A stretch of 45,053 nt of DNA from Bacteroidales bacterium (lineage in GTDB: Bacteria; Bacteroidota; Bacteroidia; Bacteroidales; F082): contig JAFZXP010000058.1 in NCBI GenBank assembly GCA_017616735.1, forward strand, positions 1 to 45,053. The letters are read 5' to 3'. Both the position numbers and the translations under genes were made by a program. How positions within the stretch are numbered: the stretch's first letter is position 1; every line of letters begins with the position of its first letter. Positions 1-45,053 of this stretch are shown one piece after another. Below the pieces are notes generated by a model that saw only the letters and a program-made list of their open reading frames with translations, was not told where the DNA came from and searched no databases.

Positions 1-2
1 AA

Positions 3-65
3 CACTATCAGAATTATGTCAAATGGTATCTTTATTTTAGGGCTGAAGCGTCCAAAAAAAGATAG
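3..65 (+). CDS. possible C-terminal end of a gene entering from the left
   Basis: The third forward frame is open from the window edge to a TAG at 63-65 and gives a plausible tail of about 20 residues ending EASKKR, directly before a terminator hairpin. Frame 1 is also open, to 69, so the frame is uncertain. The tail is too short to assign a family. The alternative is that this stretch is non-coding, for example the 3' end of an RNA gene. Confidence 0.25.
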   Translation, partial: HYQNYVKWYLYFRAEASKKR

Positions 66-109
66 GTAGCCAGGGCTATTTTGAGGAGCCCGCCACCTAT
101 CTTTTTTTT
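54..109. terminator. bidirectional intrinsic terminator
   Basis: An A-tract followed by GATAGGTAGC pairs with GCCACCTATC followed by a T-tract (one mismatch). An inner GGGCT/AGCCC stem extends the fold. With A's on one side and T's on the other it can end transcription from both directions: the minus-strand zinc-ribbon gene ending at 150 and anything arriving from the left edge. Confidence 0.8.
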
Positions 110-149
110 ACCTGTCACCAACTATTTTTGGCAACATTACCCTAAAAAA

Positions 150-938
150 TCAGTTCTTGGCGTTGTACTGGTCGATAATGTCTTGGTCAACCAAGATACG
201 GCCGCAGTACTCGCAAACGATGATTTTCTTGTGAATACGAATGTCGAGCTGGTGTTGTGGTGGAATCTTGTTGAAGCATCCGCCGCAGGCATCACGCTCG
301 ATTTTCACAACTGCCAAGCCGTTGCGGGCACTCTTACGGATGCGCTTGTATGCTGACAGCAGACGGTCTTCGATCAAAGATTCGCTTTCCTTTGACTTGG
401 CAACCAAGTCTTGCTCTTCTTTCTCGGTCTCTTCAACGATTGATTTGAGTTCAGACTGTTTTACCCCAAGGTCGTTTTTACGCTCTTCCAATTTGGCCTT
501 CGTTGCTTCCAAACCGTTCTTGATGTCTTCCATCTTGATGGTGGCATCCTTGATACGTTTCTCGCAAAGCTGAATTTCAAGTGACTGATATTCGGCTTCT
601 TTGGTCAGTGAATCGTATTCACGGCTGTTGCGGACGTTGTTCTGCTGCTCTTCATATTTCTTAATCAGAGCCTGTGTTTCTTTGATTTTAATCTTGTAGT
701 TGGTTACGTCGGTGTTGAATTTCTTCAGATCAGCCTCGTAATTGGCGATACGAGTCTCCAAACCAGCCACTTCGTCCTCGAGGTCCTGCACGGCTTCTGG
801 CAGCTCACCACGCACTATGCGAATTTTGTCAATCTTGGAATCAATCTGTTGCAAGGTGTAAAGTGCAACAAGTTTCTTTTCAACGGTAATTTCAATCTGT
901 TCTTCCTCGTTGAGTTTAAGTTCTTGAGTATCAGACAT
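150..938 (-). CDS. coiled-coil C4-type zinc-ribbon protein
   Basis: This 262-residue protein has a long charged coiled coil (about residues 20-200) and a C-terminal zinc ribbon with two Cys pairs, C218/C221 and C242/C245. That layout matches the zf-RING_7 (formerly DUF164) family, common in Bacteroidota and of uncertain role; a nucleic-acid or ribosome-linked function is often suggested. There is no signal peptide, so it should be cytoplasmic. It lies 18 bases downstream of the Nif3-like gene on the same strand, so the two are probably co-transcribed. A strong terminator lies 40 bases past its stop. Family assignment is firm; function is unknown. Confidence 0.88.
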   Translation of the reverse strand: MSDTQELKLNEEEQIEITVEKKLVALYTLQQIDSKIDKIRIVRGELPEAVQDLEDEVAGLETRIANYEADLKKFNTDVTNYKIKIKETQALIKKYEEQQNNVRNSREYDSLTKEAEYQSLEIQLCEKRIKDATIKMEDIKNGLEATKAKLEERKNDLGVKQSELKSIVEETEKEEQDLVAKSKESESLIEDRLLSAYKRIRKSARNGLAVVKIERDACGGCFNKIPPQHQLDIRIHKKIIVCEYCGRILVDQDIIDQYNAKN

Positions 939-956
939 TTATGTAAATTTTAATAT

Positions 957-1751
957 TTATACATAATAATTTATCGAGTTAGTTTTGACCCTCGAAATTG
1001 AAACTGCAAAGTTACAAAATTTTTTAATAATAGCATCAGCAATTAATTCTTTTGTAAATTGTTCTGTTTCATAGTGCCCCGCATCCACCAGCAAAAGCTT
1101 GCCATCGGCCTCAAAAAAGTCGTGATATTTAACATCTCCAGTGATGTAAGCATCTGCTTCACAACGCTTTACATTATCGAGCAAGAAAAATCCAGAGCCG
1201 CCGCAAACCGCCACTTTTTTAATTTTCTTACCTAAAAAATCGGAATGACGCAACGCGTCACATCCCAAATTATGCTTCACCATGGCCAGAAAACTTTTTT
1301 CGTCCATCTCTTTTTCAAGGCATCCGACCATACCGCCTCCGGTAATTACATTCTCCTCAACTTTTATAGGCTCGAGAATCTCCTGATTTATCAGGCCCAG
1401 CTTGTCGGCCAGCCATTTGCTGACGCCAAGATAGCTGTTATCCAGATTGGTATGCATGCAAGCGATGGCTATATCATGCCTGATGGCCTTCATTATCGTT
1501 CTTTCTATTGTATTTTCAGGCAAAAGATGCTTCAGCGGACGGTATATGATCGGATGATGGCTAACAACCAGATGATATCCGCCTTGTATAGCCTCATCTA
1601 TCACTTCTTCGGTCACATCCAATGTAATCAACGCCTTGTCAATCAACATATTGGCATCGCCAACAAGCAAACCCGCATTATCCCACGACTCTTGCCACTT
1701 GAGCGGTGCGATATCGGTTATGCATCCTACAATATCACTAACTTTATTCAT
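957..1751 (-). CDS. Nif3-like dinuclear metal centre protein (YbgI/DUF34 family)
   Basis: Metal-binding motifs of the NIF3 family are visible: SHHP (H65, H66), MHTNLD (H100, D104) and DAGHYETE (H226, E230). Members form hexameric rings with a two-metal site; the reaction is unsettled, and the old label GTP cyclohydrolase I type 2 is not well supported. At 264 residues this is the compact form close to E. coli YbgI. Many Bacteroidota homologues are around 360 residues because of a central inserted domain, which is absent here. It is the first gene of a two-gene unit with the zinc-ribbon gene and diverges from lpxK across a 70-base gap. Confidence 0.9.
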   Translation of the reverse strand: MNKVSDIVGCITDIAPLKWQESWDNAGLLVGDANMLIDKALITLDVTEEVIDEAIQGGYHLVVSHHPIIYRPLKHLLPENTIERTIMKAIRHDIAIACMHTNLDNSYLGVSKWLADKLGLINQEILEPIKVEENVITGGGMVGCLEKEMDEKSFLAMVKHNLGCDALRHSDFLGKKIKKVAVCGGSGFFLLDNVKRCEADAYITGDVKYHDFFEADGKLLLVDAGHYETEQFTKELIADAIIKKFCNFAVSISRVKTNSINYYV

Positions 1752-1761
1752 TTTCTGAAAT

Positions 1762-1795
1762 TTTGCGCTAAATTATAAAATATTTTGTATATTTG
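1762..1795 (+). promoter_or_regulatory. promoter of the lpxK-pnp-lpxH operon
   Basis: TTTG at 1762-1765 and TATATTTG at 1788-1795, 22 bases apart, match the Bacteroidota -33/-7 pattern. Transcription would start near 1798, leaving a leader of about 24 bases before the ATG at 1822. Confidence 0.65.
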
Positions 1796-1821
1796 TACGC
1801 TTAAATAATAAAATTCGGAAA

Positions 1822-2871
1822 ATGAGCAGATTGCTGGCACCTATTGCATGGATTTACGCTATAGTGTTGACTATAAGACATAAATTATACGATTGGGGAT
1901 TGTTGAAATCGGAAAAATTCGACATTCCCACAATATGCGTCGGTAACATAGCGCTTGGTGGAACCGGCAAAACACCTCACACCGAATATCTGATCCGTCT
2001 TCTGAAAGACAAAGTCAACGTTGCGGTTTTGAGTCGCGGATATGGCAGAAAGAGTAAAGGTTTTGTGCTTGCCGACGATAAAGCCACATACCAGCAGCTT
2101 GGCGACGAGCCAATGCAATATCACAGTAAATTCAGCGACATCGCAGTGGCTGTTGACGAAGACCGCTGCGAGGGCGTCCGCAGGTTAATGGACTTGGAAA
2201 AGCAGCCCGAAGTAATACTTTTAGATGACGCTTTTCAGCATAGGCGGATCAAGCCCGGCTTGAATATTTTGCTGACCGAGTATTACAACGTTTACAAAAA
2301 AGACATGTTGGTGCCAGCCGGACATCTGCGTGACGTAAAATCGGCGGCAAAAAGAGCCGATATAATAATCGTATCAAAATTGCCGACAGTTTTGTTGCCT
2401 TACGACAAACAGGAGTTGCTTGGAATAATCGATGCCGCGCCTACCCAAAAAGTGCTTTTCACTTCAATTGAATTCGATAAGATAACGCCAGCCAACGATA
2501 TGGCCAAGAGCATCGTGTTACAAGACGCAAAATCCATATACCTTTTCTGCGGCATAGCCAACCCATATCCACTTGAGGATTACCTGAAAAGGAAGTTCAA
2601 CACGATCATAACAAATTATTACAAAGATCATCACGATTACACCGGTCAAGACATCAATGTGATCTTGGACGGCTTTAACAACGTGATAGGCAAAAACAAG
2701 ATTGCCATAACAACCGAAAAAGATTTAATGCGTTTAAGCAATTCAGAGTTTATAAGAAAATTTGACAATATACCCTTGTTCACCATTCCGATTGAGGTGT
2801 ATTTCAACGACAAAGAAGAAAAAAATATATTTAACAATTTGATTTTGAATTATGTTGGAAAAAATTCTTGA
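1822..2871 (+). CDS. lpxK: tetraacyldisaccharide 4'-kinase LpxK
   Basis: LpxK phosphorylates the 4' position of the tetraacyl-disaccharide 1-phosphate intermediate to give lipid IVA, at the inner face of the cytoplasmic membrane. The 349-residue protein has the Walker A motif GGTGKTP (about residues 46-52), a hydrophobic N-terminal membrane-associated segment, and the downstream signature LDDAFQHR. Length is normal for the family. Its last 20 bases overlap the start of the purine nucleoside phosphorylase gene, so the two are translationally coupled. lpxH, another lipid A gene, lies third in the same unit. Confidence 0.95.
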   Translation: MSRLLAPIAWIYAIVLTIRHKLYDWGLLKSEKFDIPTICVGNIALGGTGKTPHTEYLIRLLKDKVNVAVLSRGYGRKSKGFVLADDKATYQQLGDEPMQYHSKFSDIAVAVDEDRCEGVRRLMDLEKQPEVILLDDAFQHRRIKPGLNILLTEYYNVYKKDMLVPAGHLRDVKSAAKRADIIIVSKLPTVLLPYDKQELLGIIDAAPTQKVLFTSIEFDKITPANDMAKSIVLQDAKSIYLFCGIANPYPLEDYLKRKFNTIITNYYKDHHDYTGQDINVILDGFNNVIGKNKIAITTEKDLMRLSNSEFIRKFDNIPLFTIPIEVYFNDKEEKNIFNNLILNYVGKNS

Positions 2872-3679
2872 AACAGTAGGTTTTATTAAATCGAAGGTAA
2901 ACGGTTTCGAGCCAGAGGTTGGCATAGTTTTGGGTTCAGGTTTGGGCGGTTTGGTTGATGCCATTGACATTCAATACACTATACCATACAAGGACATCCC
3001 TAATTTTCCGGTTTCAACAGTGCAGGGCCATGAAAGCAAATTGGTATTCGGCATTTTGAGCGGACGCAAGGTGGTGATGATGCAGGGGCGCTTCCATTAT
3101 TATGAGGGATACAGCACAAAAGAAGTAACATTCCCGATTCGCGTTCTTAAATATTTAGGAATCAAGCTGTTGATTCTTTCAAATGCCAGCGGCGGCGTTA
3201 ATCCTGCTTTCCGCGTCAGCGATATCATGATCATCACAGATCACATCAATCTGTTGCCCAACCCGTTAATTGGCAAGAACGACGACCGCATAGGAACCCG
3301 TTTCCCGGAACTGAGCGAGGCTTATAACAAAAACGCCATCGCCATGGCCGATAAAATTGCTAATGAACTGAATATCAAATTGCAACATGGTGTTTACGTA
3401 GGCGACACAGGCCCCACTTATGAAACACCTGCCGAGTACAACTATTACCGCGTTATCGGAGGCGATTGCGTCGGAATGTCAACAGTGCCAGAGGTTATAG
3501 TGGCCCGTCACTGCGGTTTGCCGGTTTTTGCCATGTCAGTTATCACCGACCTTGGCGGGAAAGACATTGCCGTTCAGGTTACACACGAAGAGGTAATCAA
3601 CGCAGCTAATGTGGCTGCTCCTAAAATGAGCGCCATACTCAAAGAAATGCTGAAACGTTTGGATGAGATTAAATTCTGA
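2852..3679 (+). CDS. punA: purine nucleoside phosphorylase (PNP-I, trimeric type)
   Basis: The enzyme cleaves purine nucleosides with phosphate to base and ribose 1-phosphate for purine salvage. Family signatures run in order: LGSGLGGL (about residues 27-34, phosphate loop), QGRFHYYEG, SNASGGVN, GPTYETPAEY and GMSTVPE. The length of 275 residues is normal for the trimeric mammalian-like class. The start lies inside the end of lpxK (20-base overlap) and the stop is 9 bases before lpxH. The pairing with lipid A genes is a recurring Bacteroidales arrangement as far as I recall and does not imply a shared pathway. Confidence 0.94.
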   Translation: MLEKILETVGFIKSKVNGFEPEVGIVLGSGLGGLVDAIDIQYTIPYKDIPNFPVSTVQGHESKLVFGILSGRKVVMMQGRFHYYEGYSTKEVTFPIRVLKYLGIKLLILSNASGGVNPAFRVSDIMIITDHINLLPNPLIGKNDDRIGTRFPELSEAYNKNAIAMADKIANELNIKLQHGVYVGDTGPTYETPAEYNYYRVIGGDCVGMSTVPEVIVARHCGLPVFAMSVITDLGGKDIAVQVTHEEVINAANVAAPKMSAILKEMLKRLDEIKF

Positions 3680-3688
3680 TAATCAACC

Positions 3689-4441
3689 ATGAAGAAGATA
3701 TATTTCGCCACAGATTTCCATCTCGGGGTGCCCACTTTGGAAGACAGCCAGAGACGTGAAAAAATGCTGCTCGAGTTCTTGGATTCAATCAAGGACGACT
3801 GCGAAGAGCTATTTCTGATGGGCGATTTGTTTGACTTCTGGTATGAGTATAAAACCGTAGTGCCGCGCGGACACGTACGCCTACTCGGAAAACTTGCCGA
3901 TTTCATCGACAGCGGCATCCCGGTTCATCTTTTTGCCGGTAACCACGATTTGTGGACATTCTCTTATCTACAGGAAGAAGTTGGAATTCAAGTGCATAGA
4001 GACCCCGTTGTGATGACGCTGAAAGGCAAAAAGTTCTTCATGGTTCACGGCGACGGACGAGGTCCTGGCGACAAGGGTTATAAATTTCTTAAGAGCGTAT
4101 TTGAGAATAGGTTTTTGCAGTGGTGTTTCCGTCACATTCACCCCGACTTCGGCATCAGAGTGGCGCTGAAATGGTCTCATAATCACAGGGTTAAAAAGCT
4201 CAGAAAAGAAGCTGAAGGCAATTACTACGCCGTGGTCGAGGAAACTCGTCTTTACAAATACGCACAAGAAGAAGCGCAGAAAGATCCTACGATTGATTTC
4301 TTCGTATTCGGCCACCAGCACAAGCCAATGCAGTATAAAACCGGTGAACACGCGCTGACAACCGTGGTCGGAAACTGGATTCGTGATTACACATACGCGG
4401 TGTTTGACGGCAACGAAATGGCATTGAGGCGTTATGTGTAG
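3689..4441 (+). CDS. lpxH: UDP-2,3-diacylglucosamine pyrophosphatase LpxH-type
   Basis: This calcineurin-like metallophosphoesterase has the full metal set of the LpxH group: DFH (D9, H11), GDLFDFW (D46), GNHD (N85, H86), HGDG (H120) and GHQH (H209, H211). LpxH hydrolyses UDP-2,3-diacylglucosamine to lipid X in lipid A synthesis. The protein is 250 residues, close to E. coli LpxH, and is third in the unit after lpxK. Another membrane-phospholipid phosphoesterase of the same superfamily is possible, but the residues and the lpxK neighbour favour LpxH. Confidence 0.88.
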   Translation: MKKIYFATDFHLGVPTLEDSQRREKMLLEFLDSIKDDCEELFLMGDLFDFWYEYKTVVPRGHVRLLGKLADFIDSGIPVHLFAGNHDLWTFSYLQEEVGIQVHRDPVVMTLKGKKFFMVHGDGRGPGDKGYKFLKSVFENRFLQWCFRHIHPDFGIRVALKWSHNHRVKKLRKEAEGNYYAVVEETRLYKYAQEEAQKDPTIDFFVFGHQHKPMQYKTGEHALTTVVGNWIRDYTYAVFDGNEMALRRYV

Positions 4442-4500
4442 TAATAAAGTTAAAAGTTGACAGTTGAAAGTTGACAGTTATATAGTATTGAAGTTTTGAA

Positions 4501-4581
4501 GACGGAAAACTATGCGAAGCAATCACGAATGTGAGACCTCAAGGGCTCACCCCTGAAGTGATGCTTGCATAGTTTGAAGTC
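4501..4581. repeat. 81-base palindromic element, copy 1
   Basis: The ends are imperfect terminal inverted repeats: GACGGAAAACTATGC at the left and GCATAGTTTGAAGTC at the right (common core GAC-n3-AAACTATGC). Inside, AAGCAATCAC pairs with GTGATGCTT and GTGAG pairs with CTCAC, so most of the element folds into one long interrupted hairpin. Copy 2 has the same length and ends but a different interior. Confidence 0.8.
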
Positions 4582-4635
4582 ATCTTGAATAGTTTAGAGT
4601 TTAAAGTTTAGAGTTTAGAGTAGTTGAAAAAGTAG

Positions 4636-4655
4636 AGACGGTCGGTCGACCGTCT
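4636..4655. repeat. short perfect hairpin in the repeat spacer
   Basis: AGACGGTC, a four-base loop, then GACCGTCT. It lies between the two 81-base elements and is not followed by a T-tract, so it reads more like a dispersed palindrome than a terminator. Confidence 0.6.
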
Positions 4656-4705
4656 AAAGTTGAAGAGTTTGATAGTGTATAAGTATTAAGTATTGAAATA
4701 TGAAA

Positions 4706-4786
4706 GACGAAAAACTATGCGAAAAATAGCAGGCATTGCGTTAGCTGAAAAAAATTAGCCTGCGGCTTTTTGCATAGTTTGGAGTC
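4706..4786. repeat. 81-base palindromic element, copy 2
   Basis: The left end GACGAAAAACTATGC and right end GCATAGTTTGGAGTC repeat the ends of copy 1. The interior differs: GCGAAAAATAGCAGGC pairs with GCCTGCGGCTTTTTGC. Length is again exactly 81 bases. Keeping the fold while changing the sequence suggests that structure, not sequence, is maintained. Confidence 0.8.
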
Positions 4787-4883
4787 GATGATAACAGTTA
4801 AAAGTTGAAAGTTTAGAGTGTAGAGTTTAGAGTAGTTGAAAAAGTTGACAGTTGAAAGTTTAGAGTTTTAAAATAGTTATAAT

Positions 4884-6248
4884 ATGGATAAAGTTAAAAA
4901 TTACATCAAAGAAAACGAACAGCGTTTTTTAGACGAGTTGTTCGGATTGATTAGAATTCCTTCAATCAGCTCAGAATCAGCACACAAACCTGATATGATC
5001 AAAGCTGCGGAATATTGGCGAGACAGCATCTTGAAGGCTGGCGCCGACAAAGCCGAAGTAATGCCAACAGAAGGCAACCCGATAGTTTACGGCGAAAAAA
5101 TCATCGACCCTAAGAAGCCAACAGTGTTGGTTTACGGCCACTACGACGTGATGCCAGTCGACCCGATTGAGTTGTGGCACACCGACCCATTTGAGCCAGT
5201 CATCAAAGACGGCAAGATCTGGGCTCGCGGCGCCGACGACGACAAAGGTCAGGCTTTCATGCACGCCAAAGCATTCGAAACAATGATGCAAACCGGCACC
5301 CTCCCCTGCAACGTCAAGTTTATGCTTGAAGGCGAAGAAGAAATCGGTTCAGGCAGCCTCTCAAAGTGGATTGAGCAGTACAAAGACCTTGTAAAAGCCG
5401 ATGTTATCCTGGTTTCCGACACCAGCATGATCAACCACGACACACCTTCAATCACTACAGGTTTGCGTGGCTTGGCATATTGGGAAGTTGAAGTTACAGG
5501 CCCGAACGCCGACCTGCATTCAGGATTGTTCGGAGGCGCTGTAGCCAACCCGTTGAACACCTTGTGCGAGATGGTGGCCGGCGTGATGGATAAAAACAAC
5601 CACATCACCATTCCTCATTTCTATGACGACGTTGTTGAGTCATCAGCAAAAGAACGCGAGATGCTCAACAAGGCACCTTACAACGAGGAAGAATTCAAGA
5701 AATCGTTGGGTGTCAAGGCTTTACGTGGCGAAGAAGGATATACTAAGATTGAACGCACAGGTATCCGTCCGACCTTCGATTTGTGCGGCATCTGGGGCGG
5801 TTACACAGGCGAAGGCTCTAAGACAGTGCTTCCATCGAAAGCATACGCCAAGATTTCATGCCGTTTGGTGCCTAACCAAGACCACGAGAAGATTGGCAAG
5901 CTGTTTAAGGAATATTTCGAGAGCATAGCTCCTGATTATGTGACAGTTAAGGTCACAACATTGCATGGCGGCGAGGCTTACGGATGCCCGATTGAGCTTC
6001 CGGCATATAAAGCTGCTGAGCAAGCATATCTCGACACCTACGGTAAGCTTCCTATCCCAATGCGCAGCGGCGGTTCAATCCCGATCATCGCTCGTTTTGA
6101 GAAGGTGCTGGGAATCAAGTCAATTTTGATGGGATTTGGACTTGGCGAAGACGCTATCCACTCACCTAACGAAAACTACAGATTGGATCACTTCTTCAAA
6201 GGAATTGAGACTATTGTGCAGTTCTACCAGCATTACGCTGGGAAATAG
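4884..6248 (+). CDS. M20 family dipeptidase / metallopeptidase
   Basis: A 454-residue di-zinc hydrolase of the M20 family (CNDP/PepV-like branch). Visible catalytic elements are YGHYDVMPVDP (H86, D88), RGADDDKGQ (bridging Asp about D119), EGEEEIGS (general base and metal Glu, residues 149-153), the metal Asp in VSDTSM, and IHSPNE near the C terminus. The middle third, starting at GLRGLAYWEVEV, is the lid/dimerisation domain. There is no signal peptide, so it probably cleaves dipeptides in the cytoplasm. It stands alone, between the repeat spacer and a terminator at 6335. Confidence 0.92.
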   Translation: MDKVKNYIKENEQRFLDELFGLIRIPSISSESAHKPDMIKAAEYWRDSILKAGADKAEVMPTEGNPIVYGEKIIDPKKPTVLVYGHYDVMPVDPIELWHTDPFEPVIKDGKIWARGADDDKGQAFMHAKAFETMMQTGTLPCNVKFMLEGEEEIGSGSLSKWIEQYKDLVKADVILVSDTSMINHDTPSITTGLRGLAYWEVEVTGPNADLHSGLFGGAVANPLNTLCEMVAGVMDKNNHITIPHFYDDVVESSAKEREMLNKAPYNEEEFKKSLGVKALRGEEGYTKIERTGIRPTFDLCGIWGGYTGEGSKTVLPSKAYAKISCRLVPNQDHEKIGKLFKEYFESIAPDYVTVKVTTLHGGEAYGCPIELPAYKAAEQAYLDTYGKLPIPMRSGGSIPIIARFEKVLGIKSILMGFGLGEDAIHSPNENYRLDHFFKGIETIVQFYQHYAGK

Positions 6249-6253
6249 TTTCT

Positions 6254-6280
6254 CGCAGATTTCGCAAAAAACGCAGAAAT
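6254..6280. repeat. CGCAGATTT-type simple repeat
   Basis: CGCAGATTTCGC followed by ACGCAGAAAT resembles the tandem CGCAGATTTCGCAGAT words found between genes in many Bacteroidota genomes. A GTTCGCTAAAGCGAAC hairpin follows at 6304-6319. Confidence 0.45.
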
Positions 6281-6334
6281 TATTGGACGCAGACATGGAT
6301 TTGGTTCGCTAAAGCGAACGGATAGCGCAGAAAT

Positions 6335-6367
6335 GAGACGAGGTTTGAGGACTTCGTCTCTTTCTTT
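6335..6367 (+). terminator. terminator of the dipeptidase gene
   Basis: GAGACGAGG pairs with CTTCGTCTC (one wobble pair), followed by TTTCTTT. It separates the dipeptidase gene from the convergent envelope operon. Confidence 0.75.
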
Positions 6368-6370
6368 CAT

Positions 6371-7579
6371 TTAAAATGCCACTCCAACCCCCACATTCCA
6401 GGTAAAAGCAGACTTTTCAAACCCAAAAGAAGTATTAGTTTCACTGTAATATTTTATTCCAGCACCAAAATCAAAGTATGCACAAGCACCATTATAGTTT
6501 TTGTCTCCTAAATAACACTTATATCCCACTACTAAGGACATGCCTTTATAATAATCCAAATCAAATCTTTCTTCTTTTTCCTGATCCATTTCACTAGAAG
6601 AAACGCCATGTCCATAAACTTCATGATAAACATATTCTTCATATTTAGGATGATCATAGTTATAATAACCATAAGTACCCTCTGAGCGCATATAATCATT
6701 ATATCTATCTTCATAATCATCATAATAATGATCTATGACAAATAATTCATTAACACCATAATTAGCACTGAGATAAAAACCTTTGAATACAAAAATATTA
6801 ATACCCACAGAATATACAATTTTCCTTTTAGTAAAATCACAAGGATTGCCATCATAACCGGAAATAGCATTAAACTTTTTTCTTGAGAAGCCCACGGCAA
6901 TGTGTGGTTCTATTCCGAATCGACCACCAAATCGACCAGAAAAAGCAAGACCAATTATATTACAACCGCCATATGCTATACCATTACCTAATGAGAATGA
7001 AAAATATTGATTAAAGCCTCTAGAAATAAAACTATCGTTAGCCATTTTTTCTTCCTTTTCCTTTGCTTTTTTCATTTTATTAATTCGCTCATTATATTGA
7101 GTCATCTCATTATAATAATTATTGTCAATACAATCCCAATTTCTTGGCAAATCATAAAACTTTGCAGATTTATCAGCATAAATACTCATTTGTATTAGCA
7201 CGTAGGTCTTATATTGAATAATATTTCTATCACTCTCAATTAGCAATGGATCGGTTTGACATGTGATTTTGATTTGCCGGTTGGTGAATCTCATAGCGGC
7301 ATCAAGACCACCGTTCTCAATATTTGCAATATCCTGTGCACTTATAGTCACAGAGCCAAGCTCATACTGCCCTTTTACAACTGCATCAGCAAAAGCTTTT
7401 CTTCTAGCTTCTTCTTGAGTTGTGCCATTCCCCTCACCATATACAAAAATATACTTACCACTTTCAGGAGCTTGAATCGCATTTTTAGCCCAATATGGTT
7501 TGGGAACTTGTGCATTCACCGGTTCTTGTGTAACAAATACTAAACAGATTATAGTTATTAGCTTCAAAATTCTTTCCAT
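6371..7579 (-). CDS. secreted protein: LPP20/FlgT-N-like domain plus outer-membrane barrel
   Basis: A 402-residue protein with an N-terminal signal peptide ending near VNAQ (about residues 19-24). Residues about 45-150 contain GEGNGTTQEEARRKAFADAV, an alternating Ala-rich helix pattern like that of LPP20/FlgT N-terminal domains. From about residue 190 the protein is rich in Gly, Tyr and Phe with amphipathic strands and ends GVGVAF, with a terminal Phe typical of outer-membrane barrels. It is third in a unit with two upstream genes that carry the same N-terminal pattern (gap 2 bases). No specific function can be given. Confidence 0.7.
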   Translation of the reverse strand: MERILKLITIICLVFVTQEPVNAQVPKPYWAKNAIQAPESGKYIFVYGEGNGTTQEEARRKAFADAVVKGQYELGSVTISAQDIANIENGGLDAAMRFTNRQIKITCQTDPLLIESDRNIIQYKTYVLIQMSIYADKSAKFYDLPRNWDCIDNNYYNEMTQYNERINKMKKAKEKEEKMANDSFISRGFNQYFSFSLGNGIAYGGCNIIGLAFSGRFGGRFGIEPHIAVGFSRKKFNAISGYDGNPCDFTKRKIVYSVGINIFVFKGFYLSANYGVNELFVIDHYYDDYEDRYNDYMRSEGTYGYYNYDHPKYEEYVYHEVYGHGVSSSEMDQEKEERFDLDYYKGMSLVVGYKCYLGDKNYNGACAYFDFGAGIKYYSETNTSFGFEKSAFTWNVGVGVAF

Positions 7580-7581
7580 AT

Positions 7582-8013
7582 TTATTCTATTTCTTGTTGT
7601 GTTTCACAGTCAAATGTCTTGAAATCTGGTACAGGATATGCTCGTTTAGCGACTTGTCCCAAGACATAAACTGTAATCAAGTTGTCACTTCTAACATAAC
7701 GGTCAGTGTATTTGCAAACAATATTTATTGGGATTTTGTAATAATGAGAGATTGTCGCAATATTTGAATTGTTTGCAAGAGAATCAATTTTTGAGACATC
7801 AACCGGTATTCCTTTTGCCAATACACTTTCATAAACAAGGTTTGCCACAGCCTTTTTCTCTGCCGATTCTTCATTGCGTCCTTTTCCAATCCCCACTCTG
7901 TAATAATAATTTTCGGATTGTGCTGGAGTTTGTTTTATCCAGTCGGGACGATTTTTTTGAGCAGTTAATGGAAATGACAGAAAAATCCACAGAAGCAATA
8001 AGTAATATCTCAT
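7582..8013 (-). CDS. small secreted LPP20/FlgT-N-like protein
   Basis: A 143-residue protein with a short signal peptide (residues 1-18, ending LTAQ). Its body is mainly one domain that contains YRVGIGKGRNEESAEKKAVA, the same pattern as in its two neighbours. It lies 2 bases upstream of the barrel-bearing gene and 61 bases downstream of the lipoprotein gene. It may be a periplasmic partner of these two; that is inference from position and shared domain only. Confidence 0.65.
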   Translation of the reverse strand: MRYYLLLLWIFLSFPLTAQKNRPDWIKQTPAQSENYYYRVGIGKGRNEESAEKKAVANLVYESVLAKGIPVDVSKIDSLANNSNIATISHYYKIPINIVCKYTDRYVRSDNLITVYVLGQVAKRAYPVPDFKTFDCETQQEIE

Positions 8014-8074
8014 AATCTAATTAAGAAGTAAGTAATGCGACAGATTATATCTATCGCATTACTTCCAATAAGCT

Positions 8075-8740
8075 TTATTTATTCTGATATTCTTCCTCTA
8101 TTGCATTGTTCATATATTCCTTAAATTTCATATGGTCGTAATCAACCTTGTATTGTTCTTCCAATTCTTTCATAGTTTCATCAATAGCATCTTTAACCGG
8201 AATATGTACTGCAACATAACCTATATAACTCCCCTCATACTCATTGTATGCAACTTTTCGACAAACAGCATTTGCATACTTGTTTAAGACTTTTTTTGCG
8301 ATAGCTTCAGCACCGCCTTCCAATTTGCTTTCATAAATCTTTTTTCCACTTGGTATATTTGTATCCTTATTATACCAAGTTGTGGCATTTTTAATAACAC
8401 CAACGAATTTTGTAGATAATTCCTGAATAGCAGCTTCGTTTGCACTAATAACAGCAGATGTTCTATCAGGACGGCCTTCTACAACTCCATATCCTGCCAT
8501 ATACACGCCTGGATTGTCAAGTCCTTCATCCATACACGGCATTTCAAGAATCTGCTCTCCTTTTTTATACTCCGGAGTTCCCAATTGTTCATTTGTTTTT
8601 TGTGCAGGTTGTTCCTGTGTTTGTTGTTGATAATTAGGTTGTTGTACTGGTTGCTGTACATAAACGATTTCTTTTTCACTTCCACAACTTGCGAAAACGA
8701 TGGCAAGCATTGCCATTCCGAGTAAATGTAACTTTTTCAT
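8075..8740 (-). CDS. lipoprotein with LPP20-like domain
   Basis: The N terminus (residues 1-18) is a lipoprotein signal with lipobox FASC (C19), followed by an acidic/charged stretch and a Gln/Pro-rich linker (about residues 28-47). The rest holds GYGVVEGRPDRTSAVISANE and a helical region like the LPP20 family. Length is 221 residues. It heads the three-gene envelope unit and lies about 87 bases downstream of the terminator of the RNA gene at 8827-9102. I see no clear TAnnTTTG box directly before it, so read-through from the RNA promoter is possible. Confidence 0.72.
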   Translation of the reverse strand: MKKLHLLGMAMLAIVFASCGSEKEIVYVQQPVQQPNYQQQTQEQPAQKTNEQLGTPEYKKGEQILEMPCMDEGLDNPGVYMAGYGVVEGRPDRTSAVISANEAAIQELSTKFVGVIKNATTWYNKDTNIPSGKKIYESKLEGGAEAIAKKVLNKYANAVCRKVAYNEYEGSYIGYVAVHIPVKDAIDETMKELEEQYKVDYDHMKFKEYMNNAIEEEYQNK

Positions 8741-8826
8741 GATAGTAAAAACAATTAGTTAATAGTCAATTCCAATATCTGGCAGACTCCCAATGCCAAT
8801 TATTAATTAAAATCCATGAAACCATA

Positions 8827-8865
8827 AAAGAAAAAGCGCGGGAGTCTAAACTATGCCTATCCCGC
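8827..8865 (-). terminator. terminator of the non-coding RNA
   Basis: On the minus strand, GCGGGA pairs with TCCCGC across a 16-base loop, followed directly by GCTTTTTCTTTT. Confidence 0.75.
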
Positions 8866-9102
8866 TATTCAGGCCTTCGCATTGCCCATCTATCGAGGAT
8901 AAGCAATGCCGAAGCCCACGCTAAATTGCATATATTAATGGGTGTCGAGGAAACACGATAATATAATACAAAGTCGTGAACATCAAACCTTGCTTTACCG
9001 TGCGATAGATTCTGAATTTGCGAAGTTCGAATAGCCGCAGATAAAACGTCAGTTCAACGTTTTTTCCAATATGTCTGCCACCAGGCTAAAAGAATGATGG
9101 CT
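8827..9102 (-). ncRNA. structured non-coding RNA, family not identified
   Basis: This stretch lacks a convincing ORF but has a full transcription unit on the minus strand: TTTG-N21-TATCTTTG at 9138-9106, a body of about 275 bases, and a terminator GCGGGA...TCCCGC with a T-rich tail at 8865-8827. Inside, GGGCTTCGGCATTGC pairs with GCAATGCGAAGGCC around an apical loop, and AACGT-loop-ACGTT forms a short hairpin near the 5' end. Size and architecture would suit 6S RNA or a Bacteroidales-specific RNA such as the Rfam Bacteroidales-1 motif, but I cannot match it to either by eye. Confidence 0.65.
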
Positions 9103-9105
9103 CTG

Positions 9106-9138
9106 CAAAGATAGCGAAATCTTTTTAGAAATCACAAA
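9106..9138 (-). promoter_or_regulatory. promoter of the non-coding RNA
   Basis: Reading the minus strand, TTTG (9138-9135), 21 bases, then TATCTTTG (9113-9106). This is one of the best matches to the Bacteroidota consensus in the window. No start codon with a good reading frame follows. Confidence 0.7.
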
Positions 9139-9170
9139 AATTGATAAAATTTTTCAAAAAAAATAAATTA

Positions 9171-9186
9171 TAACCATTTTTGGTTA
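9171..9186 (+). promoter_or_regulatory. candidate operator of the toxin-antitoxin operon
   Basis: TAACCA, four T's, TGGTTA is a perfect inverted repeat ending 10 bases upstream of the -7 box at 9197. A helix-turn-helix protein bound there would block RNA polymerase, as expected for autorepression by the antitoxin encoded just downstream. Confidence 0.5.
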
Positions 9187-9196
9187 CTTTTTTTAT

Positions 9197-9204
9197 TATC
9201 TTTG
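9197..9204 (+). promoter_or_regulatory. -7 promoter box of the toxin-antitoxin operon
   Basis: TATCTTTG, 19 bases before the antitoxin ATG. No well-spaced TTTG is seen upstream. Confidence 0.6.
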
Positions 9205-9223
9205 CAGTCTGAAATGAGATATT

Positions 9224-9754
9224 ATGTTTGAGAACTATTTGAATTATCATCACATACCTTGTGGGGCTATTATTGGTAGAATAATGTCGAAAGAGCACCT
9301 CACACAACGCGAGCTGGCAAATCGTGCAGGTATTCCATACCAAAGAATCAACGATTTTATAGCTAATCGCAGAAAAATTTCTCCCGAGGTCTCATTGAAA
9401 TTAGAAAAAGCATTAAACATTGACAATCAATGCTTTTTCTATAAAATACAAACAAATCATGAAATTTTTACTGCCATAGCGCAACAGTCTGAATTATCTC
9501 ATCCCAACTTATCACTATTCAGAAAAGCATTGTTTTGGGATACAGATATAGAAAAACTCAATTGGCAGAAGAATTCAAACTGGATAATCCAAAGAGTTTT
9601 CGAATATGGGAATGCCAGCGAAATCAAAGAAACAATAAAATTTTATGGTAAAGATTTGATCATAAAAGAATTACAATCAATTCATGATACATGGAACGCA
9701 GAAAACAGAATTTATAACCTTAAAAAGTATTTAAATTATGATTTTGAGAACTAA
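9224..9754 (+). CDS. HTH antitoxin (XRE helix-turn-helix fused to DUF6922-like domain)
   Basis: A 176-residue protein. Residues about 18-66 form an XRE-type helix-turn-helix (LTQRELANRAGIPYQRINDF, then NRRKISPEVSLKLEKAL). Residues about 98-145 match the pattern I associate with DUF6922 (ALFWDTDIEKLNW, then IIQRVFEYG and IKFYG), a small domain usually found next to AbiEii-type toxins. The stop overlaps the toxin gene by 17 bases. It is probably the antitoxin and autorepressor of an AbiE-like pair, with a palindromic operator candidate at 9171-9186. Lower GC than its neighbours hints at horizontal acquisition. Confidence 0.75.
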   Translation: MFENYLNYHHIPCGAIIGRIMSKEHLTQRELANRAGIPYQRINDFIANRRKISPEVSLKLEKALNIDNQCFFYKIQTNHEIFTAIAQQSELSHPNLSLFRKALFWDTDIEKLNWQKNSNWIIQRVFEYGNASEIKETIKFYGKDLIIKELQSIHDTWNAENRIYNLKKYLNYDFEN

Positions 9755-10403
9755 TATCGCGTCACCACTATTGTTGGAATGTCTGCACAAAATAATGTCA
9801 CACAAGGCTTTTGATAACCATTACCTTGTCGGCGGCACAGCACTGGCATTGCAACGAGGGCACAGAATTTCGATTGACATCGATATGTTTACAAATCAAC
9901 TATATGGTGAAATGAAAACCAATGAAATTGCTGATGCTTTACAAGAATTATTCCCATACATAGATGGTTTGCAAAAATTAAAAGAAACACAAACCGTTTA
10001 TTCTCTTTTCGTCGGTAACAATAAAGACAATTGCGTGAAACTTGACATATGCTATGATGACAATCCTATTTTTCCTTTAATTAATGCCAATGGAATCAGG
10101 ATGGTTTCGGAAAAAGACATAGCAGCTATGAAAATTAATGCTATAACTCAAGACAGACAGCGAAAGAAGGATTTTTGGGATATTCACGACCTGCTAGAAT
10201 CGTATTCAATTGAAGATATGGTGACTTTTGCATTGAAAAGATATCCTTGGTCTTTGGATTTGTCTAAAATCATTGATGGTTTTAAGCGTTTACCGGAATT
10301 GAATGACTACACTGAGGTAAGATGCCTCAAAGGCAAATACTGGGAGTTTATCGTTGAAGACTTGATGGAAGAAGTCCCCAAATTGGAAAAACTCAATAGC
10401 TAA
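9738..10403 (+). CDS. AbiEii/AbiGii-family nucleotidyltransferase toxin
   Basis: The 221-residue protein has the nucleotidyltransferase signature GGTALALQRGHRISIDIDMF at residues 32-51, with catalytic Asp D47 and D49, and a later KINAITQDRQRKKDFWDIHD block (about residues 131-150) typical of AbiEii-type toxins. Known AbiE toxins are transferases that act on tRNA or bind GTP and are neutralised by their partner (type IV). It overlaps the antitoxin ORF by 17 bases, so the two are translationally coupled. Substrate and any phage-defence role cannot be read from the sequence. Confidence 0.85.
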   Translation: MILRTNIASPLLLECLHKIMSHKAFDNHYLVGGTALALQRGHRISIDIDMFTNQLYGEMKTNEIADALQELFPYIDGLQKLKETQTVYSLFVGNNKDNCVKLDICYDDNPIFPLINANGIRMVSEKDIAAMKINAITQDRQRKKDFWDIHDLLESYSIEDMVTFALKRYPWSLDLSKIIDGFKRLPELNDYTEVRCLKGKYWEFIVEDLMEEVPKLEKLNS

Positions 10404-10422
10404 TAGCTAATGGCTATCTCTA

Positions 10423-11088
10423 TTATTCTGCCGGTGTAGTGAACATCCGGTCTTCGCCGTAGGCGATGCCTTTTGAATTGGTGGCGTAGGCTCGGACGTA
10501 GTATGTGGTGTTGGGAGTCAGCTCCATGGTGCTTCCGAAAACACCCATTCCGCCTTCTTCAACGCTGAATGAGCCTTCGTTGATACTTGGTTTCGGATGG
10601 AAACACCAGCATAGTCCCCTGGCTTTTATCGGCAAGTTACCATCCGACACTACCTCGCCGGTGCAATAAGCCGATGTCGAAGTGATGTCGACGACCTCAC
10701 CAGTCACCACCGTGGGAACGGCGTCTTTATACAAAGTGGTAAAACTATTCACATCTGTCTTCATATGGTTGAAGCCGCTGTTAAAATCCAATTGATAGTA
10801 ATAGGTGGTCTTGGGCCGCAAGTTATTCAGCGTCGCGCTGATATGCCCATCGTCACATGCAGCCGCCACGCTGTCAGCATCACTCATAGACTCATATCTG
10901 GAATAAATAACATCAACAGATTGCAGCTCGTAATCATATGAATATGTGATATTTATGACTGCATTGTCTACACTAAGCACCACCTCTTCATCGGTGATGA
11001 CAACAAGATTTTGCTCTATAGTCTTAGCCTTTTTGCAGCCTGGTATCATGAGGAACAAGACAGATAATACAACCAGTAGTCTTTTCAT
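10423..11088 (-). CDS. fibronectin-III-like lipoprotein
   Basis: A 221-residue protein with a lipoprotein signal (MIPGC, C18) and a body of repeated beta-sandwich type. The phrases LRPKTTYYYQLDF and LTPNTTYYVRAYATNSKG are the hallmark of fibronectin type III modules in Bacteroidales surface lipoproteins, so about two such modules are present (about residues 40-120 and 125-220). It is last in the dsbD unit, 11 bases after the barrel gene. A surface role is likely; no ligand can be named. Confidence 0.75.
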   Translation of the reverse strand: MKRLLVVLSVLFLMIPGCKKAKTIEQNLVVITDEEVVLSVDNAVINITYSYDYELQSVDVIYSRYESMSDADSVAAACDDGHISATLNNLRPKTTYYYQLDFNSGFNHMKTDVNSFTTLYKDAVPTVVTGEVVDITSTSAYCTGEVVSDGNLPIKARGLCWCFHPKPSINEGSFSVEEGGMGVFGSTMELTPNTTYYVRAYATNSKGIAYGEDRMFTTPAE

Positions 11089-11099
11089 ATCACAGTGAA

Positions 11100-11711
11100 T
11101 TAAAACTTCAGACCAACACCGGCCTTTCCTTCCAGCATATCAAAATCGGTAGTCACCGCCTCGGCAGAGATCACCAGCCTCTTGATATCATACTGCAATC
11201 CAAGAGCCATATCCATTCCACGACGGCTGTTGTCCTTTTCGACGTACCATTTGTCATCAGGTGTCGCATAACACAACTCGTTGACTCCATACCCCACTCC
11301 CAGACGTAACGACAGAGGCCTTGCTATCCTTACCAAGCCTCCTATCATCAGCGACAGGCGGGTGTTGGACTGTTTTGACTCGCCGTAGAGGAACGGCATC
11401 ATGGTGGCCCCTTCCGGCTCAAACTCCCCGTCGACATCAAACGACTGCAAACTGCCACTCGTCATCACGCTGACGAACCAGCCAAAACGACGTATCATGC
11501 CCAATGTCAGGCCAAACGACATGGAAGGCTTGAGCCCGTAAGCAATGTTTGCCGTTACGAACGTCGACCATTCGTCATATGACGTGCCGAAGTCGGCACA
11601 GTCTTGAAACTGTGAGTAATACCTGTCTTTATCACGTCTATTGTTCTGCGCGGCAACGCCAACAGACAACGCCATCAACAAACCTAACAAAAGACAATGT
11701 CTCATCAACAA
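11100..11711 (-). CDS. small outer-membrane beta-barrel protein
   Basis: A 203-residue secreted protein with a signal peptide (residues 1-21, ending VAAQ). Repeated alternating strands such as ANIAYGLKPSMSFGLTLGMI and a last strand ending AGVGLKF with terminal Phe are consistent with an 8-10-strand outer-membrane barrel. It lies 7 bases after dsbD and 11 before the lipoprotein gene, so it probably shares their transcript. I cannot name its family. Confidence 0.65.
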   Translation of the reverse strand: MLMRHCLLLGLLMALSVGVAAQNNRRDKDRYYSQFQDCADFGTSYDEWSTFVTANIAYGLKPSMSFGLTLGMIRRFGWFVSVMTSGSLQSFDVDGEFEPEGATMMPFLYGESKQSNTRLSLMIGGLVRIARPLSLRLGVGYGVNELCYATPDDKWYVEKDNSRRGMDMALGLQYDIKRLVISAEAVTTDFDMLEGKAGVGLKF

Positions 11712-11718
11712 ATCTATA

Positions 11719-13761
11719 CTATTCGTTGATGTTTCTTACCGAAACCCCGTTTTTGAAGTTGTCGAGTCCTTCTTGGAGGAACTGGACGAAGCCGTCTTTG
11801 TCGAGGTTGTAGGCGCGAGGCTCGTGAAGGAGCTCGCCGTTGTGGCCCATGAGGCAGTAATATGGCTGGGCGTTGGTGCCGAATTTGGTGATTTGGAAGT
11901 CGGCATATTTACGGCCGATGGTCTTCTTCATCTTGCCGTCACCTCCCATCACCCATTCTTCTTCAGGGAGACGAGTCTTGTCGTCAACATACAAAGCCAC
12001 AATTATGAAATCTTCGCGCAACATCTTCAGCACTCGAGGATCGCTCCACACATTAGCCTCCATTTCACGGCAATTGACACATCCGTGACCGGTGAAATCG
12101 ACATAAAGCGGCTTGTTCTGAGCCTTTGCGCAAGCCAAAGCCTGCTCATAATCGAAATATCCCTTCAACCCGTGAGGCAGATGGAAGATATCGTCGTAAC
12201 GCGGTGCTTCGCAAAGCTCAGCTGTTGGTTTGGACGACTGCTGTTCGTGTTGAGCGGCCGGCACAGCCTTCACGTTTTGCTGAATATATTCGATAACCTT
12301 GTCGGCATTTTCCTGATTGATACGCTTGAGGTCGAAATCGAGGGTCTGTTGTGGAGGCAGATAGCCCGAGAGAGCCTTCAAAGGTGCGCCCCACATACCC
12401 GGGACCATGTAAACGACAAAGGTAAACACAATGATACTCAATATCAAACGACCGACGCCGATTGATTCGACAGGGTCGTCGTTTTTAAATCTGATCTTGC
12501 CGAGCAGATAGAATCCGAGCATTGCAAAGCAAACAATCCAGATGCCGAGGTAGACCTCACGGTCGAGCAAATGCCAGTGGTATGTCTGGTCGGCAACGCT
12601 TAAGAACTTGAAGCCGAGCGCAACCTCAATGAAACCGAGGATAACCTTCACTGTGTTGAGCCAGCCGCCGCTCTTTGGCAGGTTTTTCAGCATTGACGGG
12701 AACAATGCGAAGAGTGCAAACGGCAATGCAAAGGTGCAGGCGTAGCAGAACATTGTCAGAATCGGAGTCCAGAACTCACCAGATGTCGATTTGATAAGAA
12801 CTGTTCCGACTATAGGTCCTGTGCAGGCAAACGACACCAAAACAAGTGTCAGAGCCATAAAGAACACACCGGCAAGACCTTTCTTTTCGGAATTGGCATC
12901 CGATTTGTTGACCAGGCTGCTCGGGAGCACGATTTCAAAAGCTCCGAAGAACGATGCGGCAAACACCATGAATACCAAGAAGAATATGATATTCGGAATC
13001 CAGTGTGTTGACAACCAGTTGAAAATGTCGCCAGTGACGCTGTCGCCGCCGAAAATCCATGTCACCATGATGATAATAGCGATTGGCAATGTGTAAAGCA
13101 ACACAATGAAAATAAAGTACATAATGGCTTTAAAACGGCCAGCTGCCTTGTTTTCGCTGCCGTGCAGGAAAAACGAAACCGTCATAGGAATCATCGGGAA
13201 CACGCATGGTGTAAGCAATGCCGCCAAGCCCCAAAGAATTGCCTGAAGTATCATTGAAAGAAGGCTGTCACCTTCCTTAGCATCAGTATTTGCTATTGTC
13301 GCGCCATCGAGGTTAATGTCGAATTCCACCTGGGTCGGAGGCAGACACATGCCGTCGTTGCACACCATAAACTCAAGCTCGCCTTTCACGGCAACCGGTT
13401 TTTTGCCAAGCACTTTCACTTTTTGAGTGAATATAGCCTCTTTTTCAAAATAATTCAATTCGATACCGAAAGCGTTGTCAAAATGAACTATCGCCTTGCC
13501 TTCCATAACGTCGCCGATTCTTTCATATCTTGAATCTTCCGCAAACTGGAATGTGGTCGGAATTGGGCCTTCACCGTTGAGATTCTGTGAATAAATATGC
13601 CATCCGGCTTCAATATCAGCCTTGAAGATGACATTGAATTCGTTGTTTCCCAACGACTCTGTCGAGAAGCTCCATTGTACCGGGTCATAAATCTGCGCAA
13701 CCGACGCCAAAGGCATCAAAAATGCGAAAAAAGTTACTAAAATTAAGGATAATTTCTTCAT
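11719..13761 (-). CDS. dsbD: thiol:disulfide interchange protein DsbD
   Basis: DsbD carries electrons from cytoplasmic thioredoxin across the inner membrane to periplasmic thiol proteins. All three redox modules are present: an N-terminal domain after the signal peptide with Cys pair C134/C139 (CNDGMC), a membrane core with C186 (LTPCVFPM) and C313 (FACTGP), and a C-terminal thioredoxin domain with GHGCVNC (C561, C564). The length of 680 residues is somewhat above E. coli DsbD. Two secreted proteins follow within 11 bases each, suggesting one operon. A promoter box lies about 56 bases upstream. Confidence 0.95.
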   Translation of the reverse strand: MKKLSLILVTFFAFLMPLASVAQIYDPVQWSFSTESLGNNEFNVIFKADIEAGWHIYSQNLNGEGPIPTTFQFAEDSRYERIGDVMEGKAIVHFDNAFGIELNYFEKEAIFTQKVKVLGKKPVAVKGELEFMVCNDGMCLPPTQVEFDINLDGATIANTDAKEGDSLLSMILQAILWGLAALLTPCVFPMIPMTVSFFLHGSENKAAGRFKAIMYFIFIVLLYTLPIAIIIMVTWIFGGDSVTGDIFNWLSTHWIPNIIFFLVFMVFAASFFGAFEIVLPSSLVNKSDANSEKKGLAGVFFMALTLVLVSFACTGPIVGTVLIKSTSGEFWTPILTMFCYACTFALPFALFALFPSMLKNLPKSGGWLNTVKVILGFIEVALGFKFLSVADQTYHWHLLDREVYLGIWIVCFAMLGFYLLGKIRFKNDDPVESIGVGRLILSIIVFTFVVYMVPGMWGAPLKALSGYLPPQQTLDFDLKRINQENADKVIEYIQQNVKAVPAAQHEQQSSKPTAELCEAPRYDDIFHLPHGLKGYFDYEQALACAKAQNKPLYVDFTGHGCVNCREMEANVWSDPRVLKMLREDFIIVALYVDDKTRLPEEEWVMGGDGKMKKTIGRKYADFQITKFGTNAQPYYCLMGHNGELLHEPRAYNLDKDGFVQFLQEGLDNFKNGVSVRNINE

Positions 13762-13816
13762 AGCTCGCTGTTATTCAATTATTTACAAATAGTTAATTTT
13801 CGTATAATACAAGCTA

Positions 13817-13847
13817 CAAATATACGGAAATAATATTAATTATCAAA
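13817..13847 (-). promoter_or_regulatory. promoter of the dsbD operon
   Basis: On the minus strand, TTTG (13847-13844), 19 bases, then TATATTTG (13824-13817). The -33 box overlaps the last codons of tilS. The leader is about 50 bases. Confidence 0.65.
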
Positions 13848-15302
13848 ATTAATTTGATATATGGTTTTGGTTTTTTCGGTAATCTTGAATCTGTCGTCGA
13901 TGCGATAACCCGCTATCCACACAATTTGGTTGTCGGAATCAGTCAGAATCAAAGTGGTTTTCTTTTGGAAAGTGGTGAAATTATTATCGTTGAAGAAATC
14001 CGAGACGAGTTTTGTGCCGCGCATACCAAGAGGACGGAAACGGTCGCCCTGCTGCCAGAATCGGGTTTGCAAAGGCAATTTCAGCTTATCGTAATCCAGC
14101 TGGGCGATGTTAGAATTATCAGTTACCAGTTGAAAGTTGACAGTTTTTTCAATCTTTTTAAAAGAAATCGCCTTTGTATCAGCTATCATGTTACGCGGAA
14201 AAATATCTATAGTCCTTTTTTCGACTACCAGTTGATAATCATCAGAATAAAATTCCTTACCTGGTTCACTGTCAAGGGCAGCAAAAATTGACTCGCATTG
14301 GGAATAAGAGAAGCCAAAGGTGCGAATCCACTCAAAAAGAAGCTGCTTACCAACACCGTCATTCCGAGTGTAGCGAAGCGGAATCGAGGAATCTCCTGCA
14401 AAATATAACGACTCTGATTGTAGGAGATTTCTCCGCTCCGCTCTCTCTTTGGTCGAGCTCCGGTCGAAATGACGTTTCTTTATTGTATGCAAAACGCCGT
14501 CGACGGTTTCAATTTGCGAGATTTTTTCCTGCAAAAGCTCTCTATACAATTGATTTTCAGCGGATAGATGATTTATCGACTCCAAAATCTTTTCTCTTGC
14601 CTCGGCTTTGATTGAGTCAAAAACAGGCATCAGGTCGTGACGGATTTTATTTCTCAAATAAACTGTATCGTTGTTGGTGCTGTCTTCACGCCAATTGATT
14701 CCATTGTCAACGGCAAACCGCCTGATTTCTTCTCTGGACGCCCATAGCAACGGCCTGATATACATTCCATTGCAAGGTTGCATGGCTTTCAGTCCTTTGA
14801 TGCCGGAACCGCGTAGGAGGTTGATGAAAAACGTTTCGATTTGGTCGTCGGCGTGGTGAGCGAGAGCTAATTTATCAAACAGGAGATTTATTCGCCTTTG
14901 GCGAATGCTTTCGCTTCGCTCAGGTTTCCACTCGCTACGCTCGGTCGAAATGACGTGCTGGTTGGCATTAATCAGATCGTTGAACCAGGCGTAGCGCAGG
15001 TCGCGAGCTGCCATCTCAACGGAAACCTTGTTGTCTGCCACATATTGGTGGGTGTCGAACTGCTTTACGAAAAGCTTCACCCCCACCCTGTCGGCATACT
15101 CCCGCACAAACTGTTCGTCGCCATCCGATTCTGCTCCCCTCAGCCTGAAATTGCAATGGGCGAAAGCTATGTTGTATCCGCAACGCCTCAACAATTCCGC
15201 AAGTACCATGGAGTCGACGCCGCCGCTTAATGCGACAAGTATCCGGTCACCTTCTTTAATAAGGTGATTGTCGGCTATATATTTGCGGAATTGTTCTATC
15301 AT
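13836..15302 (-). CDS. tilS: tRNA(Ile)-lysidine synthetase TilS with repeat-derived insertions
   Basis: TilS adds lysine to C34 of the CAU-anticodon tRNA-Ile so that it reads AUA codons. The PP-loop SGGVDS (residues 26-31), HCNFRLRG and the catalytic-region motif HHADDQIETFF (149-159) are intact, as is the C-terminal block FRPLGMRG. At 488 residues it is longer than usual. Three stretches look foreign: residues about 117-141, 277-315 and 386-395. Each is encoded by DNA that resembles dispersed intergenic repeats, and without them the length (about 414) would be ordinary. The gene abuts the upstream gene with no spacer. The enzyme should still be active, as it is expected to be essential and the frame is kept. 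Confidence 0.93.
   Translation of the reverse strand: MIEQFRKYIADNHLIKEGDRILVALSGGVDSMVLAELLRRCGYNIAFAHCNFRLRGAESDGDEQFVREYADRVGVKLFVKQFDTHQYVADNKVSVEMAARDLRYAWFNDLINANQHVISTERSEWKPERSESIRQRRINLLFDKLALAHHADDQIETFFINLLRGSGIKGLKAMQPCNGMYIRPLLWASREEIRRFAVDNGINWREDSTNNDTVYLRNKIRHDLMPVFDSIKAEAREKILESINHLSAENQLYRELLQEKISQIETVDGVLHTIKKRHFDRSSTKERAERRNLLQSESLYFAGDSSIPLRYTRNDGVGKQLLFEWIRTFGFSYSQCESIFAALDSEPGKEFYSDDYQLVVEKRTIDIFPRNMIADTKAISFKKIEKTVNFQLVTDNSNIAQLDYDKLKLPLQTRFWQQGDRFRPLGMRGTKLVSDFFNDNNFTTFQKKTTLILTDSDNQIVWIAGYRIDDRFKITEKTKTIYQINFDN
14120..14147. repeat. TTTCAACT-type simple repeat inside tilS
   Basis: CAGTTGAAAGTTGACAGTT within tilS is the same word that fills the spacer at 4450-4470, and its reverse complement recurs at 29694-29740. 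It encodes residues about 386-395 (TVNFQLVTD). It may be an old insertion that stayed in frame. Confidence 0.6.
14358..14473. repeat. 116-base palindromic repeat inserted in tilS
   Basis: The element starts GTCATTCCGAG and ends CGGTCGAAATGAC, with GAGGAATCTCCTG and GTAGGAGATTTCTCC near the centre. The two arms are therefore inverted copies of one GTCATTYCGA...GGAGATTT word. This is the kind of dispersed palindrome I know from spaces between genes in Bacteroidota genomes. Here it encodes tilS residues about 277-315 without a stop. Confidence 0.8.
14881..14954. repeat. half-copy of the palindromic repeat inserted in tilS
   Basis: AGGAGATTT at the left and CTCGGTCGAAATGAC at the right match one arm of the element at 14358-14473; the GTCATTCCGAG arm is missing. 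It encodes tilS residues about 117-141, just before the catalytic HHADDQ motif. Confidence 0.72.
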
Positions 15303-15917
15303 TTAAAAATAAATATAAACCAATAAAAATCCAATGCCAAGGCCCACAGCGCCGAAAATCAAATACCACATCAGCTTCTGCAAAGGCGACGCATCAGGCT
15401 CCAACGATTTATCAATCTTATGTTTAGGCAAGACGTCGCCCACAGCAAACTCGCATTTTCCGGCTTCGTCCAGCTGACCAATCTGAGGCTCTTCGAAAGC
15501 CATTCCCGAATCTTTCACAGGTTTGGCATGACCTTTAAAATAATACTCCACGCAATAGTCATTCTCAAGCAGAATCACCACGCCGGTATTGTCCTCATCG
15601 GTCGATTTGGCGAATATCTTGGCTCGGCGACCATAGTTCTGCTTCAACAGAATCTCATTATCGTCGACAGTAAGATATGCCGCGACATCATCAGTTGACG
15701 TCGTCTCCTTCAGGGCCGATGTCAGATAAATCACCAAAAGGCTCACCGCCAAGGTGCTCAAATCGTCGTGCAGACCAATAACAACTTGATTATCAGTCGT
15801 TTCATAGAAAGCAAATGTTACATCCTGATTAAAGGAATGCGGATACAGTTTCACCCATTCTTTTACCAATCCGACGACTTCGTCTTTTGAAAGACCGTTA
15901 ACTTTTATATAATCCAT
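15303..15917 (-). CDS. tail-anchored protein of unknown function
   Basis: A 204-residue protein without a signal peptide. The N-terminal three quarters are soluble and acidic; residues about 180-203 form a single hydrophobic segment at the extreme C terminus, so it is probably tail-anchored in the inner membrane and faces the cytoplasm. Its start shares one base with the stop of the flavin reductase gene (TAATG) and its stop directly abuts the tilS start, so translation of the three is coupled. I recognise no domain. Confidence 0.7.
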   Translation of the reverse strand: MDYIKVNGLSKDEVVGLVKEWVKLYPHSFNQDVTFAFYETTDNQVVIGLHDDLSTLAVSLLVIYLTSALKETTSTDDVAAYLTVDDNEILLKQNYGRRAKIFAKSTDEDNTGVVILLENDYCVEYYFKGHAKPVKDSGMAFEEPQIGQLDEAGKCEFAVGDVLPKHKIDKSLEPDASPLQKLMWYLIFGAVGLGIGFLLVYIYF

Positions 15918-16498
15918 TACTTTTTTCTTTTATGCTGAATTTTTTCGACCGAAAAACCGAATTTACCTATTTTTTCACCGAGAGTGTAGTATTTGCCATG
16001 CGAATATGTTATCAAATCGGCCTGATTAAGCTGGAAAAGCCCAGTGCTGGGATCAAAATATTTCTCATCTCCGTTAACAGCCACCACTTCGGCAATAAAC
16101 ATGTCGTGCGAGCCCAACTCCTTAATTTCCACCACCTTGCACTCGATATTAAGCGGCGATTCGGCTATCAGCGGCGCTTTTACCACCTGAGCCGGCTCAG
16201 GAGTAAGATGCATCTCCTTGAACTTGTCGTGATCTCTTCCCGAGCGCACCCCACACCAATCGGTAGCCTTAGCCAAAGCATCGGTTGTGAGATTTATCAC
16301 AAATTCTTTGGTACGGGAAATAATCGGATGCGAGTGACGGTCTTTTCTTATCGAAACATAACACATTGGAGGGTCGGAGCAAATCGTTCCCGTCCAAGCC
16401 ACCGTGATAATGTTGTAAGTCTCGGGGCTGTCGCCGCACGAAACCATCACCACCGGCAGCGGGTAAATCATTGTACCTGGTTTGAATGTCTTTTTCAT
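15917..16498 (-). CDS. flavin reductase family protein
   Basis: The 193-residue protein matches the FMN-binding split-barrel flavin reductase group. KKTFKPGTM, PLPVVMVSCG and ITVAWTGTICSDPPMCYVSI form the N-terminal half, with the FMN-contact region TDWCGVRSGRDHDKF (about residues 93-107). Typical members reduce flavin or act as small FMN oxidoreductases; the substrate is unknown. I take the ATG at 16498: the family begins at MKK, and a promoter box ends only four bases upstream (16503), so longer versions starting at 16633 would lie outside the transcript and run into the korB terminator. It heads the unit with the tail-anchored gene and tilS. Confidence 0.85.
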   Translation of the reverse strand: MKKTFKPGTMIYPLPVVMVSCGDSPETYNIITVAWTGTICSDPPMCYVSIRKDRHSHPIISRTKEFVINLTTDALAKATDWCGVRSGRDHDKFKEMHLTPEPAQVVKAPLIAESPLNIECKVVEIKELGSHDMFIAEVVAVNGDEKYFDPSTGLFQLNQADLITYSHGKYYTLGEKIGKFGFSVEKIQHKRKK

Positions 16499-16502
16499 GG
16501 TG

Positions 16503-16510
16503 CAAAAATA
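16503..16510 (-). promoter_or_regulatory. -7 box of a near-leaderless transcript (flavin reductase)
   Basis: On the minus strand, TATTTTTG-CACC-ATG. With transcription starting about three bases after the box, the mRNA would begin one or two bases before the start codon. No -33 TTTG is obvious; the korB terminator occupies that region. Confidence 0.55.
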
Positions 16511-16542
16511 AAAAAATCCCGTCAATACAGACGGGATTTTTC
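16511..16542. terminator. terminator of korAB
   Basis: AAAAATCCCGTC, six-base loop, GACGGGATTTTT: a perfect 12-base stem with A and T flanks, 15 bases past the korB stop. It insulates korAB from the flavin reductase promoter. Confidence 0.88.
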
Positions 16543-16556
16543 GAAATTGTTGATTA

Positions 16557-17585
16557 TTAGATAGTCCAGGTCGAGCCGCTGTTGAGCAGATCGTCCATGT
16601 TCTTAATCTTCGAGTTGGCTTGCTCGTTGGCAATCACTTCCATCAAGCTGTCGTTGAAGGTTGGAGCCTTAACGTCACGAATCACGCCGATAGCCACCGG
16701 GTAATATGGAGGCATCATGTGGGCGAGCATCATGTGGATACCGGTATCCTCGGTTGTCTTGTCGTGCACAAGGATATCTTTTTCTGTGATGCCGTCCTGG
16801 CCGATTGTCACCACTTCGAGACGGTTGTTGCGCAGCACAAGACCTTTATCGCGGTTCTTACCGAAAATGAGAGGTTTGCCGTGTTCGCACTTCACCTGCA
16901 TATCGTCGCGGACGTCTTTGCCTGTGATGTTCTCATGAACACCGTTCGAGAAAATCATGCAGTTTTGAAGAACCTCTGTCACAGCAATGCCGTTGTGTTT
17001 ATACGACTCCATGAAAATCTCGGTGAGTTCCTTCGGATTCACATCAACTCCACGTGCGAAGAATGTTGCCTTTGCACCGATGGCGAGTTCGCCTGGGTTG
17101 AACGGATCCTCGTATGTGCCTTGAGGTGAGGTCTTTGTCTTGGTGCCACGGAATGTGCACGGTGAGAACTGACCTTTGGTCATACCGTAAATACGGTTGT
17201 TGAACAGCACAAGATTGATGTCGATATTACGACGGCAGGCATGGATGAAGTGGTTACCACCGATAGCTGTGCAGTCACCGTCACCGGTAATCATCCACAC
17301 AGACAGGTTCGGATTGGCCAACTTGACACCTGTTGCGGCAGCTGCTGCACGACCGTGAATGCTATGGAATCCATAGGTATTCATGTAGTATGGGAAACGT
17401 GACGAGCAACCGATACCTGACACTACCACGATATCTTCTTTCTTCTTTCCAAGTTTAGGAAACACATCCTGTATGGCTTTCAGGATAGCGTGGTCACCGC
17501 AGCCCGGGCACCATTTCACCACCTGATCGCTAGCGAAATCTTCTTTAGTCAGCATGACTTCCTGATTTTCTGTATTCTCTTTCAT
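16557..17585 (-). CDS. korB: 2-oxoacid:ferredoxin oxidoreductase, beta subunit (KorB type)
   Basis: This is the thiamine-diphosphate subunit. CPGCGDH (C26, C29) and a further cysteine in SGIGCSSRFPYY ligate an iron-sulfur cluster, and GDGDCTAIGGNH with the later FNNRIYGMTKGQ is the TPP-Mg motif. The length of 342 residues fits KorB of 2-oxoglutarate:ferredoxin oxidoreductase, which makes succinyl-CoA or runs the reverse carboxylation. Related enzymes for pyruvate or branched-chain oxoacids cannot be fully excluded. The gene is 7 bases after korA and ends at a strong terminator. Confidence 0.9.
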   Translation of the reverse strand: MKENTENQEVMLTKEDFASDQVVKWCPGCGDHAILKAIQDVFPKLGKKKEDIVVVSGIGCSSRFPYYMNTYGFHSIHGRAAAAATGVKLANPNLSVWMITGDGDCTAIGGNHFIHACRRNIDINLVLFNNRIYGMTKGQFSPCTFRGTKTKTSPQGTYEDPFNPGELAIGAKATFFARGVDVNPKELTEIFMESYKHNGIAVTEVLQNCMIFSNGVHENITGKDVRDDMQVKCEHGKPLIFGKNRDKGLVLRNNRLEVVTIGQDGITEKDILVHDKTTEDTGIHMMLAHMMPPYYPVAIGVIRDVKAPTFNDSLMEVIANEQANSKIKNMDDLLNSGSTWTI

Positions 17586-17592
17586 AGTAGTG

Positions 17593-19434
17593 TTATTTTA
17601 GAAGGTCATTAAACTTGTTTTCCAGTTCGGCAATTGTGAATGGCAAACCCTGTACCTTATTGAATTGCTCGCAACGGTACTCTGGGAAGTTCATGCGCAG
17701 ATACTTGGCGAACTGTCCACGGTTGATTTCGCAGACCACAATCTTCTTATGGCCTTTAAGCACTTCTTCGGTGTTGCGTGGCAGAGGCATGATGTAGTCG
17801 AAGTGAGCGTGAGCAATGCTCTTACCCTCTTCAATCATCTTTTCGACAGCTGTACGCATTGTACCGAATGTGCCGCCCCAGCTGACAACCAAAAGATCGG
17901 CGTTCTTGTCGCCGTAAACTTCCTGCAGCGGAATATCGTTGGCTACGCGGTTGACTTTCTCCTCGCGGAGTTCAGTCATAATCTGGTGGTTTTCAGGGTT
18001 GGTCGAGAGGTTACCTTTGCCATTTTCCTTCTCGAGACCGCCTACACGGTGACGCAATCCAGGTGTGCCCGGGATAGCCCATTCACGGCGGAGCCATTTC
18101 TCGTCACGACGGAATGGCTGATACTCAGGATCGTTGGCTTTTGCCAGCGGAGGTGTGATGGTTGGAAGGTCAGCCATACGTGGGATGCGGAACACTTCAG
18201 AACCGTTACCGAGCGAACCGTCGCTGAGCATGATAACAGGAGTCATGTGCTCGAGAGCGATACGTGCGGCTTCGAAAGCTGTGTAGAAGCATCCAGCTGA
18301 ACTGCGTGATGCGATAACTACCAACGGAGCGTCGCCGTTACGGCCGTAGAGAGCCTGCAAGAGGTCGCTCTGCTCCATCTTGGTTGGCAAACCTGTTGAA
18401 GGGCCGCCACGCTGCACGTCGATGATAACCAACGGAAGCTCTGTCATCACTGCAAGGCCCATAGCCTCACTCTTCAGTGAAAGACCAGGACCTGATGTTG
18501 TTGTCACTGCCAGGCAGCCAGTGTAAGCTGCTCCGATTGACGACATGATACCGGCGATTTCGTCTTCAGCCTGATAAGCCTTGACGTTGAGGTTTTTGTA
18601 CTTTGTAAGCTCGGCAAGAATGTCGGTGGCTGGGGTGATAGGATATGAACCGAGGAAGAGCGGACGACCCGATTTCTCTGCAGCGGCCATCAATCCCCAT
18701 GCAGCGGCTGTGTTACCAGTGATATTGCGATATTTACCTTTTTCGAGGTTGGCAGCTTCAACACGATATGTATTGGTGAAGAGCTCCCATGTGTCGGCAT
18801 AGTGATAACCGGCATCCAGAACTGTGCGGTTAGCTTTGATAACCTGATCTTTACCTTTGAACTTGGTCTCGAAATATGCGTAAACTGTGTCCAAACTGCG
18901 GTTGAAGAGGTACATGACAATACCGAGAGCGAACATGTTCTTCGATTTGAGCATCGACTTGTTGTCCATGCCGAAATCTTTCAAAGCCTCTTTTGTGAGC
19001 TCTGAAATAGGAGCCTTCACAACCTGATAGTCGGCAAGTGTGCCGTCGACTGTCGGATCGGCTGTGTAACCGGCTTTCTCCAAAGACTTGTCGGTGATTG
19101 AGTCGGTGTCGATGATAATGATTGTACCTGAACGCAGCCAACGCATATTAGCTTTGATTGAGGCAGGGTTCATTGCGACCAAAACGTCGCAAAGGTCACC
19201 AGTGGTGTGAACAGGTTTGTGTCCGAAATGCACCTGGAAACCAGACACGCCGGCCACTGTGCCTTGAGGTGGACGAATCTCCGCCGGATAATCCGGGAAT
19301 GTGGCAAAGTCGTTACCTGCAAAGGCTGTGGAATCCGAGAAAAGGTTTCCTGTCAGCTGCATACCGTCACCAGAGTCACCCGCAAAACGAATGACAACGT
19401 GTTCAAGTTCTACAACTTTTGTTTTGTTAGCCAT
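17593..19434 (-). CDS. korA: 2-oxoacid:ferredoxin oxidoreductase, alpha subunit (gamma-alpha fusion, KorA type)
   Basis: A 613-residue fusion. The N-terminal gamma domain (about residues 10-200) has FAGDSGDGMQ and PDYPAEIRPPQGTVAGVSGFQ; the alpha domain starts near residue 240 with GSYPITPATD (262-271) and continues through the TTSGPGLSLKSEA block. This arrangement is typical of KorA in anaerobic Bacteroidota. No ferredoxin domain is present, so electrons must leave via a separate carrier; a 2[4Fe-4S] ferredoxin gene diverges 226 bases away. A TAACTTTG box lies about 80 bases upstream. Confidence 0.9.
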   Translation of the reverse strand: MANKTKVVELEHVVIRFAGDSGDGMQLTGNLFSDSTAFAGNDFATFPDYPAEIRPPQGTVAGVSGFQVHFGHKPVHTTGDLCDVLVAMNPASIKANMRWLRSGTIIIIDTDSITDKSLEKAGYTADPTVDGTLADYQVVKAPISELTKEALKDFGMDNKSMLKSKNMFALGIVMYLFNRSLDTVYAYFETKFKGKDQVIKANRTVLDAGYHYADTWELFTNTYRVEAANLEKGKYRNITGNTAAAWGLMAAAEKSGRPLFLGSYPITPATDILAELTKYKNLNVKAYQAEDEIAGIMSSIGAAYTGCLAVTTTSGPGLSLKSEAMGLAVMTELPLVIIDVQRGGPSTGLPTKMEQSDLLQALYGRNGDAPLVVIASRSSAGCFYTAFEAARIALEHMTPVIMLSDGSLGNGSEVFRIPRMADLPTITPPLAKANDPEYQPFRRDEKWLRREWAIPGTPGLRHRVGGLEKENGKGNLSTNPENHQIMTELREEKVNRVANDIPLQEVYGDKNADLLVVSWGGTFGTMRTAVEKMIEEGKSIAHAHFDYIMPLPRNTEEVLKGHKKIVVCEINRGQFAKYLRMNFPEYRCEQFNKVQGLPFTIAELENKFNDLLK

Positions 19435-19514
19435 AGGAATTTGAATTTAATTTATTGTATTTTAATGACTTAGATAATACTCTTATGAAATATGAATGTT
19501 ATCGAAATTTTGTG

Positions 19515-19522
19515 CAAAGTTA
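19515..19522 (-). promoter_or_regulatory. -7 promoter box of korAB
   Basis: TAACTTTG on the minus strand, followed by a leader of about 77 bases. The upstream region is A/T-rich without a clear TTTG. Confidence 0.55.
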
Positions 19523-19600
19523 AGGATATATTTTTATATAAAAAAATAAAATGCCATAAAAATTTAACCGTTCAATAATAAAAAAATATTTTCTAAAAAT

Positions 19601-19632
19601 TTTGCTATGTATCGGAAAAACCTATATCTTTG
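19601..19632 (+). promoter_or_regulatory. promoter of the ferredoxin gene
   Basis: TTTG at 19601-19604, 20 bases, TATCTTTG at 19625-19632: a textbook Bacteroidota promoter, giving a leader of about 25 bases. Confidence 0.8.
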
Positions 19633-19660
19633 CAGAAAATTTCTAAACAAATTTAAAATT

Positions 19661-19828
19661 ATGGCATACAAAATTTTAGACAGCTGTGTTGCTTGCGGTA
19701 CTTGCATCGACGAGTGCCCAGTCGGCGCTATTTCAGAAGGTAGCATCTATTCAATCAACGCTGATAACTGCGTTTCATGCGGCACATGCGCAAGCGTTTG
19801 CCCTAACGAAGCTATCGTTGAGGACTAA
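19661..19828 (+). CDS. 2[4Fe-4S] ferredoxin
   Basis: A 55-residue clostridial-type ferredoxin with two complete cluster motifs: C9, C12, C15, C19-Pro and C37, C40, C43, C47-Pro. It is a small cytoplasmic low-potential electron carrier. The start at 19661 follows the promoter; an in-frame ATG at 19607 lies upstream of the likely transcription start and would add a non-family N terminus. Divergent position beside korAB makes it a good candidate acceptor for that enzyme. It ends at a strong terminator. Confidence 0.95.
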   Translation: MAYKILDSCVACGTCIDECPVGAISEGSIYSINADNCVSCGTCASVCPNEAIVED

Positions 19829-19848
19829 TACACACAGTGTGTTAATGC

Positions 19849-19880
19849 AAAAAATGGTCGGCAATCGCCGACCATTTTTT
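19849..19880. terminator. bidirectional terminator between ferredoxin and GH2 genes
   Basis: AAAAAATGGTCGGC, AATC loop, GCCGACCATTTTTT: a perfect 14-base stem. It serves the ferredoxin gene (plus) and the nine-gene operon (minus), whose last stop codon touches the stem edge at 19879. Confidence 0.9.
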
Positions 19881-21687
19881 ATTTCTTGAAATAATTGGAA
19901 ATCTTGAGGTTTATCTCGCGAATCCGTTCTTCGTTAAGCTTAATCACTTCCCTATCGTATGTCATCAAACCATTGAGCTCGACTTCGCAGTCGGTGGTTT
20001 GGGTGTACACCGCCGCCGAGAATCCGCGTGGAATCAGATTAAGAAGTTTGTTAGCGTATTCCACGTAGGTATCAGTGACTTTTTCTTCGGTATCATATTC
20101 CACATAGCCCCAACCTTTTGAAGGAACCCATGTGTGGCCCTCGACTTTTCTGCCGATTCCGCCGTATTCGCCAAGTACATTGGCTCGTGATGCGTCGTAG
20201 AAATACATATCTGGGTCAGGATAGTTGTGAATATCCAAGATATCGCCCACTGGATAGTGGTTACCGCCTGATGCTGGATTCACCAAGCGTGAAGGGTCGT
20301 AACTCTTAGTCCACTCAACGATTTCTGGAGTTTTGAATTGTCCCCACGACTCGTTGAACGGCACCCAAACGCCTATCGAAGGCACGGAATAGAGATAATC
20401 GATGATTTCTTTCCATTCTTTCTTGTATGTCGCCTCAGATGCGGCATCACGTCTGCTCAAAGCGCCGTCAAAATAACGGTCTGTCACCCAGCCCGGACCG
20501 CGACCGCCCGACGGCATGTCCTGCCACACGATGACTCCCAAGCGGTCGCAATGGTAGTACCATCGTGCAGGCTCTACCTTGACATGTTTGCGTATCATGT
20601 TATAGCCGAAATCCTTGGTTTTCTGGACATCGTAAGCGAGTGCCTCGTCGCACGGAGCGGTGTAGAGACCATCGCACCACCAGCCCTGATCGAGCGGGCC
20701 GAACATGAAAATCGGCTCGTTGTTGAGCATCAGGCGCACTATGCCGTTTTCGTCTTTCGCGGTGCTGAATTTGCGCATCGCAAAGTAACATCTAACCCAG
20801 TCAACCTCCTTATTACCTTGATACATAGTGATATTCATTTCATAAAGGAACGGATAATCGGGTGACCACAGCTTCGCATCAGCAGGCATCGGAACCTCAA
20901 TGTCCTCTCCATTTATTGAATAGGCTTTTGCCACATCTGTAAACAATTCCGACACAAGAACTTCAATCTTAGTATCAGCAGAAACATCAGTGATTTCAGG
21001 TTTAACAATAACCCTATGATTATCAATATCCGGCACAATTTTCAAATCAGCAATATGATTCTCGTTGACTGGCTCGAGCCAAACCGTCTGCCAAATACCA
21101 GTGACAGGAGTGTACCAGATTCCATGAGGTTTCACATGCTGTTTGCCGCAAGGCTGCTCGCCTTGATCTGTCGGATCCCATACTCGAACTTTCAGAACAT
21201 TGCCTTTTTTCTTCAAAGCTTGAGTAATATCCATTGAGAATGGAGTGTAACCGCCAGTATGCGAACCGACTTTAATATCATTCACCCAGACATCGCACTT
21301 CCAATCGACAGCGCCGAAATTCAACATAATGCGTTTGCCATTCCATTTTGATGGAACTTCAAATTCACGCTGATACCAGAGTTCATTGTCTTTCCCGACA
21401 TATTTCTGCACTCCCGAAAGCGATGATTCAACGCAAAACGGCACCAAAACCTTGCCATCAAATTCTTCAACCATTTGTCCTTTTGGACGAATCGCATAAT
21501 CCCATAAGCCATTGAGGTTCATCCAATCGACACGCTCCATCTGTGGACGCGGATATTCCTGCCAAACGTTTTCAGGCGTGACTTTAGAGGCCCAACGGGT
21601 TTTCAAGCTATCTCCTGCGGGAGCATATTGAGCCGCCATAGTTAATCCACTGATTAACAGGCAAATAACAGTAATAAGTTTTTTCAT
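19879..21687 (-). CDS. glycoside hydrolase family 2 protein, secreted
   Basis: A 602-residue protein with a signal peptide (residues 1-19, ending TMAAQ). The order is sugar-binding jelly roll (about 45-205), immunoglobulin-like domain (210-305) and TIM barrel (310-600). The acid/base Glu is E446 in PFNESWGQ and the nucleophile is probably E507 in LGEYGG. Family 2 covers beta-galactosidase, beta-mannosidase and beta-glucuronidase activities; the sequence does not tell me which. It is last in a run of nine close genes, 4 bases after DUF2490, with no SusC/SusD pair nearby, so it is not part of a classic polysaccharide-utilisation locus. Confidence 0.88.
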   Translation of the reverse strand: MKKLITVICLLISGLTMAAQYAPAGDSLKTRWASKVTPENVWQEYPRPQMERVDWMNLNGLWDYAIRPKGQMVEEFDGKVLVPFCVESSLSGVQKYVGKDNELWYQREFEVPSKWNGKRIMLNFGAVDWKCDVWVNDIKVGSHTGGYTPFSMDITQALKKKGNVLKVRVWDPTDQGEQPCGKQHVKPHGIWYTPVTGIWQTVWLEPVNENHIADLKIVPDIDNHRVIVKPEITDVSADTKIEVLVSELFTDVAKAYSINGEDIEVPMPADAKLWSPDYPFLYEMNITMYQGNKEVDWVRCYFAMRKFSTAKDENGIVRLMLNNEPIFMFGPLDQGWWCDGLYTAPCDEALAYDVQKTKDFGYNMIRKHVKVEPARWYYHCDRLGVIVWQDMPSGGRGPGWVTDRYFDGALSRRDAASEATYKKEWKEIIDYLYSVPSIGVWVPFNESWGQFKTPEIVEWTKSYDPSRLVNPASGGNHYPVGDILDIHNYPDPDMYFYDASRANVLGEYGGIGRKVEGHTWVPSKGWGYVEYDTEEKVTDTYVEYANKLLNLIPRGFSAAVYTQTTDCEVELNGLMTYDREVIKLNEERIREINLKISNYFKK

Positions 21688-21691
21688 GGTT

Positions 21692-22414
21692 TTATCGTTT
21701 GTAGCGCCATCCTATGCCGAAATAAATCGTACGTACTTGGTCGCTGTTGATATATACGTCTTTGTAATCTCTAATAAAAACTGAAAGATACTGATATCGG
21801 GTAATACGATAATCGATATTGCCAACAAAAAGCATGCTTTCCAAAAACAGCTTGTTGTCATTATCCAACTCCGAGCACAATTCCCCCGAAACCCCATATT
21901 TCCAACGGCTTCCTTTCATATGATAATCAATCGATAGTCTGTTACGCCACACATGCTGAATCATTAAGTTGTAATAGCCTGTGGTTTCGTCGCGTCCCAT
22001 CATCTGATAACGGGTTCTGAATGCGAATTCCCAGTTTCTGAATGGATATTTGTATGTGATGTTGAATGACAATCGGCCTCTGTTACGGTAGATATGATTG
22101 TCGGTATATCTGTTAATGAAATCGAAATAAACGCCCAACTTCAGGCCTTCAAGCATATTACGTTTGAACTTGTAATCTACTCCAACTGAGGTTTTCGACC
22201 GTGAATATTGTGAAAAATCGTGGTCGAAACGCAAATCTTCCTTCACATTTACATCCCAATGGTCGCCAAAGCCATGCTGATATTCAGCCGTCAGCATTCC
22301 GGCGAAATCGGTCGAATTTTGAGCGGTTAATGTCAAACCAAACAATAAAATGATTGTAAGGGCAAATAATGATTTGCCCCAACGAACAATTTTATTGGGT
22401 AACATCATTTTCAT
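21692..22414 (-). CDS. DUF2490-type outer-membrane protein
   Basis: A 240-residue secreted protein with a signal peptide (about residues 1-31, ending LTAQ). The remainder is a series of amphipathic strands with DUF2490-like features: DFAGMLTAEYQHGF near the start, WRNRLSIDYHM in the middle and the ending IYFGIGWRYKR. It is probably an outer-membrane barrel. It begins 1 base after the DUF4956 stop and ends 4 bases before the GH2 gene. Function is unknown. Confidence 0.78.
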   Translation of the reverse strand: MKMMLPNKIVRWGKSLFALTIILLFGLTLTAQNSTDFAGMLTAEYQHGFGDHWDVNVKEDLRFDHDFSQYSRSKTSVGVDYKFKRNMLEGLKLGVYFDFINRYTDNHIYRNRGRLSFNITYKYPFRNWEFAFRTRYQMMGRDETTGYYNLMIQHVWRNRLSIDYHMKGSRWKYGVSGELCSELDNDNKLFLESMLFVGNIDYRITRYQYLSVFIRDYKDVYINSDQVRTIYFGIGWRYKR

Positions 22415-22415
22415 C

Positions 22416-23144
22416 TTATTGAAAATCTTTCAGTTTTGTGACACTGTTAATTGTATTATGCGTCTTCGAAAACGGTTTGTATGTCACCTTCACAAACGCC
22501 ACATCGCGCAAAAAATCGATATGCCCGACCTCAACTTCTGTGATGTCGAGACCCGTTCTCTCCTTCAAATCGGCAATAAGTTCCGCCTCGCGACCATGTT
22601 TGACATTCTCAATCTTATCGTAAAGAACGATTTTTGTCTCAGTGCGTTTTCTTGTGATAAGGCCGCTCTCAAACAGCCATATCGACATGATAAACAACAG
22701 GTTAGTGACACCGAGCTCGAGATAACTCACCGTAAGCGCCAAACCATTGATAATTGAGATGCCGATGATGATGAAAAGATACGTCATCTCGCGCACCTTC
22801 AGGGTTTCCGTTCGATAACGAATCATTCCGAAGATGGCAAAGAGCCCCAATGCGAAGCTTATCGCCATCTTCATGTTGTCCATCTGAATGATTAGCAGGA
22901 AAATAGTGACCGCGAAGAGCATGAAAGTGAAATAATAGTCGTTGCGGCGGCTTTTCGGGTAGTAAAAACATCTCACGATGACCCAGCACACCATAAAGTG
23001 GAATGCGAAACGCAGCAAAAGCGTCCACAAACTGGTCATGTCGTAAAGCGGCACGCCCAGAAATCCTGTCTCAAAAGCTGCTCCGCCGAATTCGCGGGCT
23101 ATATCAGGATCAAACTCCTGCTGCATCATTTGAAGTAATAGCAT
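22416..23144 (-). CDS. DUF4956 inner-membrane protein
   Basis: A 242-residue protein with about four membrane segments between residues 40 and 165 and a soluble C-terminal tail. The conserved core SFALGLFAIFGMIRYRTETL identifies DUF4956. These proteins are often encoded next to VTC-domain proteins, and that is so here: its start lies 35 bases inside the end of the VTC gene. An internal ATG at 23129 is an alternative start with a 20-base overlap. A role as membrane partner of the VTC protein is inference. Confidence 0.85.
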   Translation of the reverse strand: MLLLQMMQQEFDPDIAREFGGAAFETGFLGVPLYDMTSLWTLLLRFAFHFMVCWVIVRCFYYPKSRRNDYYFTFMLFAVTIFLLIIQMDNMKMAISFALGLFAIFGMIRYRTETLKVREMTYLFIIIGISIINGLALTVSYLELGVTNLLFIMSIWLFESGLITRKRTETKIVLYDKIENVKHGREAELIADLKERTGLDITEVEVGHIDFLRDVAFVKVTYKPFSKTHNTINSVTKLKDFQ

Positions 23145-23919
23145 ATTCTCTTAATTTTTTTAATTTTTCAAGCTTAATGATTTTCTTTTTAAAACGGTTT
23201 TGTTTCAAAGTTTTGTCGGTCAAAGCCCTGCCGATGCAATACTTGCTGATACTCAAAGGCTTAACCCTCAAATCGAAAAGCGTTTTCTGAAAAAACGATT
23301 CGCATTGACCGTCACGCTTCAGCTCGATGATTACCAGCGGCGCTATACCGCACTCGTTGCCATTCTCAAAATTATGAAACCTCACGTTGAAGTCGATGGT
23401 TATGCGTTCAGTCTTGCCCTTGTTGACCACCGTGACACGCTCAAAAGCGGTTGAAAGTTTCTTTACAAACCCGTCAAAATCGTATGTCGGCAACTGATTC
23501 TCAACAAATTCACGTGTGGCGGCATCCGACTTCAGGTCGGCAAAAACGCCCTCTCCCACTTCAATACGTTTTTTCTTGGTGCGTCCGTGATTGTTCTTAT
23601 GCTTAACCTCGCAGAAATAAGTGCCTGTATCAACATAATTTCTGACACGGAGTTTGTCGCGTTTCAGTTTCTTATCCTGATGTATGATATACATGTGGTT
23701 GTCGGCGGTGTCGTAATAAACGCTATCGTATGCTGATATGCGCTTGCCGTCGATTTCCTGCACGTAATACTCATCTTTTATCAATTCAAACAGTTTGTTG
23801 ACCGTCAGGTCGTCGGCTACATATTTGGTGTCGATGCGGTTCATCATCTTGACGGCGCTCATGTCATCAAGACTGATGGGTTCCATCACGTTCAATATGT
23901 CATCCAACGGCTTCATCAA
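23110..23919 (-). CDS. VTC-domain protein (polyphosphate-polymerase-like)
   Basis: A 269-residue cytoplasmic protein matching the VTC/triphosphate-tunnel fold. Charged tunnel strands appear in order: NRIDTKYV (about residues 27-34), SVYYDT, KLKRDKLRVRNY, CEVKHK, RITIDFNVRF and VIIELKRDG. In eukaryotic Vtc4 this domain makes polyphosphate from ATP; the bacterial homologues are less studied. It overlaps the preceding small secreted-protein gene by 4 bases (ATGA) and DUF4956 by 35. No CotH kinase gene, a frequent partner elsewhere, is in this window. Confidence 0.87.
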   Translation of the reverse strand: MMKPLDDILNVMEPISLDDMSAVKMMNRIDTKYVADDLTVNKLFELIKDEYYVQEIDGKRISAYDSVYYDTADNHMYIIHQDKKLKRDKLRVRNYVDTGTYFCEVKHKNNHGRTKKKRIEVGEGVFADLKSDAATREFVENQLPTYDFDGFVKKLSTAFERVTVVNKGKTERITIDFNVRFHNFENGNECGIAPLVIIELKRDGQCESFFQKTLFDLRVKPLSISKYCIGRALTDKTLKQNRFKKKIIKLEKLKKLREYAITSNDAAGV

Positions 23920-24347
23920 TCTTTGAAGATTAACTCAAACGTCTTAACCGACTCAAGTTTCCCGCTGGGATAATAATTATACTGATACTTTTTGCTTCCG
24001 TCTTCGTTGTACTCAAATTTTCGGATGCGCGTCACCTTGTCGCGGTCGTTGTACTCGATTTCGCGGAGTACTTTTGAGGCTGGATCCAACGGATCGACAT
24101 ATTCACTGACAATGCGCGACTTTTGGCCGTATGACGCATATTCTATCTCCTCGATTTTCCTACCCAGGCTGTCGAAAGTGGTAACATGGTCTAGAACGGC
24201 TTGTTTCGAGCCCGCCGGAGTATTCCATTCTTTAACAGTCAAGCCCTTGCGCTGCTGACGCTTAATCAGCGTTTCGGGCTTCACTTGCTGCGCAAACGCC
24301 GGGATTATCAGGGCCAACAAAAACGATAAAACTATTATTTTTTTCAT
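23916..24347 (-). CDS. small secreted protein of unknown function
   Basis: A 143-residue protein starting MKKIIVLS, with a signal peptide ending PAFAQ (about residue 20). The mature part has repeats of the type EYNDRDKVTRIRKFEYNEDG and KYQYNYYPSGKL, like the YD/MORN-style beta-repeats in Bacteroidota secreted proteins. I prefer the ATG at 24347 to one 24 bases upstream, because the latter puts charged residues before the signal peptide and overlaps the upstream lipoprotein gene. Its stop overlaps the VTC start (ATGA). No function can be assigned. Confidence 0.72.
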   Translation of the reverse strand: MKKIIVLSFLLALIIPAFAQQVKPETLIKRQQRKGLTVKEWNTPAGSKQAVLDHVTTFDSLGRKIEEIEYASYGQKSRIVSEYVDPLDPASKVLREIEYNDRDKVTRIRKFEYNEDGSKKYQYNYYPSGKLESVKTFELIFKD

Positions 24348-24367
24348 CTTAATTTGTATGCGGTAAA

Positions 24368-25084
24368 TCAAACTTGAATTCTAACAATGAATGTTGTATC
24401 TGGCTCCATTTCAATAATTTCGCCGATATTCTCTATCGAAATCGTGTCAATCATAGGATAAGGAATCTCATTTTCAGTCTCGGTGAATGTGAACACCTCG
24501 TAATCACCGGGTTGCAACTTCTGGAAAGCGAAAACACCATCAAGGCCCACACGCACATCGTCAAAATGATAGGCGTCGCCTAGATTGCGGATATACACAC
24601 GGTGCTCGTAAGCCCAGCCCTGACCGCGGTATGTGCTGTTGTGGAAATACAAGGCATAAACCTTACCTTTCAGAATTGATGTGCCATAGGCTTTGCCTGA
24701 ATGTATATACAAAGTGTCAACATGGCCTGTCTCGCCCTTGCCAATAGTCACCGATGCGGTTACAGGAATGCGTTCGCCCGAAGGCAGAGTGGAATACGTG
24801 AAAACCGTATAATTGCCCTTGGTAAGATATTTGAATTTATAGAAACCGTTATCGTCGGTCTCAACATCGTCGCCATAGAAGTCGTCATCGCCATAAACAA
24901 TGAACACGTCGGTCTTGGCAGCCACTGTGGTGTCGGCCGGAAGAGTGTAGTCATCGTCGGGATGATTGATCAGCATCACATAGCCCTGAACTGCGCCTGT
25001 GCCGCCCTCGCCCTCGCTACGGTTGCACGAGAACAACAACATGACGCTTATGCACAATATGCCTAAAAGTTTGATTGTACGCAT
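24368..25084 (-). CDS. lipoprotein with carboxypeptidase-regulatory-like repeats
   Basis: A 238-residue protein with lipobox LLFSC (C20). Two beta-sandwich modules follow, each with a KG/PG-x-Y-x-V-F-T-F/Y ending (GNYTVFTYS at about residue 93; GDYEVFTFTE at about 192) and a DxNGxF/Y core, as in carboxypeptidase-regulatory or SdrD-B-like domains. It is probably anchored at the cell surface. It lies between the marR gene (4-base gap) and the small secreted-protein gene in the long operon. Confidence 0.75.
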   Translation of the reverse strand: MRTIKLLGILCISVMLLFSCNRSEGEGGTGAVQGYVMLINHPDDDYTLPADTTVAAKTDVFIVYGDDDFYGDDVETDDNGFYKFKYLTKGNYTVFTYSTLPSGERIPVTASVTIGKGETGHVDTLYIHSGKAYGTSILKGKVYALYFHNSTYRGQGWAYEHRVYIRNLGDAYHFDDVRVGLDGVFAFQKLQPGDYEVFTFTETENEIPYPMIDTISIENIGEIIEMEPDTTFIVRIQV

Positions 25085-25088
25085 AAAA

Positions 25089-25547
25089 TTATTTATTATC
25101 TTGTTTAACAGTAACGTCGATACCGTCCAAATTATTGCTAATCCGTTGCAGGACCTTCACAAATGTGTCGAGGTCTTTCGGATCGATGCCGTTGATGGTT
25201 TCATTCATAAAACCAATCGCCAATTCAGTGGAGGTCTTTTCAAGAGCCATCCCTTCATCGGTTAGCTCTATTCTGTTGATACGGCGGTCTTTGCTGTCGA
25301 TTGAGCGGCGCACAAGATTGTTTTTTTCAAGCGAATCGATGAATTTTGTCACCGAATTCTTGTCTTTCTTGATAATATCGGCAATCTTTTGTTGGGAAAT
25401 CGATTGTTCACCCCATAGAATATCCATCACCAGATACTGTTCGGGCGTCATGTTAATGCCATTTTCCTGAAGCTTATCAAAAAAACACTTTTTTATTCTC
25501 GAATTGAGAATATTGATATAGACCGCAATTTCTTTAATGAGCATCAT
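25089..25547 (-). CDS. MarR-family transcriptional regulator
   Basis: A 152-residue protein with the MarR winged-helix layout: a dimerisation helix, then MTPEQYLVMDILWG, the recognition region SQQKIADIIKKDKNSVTKFI (about residues 52-71), and the wing RRSIDSKDRRINRIELTDEG (81-100). MarR proteins usually repress their own operon and respond to small ligands. It sits in the middle of the run, 13 bases after the SDR gene and 4 before the lipoprotein gene, and may control the envelope genes that follow. The ligand is unknown. Confidence 0.9.
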   Translation of the reverse strand: MMLIKEIAVYINILNSRIKKCFFDKLQENGINMTPEQYLVMDILWGEQSISQQKIADIIKKDKNSVTKFIDSLEKNNLVRRSIDSKDRRINRIELTDEGMALEKTSTELAIGFMNETINGIDPKDLDTFVKVLQRISNNLDGIDVTVKQDNK

Positions 25548-25560
25548 AATCTTAACAGTT

Positions 25561-26385
25561 TTATTTCTTTTTTATCGGACTTTCCGGTTCTTTGGCCATT
25601 ATTTTATATTCGCACCACTCGGCAAACCACGGCAGCGCATATGTAAAGAACTTTGTTATTTTCCCGACAGGTGTGAGGAGCATCTCTTTTTTGCGGAATC
25701 TCAATCCGTATGCCATTTTTTGAGCCACTCGCTCAGCTGTCATCATCTTGTTTTCATTGCGAGGCGTCATGCCCTGTTGCGATCCATCGGCCAGCAACGC
25801 CTTGTTTCTGATATCAGATGCAGTGAATCCGGGAGCGAACACCATCACATGCAGCCCGTCATAGCGGTGCTCCACACGCAAAGTGCTCAGAAAACCTCTG
25901 ATGGCGAATTTAGATGCGGAATAGCCTGTTCGGCCAGGCAGACCAAGATATCCTGCCGTGGAAATCACGCCCACCACGCTGCCTTTCGACTCAAGCAGAT
26001 ACGGCAAGGCGAACTTAGTGCAGTAGATGGTCCCCCAGAAGTTGGTGTCCATCAGTTTACGTATGACATCCAGGTCGAGATCGTTGAACATGGCTCTCAT
26101 TGAGATGCCGGCGTTATTTACAAGAATGTCGATGCGGCCGAACTGCTCGACAGTCTTGGCGATAAGGTTTTTGCAGTCGGCTTCCACAGCCACGTCCGCT
26201 TTGACACACAGCACATTTTCGGGATTAGGCATCTCGTCGCGCAAAGCCAGAAGCTTTTCGTAAGAACGTGCCGCCATAACCACTTTCGCATCTAACGAAG
26301 CGAACAAACGAGCGGTAGCCAGCCCTATTCCAGAGCTGGCTCCCGTTATGATAATAACCTTATCTTTAAAATATTTAGTCATCAA
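25561..26385 (-). CDS. short-chain dehydrogenase/reductase, candidate 3-ketosphinganine reductase
   Basis: A classical SDR of 274 residues: TGASSGIG (14-21) binds NAD(P), NNAG lies at 89-92, and the catalytic set is S141, Y154, K158 (YSASK). The C-terminal part is hydrophobic (TKFFTYALPWF), suiting a lipid substrate at the membrane. It starts 4 bases after the serine palmitoyltransferase gene, which makes reduction of 3-ketosphinganine the most attractive role; the divergent SDR at 27762 is a rival candidate. The specific substrate is inference. Confidence 0.85.
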   Translation of the reverse strand: MMTKYFKDKVIIITGASSGIGLATARLFASLDAKVVMAARSYEKLLALRDEMPNPENVLCVKADVAVEADCKNLIAKTVEQFGRIDILVNNAGISMRAMFNDLDLDVIRKLMDTNFWGTIYCTKFALPYLLESKGSVVGVISTAGYLGLPGRTGYSASKFAIRGFLSTLRVEHRYDGLHVMVFAPGFTASDIRNKALLADGSQQGMTPRNENKMMTAERVAQKMAYGLRFRKKEMLLTPVGKITKFFTYALPWFAEWCEYKIMAKEPESPIKKK

Positions 26386-26389
26386 TCAA

Positions 26390-27649
26390 TTATAAAATTG
26401 CCATCTGAGGCATCTCAGGATTGTCGTACTCGCCAGCTGCGAGTTTCTCCTTAATTTCCTTGAAGGCATTAAGTGTGTATTGCACGTCTTCGAGAGAGTG
26501 TGCTGCTGTCGGGATGATACGGAAGATGATCATGCCGCGAGGGATGACCGGATAAGTGACGATTGAGCAGAAGATTTTATAGTTGGTGCGCAAGTCGCGT
26601 GCTATCCAAGCAGCCTGAACCTCGTTGCCAGGCAGGAAGATAGGCGTTACGCAGGCCTCTGCCGGTCCGATGTTGAATCCAAGTTCACGGAAACCGTTCT
26701 GCAAAGTGCGTGTCACAGTCCAGAGTTTCTTACGCAGCTCATCGCCTTCTGGTCCGCGGATGATTTCCAAACGTTTCAAGCAGCCTTCGACAATAGGCAT
26801 CGGCAACGATTTAGCGTACATCTGCGAACGCATGTTGTAACGCAGGTAATCGATAACATATTTAGGTCCTGCCACGAAACCTCCGATGATGGCCATCGAC
26901 TTGGCATATGCGCCGATGTAAAGATCGATTTCGTCCATCACGCCGAAGTGCTCCGATGTGCCGCGTCCTGTCGGGCCCATGCAGCCAAAGCCGTGAGCGT
27001 CGTCTATCAAGATGCGGAATTTATACTTCTTCTTCAATTCCACAATCTGGTCAAGAATACCCAAAGCGCCGGTCATGCCGAACACGCCCTCGGTGATGAG
27101 CAAAATGCCGCCGCCGGTTTTCTTGACAACCTCGGTAGCACGTGCCAACATCTTGTCGCAGCTTTCAATATCGTTGTGCTTGAAGTGGAATGATTGTCCC
27201 ATGTGCAAACGTTTACCATCAATCAGGCAGGCGTGAGCCTCAGCGTCAAAAACTATGACATCGTTGCGTGTGCAAAGAGCATCGATGGTCGAAACAATAC
27301 CCTGATAACCAAAATTGAACTCGTAAGCGTCTTCTTTGCGCTCGAAGTCGGCCAGTTCGCGCTCAAGGCGTTCGTGCAAACGGGTGTTACCGCTCATCAT
27401 GCGGGCGCCCATAGGGTAAGCCAAGCCCCAGCGGGCTGCTGCCTCGGCATCCACTTTTCTAATCTCGGGATGGTTGGCCAAACCGAGGTAGTTATTTAAA
27501 CTCCAGCACAAAACGTCAATACCGTTGAAACGCATGTGAGGTCCGAGTTCACCTTCCAGACGCGGGAAAGCGAAATATCCGTGAATGTGGTCCATGTACT
27601 GTCCGATCGGACCACCTGAATCATGAGCTATTCTTTCAAAAATTTCCAT
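26390..27649 (-). CDS. spt: serine palmitoyltransferase-like PLP enzyme (alpha-oxoamine synthase family)
   Basis: The enzyme condenses serine with an acyl-CoA to start sphingolipid synthesis, a hallmark of Bacteroidales membranes. In this 419-residue protein PLP binds K250 in GAYAKSMAIIGGF; D216 and H219 lie in IDDAHGFG and the ring-stacking H139 in DAEAHAC. GNTRLHERLE and SLNNYLGLA are family signatures. Other alpha-oxoamine synthases (KBL, BioF) are less likely because the AKSMA motif and length fit the Bacteroidota sphingolipid branch. It is the first gene of a run of nine minus-strand genes with gaps of 20 bases or less. Confidence 0.88.
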   Translation of the reverse strand: MEIFERIAHDSGGPIGQYMDHIHGYFAFPRLEGELGPHMRFNGIDVLCWSLNNYLGLANHPEIRKVDAEAAARWGLAYPMGARMMSGNTRLHERLERELADFERKEDAYEFNFGYQGIVSTIDALCTRNDVIVFDAEAHACLIDGKRLHMGQSFHFKHNDIESCDKMLARATEVVKKTGGGILLITEGVFGMTGALGILDQIVELKKKYKFRILIDDAHGFGCMGPTGRGTSEHFGVMDEIDLYIGAYAKSMAIIGGFVAGPKYVIDYLRYNMRSQMYAKSLPMPIVEGCLKRLEIIRGPEGDELRKKLWTVTRTLQNGFRELGFNIGPAEACVTPIFLPGNEVQAAWIARDLRTNYKIFCSIVTYPVIPRGMIIFRIIPTAAHSLEDVQYTLNAFKEIKEKLAAGEYDNPEMPQMAIL

Positions 27650-27674
27650 TTGTTGATATATTTATTTACAAGTG

Positions 27675-27682
27675 CAAAAATA
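27675..27682 (-). promoter_or_regulatory. -7 promoter box of the spt operon
   Basis: TATTTTTG on the minus strand, about 25 bases before the spt start. It is the only clear promoter box seen ahead of the nine-gene run. No well-spaced TTTG is visible. Confidence 0.55.
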
Positions 27683-27735
27683 GTAAAAATATTTACAAAA
27701 ATTTGAACAACACACAAGTATTTTGATTTTTTTCT

Positions 27736-27743
27736 TAATTTTG
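27736..27743 (+). promoter_or_regulatory. -7 promoter box of the SDR/VOC operon
   Basis: TAATTTTG, followed by CAGCC. It places transcription start near 27746, which rules out upstream ATGs and supports the GTG start at 27762. Confidence 0.6.
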
Positions 27744-27761
27744 CAGCCTATTTGTACAAAA

Positions 27762-28553
27762 GTGATTGATTTACGAGATAAAAACGCCTTAGTCACCGGT
27801 GCCAGTTCGGGCATCGGGGCTGCCATTGCGCGCCGTCTGGCCAAAGAAAAATGCAACCTTTTCCTTACCGGGCTCGGCGAGGATCAGTTGCGCCAGACCA
27901 AAGAGACATGCGAGCAAGAGGGTGTCACGGTTTATTACAAGGAATGCAACTTCGGCGAGTTTGCCTCTATCCACGAACTCGTGAATGAGATAAAGTCGAC
28001 AGGCTTCAGCATCGACCTTTACGTTCTCAACGCAGGCATCTCACAACGCGACCGCGGACTGGACACCGATTTTACCATCGACCAGCGCATAATGCAGGTG
28101 AATTACTGGAGCAGCGTCTATCTTGTCAAGCAGTTCAAAGACGAGATACTGGCAAAAGAAAACGTAAGCATGTCGGTGACGACATCTCTGGCCGGGCTGT
28201 TCGGATTCCCGCTTCGCACTTCGTATTGTGCCTCAAAGCATGCCCTGTTCGGCTTTTTCGAGTCGCTTGATTTGGAATATCCCAACATACACGTCACATT
28301 CCTTATCCCTGGGCGAATCAACACTCCTATCAGCAAAAGCGCCCTGATGGGCAATGGCGAAAAATATGCCAAGATGGATCCGGGCCAAGCCAAAGGTTTG
28401 GATGTCGACAAGGCCGCAGCCAGAGCCGTCAAGGCTATCAAACGTCAGCGTCATCGCAAGCTTATTGGCAAAGGCGAGCTGCTGATGGCCTATATTAATA
28501 GGTATATCCCTTGGCTTTATTACAAGATTGCAAACAAAATATCTCCAACCTGA
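27762..28553 (+). CDS. short-chain dehydrogenase/reductase (GTG start)
   Basis: A 263-residue SDR starting GTG-ATT-GAT (MIDLRDKNALVTG). The cofactor loop TGASSGIG is at 12-19, NAG at 90-92, and the catalytic set is S142, Y155, K159 (YCASK). The C terminus is basic and hydrophobic, ending with a likely membrane-contact helix (AYINRYIPWLYYKI). The promoter box at 27736-27743 leaves a leader of about 16 bases; the in-frame ATG at 27723 lies upstream of it. The gene diverges from spt and precedes the VOC gene by 15 bases, so a sphingolipid or related lipid step is plausible. Confidence 0.85.
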   Translation: MIDLRDKNALVTGASSGIGAAIARRLAKEKCNLFLTGLGEDQLRQTKETCEQEGVTVYYKECNFGEFASIHELVNEIKSTGFSIDLYVLNAGISQRDRGLDTDFTIDQRIMQVNYWSSVYLVKQFKDEILAKENVSMSVTTSLAGLFGFPLRTSYCASKHALFGFFESLDLEYPNIHVTFLIPGRINTPISKSALMGNGEKYAKMDPGQAKGLDVDKAAARAVKAIKRQRHRKLIGKGELLMAYINRYIPWLYYKIANKISPT

Positions 28554-28568
28554 TTTGGAAATCATAAT

Positions 28569-29639
28569 ATGAAAGATCAACAGAAAGAAAAGGTTATCTG
28601 CGGAATACAGCAGGTAGGCATAGGGGTCGAGGATCTCATGACAGCCTGGCAATGGTACAACAAACATCTCAACATCAGACTTAAAGTTGTCGACGACGAC
28701 GGTGTGGCCGAACGTATGCTCCCTTACACCGGCGGCAAGCCTCAGCCCAGACACGCCATACTGGCGCTGGCCGAGCGCGGCGGCGGCGGATTTGAAATCT
28801 GGCAGCCCAAAGGACGCAAAGTGGTTTATCCAAAGGAAGCTTTGCGTATAGGCGACTATGGCATCAACATCTGCAAGGTGAAATGCCCCGATGTCCAGAA
28901 AGCGTATCAGTATTTCAAAGACAACGACATCAAGATATTGAGCGAAATCAACCTCTCTCCTCTCGGTGTGGAGCATTTCTACATCCAAGATCCGTGGGAT
29001 AACATCTTCGAGATAGAGAAAGACGGTTACATCTTCATGAATGTGGATTTGCTGACAGGCGGATCGAACGGCGTGGTGATAGGCGTTTCGGATATGGACA
29101 AATCTATAGAGTTTTACAGCAAGCTACTCGATTACGATATCGTAGCCTTCGACCAAACCGATGTTTTCGACGATTTGAAATGCCTCAACGGCGGCAGCTG
29201 CAAAATGCGCCGCGTCGAGCTTAAACGCTCAAAGCCGATATTGGGACCTCTGAGCGACATCATGGGCCCGTCACACTTGGAATTGGTGCAGAACTTTGAG
29301 ATTGAAGGCCGCAAGACCCTTGAAGGCCGTTGGTGGGGCGACCCCGGATTCATACATCTCTGCTTCGATATCCGCAACATGGAGAAGGTGCGTGAAGACG
29401 CCAAGGCTTTAGGTCACGATTTTGTGTGCGACAGCGGCGAAAATTTCGACATGGGCAACGCCAATGGACGTTTCACTTATGTGGAAGACCCCGACGGCGC
29501 ACTGATTGAGTTTGTCGAAACATTCAAGATACCGATCTTCAAGAGTTTCGGCGTGAGTCTGAAGAAACGCGACGACTACAAGCCCCTTCCAAAATTCATA
29601 ACCAAAGCCTTCCGGTTCGCTAAAGTAAAGTTTAAATAG
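28569..29639 (+). CDS. double VOC-domain (glyoxalase/dioxygenase fold) protein
   Basis: A 356-residue protein with two VOC domains. The first (about 10-150) begins QQVGIGVEDL and ends YIQDPWDNIFEIE; the second (about 160-318) begins VVIGVSDMDKSIEFY and ends YVEDPDGALIEFVE. Each has a His/Glu set compatible with metal binding (for example H138 and E149 in the first). The basic C-terminal tail has no clear domain. Substrate unknown; co-transcription with the SDR opposite spt suggests lipid metabolism, but that is inference. A strong terminator follows 17 bases later. Confidence 0.8.
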   Translation: MKDQQKEKVICGIQQVGIGVEDLMTAWQWYNKHLNIRLKVVDDDGVAERMLPYTGGKPQPRHAILALAERGGGGFEIWQPKGRKVVYPKEALRIGDYGINICKVKCPDVQKAYQYFKDNDIKILSEINLSPLGVEHFYIQDPWDNIFEIEKDGYIFMNVDLLTGGSNGVVIGVSDMDKSIEFYSKLLDYDIVAFDQTDVFDDLKCLNGGSCKMRRVELKRSKPILGPLSDIMGPSHLELVQNFEIEGRKTLEGRWWGDPGFIHLCFDIRNMEKVREDAKALGHDFVCDSGENFDMGNANGRFTYVEDPDGALIEFVETFKIPIFKSFGVSLKKRDDYKPLPKFITKAFRFAKVKFK

Positions 29640-29656
29640 AAGACGGAAAACAGAAT

Positions 29657-29693
29657 AAGAGAGAGGGACTCACTGCGTGAGTCCCTCTCTCTT
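29657..29693. terminator. 17-base-pair perfect terminator hairpin
   Basis: AAGAGAGAGGGACTCAC, TGC loop, then its exact complement. It lies between the VOC gene (plus) and the ompH gene (minus). The bases GAAGACGGAAAAC just before it repeat the left flank and edge of the 81-base element at 4501. Confidence 0.85.
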
Positions 29694-29740
29694 AACTTTC
29701 AACTTTTAACTTTCAACTTTCAACTATCAACTTTCAACTA
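29694..29740. repeat. TTTCAACT simple-repeat tract
   Basis: About five imperfect copies of AACTTTCAACTTTT/ATCAACT run from the terminator up to the stop codon of the ompH gene. The reverse complement is the AGTTGAAAGTTGA word of the 4442-4883 spacer. Confidence 0.8.
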
Positions 29741-30250
29741 ATTGAGACCGAGTTTTGCTTTGACGTCGGCAGTTACATCGATAGCGTTGTCACCAATTGA
29801 AAGGATGACGGTCTTTTCAAACACGTATGCCAAACCTTTAGCTTTAACAACATCGTCTATAGCTTTCTTAATCTTGTCGAGCATAGGTTTTGAAAGTTCT
29901 TCCTGCTTAGCGGCGAAATCGCTCTCGGCGTTGTTCTGGAAATCCTGGATACGACCCTGAAGGTCAAGTATTTCCTTTTCCTTTGATTGACGGAGAATGT
30001 TTGACATTGTGGCTGAATTAGCCTCGTAGTCTCTGAGTTTGTTCTGATATTCTGTTGCCATGGCCTGAAGCTCAGCCTGAAGCTCGCTGTAGTAAGCCTG
30101 CAAATCCTGCTGAATCTTTGCTCCCTCCGGCATCATGTCGATGATGCTCTGTGAGTCAACATAACCAATTTTCTGTCCCTGTGCGTTTGCGCCGAAGCTG
30201 ATACCGAGCGCCAACACAATCAATGCCAATACTTTTGTTAATCTTTTCAT
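29738..30250 (-). CDS. OmpH/Skp-family periplasmic chaperone (second copy)
   Basis: A 170-residue protein with a signal peptide (residues 1-23, ending ANAQ), a short strand IGYVDSQSIIDMMP, a long coiled-coil pair of helices (about 45-135) and a closing beta segment (AYVFEKTVILSIG). That is the jellyfish-like Skp/OmpH fold, which holds unfolded outer-membrane proteins in the periplasm. It lies 85 bases after its paralogue and has its own promoter box at 30286. Its stop codon sits on the TTTCAACT repeat. Confidence 0.9.
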   Translation of the reverse strand: MKRLTKVLALIVLALGISFGANAQGQKIGYVDSQSIIDMMPEGAKIQQDLQAYYSELQAELQAMATEYQNKLRDYEANSATMSNILRQSKEKEILDLQGRIQDFQNNAESDFAAKQEELSKPMLDKIKKAIDDVVKAKGLAYVFEKTVILSIGDNAIDVTADVKAKLGLN

Positions 30251-30285
30251 TTCTATTTAATTTTAATTATTTTCAAATTTTGCTG

Positions 30286-30293
30286 CAAAGATA
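30286..30293 (-). promoter_or_regulatory. -7 promoter box between the two ompH genes
   Basis: TATCTTTG on the minus strand, about 36 bases before the second ompH start. It suggests extra or independent expression of that copy. Confidence 0.6.
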
Positions 30294-30335
30294 ATATTTT
30301 TTCTTTAACAGCAGTAATATTTTTCCTATTGGATG

Positions 30336-30935
30336 TTATTTCTTCTTAGGTTCGGAGCCGCCGCCTGCGTTGCTTGAACGCTTTCTATCCTGACGGCGCA
30401 CGGTTTGCATCACATTGCCTATTTCATCGAGAACGTCGTCGCTGATATCGAACTTGTCGGTGCAGTAAAGAATGGTGGTGCCGGCGGCTTTGTCGAGCAC
30501 AAACGCATAGCCTTTTATCTGCGCCACCTGGTTGATGGCATTGTAGATTTTTTCCTGAATAGGCTGAATCAGCTCGGTACGTTTGGCAAACAACTGTCCG
30601 TCGGGGCCGAAATACTGCATCTGAAGCGATGCCATCTCCTGCTCCTTGGCTGCGATTGCGGCTTCTTTCTTGTTTTTCATATCGTCAGACAGAAGCACCG
30701 ATTCGGTCTGATAGTCGCGTTTCATCTTGTCGAGCTTGGTGCGCAAGTCTCTGATTTCTTTTTCCCAGTTCACCGACATCTGGTTTATCTCCTCCTGAGC
30801 ATCGCCGTATTCAGGGATGTTCTGCAAAATGTACTCAGTGTCGACGTATGCTATCTTCTGATTGCCCTGCGCCTTGACAGTGCTGACACCCAACATCATG
30901 CAGAATGCAAGTAATAATAATGCTTTTGTTTTCAT
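30336..30935 (-). CDS. OmpH/Skp-family periplasmic chaperone (first copy)
   Basis: A 199-residue protein from the ATG at 30935 (MKTKALLLL), with a signal peptide ending VKAQ. A start 18 bases upstream is possible but puts extra residues before the signal. The core IAYVDTEYILQNIPEYG, long coiled coil and YAFVLDKAAGTTILY strand are Skp/OmpH. Unlike its neighbour it has a basic, disordered tail (QDRKRSSNAGG, ending KKK). It begins 20 bases after the bamA stop, so chaperone and insertase are co-expressed. Confidence 0.9.
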   Translation of the reverse strand: MKTKALLLLAFCMMLGVSTVKAQGNQKIAYVDTEYILQNIPEYGDAQEEINQMSVNWEKEIRDLRTKLDKMKRDYQTESVLLSDDMKNKKEAAIAAKEQEMASLQMQYFGPDGQLFAKRTELIQPIQEKIYNAINQVAQIKGYAFVLDKAAGTTILYCTDKFDISDDVLDEIGNVMQTVRRQDRKRSSNAGGGSEPKKK

Positions 30936-30955
30936 ATTTCTTAATTTATTCATTT

Positions 30956-33613
30956 TTAATCAATTGAACCGCCAATCGAGAAGTGGAACTGGCTACCCGA
31001 AGCGTCGGCGGCACCTGGCACCTGGTCGAAACCGTAACCCCAGTCGAGGCCAAGCATTCCGAACATCGGCAGGTAAATTCTGACGCCCAAACCGGCCGAA
31101 CGGTAAAGCTCGAACGGATTGAATTTATCGAATCCGAGCCAGCAGTTACCAGCCTCAACAAATGTCAGCGCATAGATGGTGGCCGATGGGTTGAGTGACA
31201 ATGGATAACGCAACTCCATTGTGTACTTGGCGAATATGTTACCGCCTTCGTTGCCGTTGAGCGAATAGGTAGGCGTCAGTGATGTATTGGCATAACCTCT
31301 CATGCCTATCAGCTCTCGTCCATCGAAGTTATATGCTCCGGTCAGTCCGTCGCCTCCCAAGCAGAAACGCTGGAACGGGGTGACACCGATATCAGGATTG
31401 TAATAACCCAACAAGCCGAAGCGGGCACGTGTCATCAACACGAGTTTATCGGCGAGCTCGGTGTACAAAGCGGCTTTGAATTTCCATTTATGGAATTCCA
31501 CCCAGTGGAACATGGCGTCTTCTCTTTCGTCCTCATCAGGATATTGGGCATAGTAGTCGACATCGTCGAAGAGCGAATACGGCGGGGTGAGTTCCAAAGA
31601 AAGCACAAACTCCGAACCATAGCGCGGATATATCGGGTTGCTGGTCGAGTTACGTCCGAAAGTGATGTTATATCCGATCAAATTAAAGTCGCCGTTACCT
31701 GTACCGAAGTTGAAGACACTCTTATAGTTGTCAAGATTGTACTTGATAAAGTTGACACCATTGTAGAGCGTGAAATAGTCATCAGGCCATTTCAGACGGG
31801 TTCCTATACCCACCGAAAGACCTGTCTGCATAAACCTTCCGGTTGTTTCGGTGTAGGTGTTGCGGTACGACGAATGGTACACCGACACTGTGAGAGCGTT
31901 AGGCTTCTTGCCGCCAAGCCAAGGCTCGGTGAATGTCACGCCGTAGTTGATATAGGTGGTACCGTAGGTCTGGATTCTGAACGACAGCTTCTGTCCGTCG
32001 CCTTGAGGAATCGGGCGCCAAGCGTCTTTTTTGAAGAAATTGCGCAATGACACGTTGTTGAGGTTCAATCCCAACGACAGCATCAGTCGGTTGTAGCCCC
32101 ATCCGGCCGAAACCTCCACCTGATCGTTAGGTGTCTCCTCCACTATGTAGTTGATATCAACCGTGCCGTCCTGCGGATCGGGTTGAATGTCGGGTAGCAG
32201 CTTTTCGGCGTCGAAATACTGCAAAGCCGAGAGTTCACGTACGGTTCTGATGATATCGCTGCGGCTGTACAACTGACCTGGGCGTGTATACATCTCTCGC
32301 AGTATAATCTTGTCGTTTGTCTTGGTGTTGCCCTTGACGGTGACACGCTTGATTGTAGCCTGATCGCCTTCAACCATTCTCATCTCGAGGTCGATGGTGT
32401 CGTTCTCGACTCTGATTTCCACCGGATCCACACGGAAGAAGAGATAACCGTCGTCCATGTAGAGCGACGAAATATCGTAACCGCCTTCGGTATATGTCAG
32501 GTTTTTCTCAAGAAGCTCTTCGTTGTAGACATCGCCTTTGCGTATACCGAGCACCCGGTTGAGTGTAGCGGTGTCGTATTTGGTGTTGCCCACCCATGTG
32601 ATGTTGCCGAAATAATATTTATCGCCTTCGTTGATATCTAGCATTATTCCGATATTCCTGTCATCCATCACGTAGACTGAATCCTTGACAATCTTGGCAT
32701 CACGATAGCCTTTGGAATTATACTTCTTGATGATTAGGCTCTTGTCGGTTTCGTAATCATCCTTGTTGAAGCGTGACGACTTGAATATACGAGGGCTGAC
32801 GTATTCCGTAGCGTATTCTATGACTTCAGTTTCAGCATCGACAGGTCTCAAAGTGATCAGATCCCACACCGTATTGACGATGGTTGCTCCCAACGGACGC
32901 AAAGGGTCGAATCTGCCGCGTCGCTTGGTATCCTTCATTGCCGCTCTCACTTGTGCGTCGCTAAGCACCTCGTTGTTGTTGACCACAATCTCGCCAATGC
33001 GGACTTTAGATTTCTTGTCGACACTGATAATCAGAGTCACATAGTTGTTCATTGTAGTATCCGGTACCGGAGCTATGCTGACTTCAGCGTTTAGGAAACC
33101 TTTGTCGGCAAAGTAATTCTTGATGATGCGCTGAGTTTTGTTGTAGGTGTGTTCGGTGGCGACGTCACCTCGTGTCAGATTGATTTTCTTTCTCACTTCT
33201 TCGGCCTCCGACTTTTTGAAACCTTTGAATGAGAACTTGCTGATGCGAGGCCGCTCCTTCAAGTCGATGTTAAGGAATATTTTGCCAGCGACCTTCTGTG
33301 TCGATGTTATCTGAATATCTTCGAAGTAGCCTTGCTCCCACAGTTTTCTGATAGCGTCCGAGATTTTATCGCCCGGCACCTTCACCTTCATGCCGACATT
33401 CAGGCCCGAAACCATTACCACCATAGCCGGATCGAAATATTGCACTCCGGTGACGGTGATACCGCCAATCTCGTATTCACGCGGAAAAGAATAGTCGATG
33501 TCAGAGAGGTCGTTGCCAACCTGTATCTGAGCATTCGCCACAGTTCCCGTCGTGATTATAGTCAAACACAACAGGGCTGCGGCCAAAAAATTATATCTCT
33601 TCAAAAATGTCAT
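30956..33613 (-). CDS. bamA: outer-membrane assembly factor BamA
   Basis: BamA inserts beta-barrel proteins into the outer membrane. The 885-residue protein has a signal peptide (ending ANAQ, about residue 29), five POTRA domains (about 50-480; EIGGITVTGVQYFDPAMV opens the first) and a 16-strand Omp85 barrel. FRIQTYGTTYINYGVTFTEP lies early in the barrel and the RGYA of MRGYANTSLTP near the lid-loop region. The last strand ends QFHFSIGGSID rather than with the usual terminal aromatic. It lies 3 bases after uppS and upstream of two chaperone genes. Confidence 0.95.
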   Translation of the reverse strand: MTFLKRYNFLAAALLCLTIITTGTVANAQIQVGNDLSDIDYSFPREYEIGGITVTGVQYFDPAMVVMVSGLNVGMKVKVPGDKISDAIRKLWEQGYFEDIQITSTQKVAGKIFLNIDLKERPRISKFSFKGFKKSEAEEVRKKINLTRGDVATEHTYNKTQRIIKNYFADKGFLNAEVSIAPVPDTTMNNYVTLIISVDKKSKVRIGEIVVNNNEVLSDAQVRAAMKDTKRRGRFDPLRPLGATIVNTVWDLITLRPVDAETEVIEYATEYVSPRIFKSSRFNKDDYETDKSLIIKKYNSKGYRDAKIVKDSVYVMDDRNIGIMLDINEGDKYYFGNITWVGNTKYDTATLNRVLGIRKGDVYNEELLEKNLTYTEGGYDISSLYMDDGYLFFRVDPVEIRVENDTIDLEMRMVEGDQATIKRVTVKGNTKTNDKIILREMYTRPGQLYSRSDIIRTVRELSALQYFDAEKLLPDIQPDPQDGTVDINYIVEETPNDQVEVSAGWGYNRLMLSLGLNLNNVSLRNFFKKDAWRPIPQGDGQKLSFRIQTYGTTYINYGVTFTEPWLGGKKPNALTVSVYHSSYRNTYTETTGRFMQTGLSVGIGTRLKWPDDYFTLYNGVNFIKYNLDNYKSVFNFGTGNGDFNLIGYNITFGRNSTSNPIYPRYGSEFVLSLELTPPYSLFDDVDYYAQYPDEDEREDAMFHWVEFHKWKFKAALYTELADKLVLMTRARFGLLGYYNPDIGVTPFQRFCLGGDGLTGAYNFDGRELIGMRGYANTSLTPTYSLNGNEGGNIFAKYTMELRYPLSLNPSATIYALTFVEAGNCWLGFDKFNPFELYRSAGLGVRIYLPMFGMLGLDWGYGFDQVPGAADASGSQFHFSIGGSID

Positions 33614-33616
33614 TGT

Positions 33617-34366
33617 CTACTTCTTAATTTGTTCACTTGTCTTGCCGAATCTGCGTTCACGGTTCTGATAATCGACAATTGCCTCGTAAAGGTCTTCCTT
33701 CGAAAAATCGGGCCAAAATGTCTTTGTAAAATAAAGTTCAGAATAAGCTATTTGCCACAACAGGTAGTTGCTGATTCGCTCCTCGCCGCTGGTGCGGATA
33801 AGCAGGTCGGGATCAGGCATACCGGCTGTTGCCAAATGATTGTCTATCAATGCTTCATCAATTTGCTCAGGGTTAATTTTGCCCTGCTTGACTTCAGCGG
33901 CTATATCCTTAACCATCTTGGTCAACTCCCAACGCGATGAGTAGCTGAGACAAAGGGTAAGCGTCATGCGGGTGTTGTTTTTGGTGTTGTCGATAGCGTA
34001 CATCAAGGCATCGTACTGCGATTTTGGAAGACGCTTCAAATCGCCTATGGCATTTAAACGTATATTATTGTCGTTCAATGTCTTAAGCTCATTTTTTAGA
34101 GCGCTTGTCAGCAGTGACATCAAAGCATCGACTTCAATTGTCGAACGATTCCAGTTTTCGGTGGAGAAAGCGTATAAAGTAAGATATTTTACTCCGAGTT
34201 CGGCGCAGGCTTCGGTGGTGGCACGCACGGCTTCAACGCCATGCTGGTGACCAAAGATACGCATCTTGCCCTGCTGCTTGGCCCAACGACCGTTGCCATC
34301 CATGATGACAGCTATGTGCTGAGGCAGGCGTTCCATTATAATCTTATCTTTCAAGCTCTCCATCAT
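33617..34366 (-). CDS. uppS: isoprenyl (undecaprenyl) diphosphate synthase UppS
   Basis: This cis-prenyltransferase makes the lipid carrier for peptidoglycan and O-antigen. [10 protein letters not shown] holds the catalytic Asp (D23), followed by [21 protein letters not shown] and the C-terminal [18 protein letters not shown]. Length is 249 residues, normal for the family. The ATG at 34366 overlaps the stop of the DUF6089 gene by four bases (ATGA). The order DUF6089-uppS-bamA-ompH is familiar from Bacteroidales. Confidence 0.95.
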
Positions 34367-35193
34367 TCAAAGTTTTTATATTTGCTTTTAATGTTACAAT
34401 CCTTGCCTGTCGGAAGCAAGAATTTATAAGTCAGCGACAGGTTGAGGTAACCATACCAGTCGAGATCGTCGGGATTGCCGCGTTGTATGTATTCAGCGCC
34501 CGAATTGCCCGTGAAATTGGTAGGGTCGCTATACTGGTTGTTGACCGTCGGATAGTAAGCATGGCAATCGTCGAGCCAGTCGGTGAGTGCCAGATGCCAG
34601 CGCCACTCCACGCCCATCCCGATACGTTGCGACAAACTGTATTTCATGCCAATGCCGAATGGGATTGAAACAGCCAGCTTGCTGTATTTGCTTTCGCCAT
34701 TCATAATCACTATGCCTTCGTAATCGACATCGGTCAGCACACTGCACAATTCCGTGCCGTCTTCGGCCTTAGGATTGAAAGTCAGCACCGAAACACCGCC
34801 GAATATATAGGTAGTCAGGCCGCTGCGGCGGCTGCCGGTGAAGTAATCCAAAAAGTTGAACTCGGCCGTTAAGGCAAAATCGTTAACATTGTCGGTGAAC
34901 GAAAGGCCTCTTTCCGGACGATAGCCTGAAGCCTCGTCGCTGCCAGCCAGCTGCAGATTGGAATAGGCAAAGCGGAATGCCCAGCGTGTACCGCTGTAAA
35001 ACCGCACTATTGCGCCCCAGCCAAGCTTGCTTTGAACAAACGGAATCTTGGGGTTGACATCGCCCATATAATACGACAAACCGACTGATCCGCCCACTTC
35101 AACTACCTGTGCGGAAGCCTCATTGCGGACTAAAAATTGCCCGCAAATAAAGAATATCAACGCAACTAAACCGAACTTTCTCAAATTTTTCAT
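34363..35193 (-). CDS. DUF6089-type outer-membrane protein
   Basis: A 276-residue secreted protein with a signal peptide (about residues 1-28, ending SAQ). The mature part begins [15 protein letters not shown], the usual opening of this family, and continues with barrel-like strands ([36 protein letters not shown]). Its conserved place directly before uppS and bamA suggests a role in envelope assembly, but no activity is known to me. Confidence 0.8.
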
Positions 35194-35252
35194 TCGTCTA
35201 TTTTTCTTCCCTCTTGATAGTCAGCCATTTAAATTTCACCCTAATAAAACGA

Positions 35253-35260
35253 CAAATTTA
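35253..35260 (-). promoter_or_regulatory. -7 promoter box of the DUF6089-uppS-bamA-ompH unit
   Basis: TAAATTTG on the minus strand within the 99-base gap after nadK, leaving a leader of about 57 bases. Confidence 0.5.
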
Positions 35261-35292
35261 CATTTTTATTTAATAACAATGTTAAAAAATTT

Positions 35293-36111
35293 TCAATTTC
35301 TAACATCATTGCCCCATAACAGCTTGTTACGGATGGCCGAGAAGAAGTCTTTCTCGGGCAGTTTGACCATGTTGAAGCTGAATTCAGCCTTGCGAATCTC
35401 GAGTTCCAGATGTTTGTCGACCATATGGCGGCGTGTGTCCAGACTGAGCGAATACTCGTCGCAGCGTCCGTCCACTTTTATCTTAATCACGCTGTTGCCC
35501 GAGATGACAATCGGGCGTATGCTTAAATTGTGCGCAGCGATAGGTGTAATCAGGAAACTGTCGTTGTCGGGAGCGACAATCGGGCCGCCAACGCTAAGCG
35601 AATAGGCTGTGGAACCAGTGGGTGTGGCCAAAATCAGGCCATCGGCCCAATAAGTATTGAGCAGCTTGTCGTCGACGTAAACCTGAATGACTATGAGACT
35701 GCTGCCATCCTTACGCATTACGCACATCTCGTTGAGGGCGTAGTTGATTCCGTTGAACAGCTTCTCCTGCCCCACCAATCTCACCAGCGAGCGTTTTTCA
35801 ATCTCGTATTCGCCTGACAGAATCTTGTGCACAGCGTCAATGGTTTCGTCGGGTGCTATGCCCGAAAGAAATCCCAGGCGTCCGGTATTGATGCCGAGCA
35901 CAGGGATGCCGCTGTCGCGGACCAGTTCAACAGTGTCGAGCATAGTGCCGTCGCCGCCGAACGAGAACAGCATGTCGACTTGGCCTTTCAACTGATCGTA
36001 CGAGTTGAACTTCACTGTTTCGACGCCCGCGCCATGCAACACGTCAATGACTTCTTTCATAAGTCCTTCATATTCAGGATCAAATGTCCTGCCATACAAT
36101 GCTATTCTCAT
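35293..36111 (-). CDS. nadK: NAD kinase
   Basis: NAD kinase makes NADP. FGGDGTMLDT (D54 in GGDG, residues 52-55) is the catalytic and NAD-binding motif, followed by GINTGRLGFLS, NEMCVMRKDGS and the glycine-rich TPTGSTAYSLSVGGPIV. Length is 272 residues, slightly short but complete, because the N-terminal part is compact. It begins 17 bases after the BamA/TamA-like gene, in the same direction. Confidence 0.94.
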   Translation of the reverse strand: MRIALYGRTFDPEYEGLMKEVIDVLHGAGVETVKFNSYDQLKGQVDMLFSFGGDGTMLDTVELVRDSGIPVLGINTGRLGFLSGIAPDETIDAVHKILSGEYEIEKRSLVRLVGQEKLFNGINYALNEMCVMRKDGSSLIVIQVYVDDKLLNTYWADGLILATPTGSTAYSLSVGGPIVAPDNDSFLITPIAAHNLSIRPIVISGNSVIKIKVDGRCDEYSLSLDTRRHMVDKHLELEIRKAEFSFNMVKLPEKDFFSAIRNKLLWGNDVRN

Positions 36112-36128
36112 AAGCTCATTATTTTTAA

Positions 36129-37514
36129 TTATATCGGGGCCACCAGATGTACGAAAAACCCTGTCTCGCCCAAGGCATTGACTCCGTACTCCAAACGCAG
36201 CACTTTATCGTAATATGTTACAAAATCTATACCTACACCCGTGCCGAAAATCCACTCGTTGGCTATTTTTGTAGCCATCCCATCGGGAATCGGCACATTC
36301 CAAGTGTATGCAAAGTCGAAAAACAAATTGGCGTACAAAGCCAAATGTATCTTGCCGAACCGGTCGTTTCTAATTAGAGGCAAATGCTTTGTAACCGGCC
36401 TGAGTATCTCAAACTTGAGGTTATTCTTACAGATAGCGTAATTCAAAGCGTCCACCACATACAAATCAAATGCTCTGACATAGTCGTTTTTGTAGCCCAA
36501 TCCTTGCGACAGGAAATAAGGGGCCGTATTGCTGTCTGACAACTTGGCTGTGACATTCGAGGCCCAGTAAAACCTGCCGGCAATCGGAGTATACCAATCG
36601 GCGGTGATTTTTCCGTAAAACAGGTTGGGCGAATAATCGAACAGCCCTAAGCCTATCTTGGTCAGCTCAAATTCCAGATAATGACCGTCCAAGGGATAGT
36701 TATGATCGTCGCGATAATCGTTTTTAAATATGGCCGTGACCGTAAAATACTGAAAACGAGTGCCGTCAGGGTTGCCGAAATCGGGATTCAACTCGGGCAA
36801 ACTGTCGTTGAACAAACGATTGTCGTATTTTAGCTGCATATACAAAGTGTTGCGGTATCCGAAGCGGTAATACGGCATCAAAAAGGCGTAAAACGACTCG
36901 TGTGCATACTCCGAATCACCTTTGAAATAGCTGATTTTGTCGTTTTCGGTGATGTAGGCCACTTCCCTATCGCGTGTGAATCCCGACGACAACCTCATCC
37001 CGAGCCGCTGTCTGGCAGTGAGATACGGAATATCGTATGTCAAACCGTAATTTTGGTTGTAACCTCCAATTACAGTTAGGTCGAGTTCGTGCTTCAATCC
37101 CCAAAGGTTGCCGTAAACCAAATCGAATCCGTAGCTTAAGCGAGTCCAATCCTTGGCCTCCCACCACGAACGCAGATTGCGGTCGGCATACGCCAAATAA
37201 GGTATAGGCCACAGATACCATCGCTCAACCACACTGATTGTCAATGCTTTAGAGTCCACACTTTCATCCACCCAATCAAAATCGACAAAGTTAAACAAAG
37301 CTGTGTTGAGCAAGTTTTCACGGCTTTGCTTTACCACATCCATATCGCAGATAGTGTCGCCCTCACGAAAGAGCATCTCCCTTTGAATTGTTGACAACTT
37401 GGTGACTTTGTTGCCTTTCAGATCAATCTTCGACACCACAAAACAGCCGTTGTCGTCCTGCGCGAAAGCGGAGGCACAACAAAGGATGAGCAGTATAGTC
37501 AAAAATCTCTTCAT
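36129..37514 (-). CDS. BamA/TamA-family outer-membrane protein with one POTRA domain
   Basis: A 461-residue protein with a signal peptide (residues 1-18, ending AFAQ), a single POTRA-like domain (about 25-100; VSKIDLKGNKVTKLSTIQRE) and an Omp85-type barrel (about 110-461) ending GETGFFVHLVAPI. It is much smaller than BamA (885) and lacks the other POTRA repeats, so it is not the main insertase. It could act in translocation of a specific substrate or as an accessory factor. It lies 6 bases after rsgA. Confidence 0.82.
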   Translation of the reverse strand: MKRFLTILLILCCASAFAQDDNGCFVVSKIDLKGNKVTKLSTIQREMLFREGDTICDMDVVKQSRENLLNTALFNFVDFDWVDESVDSKALTISVVERWYLWPIPYLAYADRNLRSWWEAKDWTRLSYGFDLVYGNLWGLKHELDLTVIGGYNQNYGLTYDIPYLTARQRLGMRLSSGFTRDREVAYITENDKISYFKGDSEYAHESFYAFLMPYYRFGYRNTLYMQLKYDNRLFNDSLPELNPDFGNPDGTRFQYFTVTAIFKNDYRDDHNYPLDGHYLEFELTKIGLGLFDYSPNLFYGKITADWYTPIAGRFYWASNVTAKLSDSNTAPYFLSQGLGYKNDYVRAFDLYVVDALNYAICKNNLKFEILRPVTKHLPLIRNDRFGKIHLALYANLFFDFAYTWNVPIPDGMATKIANEWIFGTGVGIDFVTYYDKVLRLEYGVNALGETGFFVHLVAPI

Positions 37515-37520
37515 AGGCCG

Positions 37521-38429
37521 CTAATCATCCATCATGTTACAATAGTTCTCATAACGCCAATCGGCTATAACATTCTGATTTACAGCTTCTTTTACAGCAC
37601 AATCAGGCTCATGCAAATGCGTGCAGTTGTTGAAGCGGCAGTCGTGCATCACGGCGCGCATCTCGGGGAATCGCTGTGCCAAAGTATCCTTCTCCATATC
37701 GAAAAGAGCGAATTCCTTGATGCCCGGAGTGTCGATGATATAGCCGCCGAAGCCAAGCGGATACATTTGGGCGTATGTGGTGGTATGCTTTCCTTTTTCG
37801 TGCACTTCGGATATCTCACCCACACGAAGATTCAAGCTGGGATCCAATCGGTTGACCAATGCCGATTTGCCTACACCCGAATGACCCGAAAACATACTCC
37901 TTTTGTCTTTCATCAAAGCCTTAAGGCGATCGCAGTTGTAGCCTGTCTTGGCCGATATCATAAACGACTCGTAACCGATTCCGTTATAAACACGCATCAG
38001 CTCTTCAGCTGCGGCAACCTGCTCTGAATCATAGATATCGCATTTGTTGAACACTATGACAACAGGGATATGATAAGCCTCGGCAGTCACCGTAAAACGG
38101 TCGATAAAACCTGTCGAAGTGCGTGGCTGCGCTATGGTGGCCACAAGTATGGCCTGATCCACGTTGGCAGCTATGATATGCGATTCTTTCGACAGATTGA
38201 CCGACTTGCGGACTATCACGTTGTTGCGAGGCAAAATCTTGTCGATAACGCAAGTATCCTTGTCGCGTTCTTTTTCAAAATTAACCAAATCGCCCACAGC
38301 CACTGGGTTGGTAGTGCGCAATCCGTCAAGGCGTATCTTGCCTCTCAAGCGGCACAATACCACCTGTCCGGCATCGTCCTGAACGTCATACCAGCTTCCA
38401 GTTGACTTGATAACTCTTCCTATCGGCAT
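37521..38429 (-). CDS. rsgA: ribosome small-subunit GTPase RsgA
   Basis: RsgA assists late 30S subunit maturation. The 302-residue protein has an N-terminal OB-fold (about 1-70), a circularly permuted GTPase with NKCD (128-131) before GHSGVGKS (182-189) and DTPGIKEF, and a C-terminal zinc knuckle (HDCRFNNCTHLHEPDC). All features are intact. It starts just upstream of the envelope genes and has its own promoter box at 38450. Confidence 0.95.
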   Translation of the reverse strand: MPIGRVIKSTGSWYDVQDDAGQVVLCRLRGKIRLDGLRTTNPVAVGDLVNFEKERDKDTCVIDKILPRNNVIVRKSVNLSKESHIIAANVDQAILVATIAQPRTSTGFIDRFTVTAEAYHIPVVIVFNKCDIYDSEQVAAAEELMRVYNGIGYESFMISAKTGYNCDRLKALMKDKRSMFSGHSGVGKSALVNRLDPSLNLRVGEISEVHEKGKHTTTYAQMYPLGFGGYIIDTPGIKEFALFDMEKDTLAQRFPEMRAVMHDCRFNNCTHLHEPDCAVKEAVNQNVIADWRYENYCNMMDD

Positions 38430-38449
38430 CGTTTTTGAAAAATTCGATG

Positions 38450-38457
38450 CAAAGGTA
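38450..38457 (-). promoter_or_regulatory. -7 promoter box of rsgA
   Basis: TACCTTTG on the minus strand, 20 bases before the rsgA ATG, in the gap after dprA. Confidence 0.6.
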
Positions 38458-38477
38458 CGGATTTTTATTGAATTATG

Positions 38478-39575
38478 TCACAACTTTTGATAACGTTTTC
38501 CCGGAAGAGCCGTCAGCACCCCGTCGAACTCAAGCGACAGCAGCACCGACGCTATTTTTGAAGGCGAAAGATCGGTTCCGACTATGATATCGTCGAGCTG
38601 TACAGTCTTTTTATCGGCAAAGACATCCATCACCTTTTGCTCATCGTCGCTAAAATCGCGGAACAGCCGCATTTGCTTGGCCACAGTCTTGGTGTCGATG
38701 TCCCAATTCATCACACGGCTGATATCAGCGGCACCTGTCACCAGATGCGCCTTGTTGGTCATGATTAGCATGTTGCACCCCTCACTGTAGATATCGCCTA
38801 TCCGCCCTGGCACGGCAAACACTTCTCTATCATAGGAGTTGGCTATGTCAGCAGTTATCATCGCTCCGCCTTTGATTGCGCTTTCAACCACCACCAGACA
38901 GTCGACCATACCCGACACAATTCGGTTGCGTTGCGGAAAATTCTCGCGCAGCGGCATCGTTCCGCTCATAAACTCAGTTAAAACACCTCCTTTCTCAAGC
39001 ATTTCAATTGCCAATTTTCTGTTTTTTGCCGGATAAATAGTTTGCATTCCATGTCCCAGCACACCCACGGTAGCAAGATTATATTTCAAGGCGGCGCTGT
39101 GTGCCATGGCATCCACACCATACGCCAATCCACTGATTATCAATATATTATTGCTCGAAATCTCTTCGATTATTTTTTCGGCCATAAATCGTCCGTAATC
39201 GGTGATATTACGGGTGCCGACCATGCCCATCACCTTTGCCGCGTTTAAGTTGGCATTACCTTTGTAATATAGCACCAACGGACAGTCAGCGCAGTGTTGC
39301 AGCCGTTTCGGATAGTCAGCATCAAGATAGTACAACGGCTTGATACCATTTTTCTCGATAAAAACAAACTCCTGTTCAACTCGGTCAAACATTTTGTGCG
39401 ACACAATACCGTCAACAGTTTCAGGCTTGATGCCCGGTATCTGTTCCAGAGCCTTTCTCGACTCACAAAACACTGCTTCGGCACCACCGCAGTAGGCCAC
39501 CAGCTTCTTGCTGTTCACATACCCTATTCCGGGCAAAAGCGTGAGAGCGATTTCATATAATTTACGTCTTTCCAT
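38478..39575 (-). CDS. dprA: DNA-processing protein DprA
   Basis: DprA loads RecA onto single-stranded DNA during natural transformation. The 365-residue protein has an N-terminal SAM/HhH-like region (LTLLPGIGYVNSKKLV), the Rossmann core (GLAYGVDAMAHSAAL, FPQRNRIVSGM, KGGAMITAD) and a C-terminal winged-helix-like region. The ATG at 39575 is supported by the family's N terminus and lies four bases after a promoter box, so the mRNA is almost leaderless. No other competence genes are in the window; DprA is widespread even in bacteria not known to be transformable. Confidence 0.94.
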   Translation of the reverse strand: MERRKLYEIALTLLPGIGYVNSKKLVAYCGGAEAVFCESRKALEQIPGIKPETVDGIVSHKMFDRVEQEFVFIEKNGIKPLYYLDADYPKRLQHCADCPLVLYYKGNANLNAAKVMGMVGTRNITDYGRFMAEKIIEEISSNNILIISGLAYGVDAMAHSAALKYNLATVGVLGHGMQTIYPAKNRKLAIEMLEKGGVLTEFMSGTMPLRENFPQRNRIVSGMVDCLVVVESAIKGGAMITADIANSYDREVFAVPGRIGDIYSEGCNMLIMTNKAHLVTGAADISRVMNWDIDTKTVAKQMRLFRDFSDDEQKVMDVFADKKTVQLDDIIVGTDLSPSKIASVLLSLEFDGVLTALPGKRYQKL

Positions 39576-39579
39576 GCCG

Positions 39580-39587
39580 CAAAGATA
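39580..39587 (-). promoter_or_regulatory. -7 box of a near-leaderless transcript (dprA)
   Basis: On the minus strand, TATCTTTG-CGGC-ATG. The expected transcription start lies one to three bases before the start codon. Confidence 0.6.
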
Positions 39588-39722
39588 AGAACTATTTTAA
39601 TACATACAACATTGATTTTCAATATTTTATGTTAATTTTTATTAACATTTTTGTTAAAAAAACATTACTTTGTAATAAAAAATTAACATCTCAAAATGGA
39701 CATACCATATTAATAAAAGCAT

Positions 39723-39730
39723 TATCTTTG
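39723..39730 (+). promoter_or_regulatory. -7 promoter box of the glycosyltransferase gene
   Basis: TATCTTTG followed by a short A-rich leader of about 14 bases to the TTG start at 39747. No clear TTTG is found at the expected upstream distance. Confidence 0.55.
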
Positions 39731-39746
39731 CAAAAAATAAAAACCG

Positions 39747-40802
39747 TTGGGAAAAAACATTCTGATATGTCCTTTGAACTGGGGCTTGGGGCACGCAACA
39801 CGTTGTGTTCCAATCATTAAGTCTTTGGCAAGTCAAGGACACAAGGTGATTATTGCCGCCGACGAAGGTCCGCTGGCATTTTTGCAGAAGGAATTTCCCG
39901 ACATGGATTTCATAAAACTGCCCGGATTCTCACCCAAATACAGTCGCTCCAACTCTCAGGTATTCAAACTGATGACAGCATTTCCGGGGGCTCTGAGGGA
40001 TTTTCGCAAAGACCACAAAGCCGTGGAGCAGATTGTCAAAAGCCACGGTATCGACATGGTGATTTCCGACAATCGTTTCGGTTGCTGGAGTCGACAAGTG
40101 CCGTCGGTTTTCATCACTCACCAGTTGCACATTCAAGTGCCCAAGTTTTGGCGGTTCACGATGCCGCTGGTCAATTGGTTCAACAACAGCTATTTACGAA
40201 AGTACGATGAGATTTGGGTGCCCGATCAGGCCGACGAGCCGTCGCTGTCGGGCAAGCTGTCGCATCCGGCCATCCGCAAGTTCAAAACCAAATACATCGG
40301 TTTGTTGAGCCGTTTTGAGCCGTGCAATCAGGACGAAACCGAAAAAGACAATAAATATCTGGTGATTCTGTCAGGGCCCGAGCCACAAAGAACCATGTTT
40401 GAAGATATAGTGTTGAAACAAGCCGCTCAAATCAAAGACAATGTATTGATTCTAAGAGCTAAACCCGACACTTACGATCTTCCCGGCGACATTTCAGACA
40501 ATGTCAGCATGTTCAACCATGTTGACGATGAAATGTTTGTACAGTTGGTTGACAGCGCCGAGAACATCATCTGCCGTGGCGGTTATTCATCGCTGATGGA
40601 TCTCATCCGGCTTGGCAGAAACGCCTACCTGGTGCCTACCCCCGGCCAAACCGAGCAAGAGTATCTGGCAAGGCATCTGAGCGAAGCCGGCTGTTTCAAT
40701 TGGTGCAAACAAAGTGATTTTCAATTAGATAAGGTCAAAATTCCAAAAATAAACATCAGAGAAAGATTCAACGACAATGATGTTTTAGACCTTCATCTTT
40801 AG
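39747..40802 (+). CDS. GT-B type glycosyltransferase family protein (TTG start)
   Basis: A 351-residue protein with the N-terminal glycine-rich loop LNWGLGHATRCVPII and a C-terminal nucleotide-sugar half containing CRGGYSSLMDLIRLGRNAYLVPTPGQTEQEYLA, as in MurG-like and family 28 transferases. Donor and acceptor are unknown. No ATG precedes the conserved start, and a promoter box lies 16 bases before the TTG at 39747, so TTG is the probable initiator. It sits alone before lgt (40-base gap), possibly on one transcript. Confidence 0.82.
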   Translation: MGKNILICPLNWGLGHATRCVPIIKSLASQGHKVIIAADEGPLAFLQKEFPDMDFIKLPGFSPKYSRSNSQVFKLMTAFPGALRDFRKDHKAVEQIVKSHGIDMVISDNRFGCWSRQVPSVFITHQLHIQVPKFWRFTMPLVNWFNNSYLRKYDEIWVPDQADEPSLSGKLSHPAIRKFKTKYIGLLSRFEPCNQDETEKDNKYLVILSGPEPQRTMFEDIVLKQAAQIKDNVLILRAKPDTYDLPGDISDNVSMFNHVDDEMFVQLVDSAENIICRGGYSSLMDLIRLGRNAYLVPTPGQTEQEYLARHLSEAGCFNWCKQSDFQLDKVKIPKINIRERFNDNDVLDLHL

Positions 40803-40807
40803 TTTCT

Positions 40808-40834
40808 ATAACCAATAAACAATAACCAATAAAC
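40808..40834 (+). repeat. short direct repeat before lgt
   Basis: AATAACCAATAAAC-type words occur twice in a row in the glycosyltransferase-lgt gap, with no hairpin. It resembles the other simple spacers of this genome. Confidence 0.5.
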
Positions 40835-40842
40835 ATTAAAAA

Positions 40843-41688
40843 ATGACTTTAAGCTACATCGTATGGGACGTTAACCCTTTCATCTTCACTTTTCCGGATG
40901 GCTTCCCTTTGCTTGGCGGACGCCCGATAGCCTGGTACGGCCTTTTATGGGCTATGGTATTTGTGGTGGGTTATTACATCATGAGGATGATTTACCGCAA
41001 AGAAGGCATAGGCGAAGAATGGGTCGACAAAATCGTAATGTACATGCTGGTTTTCGTCGTAGTAGGCGCTCGCTTGGGGCACTGCCTGTTTTACGAACCC
41101 GATTATTATCTCTCCAATCCCGTTAAAATACTGTACATTTGGGAAGGCGGCCTGGCCAGCCACGGCGGAGCCATAGGCATATTGCTCGGCCTTTGGATTT
41201 ATTCCAGAAAAATCAAGAAAACAATGCTCTGGCTGCTCGACCGAGTGGTGATAGCGGTATCTATCGGAGGTGCTTTCATCCGCACAGGCAATCTTATGAA
41301 TTCAGAGATTTACGGTAACCCCACCACCCTGCCGTGGGGCTTCAAGTTTGTACGCGACTGGGCTCCCGGCACACCGTTGGAGATGATTCCGGCTTGCCAT
41401 CCCACCCAAATCTACGAAGCTTTGTTCTGCGTGGCGATGTTTATTGTTTTGATGTATCTCTATCGCAAAACCGACATCATCAACCGTCGTCAGGGCTTTT
41501 TCTTCGGGTTGTTCTGCACAGTGATATTTGGCTCAAGAATCCTTATAGAATTCATCAAACAGCCGCAGGTGGAGTTTGAAAACAACATGGTGCTCGACAT
41601 GGGACAATGGCTCTCAATTCCGTTGCTGATAGCCGGCATCTACTACATGATCCGCAGCTACAAAAAAGAAGTGAGAAGCAAAAATTAA
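40843..41688 (+). CDS. lgt: prolipoprotein diacylglyceryl transferase Lgt
   Basis: Lgt transfers diacylglycerol to the lipobox Cys of prolipoproteins, the first step of lipoprotein maturation. The 281-residue inner-membrane protein has about seven membrane segments. GRPIAWYGLL lies near the start, WEGGLASHGGAIG contains the essential His-Gly-Gly, and RTGNLMNSEIYG is the Lgt signature. The last eight residues (KKEVRSKN) are encoded by one arm of a long hairpin. Several lipoprotein substrates are encoded in this window. Confidence 0.95.
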   Translation: MTLSYIVWDVNPFIFTFPDGFPLLGGRPIAWYGLLWAMVFVVGYYIMRMIYRKEGIGEEWVDKIVMYMLVFVVVGARLGHCLFYEPDYYLSNPVKILYIWEGGLASHGGAIGILLGLWIYSRKIKKTMLWLLDRVVIAVSIGGAFIRTGNLMNSEIYGNPTTLPWGFKFVRDWAPGTPLEMIPACHPTQIYEALFCVAMFIVLMYLYRKTDIINRRQGFFFGLFCTVIFGSRILIEFIKQPQVEFENNMVLDMGQWLSIPLLIAGIYYMIRSYKKEVRSKN

Positions 41689-41707
41689 CTTTTTGCTTCT
41701 CACTTCT
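41667..41707. terminator. 18-base-pair hairpin overlapping the end of lgt
   Basis: AGAAGTGAGAAGCAAAAA, a five-base loop holding the TAA stop, then the exact complement. The 3' arm runs on into related TACTTCTTGCTTCT words. It separates lgt from the convergent DUF2723 gene and probably ends transcription, though no clean T-tract follows the stem. Confidence 0.65.
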
Positions 41708-41723
41708 TACTTCTTGCTTCTAA

Positions 41724-44700
41724 TTACAAGTACTTCATAAAGACATCCAAGTATTCATCAACTTTTTTGTCGAGTTCGTCCTGTATGTCGTAGCGTCGGT
41801 TGCGCTTTGCAGTGTCGGCCATAGTGTTGAGCAACGACAGGTCTTCGTGGATGTCGTCCTTGTAATACTCTATGAACTTCGGCTCAAGCGTATTGTAGTA
41901 GCGCAGATTGTCGATGGCGTTGGCCGCAATCTTTTTCAGCACATCGTCACCTTTTTCGGTGGCGCCGCAACGATAATAGAAGTCGGGGAAATAGCCCTCA
42001 TAGTAGAAACCGTAAGGTATTCTCTCGTCGGGGAAGAATTCCAGACATTTATCCATCACAGTGACAGCCTCGTCGTATCTCTTGCGGTTGACCAGTGACT
42101 GTGCAAGGCGCATGTATGCCATCTTGACGTAAGGCACGTTACGAGCGCTTTCTGGGTCGATGGTAACCTTCGGATCGTTGAGATTGCCCCAGCGTGTGTT
42201 GTTGACCAGCAGGTCGTACGAGCCATCCACAAACACTCCGCCAGCACCGGCATGATAATCAGATGCCAACACCGGCATGAAACGATGCGACAACCCTTCC
42301 TGATGCAAGTATTTGTCAATACCCAGAATGTTGGAAATATCGTTCAAACTGGTAAAGTAAACACATCTATCCCAATTGTTGGTTGCCATGAAGTCGAGCA
42401 ACATCAGCTCGTTTTTGGTCAGATACGACACCTTGTCAGGGATAGTCCACACTATCTCGTCGACAATCTGGTCTTTCATGCTCTCAGGCACTATGCCGTT
42501 GGCTACCACCTTCTCTTTGTCGACGGTAATCTTCAGCTTGCGCGCAGGCAGATAGTCAACACGGTTGCCATTGCCGTCGGTGGCTTTGGTGCGCGGATTG
42601 TCGCTGCGGACAAAGTCGATGGCGTCTTTCAACTCGACAGGACCCTCGAACACGCTCTCAATAAACACATTCTCATGAATGCCGTTGTCGTACTGCTCGG
42701 GTGTAAGCGAGAGCGGCATGCGCTCCGATTTGTAAATCTTACGGCCCATCTGGTGAACATACCAATAACCCGACGAAAGCATGAAGTTGCAAACGCGTAC
42801 GTCGGTGCGGTAGCCTTCCACCTCCTGCACATACCAAAGCGGGAATGTGTCATTGTCGCCACGTGTGAAAATTACAGCGTTTTCGGGCAATTCAGTCAGG
42901 TAGTTCTTACCCCAGTCCAAAGCCGAAGTCTTGCCCGCGCGGTTGTGGCCTTCCCAGCCTTGAGCAGCCATCAGAATCGGCACAAACAGACAGGCGGCGG
43001 TAGCTACAATCAAGGCAACCGACCTGTTTTTAACCACTTGCTGCAAACCGTTGATGATACCCAGCAATCCGAATCCAATCCAAATCGCGAAAGCGTAGAA
43101 TGCACCGGCATATGAGTAGTCGCGTTCGCGCGGCTGATAAGGCGTCTGGTTGAGGTAGATAATGATTGCCAAACCAGTCATAAAGAACAGCAGGAACACC
43201 ACCCAGCAGTTCTTCGGGTCATACTTCACCTGATAAAGCAAACCTATCAAGCCAAGCAGCAACGGCAGGAAATAGTATTTGGTGTTGGCCGGGCTCTGCT
43301 TGCTGCGCGGCAAATCGCTCTGGTTGCCCAAGCGCGGATTGTCGATGAATCCGATGCCGCTCACCCAGTTGCCGTTTTCTATCTCGCCCTGGCCCTCGGT
43401 ATCGTTCTGACGACCAACGAAATTCCACATGAAATAGCGCCAGAACATCCAGCCGCACTGGTAATCCAAGAAGAACCGCAGGTTCTGACCAAAAGTCGGA
43501 ATCATGACACGTTCAGAACTGCCGTTAGCCTTTTTCTGTGTGGTGACATGCATCTTCGACTTGTCGATGTAACGCTCGTAAGTGTTGGTGAATGTCTTCT
43601 TTGAGCCGTTCCACATACGAGGGAAAATAGTCATCACATTGCTGTCGTAAACATATTCACCGAAGTTTTTGGCCACTTCCACGTATTTGCCTTTCTTGTG
43701 GTCCTTATAATATATAGGTGAGCCCTCTGTCACGTCGTATGGCTTGGCAGTGTAATACTGTCCGTAAAGCAAAGGCCAGCTGCCGTACTGTTCACGTTTC
43801 AGATATGACAGCAGCGAAACGGCGTCGTTTGGCTCATTCTCGTTGATAGGCGTGTTGGCGTTGGCACGAATCACAAGCATGAAGAACGACGAATAGCCGA
43901 TCAGAATGAACATGAACGACAGAATCACCGTATTCCATATCGGTTTGTTTCGCTTTGTCGTATACCATAATCCCCAGACAATCAACGCAATCAGAAGAAT
44001 GAAATAGAAGATGGTGCCAAAATTGAACGGCAGGCCTATTGAGTTGACAAAGAACAGCTCAAACTTGCCGGCCAACGAAACAATAGCCGGAACCAGAATC
44101 ACCTGGATAAAACCAGTGATAGCCACAGCAATGATGCCTGACCAAATAAAACCTTTCCAAGTGAATTTGTATTTTTTGAAATATACGATATAAGTAATCG
44201 CGGGAATTGTCAGCAAATTCAGCAAATGCACACCGATTGACAAGCCAATGACGTAAGCAATGAAAATCAGCCAGCGATAGTGATTGGGTTCGTCCGAAAC
44301 CTGTTCCCACTTCAGAATCGCCCAGAATGTGATGGCTGTCAAAAACGACGACATTGCGTAAACCTCGCCTTCAACCGCATTGAACCAGAACGAGTCGGTG
44401 AATGTGTAAGCCAAGGCTCCGATTGCCGAAGCTGCCAGCACTGCCAGTTTGTTATTGTCTGAAGCTTTTTCACCGTCGCGCATCCAAATCTTCTGCGCAA
44501 GCATTGAAATAGTCCAGAAAAGGAACAAAATCGTGAAGCTTGAGCAGAGGCACGACATGATGTTGATCATCATTGCCACCTTGGTGACATCGCCAAAGGC
44601 AAACAAGGTGAAGAAACGGCCGATCAACTGGAACATAGGCGCTCCTGGCGGATGGCCGACCTGCAATTTGTAAGCCGTTGAAATATACTCGCCGCAGTCC

Positions 44701-44798
44701 CACCAGCTGACGGTAGGCTCCATCGTAAGCAAATAGACGATTGTTGCAATCAGAAACACGCCCCAACCGACTATGTTGTTAAGTTTTTTAAAGTTCAT
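41724..44798 (-). CDS. DUF2723 membrane protein (GT-C mannosyltransferase-like)
   Basis: A 1024-residue protein with about a dozen membrane segments in its first 650 residues and a soluble C-terminal region with TPR-like helices (about 900-1000). The early motif EPTVSWWDCGEYISTAYKLQ, with its Asp-Cys-Gly-Glu, recalls the acidic first loop of GT-C glycosyltransferases. DUF2723 proteins are proposed to glycosylate secreted proteins in Bacteroidota. I take the ATG at 44798 (MNFKKLNN); a start 45 bases upstream would add a second hydrophobic leader and lie almost at the promoter box. Its gene stands alone. Confidence 0.87.
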   Translation of the reverse strand: MNFKKLNNIVGWGVFLIATIVYLLTMEPTVSWWDCGEYISTAYKLQVGHPPGAPMFQLIGRFFTLFAFGDVTKVAMMINIMSCLCSSFTILFLFWTISMLAQKIWMRDGEKASDNNKLAVLAASAIGALAYTFTDSFWFNAVEGEVYAMSSFLTAITFWAILKWEQVSDEPNHYRWLIFIAYVIGLSIGVHLLNLLTIPAITYIVYFKKYKFTWKGFIWSGIIAVAITGFIQVILVPAIVSLAGKFELFFVNSIGLPFNFGTIFYFILLIALIVWGLWYTTKRNKPIWNTVILSFMFILIGYSSFFMLVIRANANTPINENEPNDAVSLLSYLKREQYGSWPLLYGQYYTAKPYDVTEGSPIYYKDHKKGKYVEVAKNFGEYVYDSNVMTIFPRMWNGSKKTFTNTYERYIDKSKMHVTTQKKANGSSERVMIPTFGQNLRFFLDYQCGWMFWRYFMWNFVGRQNDTEGQGEIENGNWVSGIGFIDNPRLGNQSDLPRSKQSPANTKYYFLPLLLGLIGLLYQVKYDPKNCWVVFLLFFMTGLAIIIYLNQTPYQPRERDYSYAGAFYAFAIWIGFGLLGIINGLQQVVKNRSVALIVATAACLFVPILMAAQGWEGHNRAGKTSALDWGKNYLTELPENAVIFTRGDNDTFPLWYVQEVEGYRTDVRVCNFMLSSGYWYVHQMGRKIYKSERMPLSLTPEQYDNGIHENVFIESVFEGPVELKDAIDFVRSDNPRTKATDGNGNRVDYLPARKLKITVDKEKVVANGIVPESMKDQIVDEIVWTIPDKVSYLTKNELMLLDFMATNNWDRCVYFTSLNDISNILGIDKYLHQEGLSHRFMPVLASDYHAGAGGVFVDGSYDLLVNNTRWGNLNDPKVTIDPESARNVPYVKMAYMRLAQSLVNRKRYDEAVTVMDKCLEFFPDERIPYGFYYEGYFPDFYYRCGATEKGDDVLKKIAANAIDNLRYYNTLEPKFIEYYKDDIHEDLSLLNTMADTAKRNRRYDIQDELDKKVDEYLDVFMKYL

Positions 44799-44830
44799 GC
44801 TTATCTTGAAAATTTTTTGTATTAAAACTG

Positions 44831-44864
44831 CAAAAATAAACAAATATTACAGACAGAAGCCAAA
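44831..44864 (-). promoter_or_regulatory. promoter of the DUF2723 gene
   Basis: On the minus strand, TTTG (44864-44861), 22 bases, then TATTTTTG (44838-44831). Transcription would start near 44828, giving a leader of about 30 bases to the ATG at 44798 and arguing against the longer reading. Confidence 0.6.
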
Positions 44865-44909
44865 AAAATATTTTTTTCATTTTTTTATATATTATATCAA
44901 AAAAAATCG

Positions 44910-44917
44910 TAATTTTG
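44910..44917 (+). promoter_or_regulatory. -7 promoter box of the tRNA-Gln gene
   Basis: TAATTTTG, 24 bases before the tRNA 5' end. Confidence 0.6.
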
Positions 44918-44941
44918 CACCCGCATTCAGAATTGGAATGA

Positions 44942-45012
44942 TGTCGAGTGGTGTAATGGCAGCACTGCAGATTTTGGTTCTGCCTGTCAAGGTTCGAATC
45001 CTTGCTCGACAA
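44942..45012 (+). tRNA. tRNA-Gln (anticodon UUG)
   Basis: The acceptor stem TGTCGAG/CTCGACA encloses a D-arm, the anticodon arm GCAGA-TTTTGGT-TCTGC (anticodon TTG, reading CAA) and the T-arm CAAGG-TTCGAAT-CCTTG. The CCA end is not encoded, so it must be added after transcription. A promoter box lies just upstream. The transcript may continue past the window edge to further tRNAs. Confidence 0.95.
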
Positions 45013-45053
45013 CATTAGGAAAGAGTTGAAGGCCTGCTACGGAATGTAACAGG

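Follow-up and report, generated by a model that had tools for sequence, protein, structure and literature searches.

The window analysed here, a stretch of 45,053 nucleotides, carries on its minus strand a tilS gene (13836..15302) that encodes a tRNA(Ile)-lysidine synthetase of 488 residues and is the host of three captured repeats; dsbD lies downstream on the same strand (11719..13761) and serves below as a control gene. The identity of TilS is given by its open reading frame together with profile and structural matches: TIGR02432 scores 167.9 bits against a cutoff of 93.6, the ATP_bind_3 and TilS_C domains are also matched, the best six Foldseek matches of the structure model are all TilS/MesJ chains (3a2k, 1wy5, 2e21, 2e89, 1ni5), and the PP-loop residues of the SGG-DS motif (S26, G27, G28, D30 and S31) are invariant among 27 sequences.

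Insert B (14357..14474, minus strand; residues 277-316), recognised from the sequence, from family copies and from alignments, is a 118-nt head-to-head dimer of CGTC-tagged palindromic units. The original prediction had described an inverted-repeat palindrome at 14358-14473 that adds a basic, Arg/Ser-rich stretch to TilS at residues ~277-315, and this held: a nested palindrome, GTCATTCCGAG...CGGTCGAAATGAC, lies exactly there, is read through in the tilS frame without a stop, and yields a peptide of that composition, while one further base at each end (CG...CG) extends it to the full 14357-14474. As judged from the open frame, insert B is predicted to be read as part of the TilS protein. Unit alignment places the first unit in sense order, CGTCATTTCGAC...GGAGAAATCTCC, at 14422..14474 and the second, in reverse orientation and ending ...GGAATGACG, at 14357..14397, with a fast-changing spacer between them at 14398..14421 (all on the minus strand). 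In the predicted fold the ends of the insert pair over 11 bp, and the fold of 14350-14480 beats 199 of 200 shuffles (z -3.3).

Two further repeat pieces that had been suspected in the same gene are both real. Insert A (14881..14955, minus strand; residues ~116-141), delimited by its sequence and by the alignment of relatives, is a single related palindromic unit with an extra nested hairpin (ATTCGCCAAAGGCGAAT), and insert C (14118..14153, minus strand; residues ~384-395) is a tandem piece with a CAACTTT-like repeat of about seven bases, assigned to family D1 at 72% identity to the reference copy. Copies of insert C also stand in the window at 4452-4487 and 4840-4875, in a run of such tandem repeats at 4446..4875 (unstranded; D1, D2, D5 and I2-I6) just upstream of the open reading frame at 4884, and a repeat search of the window found a second, likewise unstranded array of the same type at 29689..29739, between the frames at 29738-30250 and 28569-29639. 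In several relatives site C holds tandem-like or palindromic sequence.

A second hairpin nested before AATCTCC (for example CCTGAGCGAAGCGAAAGC..TTCGCC..GGCGAA in L013) is seen in the units of L009, L010, L013 and L030 as well as at window positions 14881-14955; since some units hold such a hairpin, palindromes within palindromes form a subfamily. Elsewhere in the window, a 29-nt imperfect inverted repeat with a 5-nt loop (41656-41718) stands at the end of one open reading frame and before the next, and is possibly a terminator or another repeat family.

The best AlphaFold model of TilS (built with 27 sequences) has a mean pLDDT of 75.7 and a pTM of 0.49, and only two stretches of at least three residues fall below a pLDDT of 50, residues 114-139 and 283-315, which correspond to inserts A and B, and a pLDDT of 50-70 is given to several other blocks. 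Insert B had been expected to be modelled as a loop, and a low-confidence stretch is what the model gives. The edges of the insert are less simple than had been supposed, in that about seven native residues are missing where insert B stands (SDFEGNL in G025). No target-site duplication was recognised by eye at TilS, PolA or DegT, where the flanks have diverged. With no duplication seen and native residues missing at the sites, simple transposition is unproven.

A dispersed family of palindromic units

The genome of the window (G000) is a MAG of 2.08 Mb in 78 contigs, listed as 80.5% complete, whose closest records are uncultured Bacteroidales MAGs (UBA1173, Bact_22 and UBA4243; horse, yak, sheep and buffalo gut bins). 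As anticipated, it holds many other copies of insert B: at least 82 blastn rows at E<=10 and at least 35 at E<0.001, with 40 of 65 first-look candidates scored and some rows being one place on both strands. The surroundings of 40 distinct places were examined (25 + 15; five of the first 30 loci were the same places on the other strand). At six of them the copy is in frame with Pfam domains or an orthologous protein on both sides, the hosts being TilS, DNA polymerase I (PolA), a DegT aminotransferase, an N6_Mtase/TaqI_C protein, PrmC and a U32 peptidase, and four more copies (L017, L022, L220, L221) are likely in frame. At 30 of the 40, counted without place-by-place annotation, the copy was not seen within a conserved spanning frame. 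The high repeat count in one essential gene, to which attention had been drawn, is thus only part of the picture: tilS is dense in repeats and not alone in carrying them. A palindrome end forms the C-terminus of a family 9 glycosyltransferase (L216) and an EPSP synthase (L222), both among the places examined in G000, and of an IPP transferase (L249).

The repeat unit is read in all three forward frames. The frames in use are RHFD in insert B of TilS, in DegT and in N6_Mtase, VIST in insert A of TilS, and SFRP in PrmC and L017. Selection for open frames within the repeat was considered and is unsupported, since 122 of 174 unit frames are open and 128.5 would be expected from shuffles.

A pattern that fixed both ends of the unit, GTC included, found 29 units, of which 21 were aligned. 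The first base, left free, is C in 25 of the 29 (giving CGTC), T in three and A in one, and the CGTC tag is unpaired in the alignment fold. All 21 aligned sequences form the five invariant pairs, which the pattern had in part fixed, as well as the four that covary; the stem begins with A-T/T-A in 21 of 21, but these bases too were fixed by the pattern, and the TilS copy shows both. The consensus has nine pairs broken by unpaired bases and a loop of three, where CGTC REPs are defined by a stem of 8-9 bp and a loop of 4-5 nt. Its tail is CT in 20 units and CC in one, under a pattern that allowed only these and ended there, and so differs from the CCA tail of such REPs; a related GTCATTGCGAG element of G008 does show CCA. 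From these sequence features the unit would be classed as a REP-like hairpin with a CGTC tag, which insert B contains as a head-to-head pair.

Among 40 genomes of the genus, with 21 candidates scored per genome, the insert B family reaches E<=0.001 in nine members (at least 2-29 matches each); a tenth genome, G009, has one such match, and the other 30 have none. A search among plasmids gave no match. Three other patterns were surveyed in the same genomes. The CCTGAGCYTGTCGAAGG pattern occurs in 25 of the 40 with up to 136 copies (its reversed control gave none), and the CGTCATTGCGAG pattern in 30 with up to 135, although several of these genomes hold only one to four and the reversed control reached three. 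The GACAAGGCATGCCTTGTCC pattern is found in five genomes, with six sites in G063 and seven in G011, one of which is in tilS and one in prmC in each genome. Among the patterns tested, these three families are therefore dispersed.

Turnover of repeats in TilS and other linkers

The residues of insert B are absent from all 42 TilS sequences aligned from outside the genus, in which the linker at site A measures 16 residues in 42 of 42, that at site B 26-39 and that at site C 51-77. Inside the genus (42 TilS sequences, leaving out L054 and L090 with their broken frames) the same linkers span 12-45, 17-63 and 50-102 residues. In this comparison 23 of 80 loci gave no open reading frame with the search motif, genus membership of the loci was judged by identity and not by taxonomy, and the alignments were made without 24 same-order genomes. 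That relatives should simply lack the insert holds outside the genus; within it site B is often not empty, other repeat families standing at the same place.

Among close relatives, G011 and G063 share the dimer at site B, G017 and G032 have half units there, and G026, G015 and G005 show a relic of one end. The more distant members G020, G008 and G034 have GTCATTGCGA palindromes, and CCTGAGCCTGTCGAAGG elements occur in G003, G019, G033 and G028, with near-matches in G022 and G024 and the reverse orientation in G021; G023 has a GGCATCCC element, some distant members have short tandem-like repeats, and G025, G001, G014 and G030 retain only a native-looking linker. The families found at this one site are thus GTCATTTCGA, GTCATTGCGA, CTGAGCYTGTCGAAG (in both orientations), GGCATCCC and tandem pieces. 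The first two have a CGTCATT head in common and may be related by sequence. At least one of five motif families is present in 20 of 30 tilS reading frames of the genus, a count that, like all those across species here, is phylogenetically dependent; a sixth motif tested in these frames gave no match.

Given that all of these genomes are MAGs, and that one of them (G035) has two polA contigs of which one is identical to that of G000, it might be supposed that the insert is an assembly artefact, or a native loop that resembles a repeat by chance. Such an origin is extremely improbable. The insert occurs at the same place in tilS of G063 and G011, whose listed completeness is 99% and 100%, with 87% and 85% identity to that of G000 over ~125 nt, and in 29 of 30 tilS loci of the genus both sides of site B lie within one open frame, the exception being L054. 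These identities also make orthology likelier than conversion or recent re-insertion of the tilS insert, since other full-length copies among those listed reach at most 79% and the unusual first unit is common to G000, G011 and G063.

Two genomes have a tilS frame that is interrupted in the linker of site B, in G029 (L054, ~1904-1970) and at L090 (~2228-2301), where tandem-like GCATTCCTC repeats stand at the break, the conserved stretch that should follow is gone and the rest of TilS lies in another frame. Dead genes, deletions through repeats and faulty assembly are all candidate explanations; the breakage suggests that capture at site B is not always harmless.

Similar replacement is seen in other hosts, although PolA, PrmC and DegT were picked for having a copy in G000 and their rates are biased upwards. 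In the linker of PrmC between PRPET and the SAM-binding motif (compared without L162), G000, G032 and G017 have a GTCATTTCGA unit, G026, G063 and G011 a GACAAGGCATGCC element, G005 and G015 apparent tandem pieces as judged from the peptide, and the others a short native linker; motif families are present in seven of 30 PrmC reading frames. In the PolA linker (rows L232 and L233 dropped from this comparison, and one of 12 loci from the motif count) G000, G063, G011 and G017 have a repeat pair and G026 a different palindrome; G015 has none, and in G032 the repeat seems to be almost wholly deleted, with one end remaining. For DegT six of 12 loci were recovered: the loop is occupied by the dimer in G000, by one unit in G026 and by a tandem piece in G017, and it has native residues in G004, G033 and G031. 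Since related species differ in the repeats found at a given linker of TilS, PrmC, PolA or DegT, captures happened several times, with later ones replacing or shrinking earlier ones. The GACAAGGCATGCC element of G026 also lies in frame inside the Pfam domains of an ACPS-family transferase and a PMT_2 glycosyltransferase.

Several observations on these genes stand apart from the turnover itself. The two polA contigs of G035, L224 (C151) and C75, one identical to G000 over 905 residues and the other at 89%, look like contamination or strain mixture in the MAG. The polA genes of G063 and G011 (L226, L227) have a low-divergence patch of ~100 codons around the insert, flanking codons included, and this patch suggests that an in-gene repeat can travel with homologous exchange between species. 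The DegT aminotransferase at L241 (G028:C1:67099-68082) is 84% identical to that of G000 while DsbD of the same genome is only 61% identical, and was likely acquired by horizontal transfer. The DsbD frames of G006 and G025 exceed that of G000 by ~115 residues and give overlapping match pieces at residues ~398-494, possibly a partial duplication.

Against the controls used (flanks, dsbD and other TilS), tilS is a hot spot in the genus. Clusters of the five motifs number 26 per 39.9 kb (0.65/kb) inside tilS and 4 per 67.7 kb (0.06/kb) in its flanks, a density ~11 times higher, with p = 3e-8 that is not to be taken literally since the species are related. The adjoining dsbD has no motif family in the 27 reading frames recovered from 30 loci (three loci were not recovered), and 43 TilS frames from L081-L146, one of them from a genus member, hold one cluster. 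This excess over the flanks, the absence from dsbD and the arrival of several families at one site are what a target preference of the mobilising machinery, beyond mere tolerance, would produce. We consider such a preference unlikely: the same turnover is seen in three further genes that have no obvious link to one another, at places that would tolerate added residues, dsbD is the sole control gene, and the counts treat related species as independent. The hot spot is most simply explained by the three soft linkers that tilS has on offer.

Tolerance of this kind may also account for the distribution as a whole. Repeats would arrive throughout the genome by a trans-acting activity; selection would remove disruptive copies and keep mainly those that are intergenic, lie at the end of a gene or stand in frame within a soft linker, and a linker once filled could later be remodelled by deletion or by a new arrival. 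In TilS the insert would be tolerated because the linker is disordered in the model and the open frame is kept. It is very probable that a dispersed, non-autonomous palindromic repeat entered tilS in the ancestor of about nine related species, where it is read as protein and tolerated in a linker modelled as disordered.

Possible constraint on the insert as protein or nucleic acid

Among G000, G011 and G063 the core of TilS has a dN/dS of 0.06-0.07 (dS 1.2-1.9), and the protein outside the insert is under purifying selection. Over the 38 codons of insert B dN/dS is 0.94-1.05, with both rates near 0.2, which argues that the insert is without selection as protein. It might nonetheless be expected that a basic, Arg-rich segment in a tRNA-modifying enzyme, kept in frame in three species, had been recruited for a function specific to TilS, for example tRNA binding. 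This is quite improbable given that dN/dS, given that relatives hold other peptides or almost none at the site, and given that copies in other genes use other frames.

Both rates being near 0.2, the insert has changed ~five to ten times less than the synonymous sites of its host. In the three pairwise comparisons of these species its units differ at 8, 8 and 9 of 94 nt and its spacer at 10, 8 and 12 of 24, while third codon positions of the core differ at 41-45%; the changes in the units have no codon-position bias, and the windows that flank the insert have diverged at 6-11 of 20 third positions. At this one locus in three species, the pattern suggests that the units of insert B are constrained as nucleic acid.

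A stronger reading of these data is that captured units are kept for a role as nucleic acid, with a hairpin acting at the level of the DNA or of the tilS transcript, and are not merely tolerated. The slow change of the units relative to the spacer and to core third positions, without codon-position bias, agrees with it, and compensatory changes are found in the dispersed units (covariation 0.357 against 0.128 in shuffles, with none of 500 as high), though this covariation comes from dispersed copies and speaks for the family and not for tilS. The counts are small and come from one locus in three species, single units fold no better than shuffles (four cases, z -1.58 to +1.09), and other species have replaced the insert or deleted it to a relic. 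In addition, conversion from similar copies may slow the apparent change, partial copies being present at 91% over 45 nt in G000 and at 85% over ~86 nt in G035. We therefore regard a kept hairpin as possible and lean somewhat against it. The near-identity of the PolA insert between G063 and G011 (one difference in 41 codons) was considered as a further sign of constraint and dropped, as it lies in the low-divergence patch that includes the flanks.

More tentative still is the combined proposal that linkers in the genus are continually overwritten by an active palindrome family whose captured units are selected as nucleic acid even while translated, which we think rather doubtful. If it were true, the coding sequence of tilS would include a hairpin that functions as DNA or RNA. 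For the capture of a tolerated repeat, the reading we prefer, the genus provides a natural series of empty, filled, half-deleted, replaced and broken linkers in which to follow how mobile DNA makes new protein segments, and the same series addresses whether an in-gene repeat can be kept as nucleic acid while its peptide drifts.

Comparison with known repeat systems

GTAG REPs are hairpin repeats thought to be moved in trans by RAYT transposases. The units described here are likewise hairpin repeats, but their tag is CGTC, and Y1_Tnp is absent from seven of the nine carrier genomes (G000 and six of the other eight), while matching in 28 of the 40 genomes of the genus. Eight Y1_Tnp loci, comprising the six best matches (in non-carrier genomes) and those of the carriers G011 and G026, have no palindromes of the carrier families within ~1.5 kb, although the six non-carrier loci tell little on this point; one GGCATCCC match lies in L064. 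A RAYT as the current mobiliser is accordingly disfavoured, and no mobilising enzyme tied to the repeats was found in a search confined to Y1_Tnp.

The unit type itself resembles the CGTC-tagged REPs, which in the sections of Di Nocera et al. (2013; PMC3733652) drawn on here form head-to-head pairs, have intragenic members and have no dedicated transposase. Those sections list Bacteroidetes among the phyla with CGTC repeats, give DNA polymerase I and tRNA pseudouridine synthases as examples of intragenic hosts, and suggest that linkers or loops receive the insertions. The CGTC tag, the head-to-head pairs, the intragenic copies and the lack of any dedicated transposase found are alike in the two systems as there described; they differ in the tail (CT/CC here, a CCA consensus there), in the interrupted stem of the present units and in their length, mostly 36-50 nt. 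In the section that treats gene sites, different REPs at about the same site are given only for recB of two Xanthomonas species (PMC3733652).

ERIC/RU of Enterobacteria and NEMIS of Neisseria, as outlined in PMC2229807, are also small palindromic repeats with some in-frame gene fusions, but target-site duplications are listed for them (Table 1 of PMC2229807) and none were seen here. The Rickettsia palindromic elements (RPE; Ogata et al. 2000, 2002), in the accounts given in parts of PMC2229807 and PMC10969869, are palindromes of 105-150 bp that lie in frame in unrelated conserved genes and also between genes. Like these, the present repeat is a palindrome (118 nt) with terminal inverted repeats, in frame in unrelated conserved genes, also intergenic, and apparently tolerated. 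It differs from RPE as so described in its phylum, in the use of all three forward frames where RPE have one conserved peptide, and in that several families occupy the same linker among related species. The parallel with Rickettsia that had been drawn at the outset would therefore hold for the way of working and not for membership, the two having been compared by description.

In-frame palindromes are best known from Rickettsia, and the same is seen here in housekeeping genes of gut Bacteroidales. Among the top results of a search of the open-licence literature (subscription papers lay outside it), none dealt with palindromes read in frame in Bacteroidales or TilS. As far as that literature goes, palindromes inside genes are a known phenomenon; what is new is their turnover across a genus, where the same linkers have been entered by several repeat families in the 40 genomes sampled.
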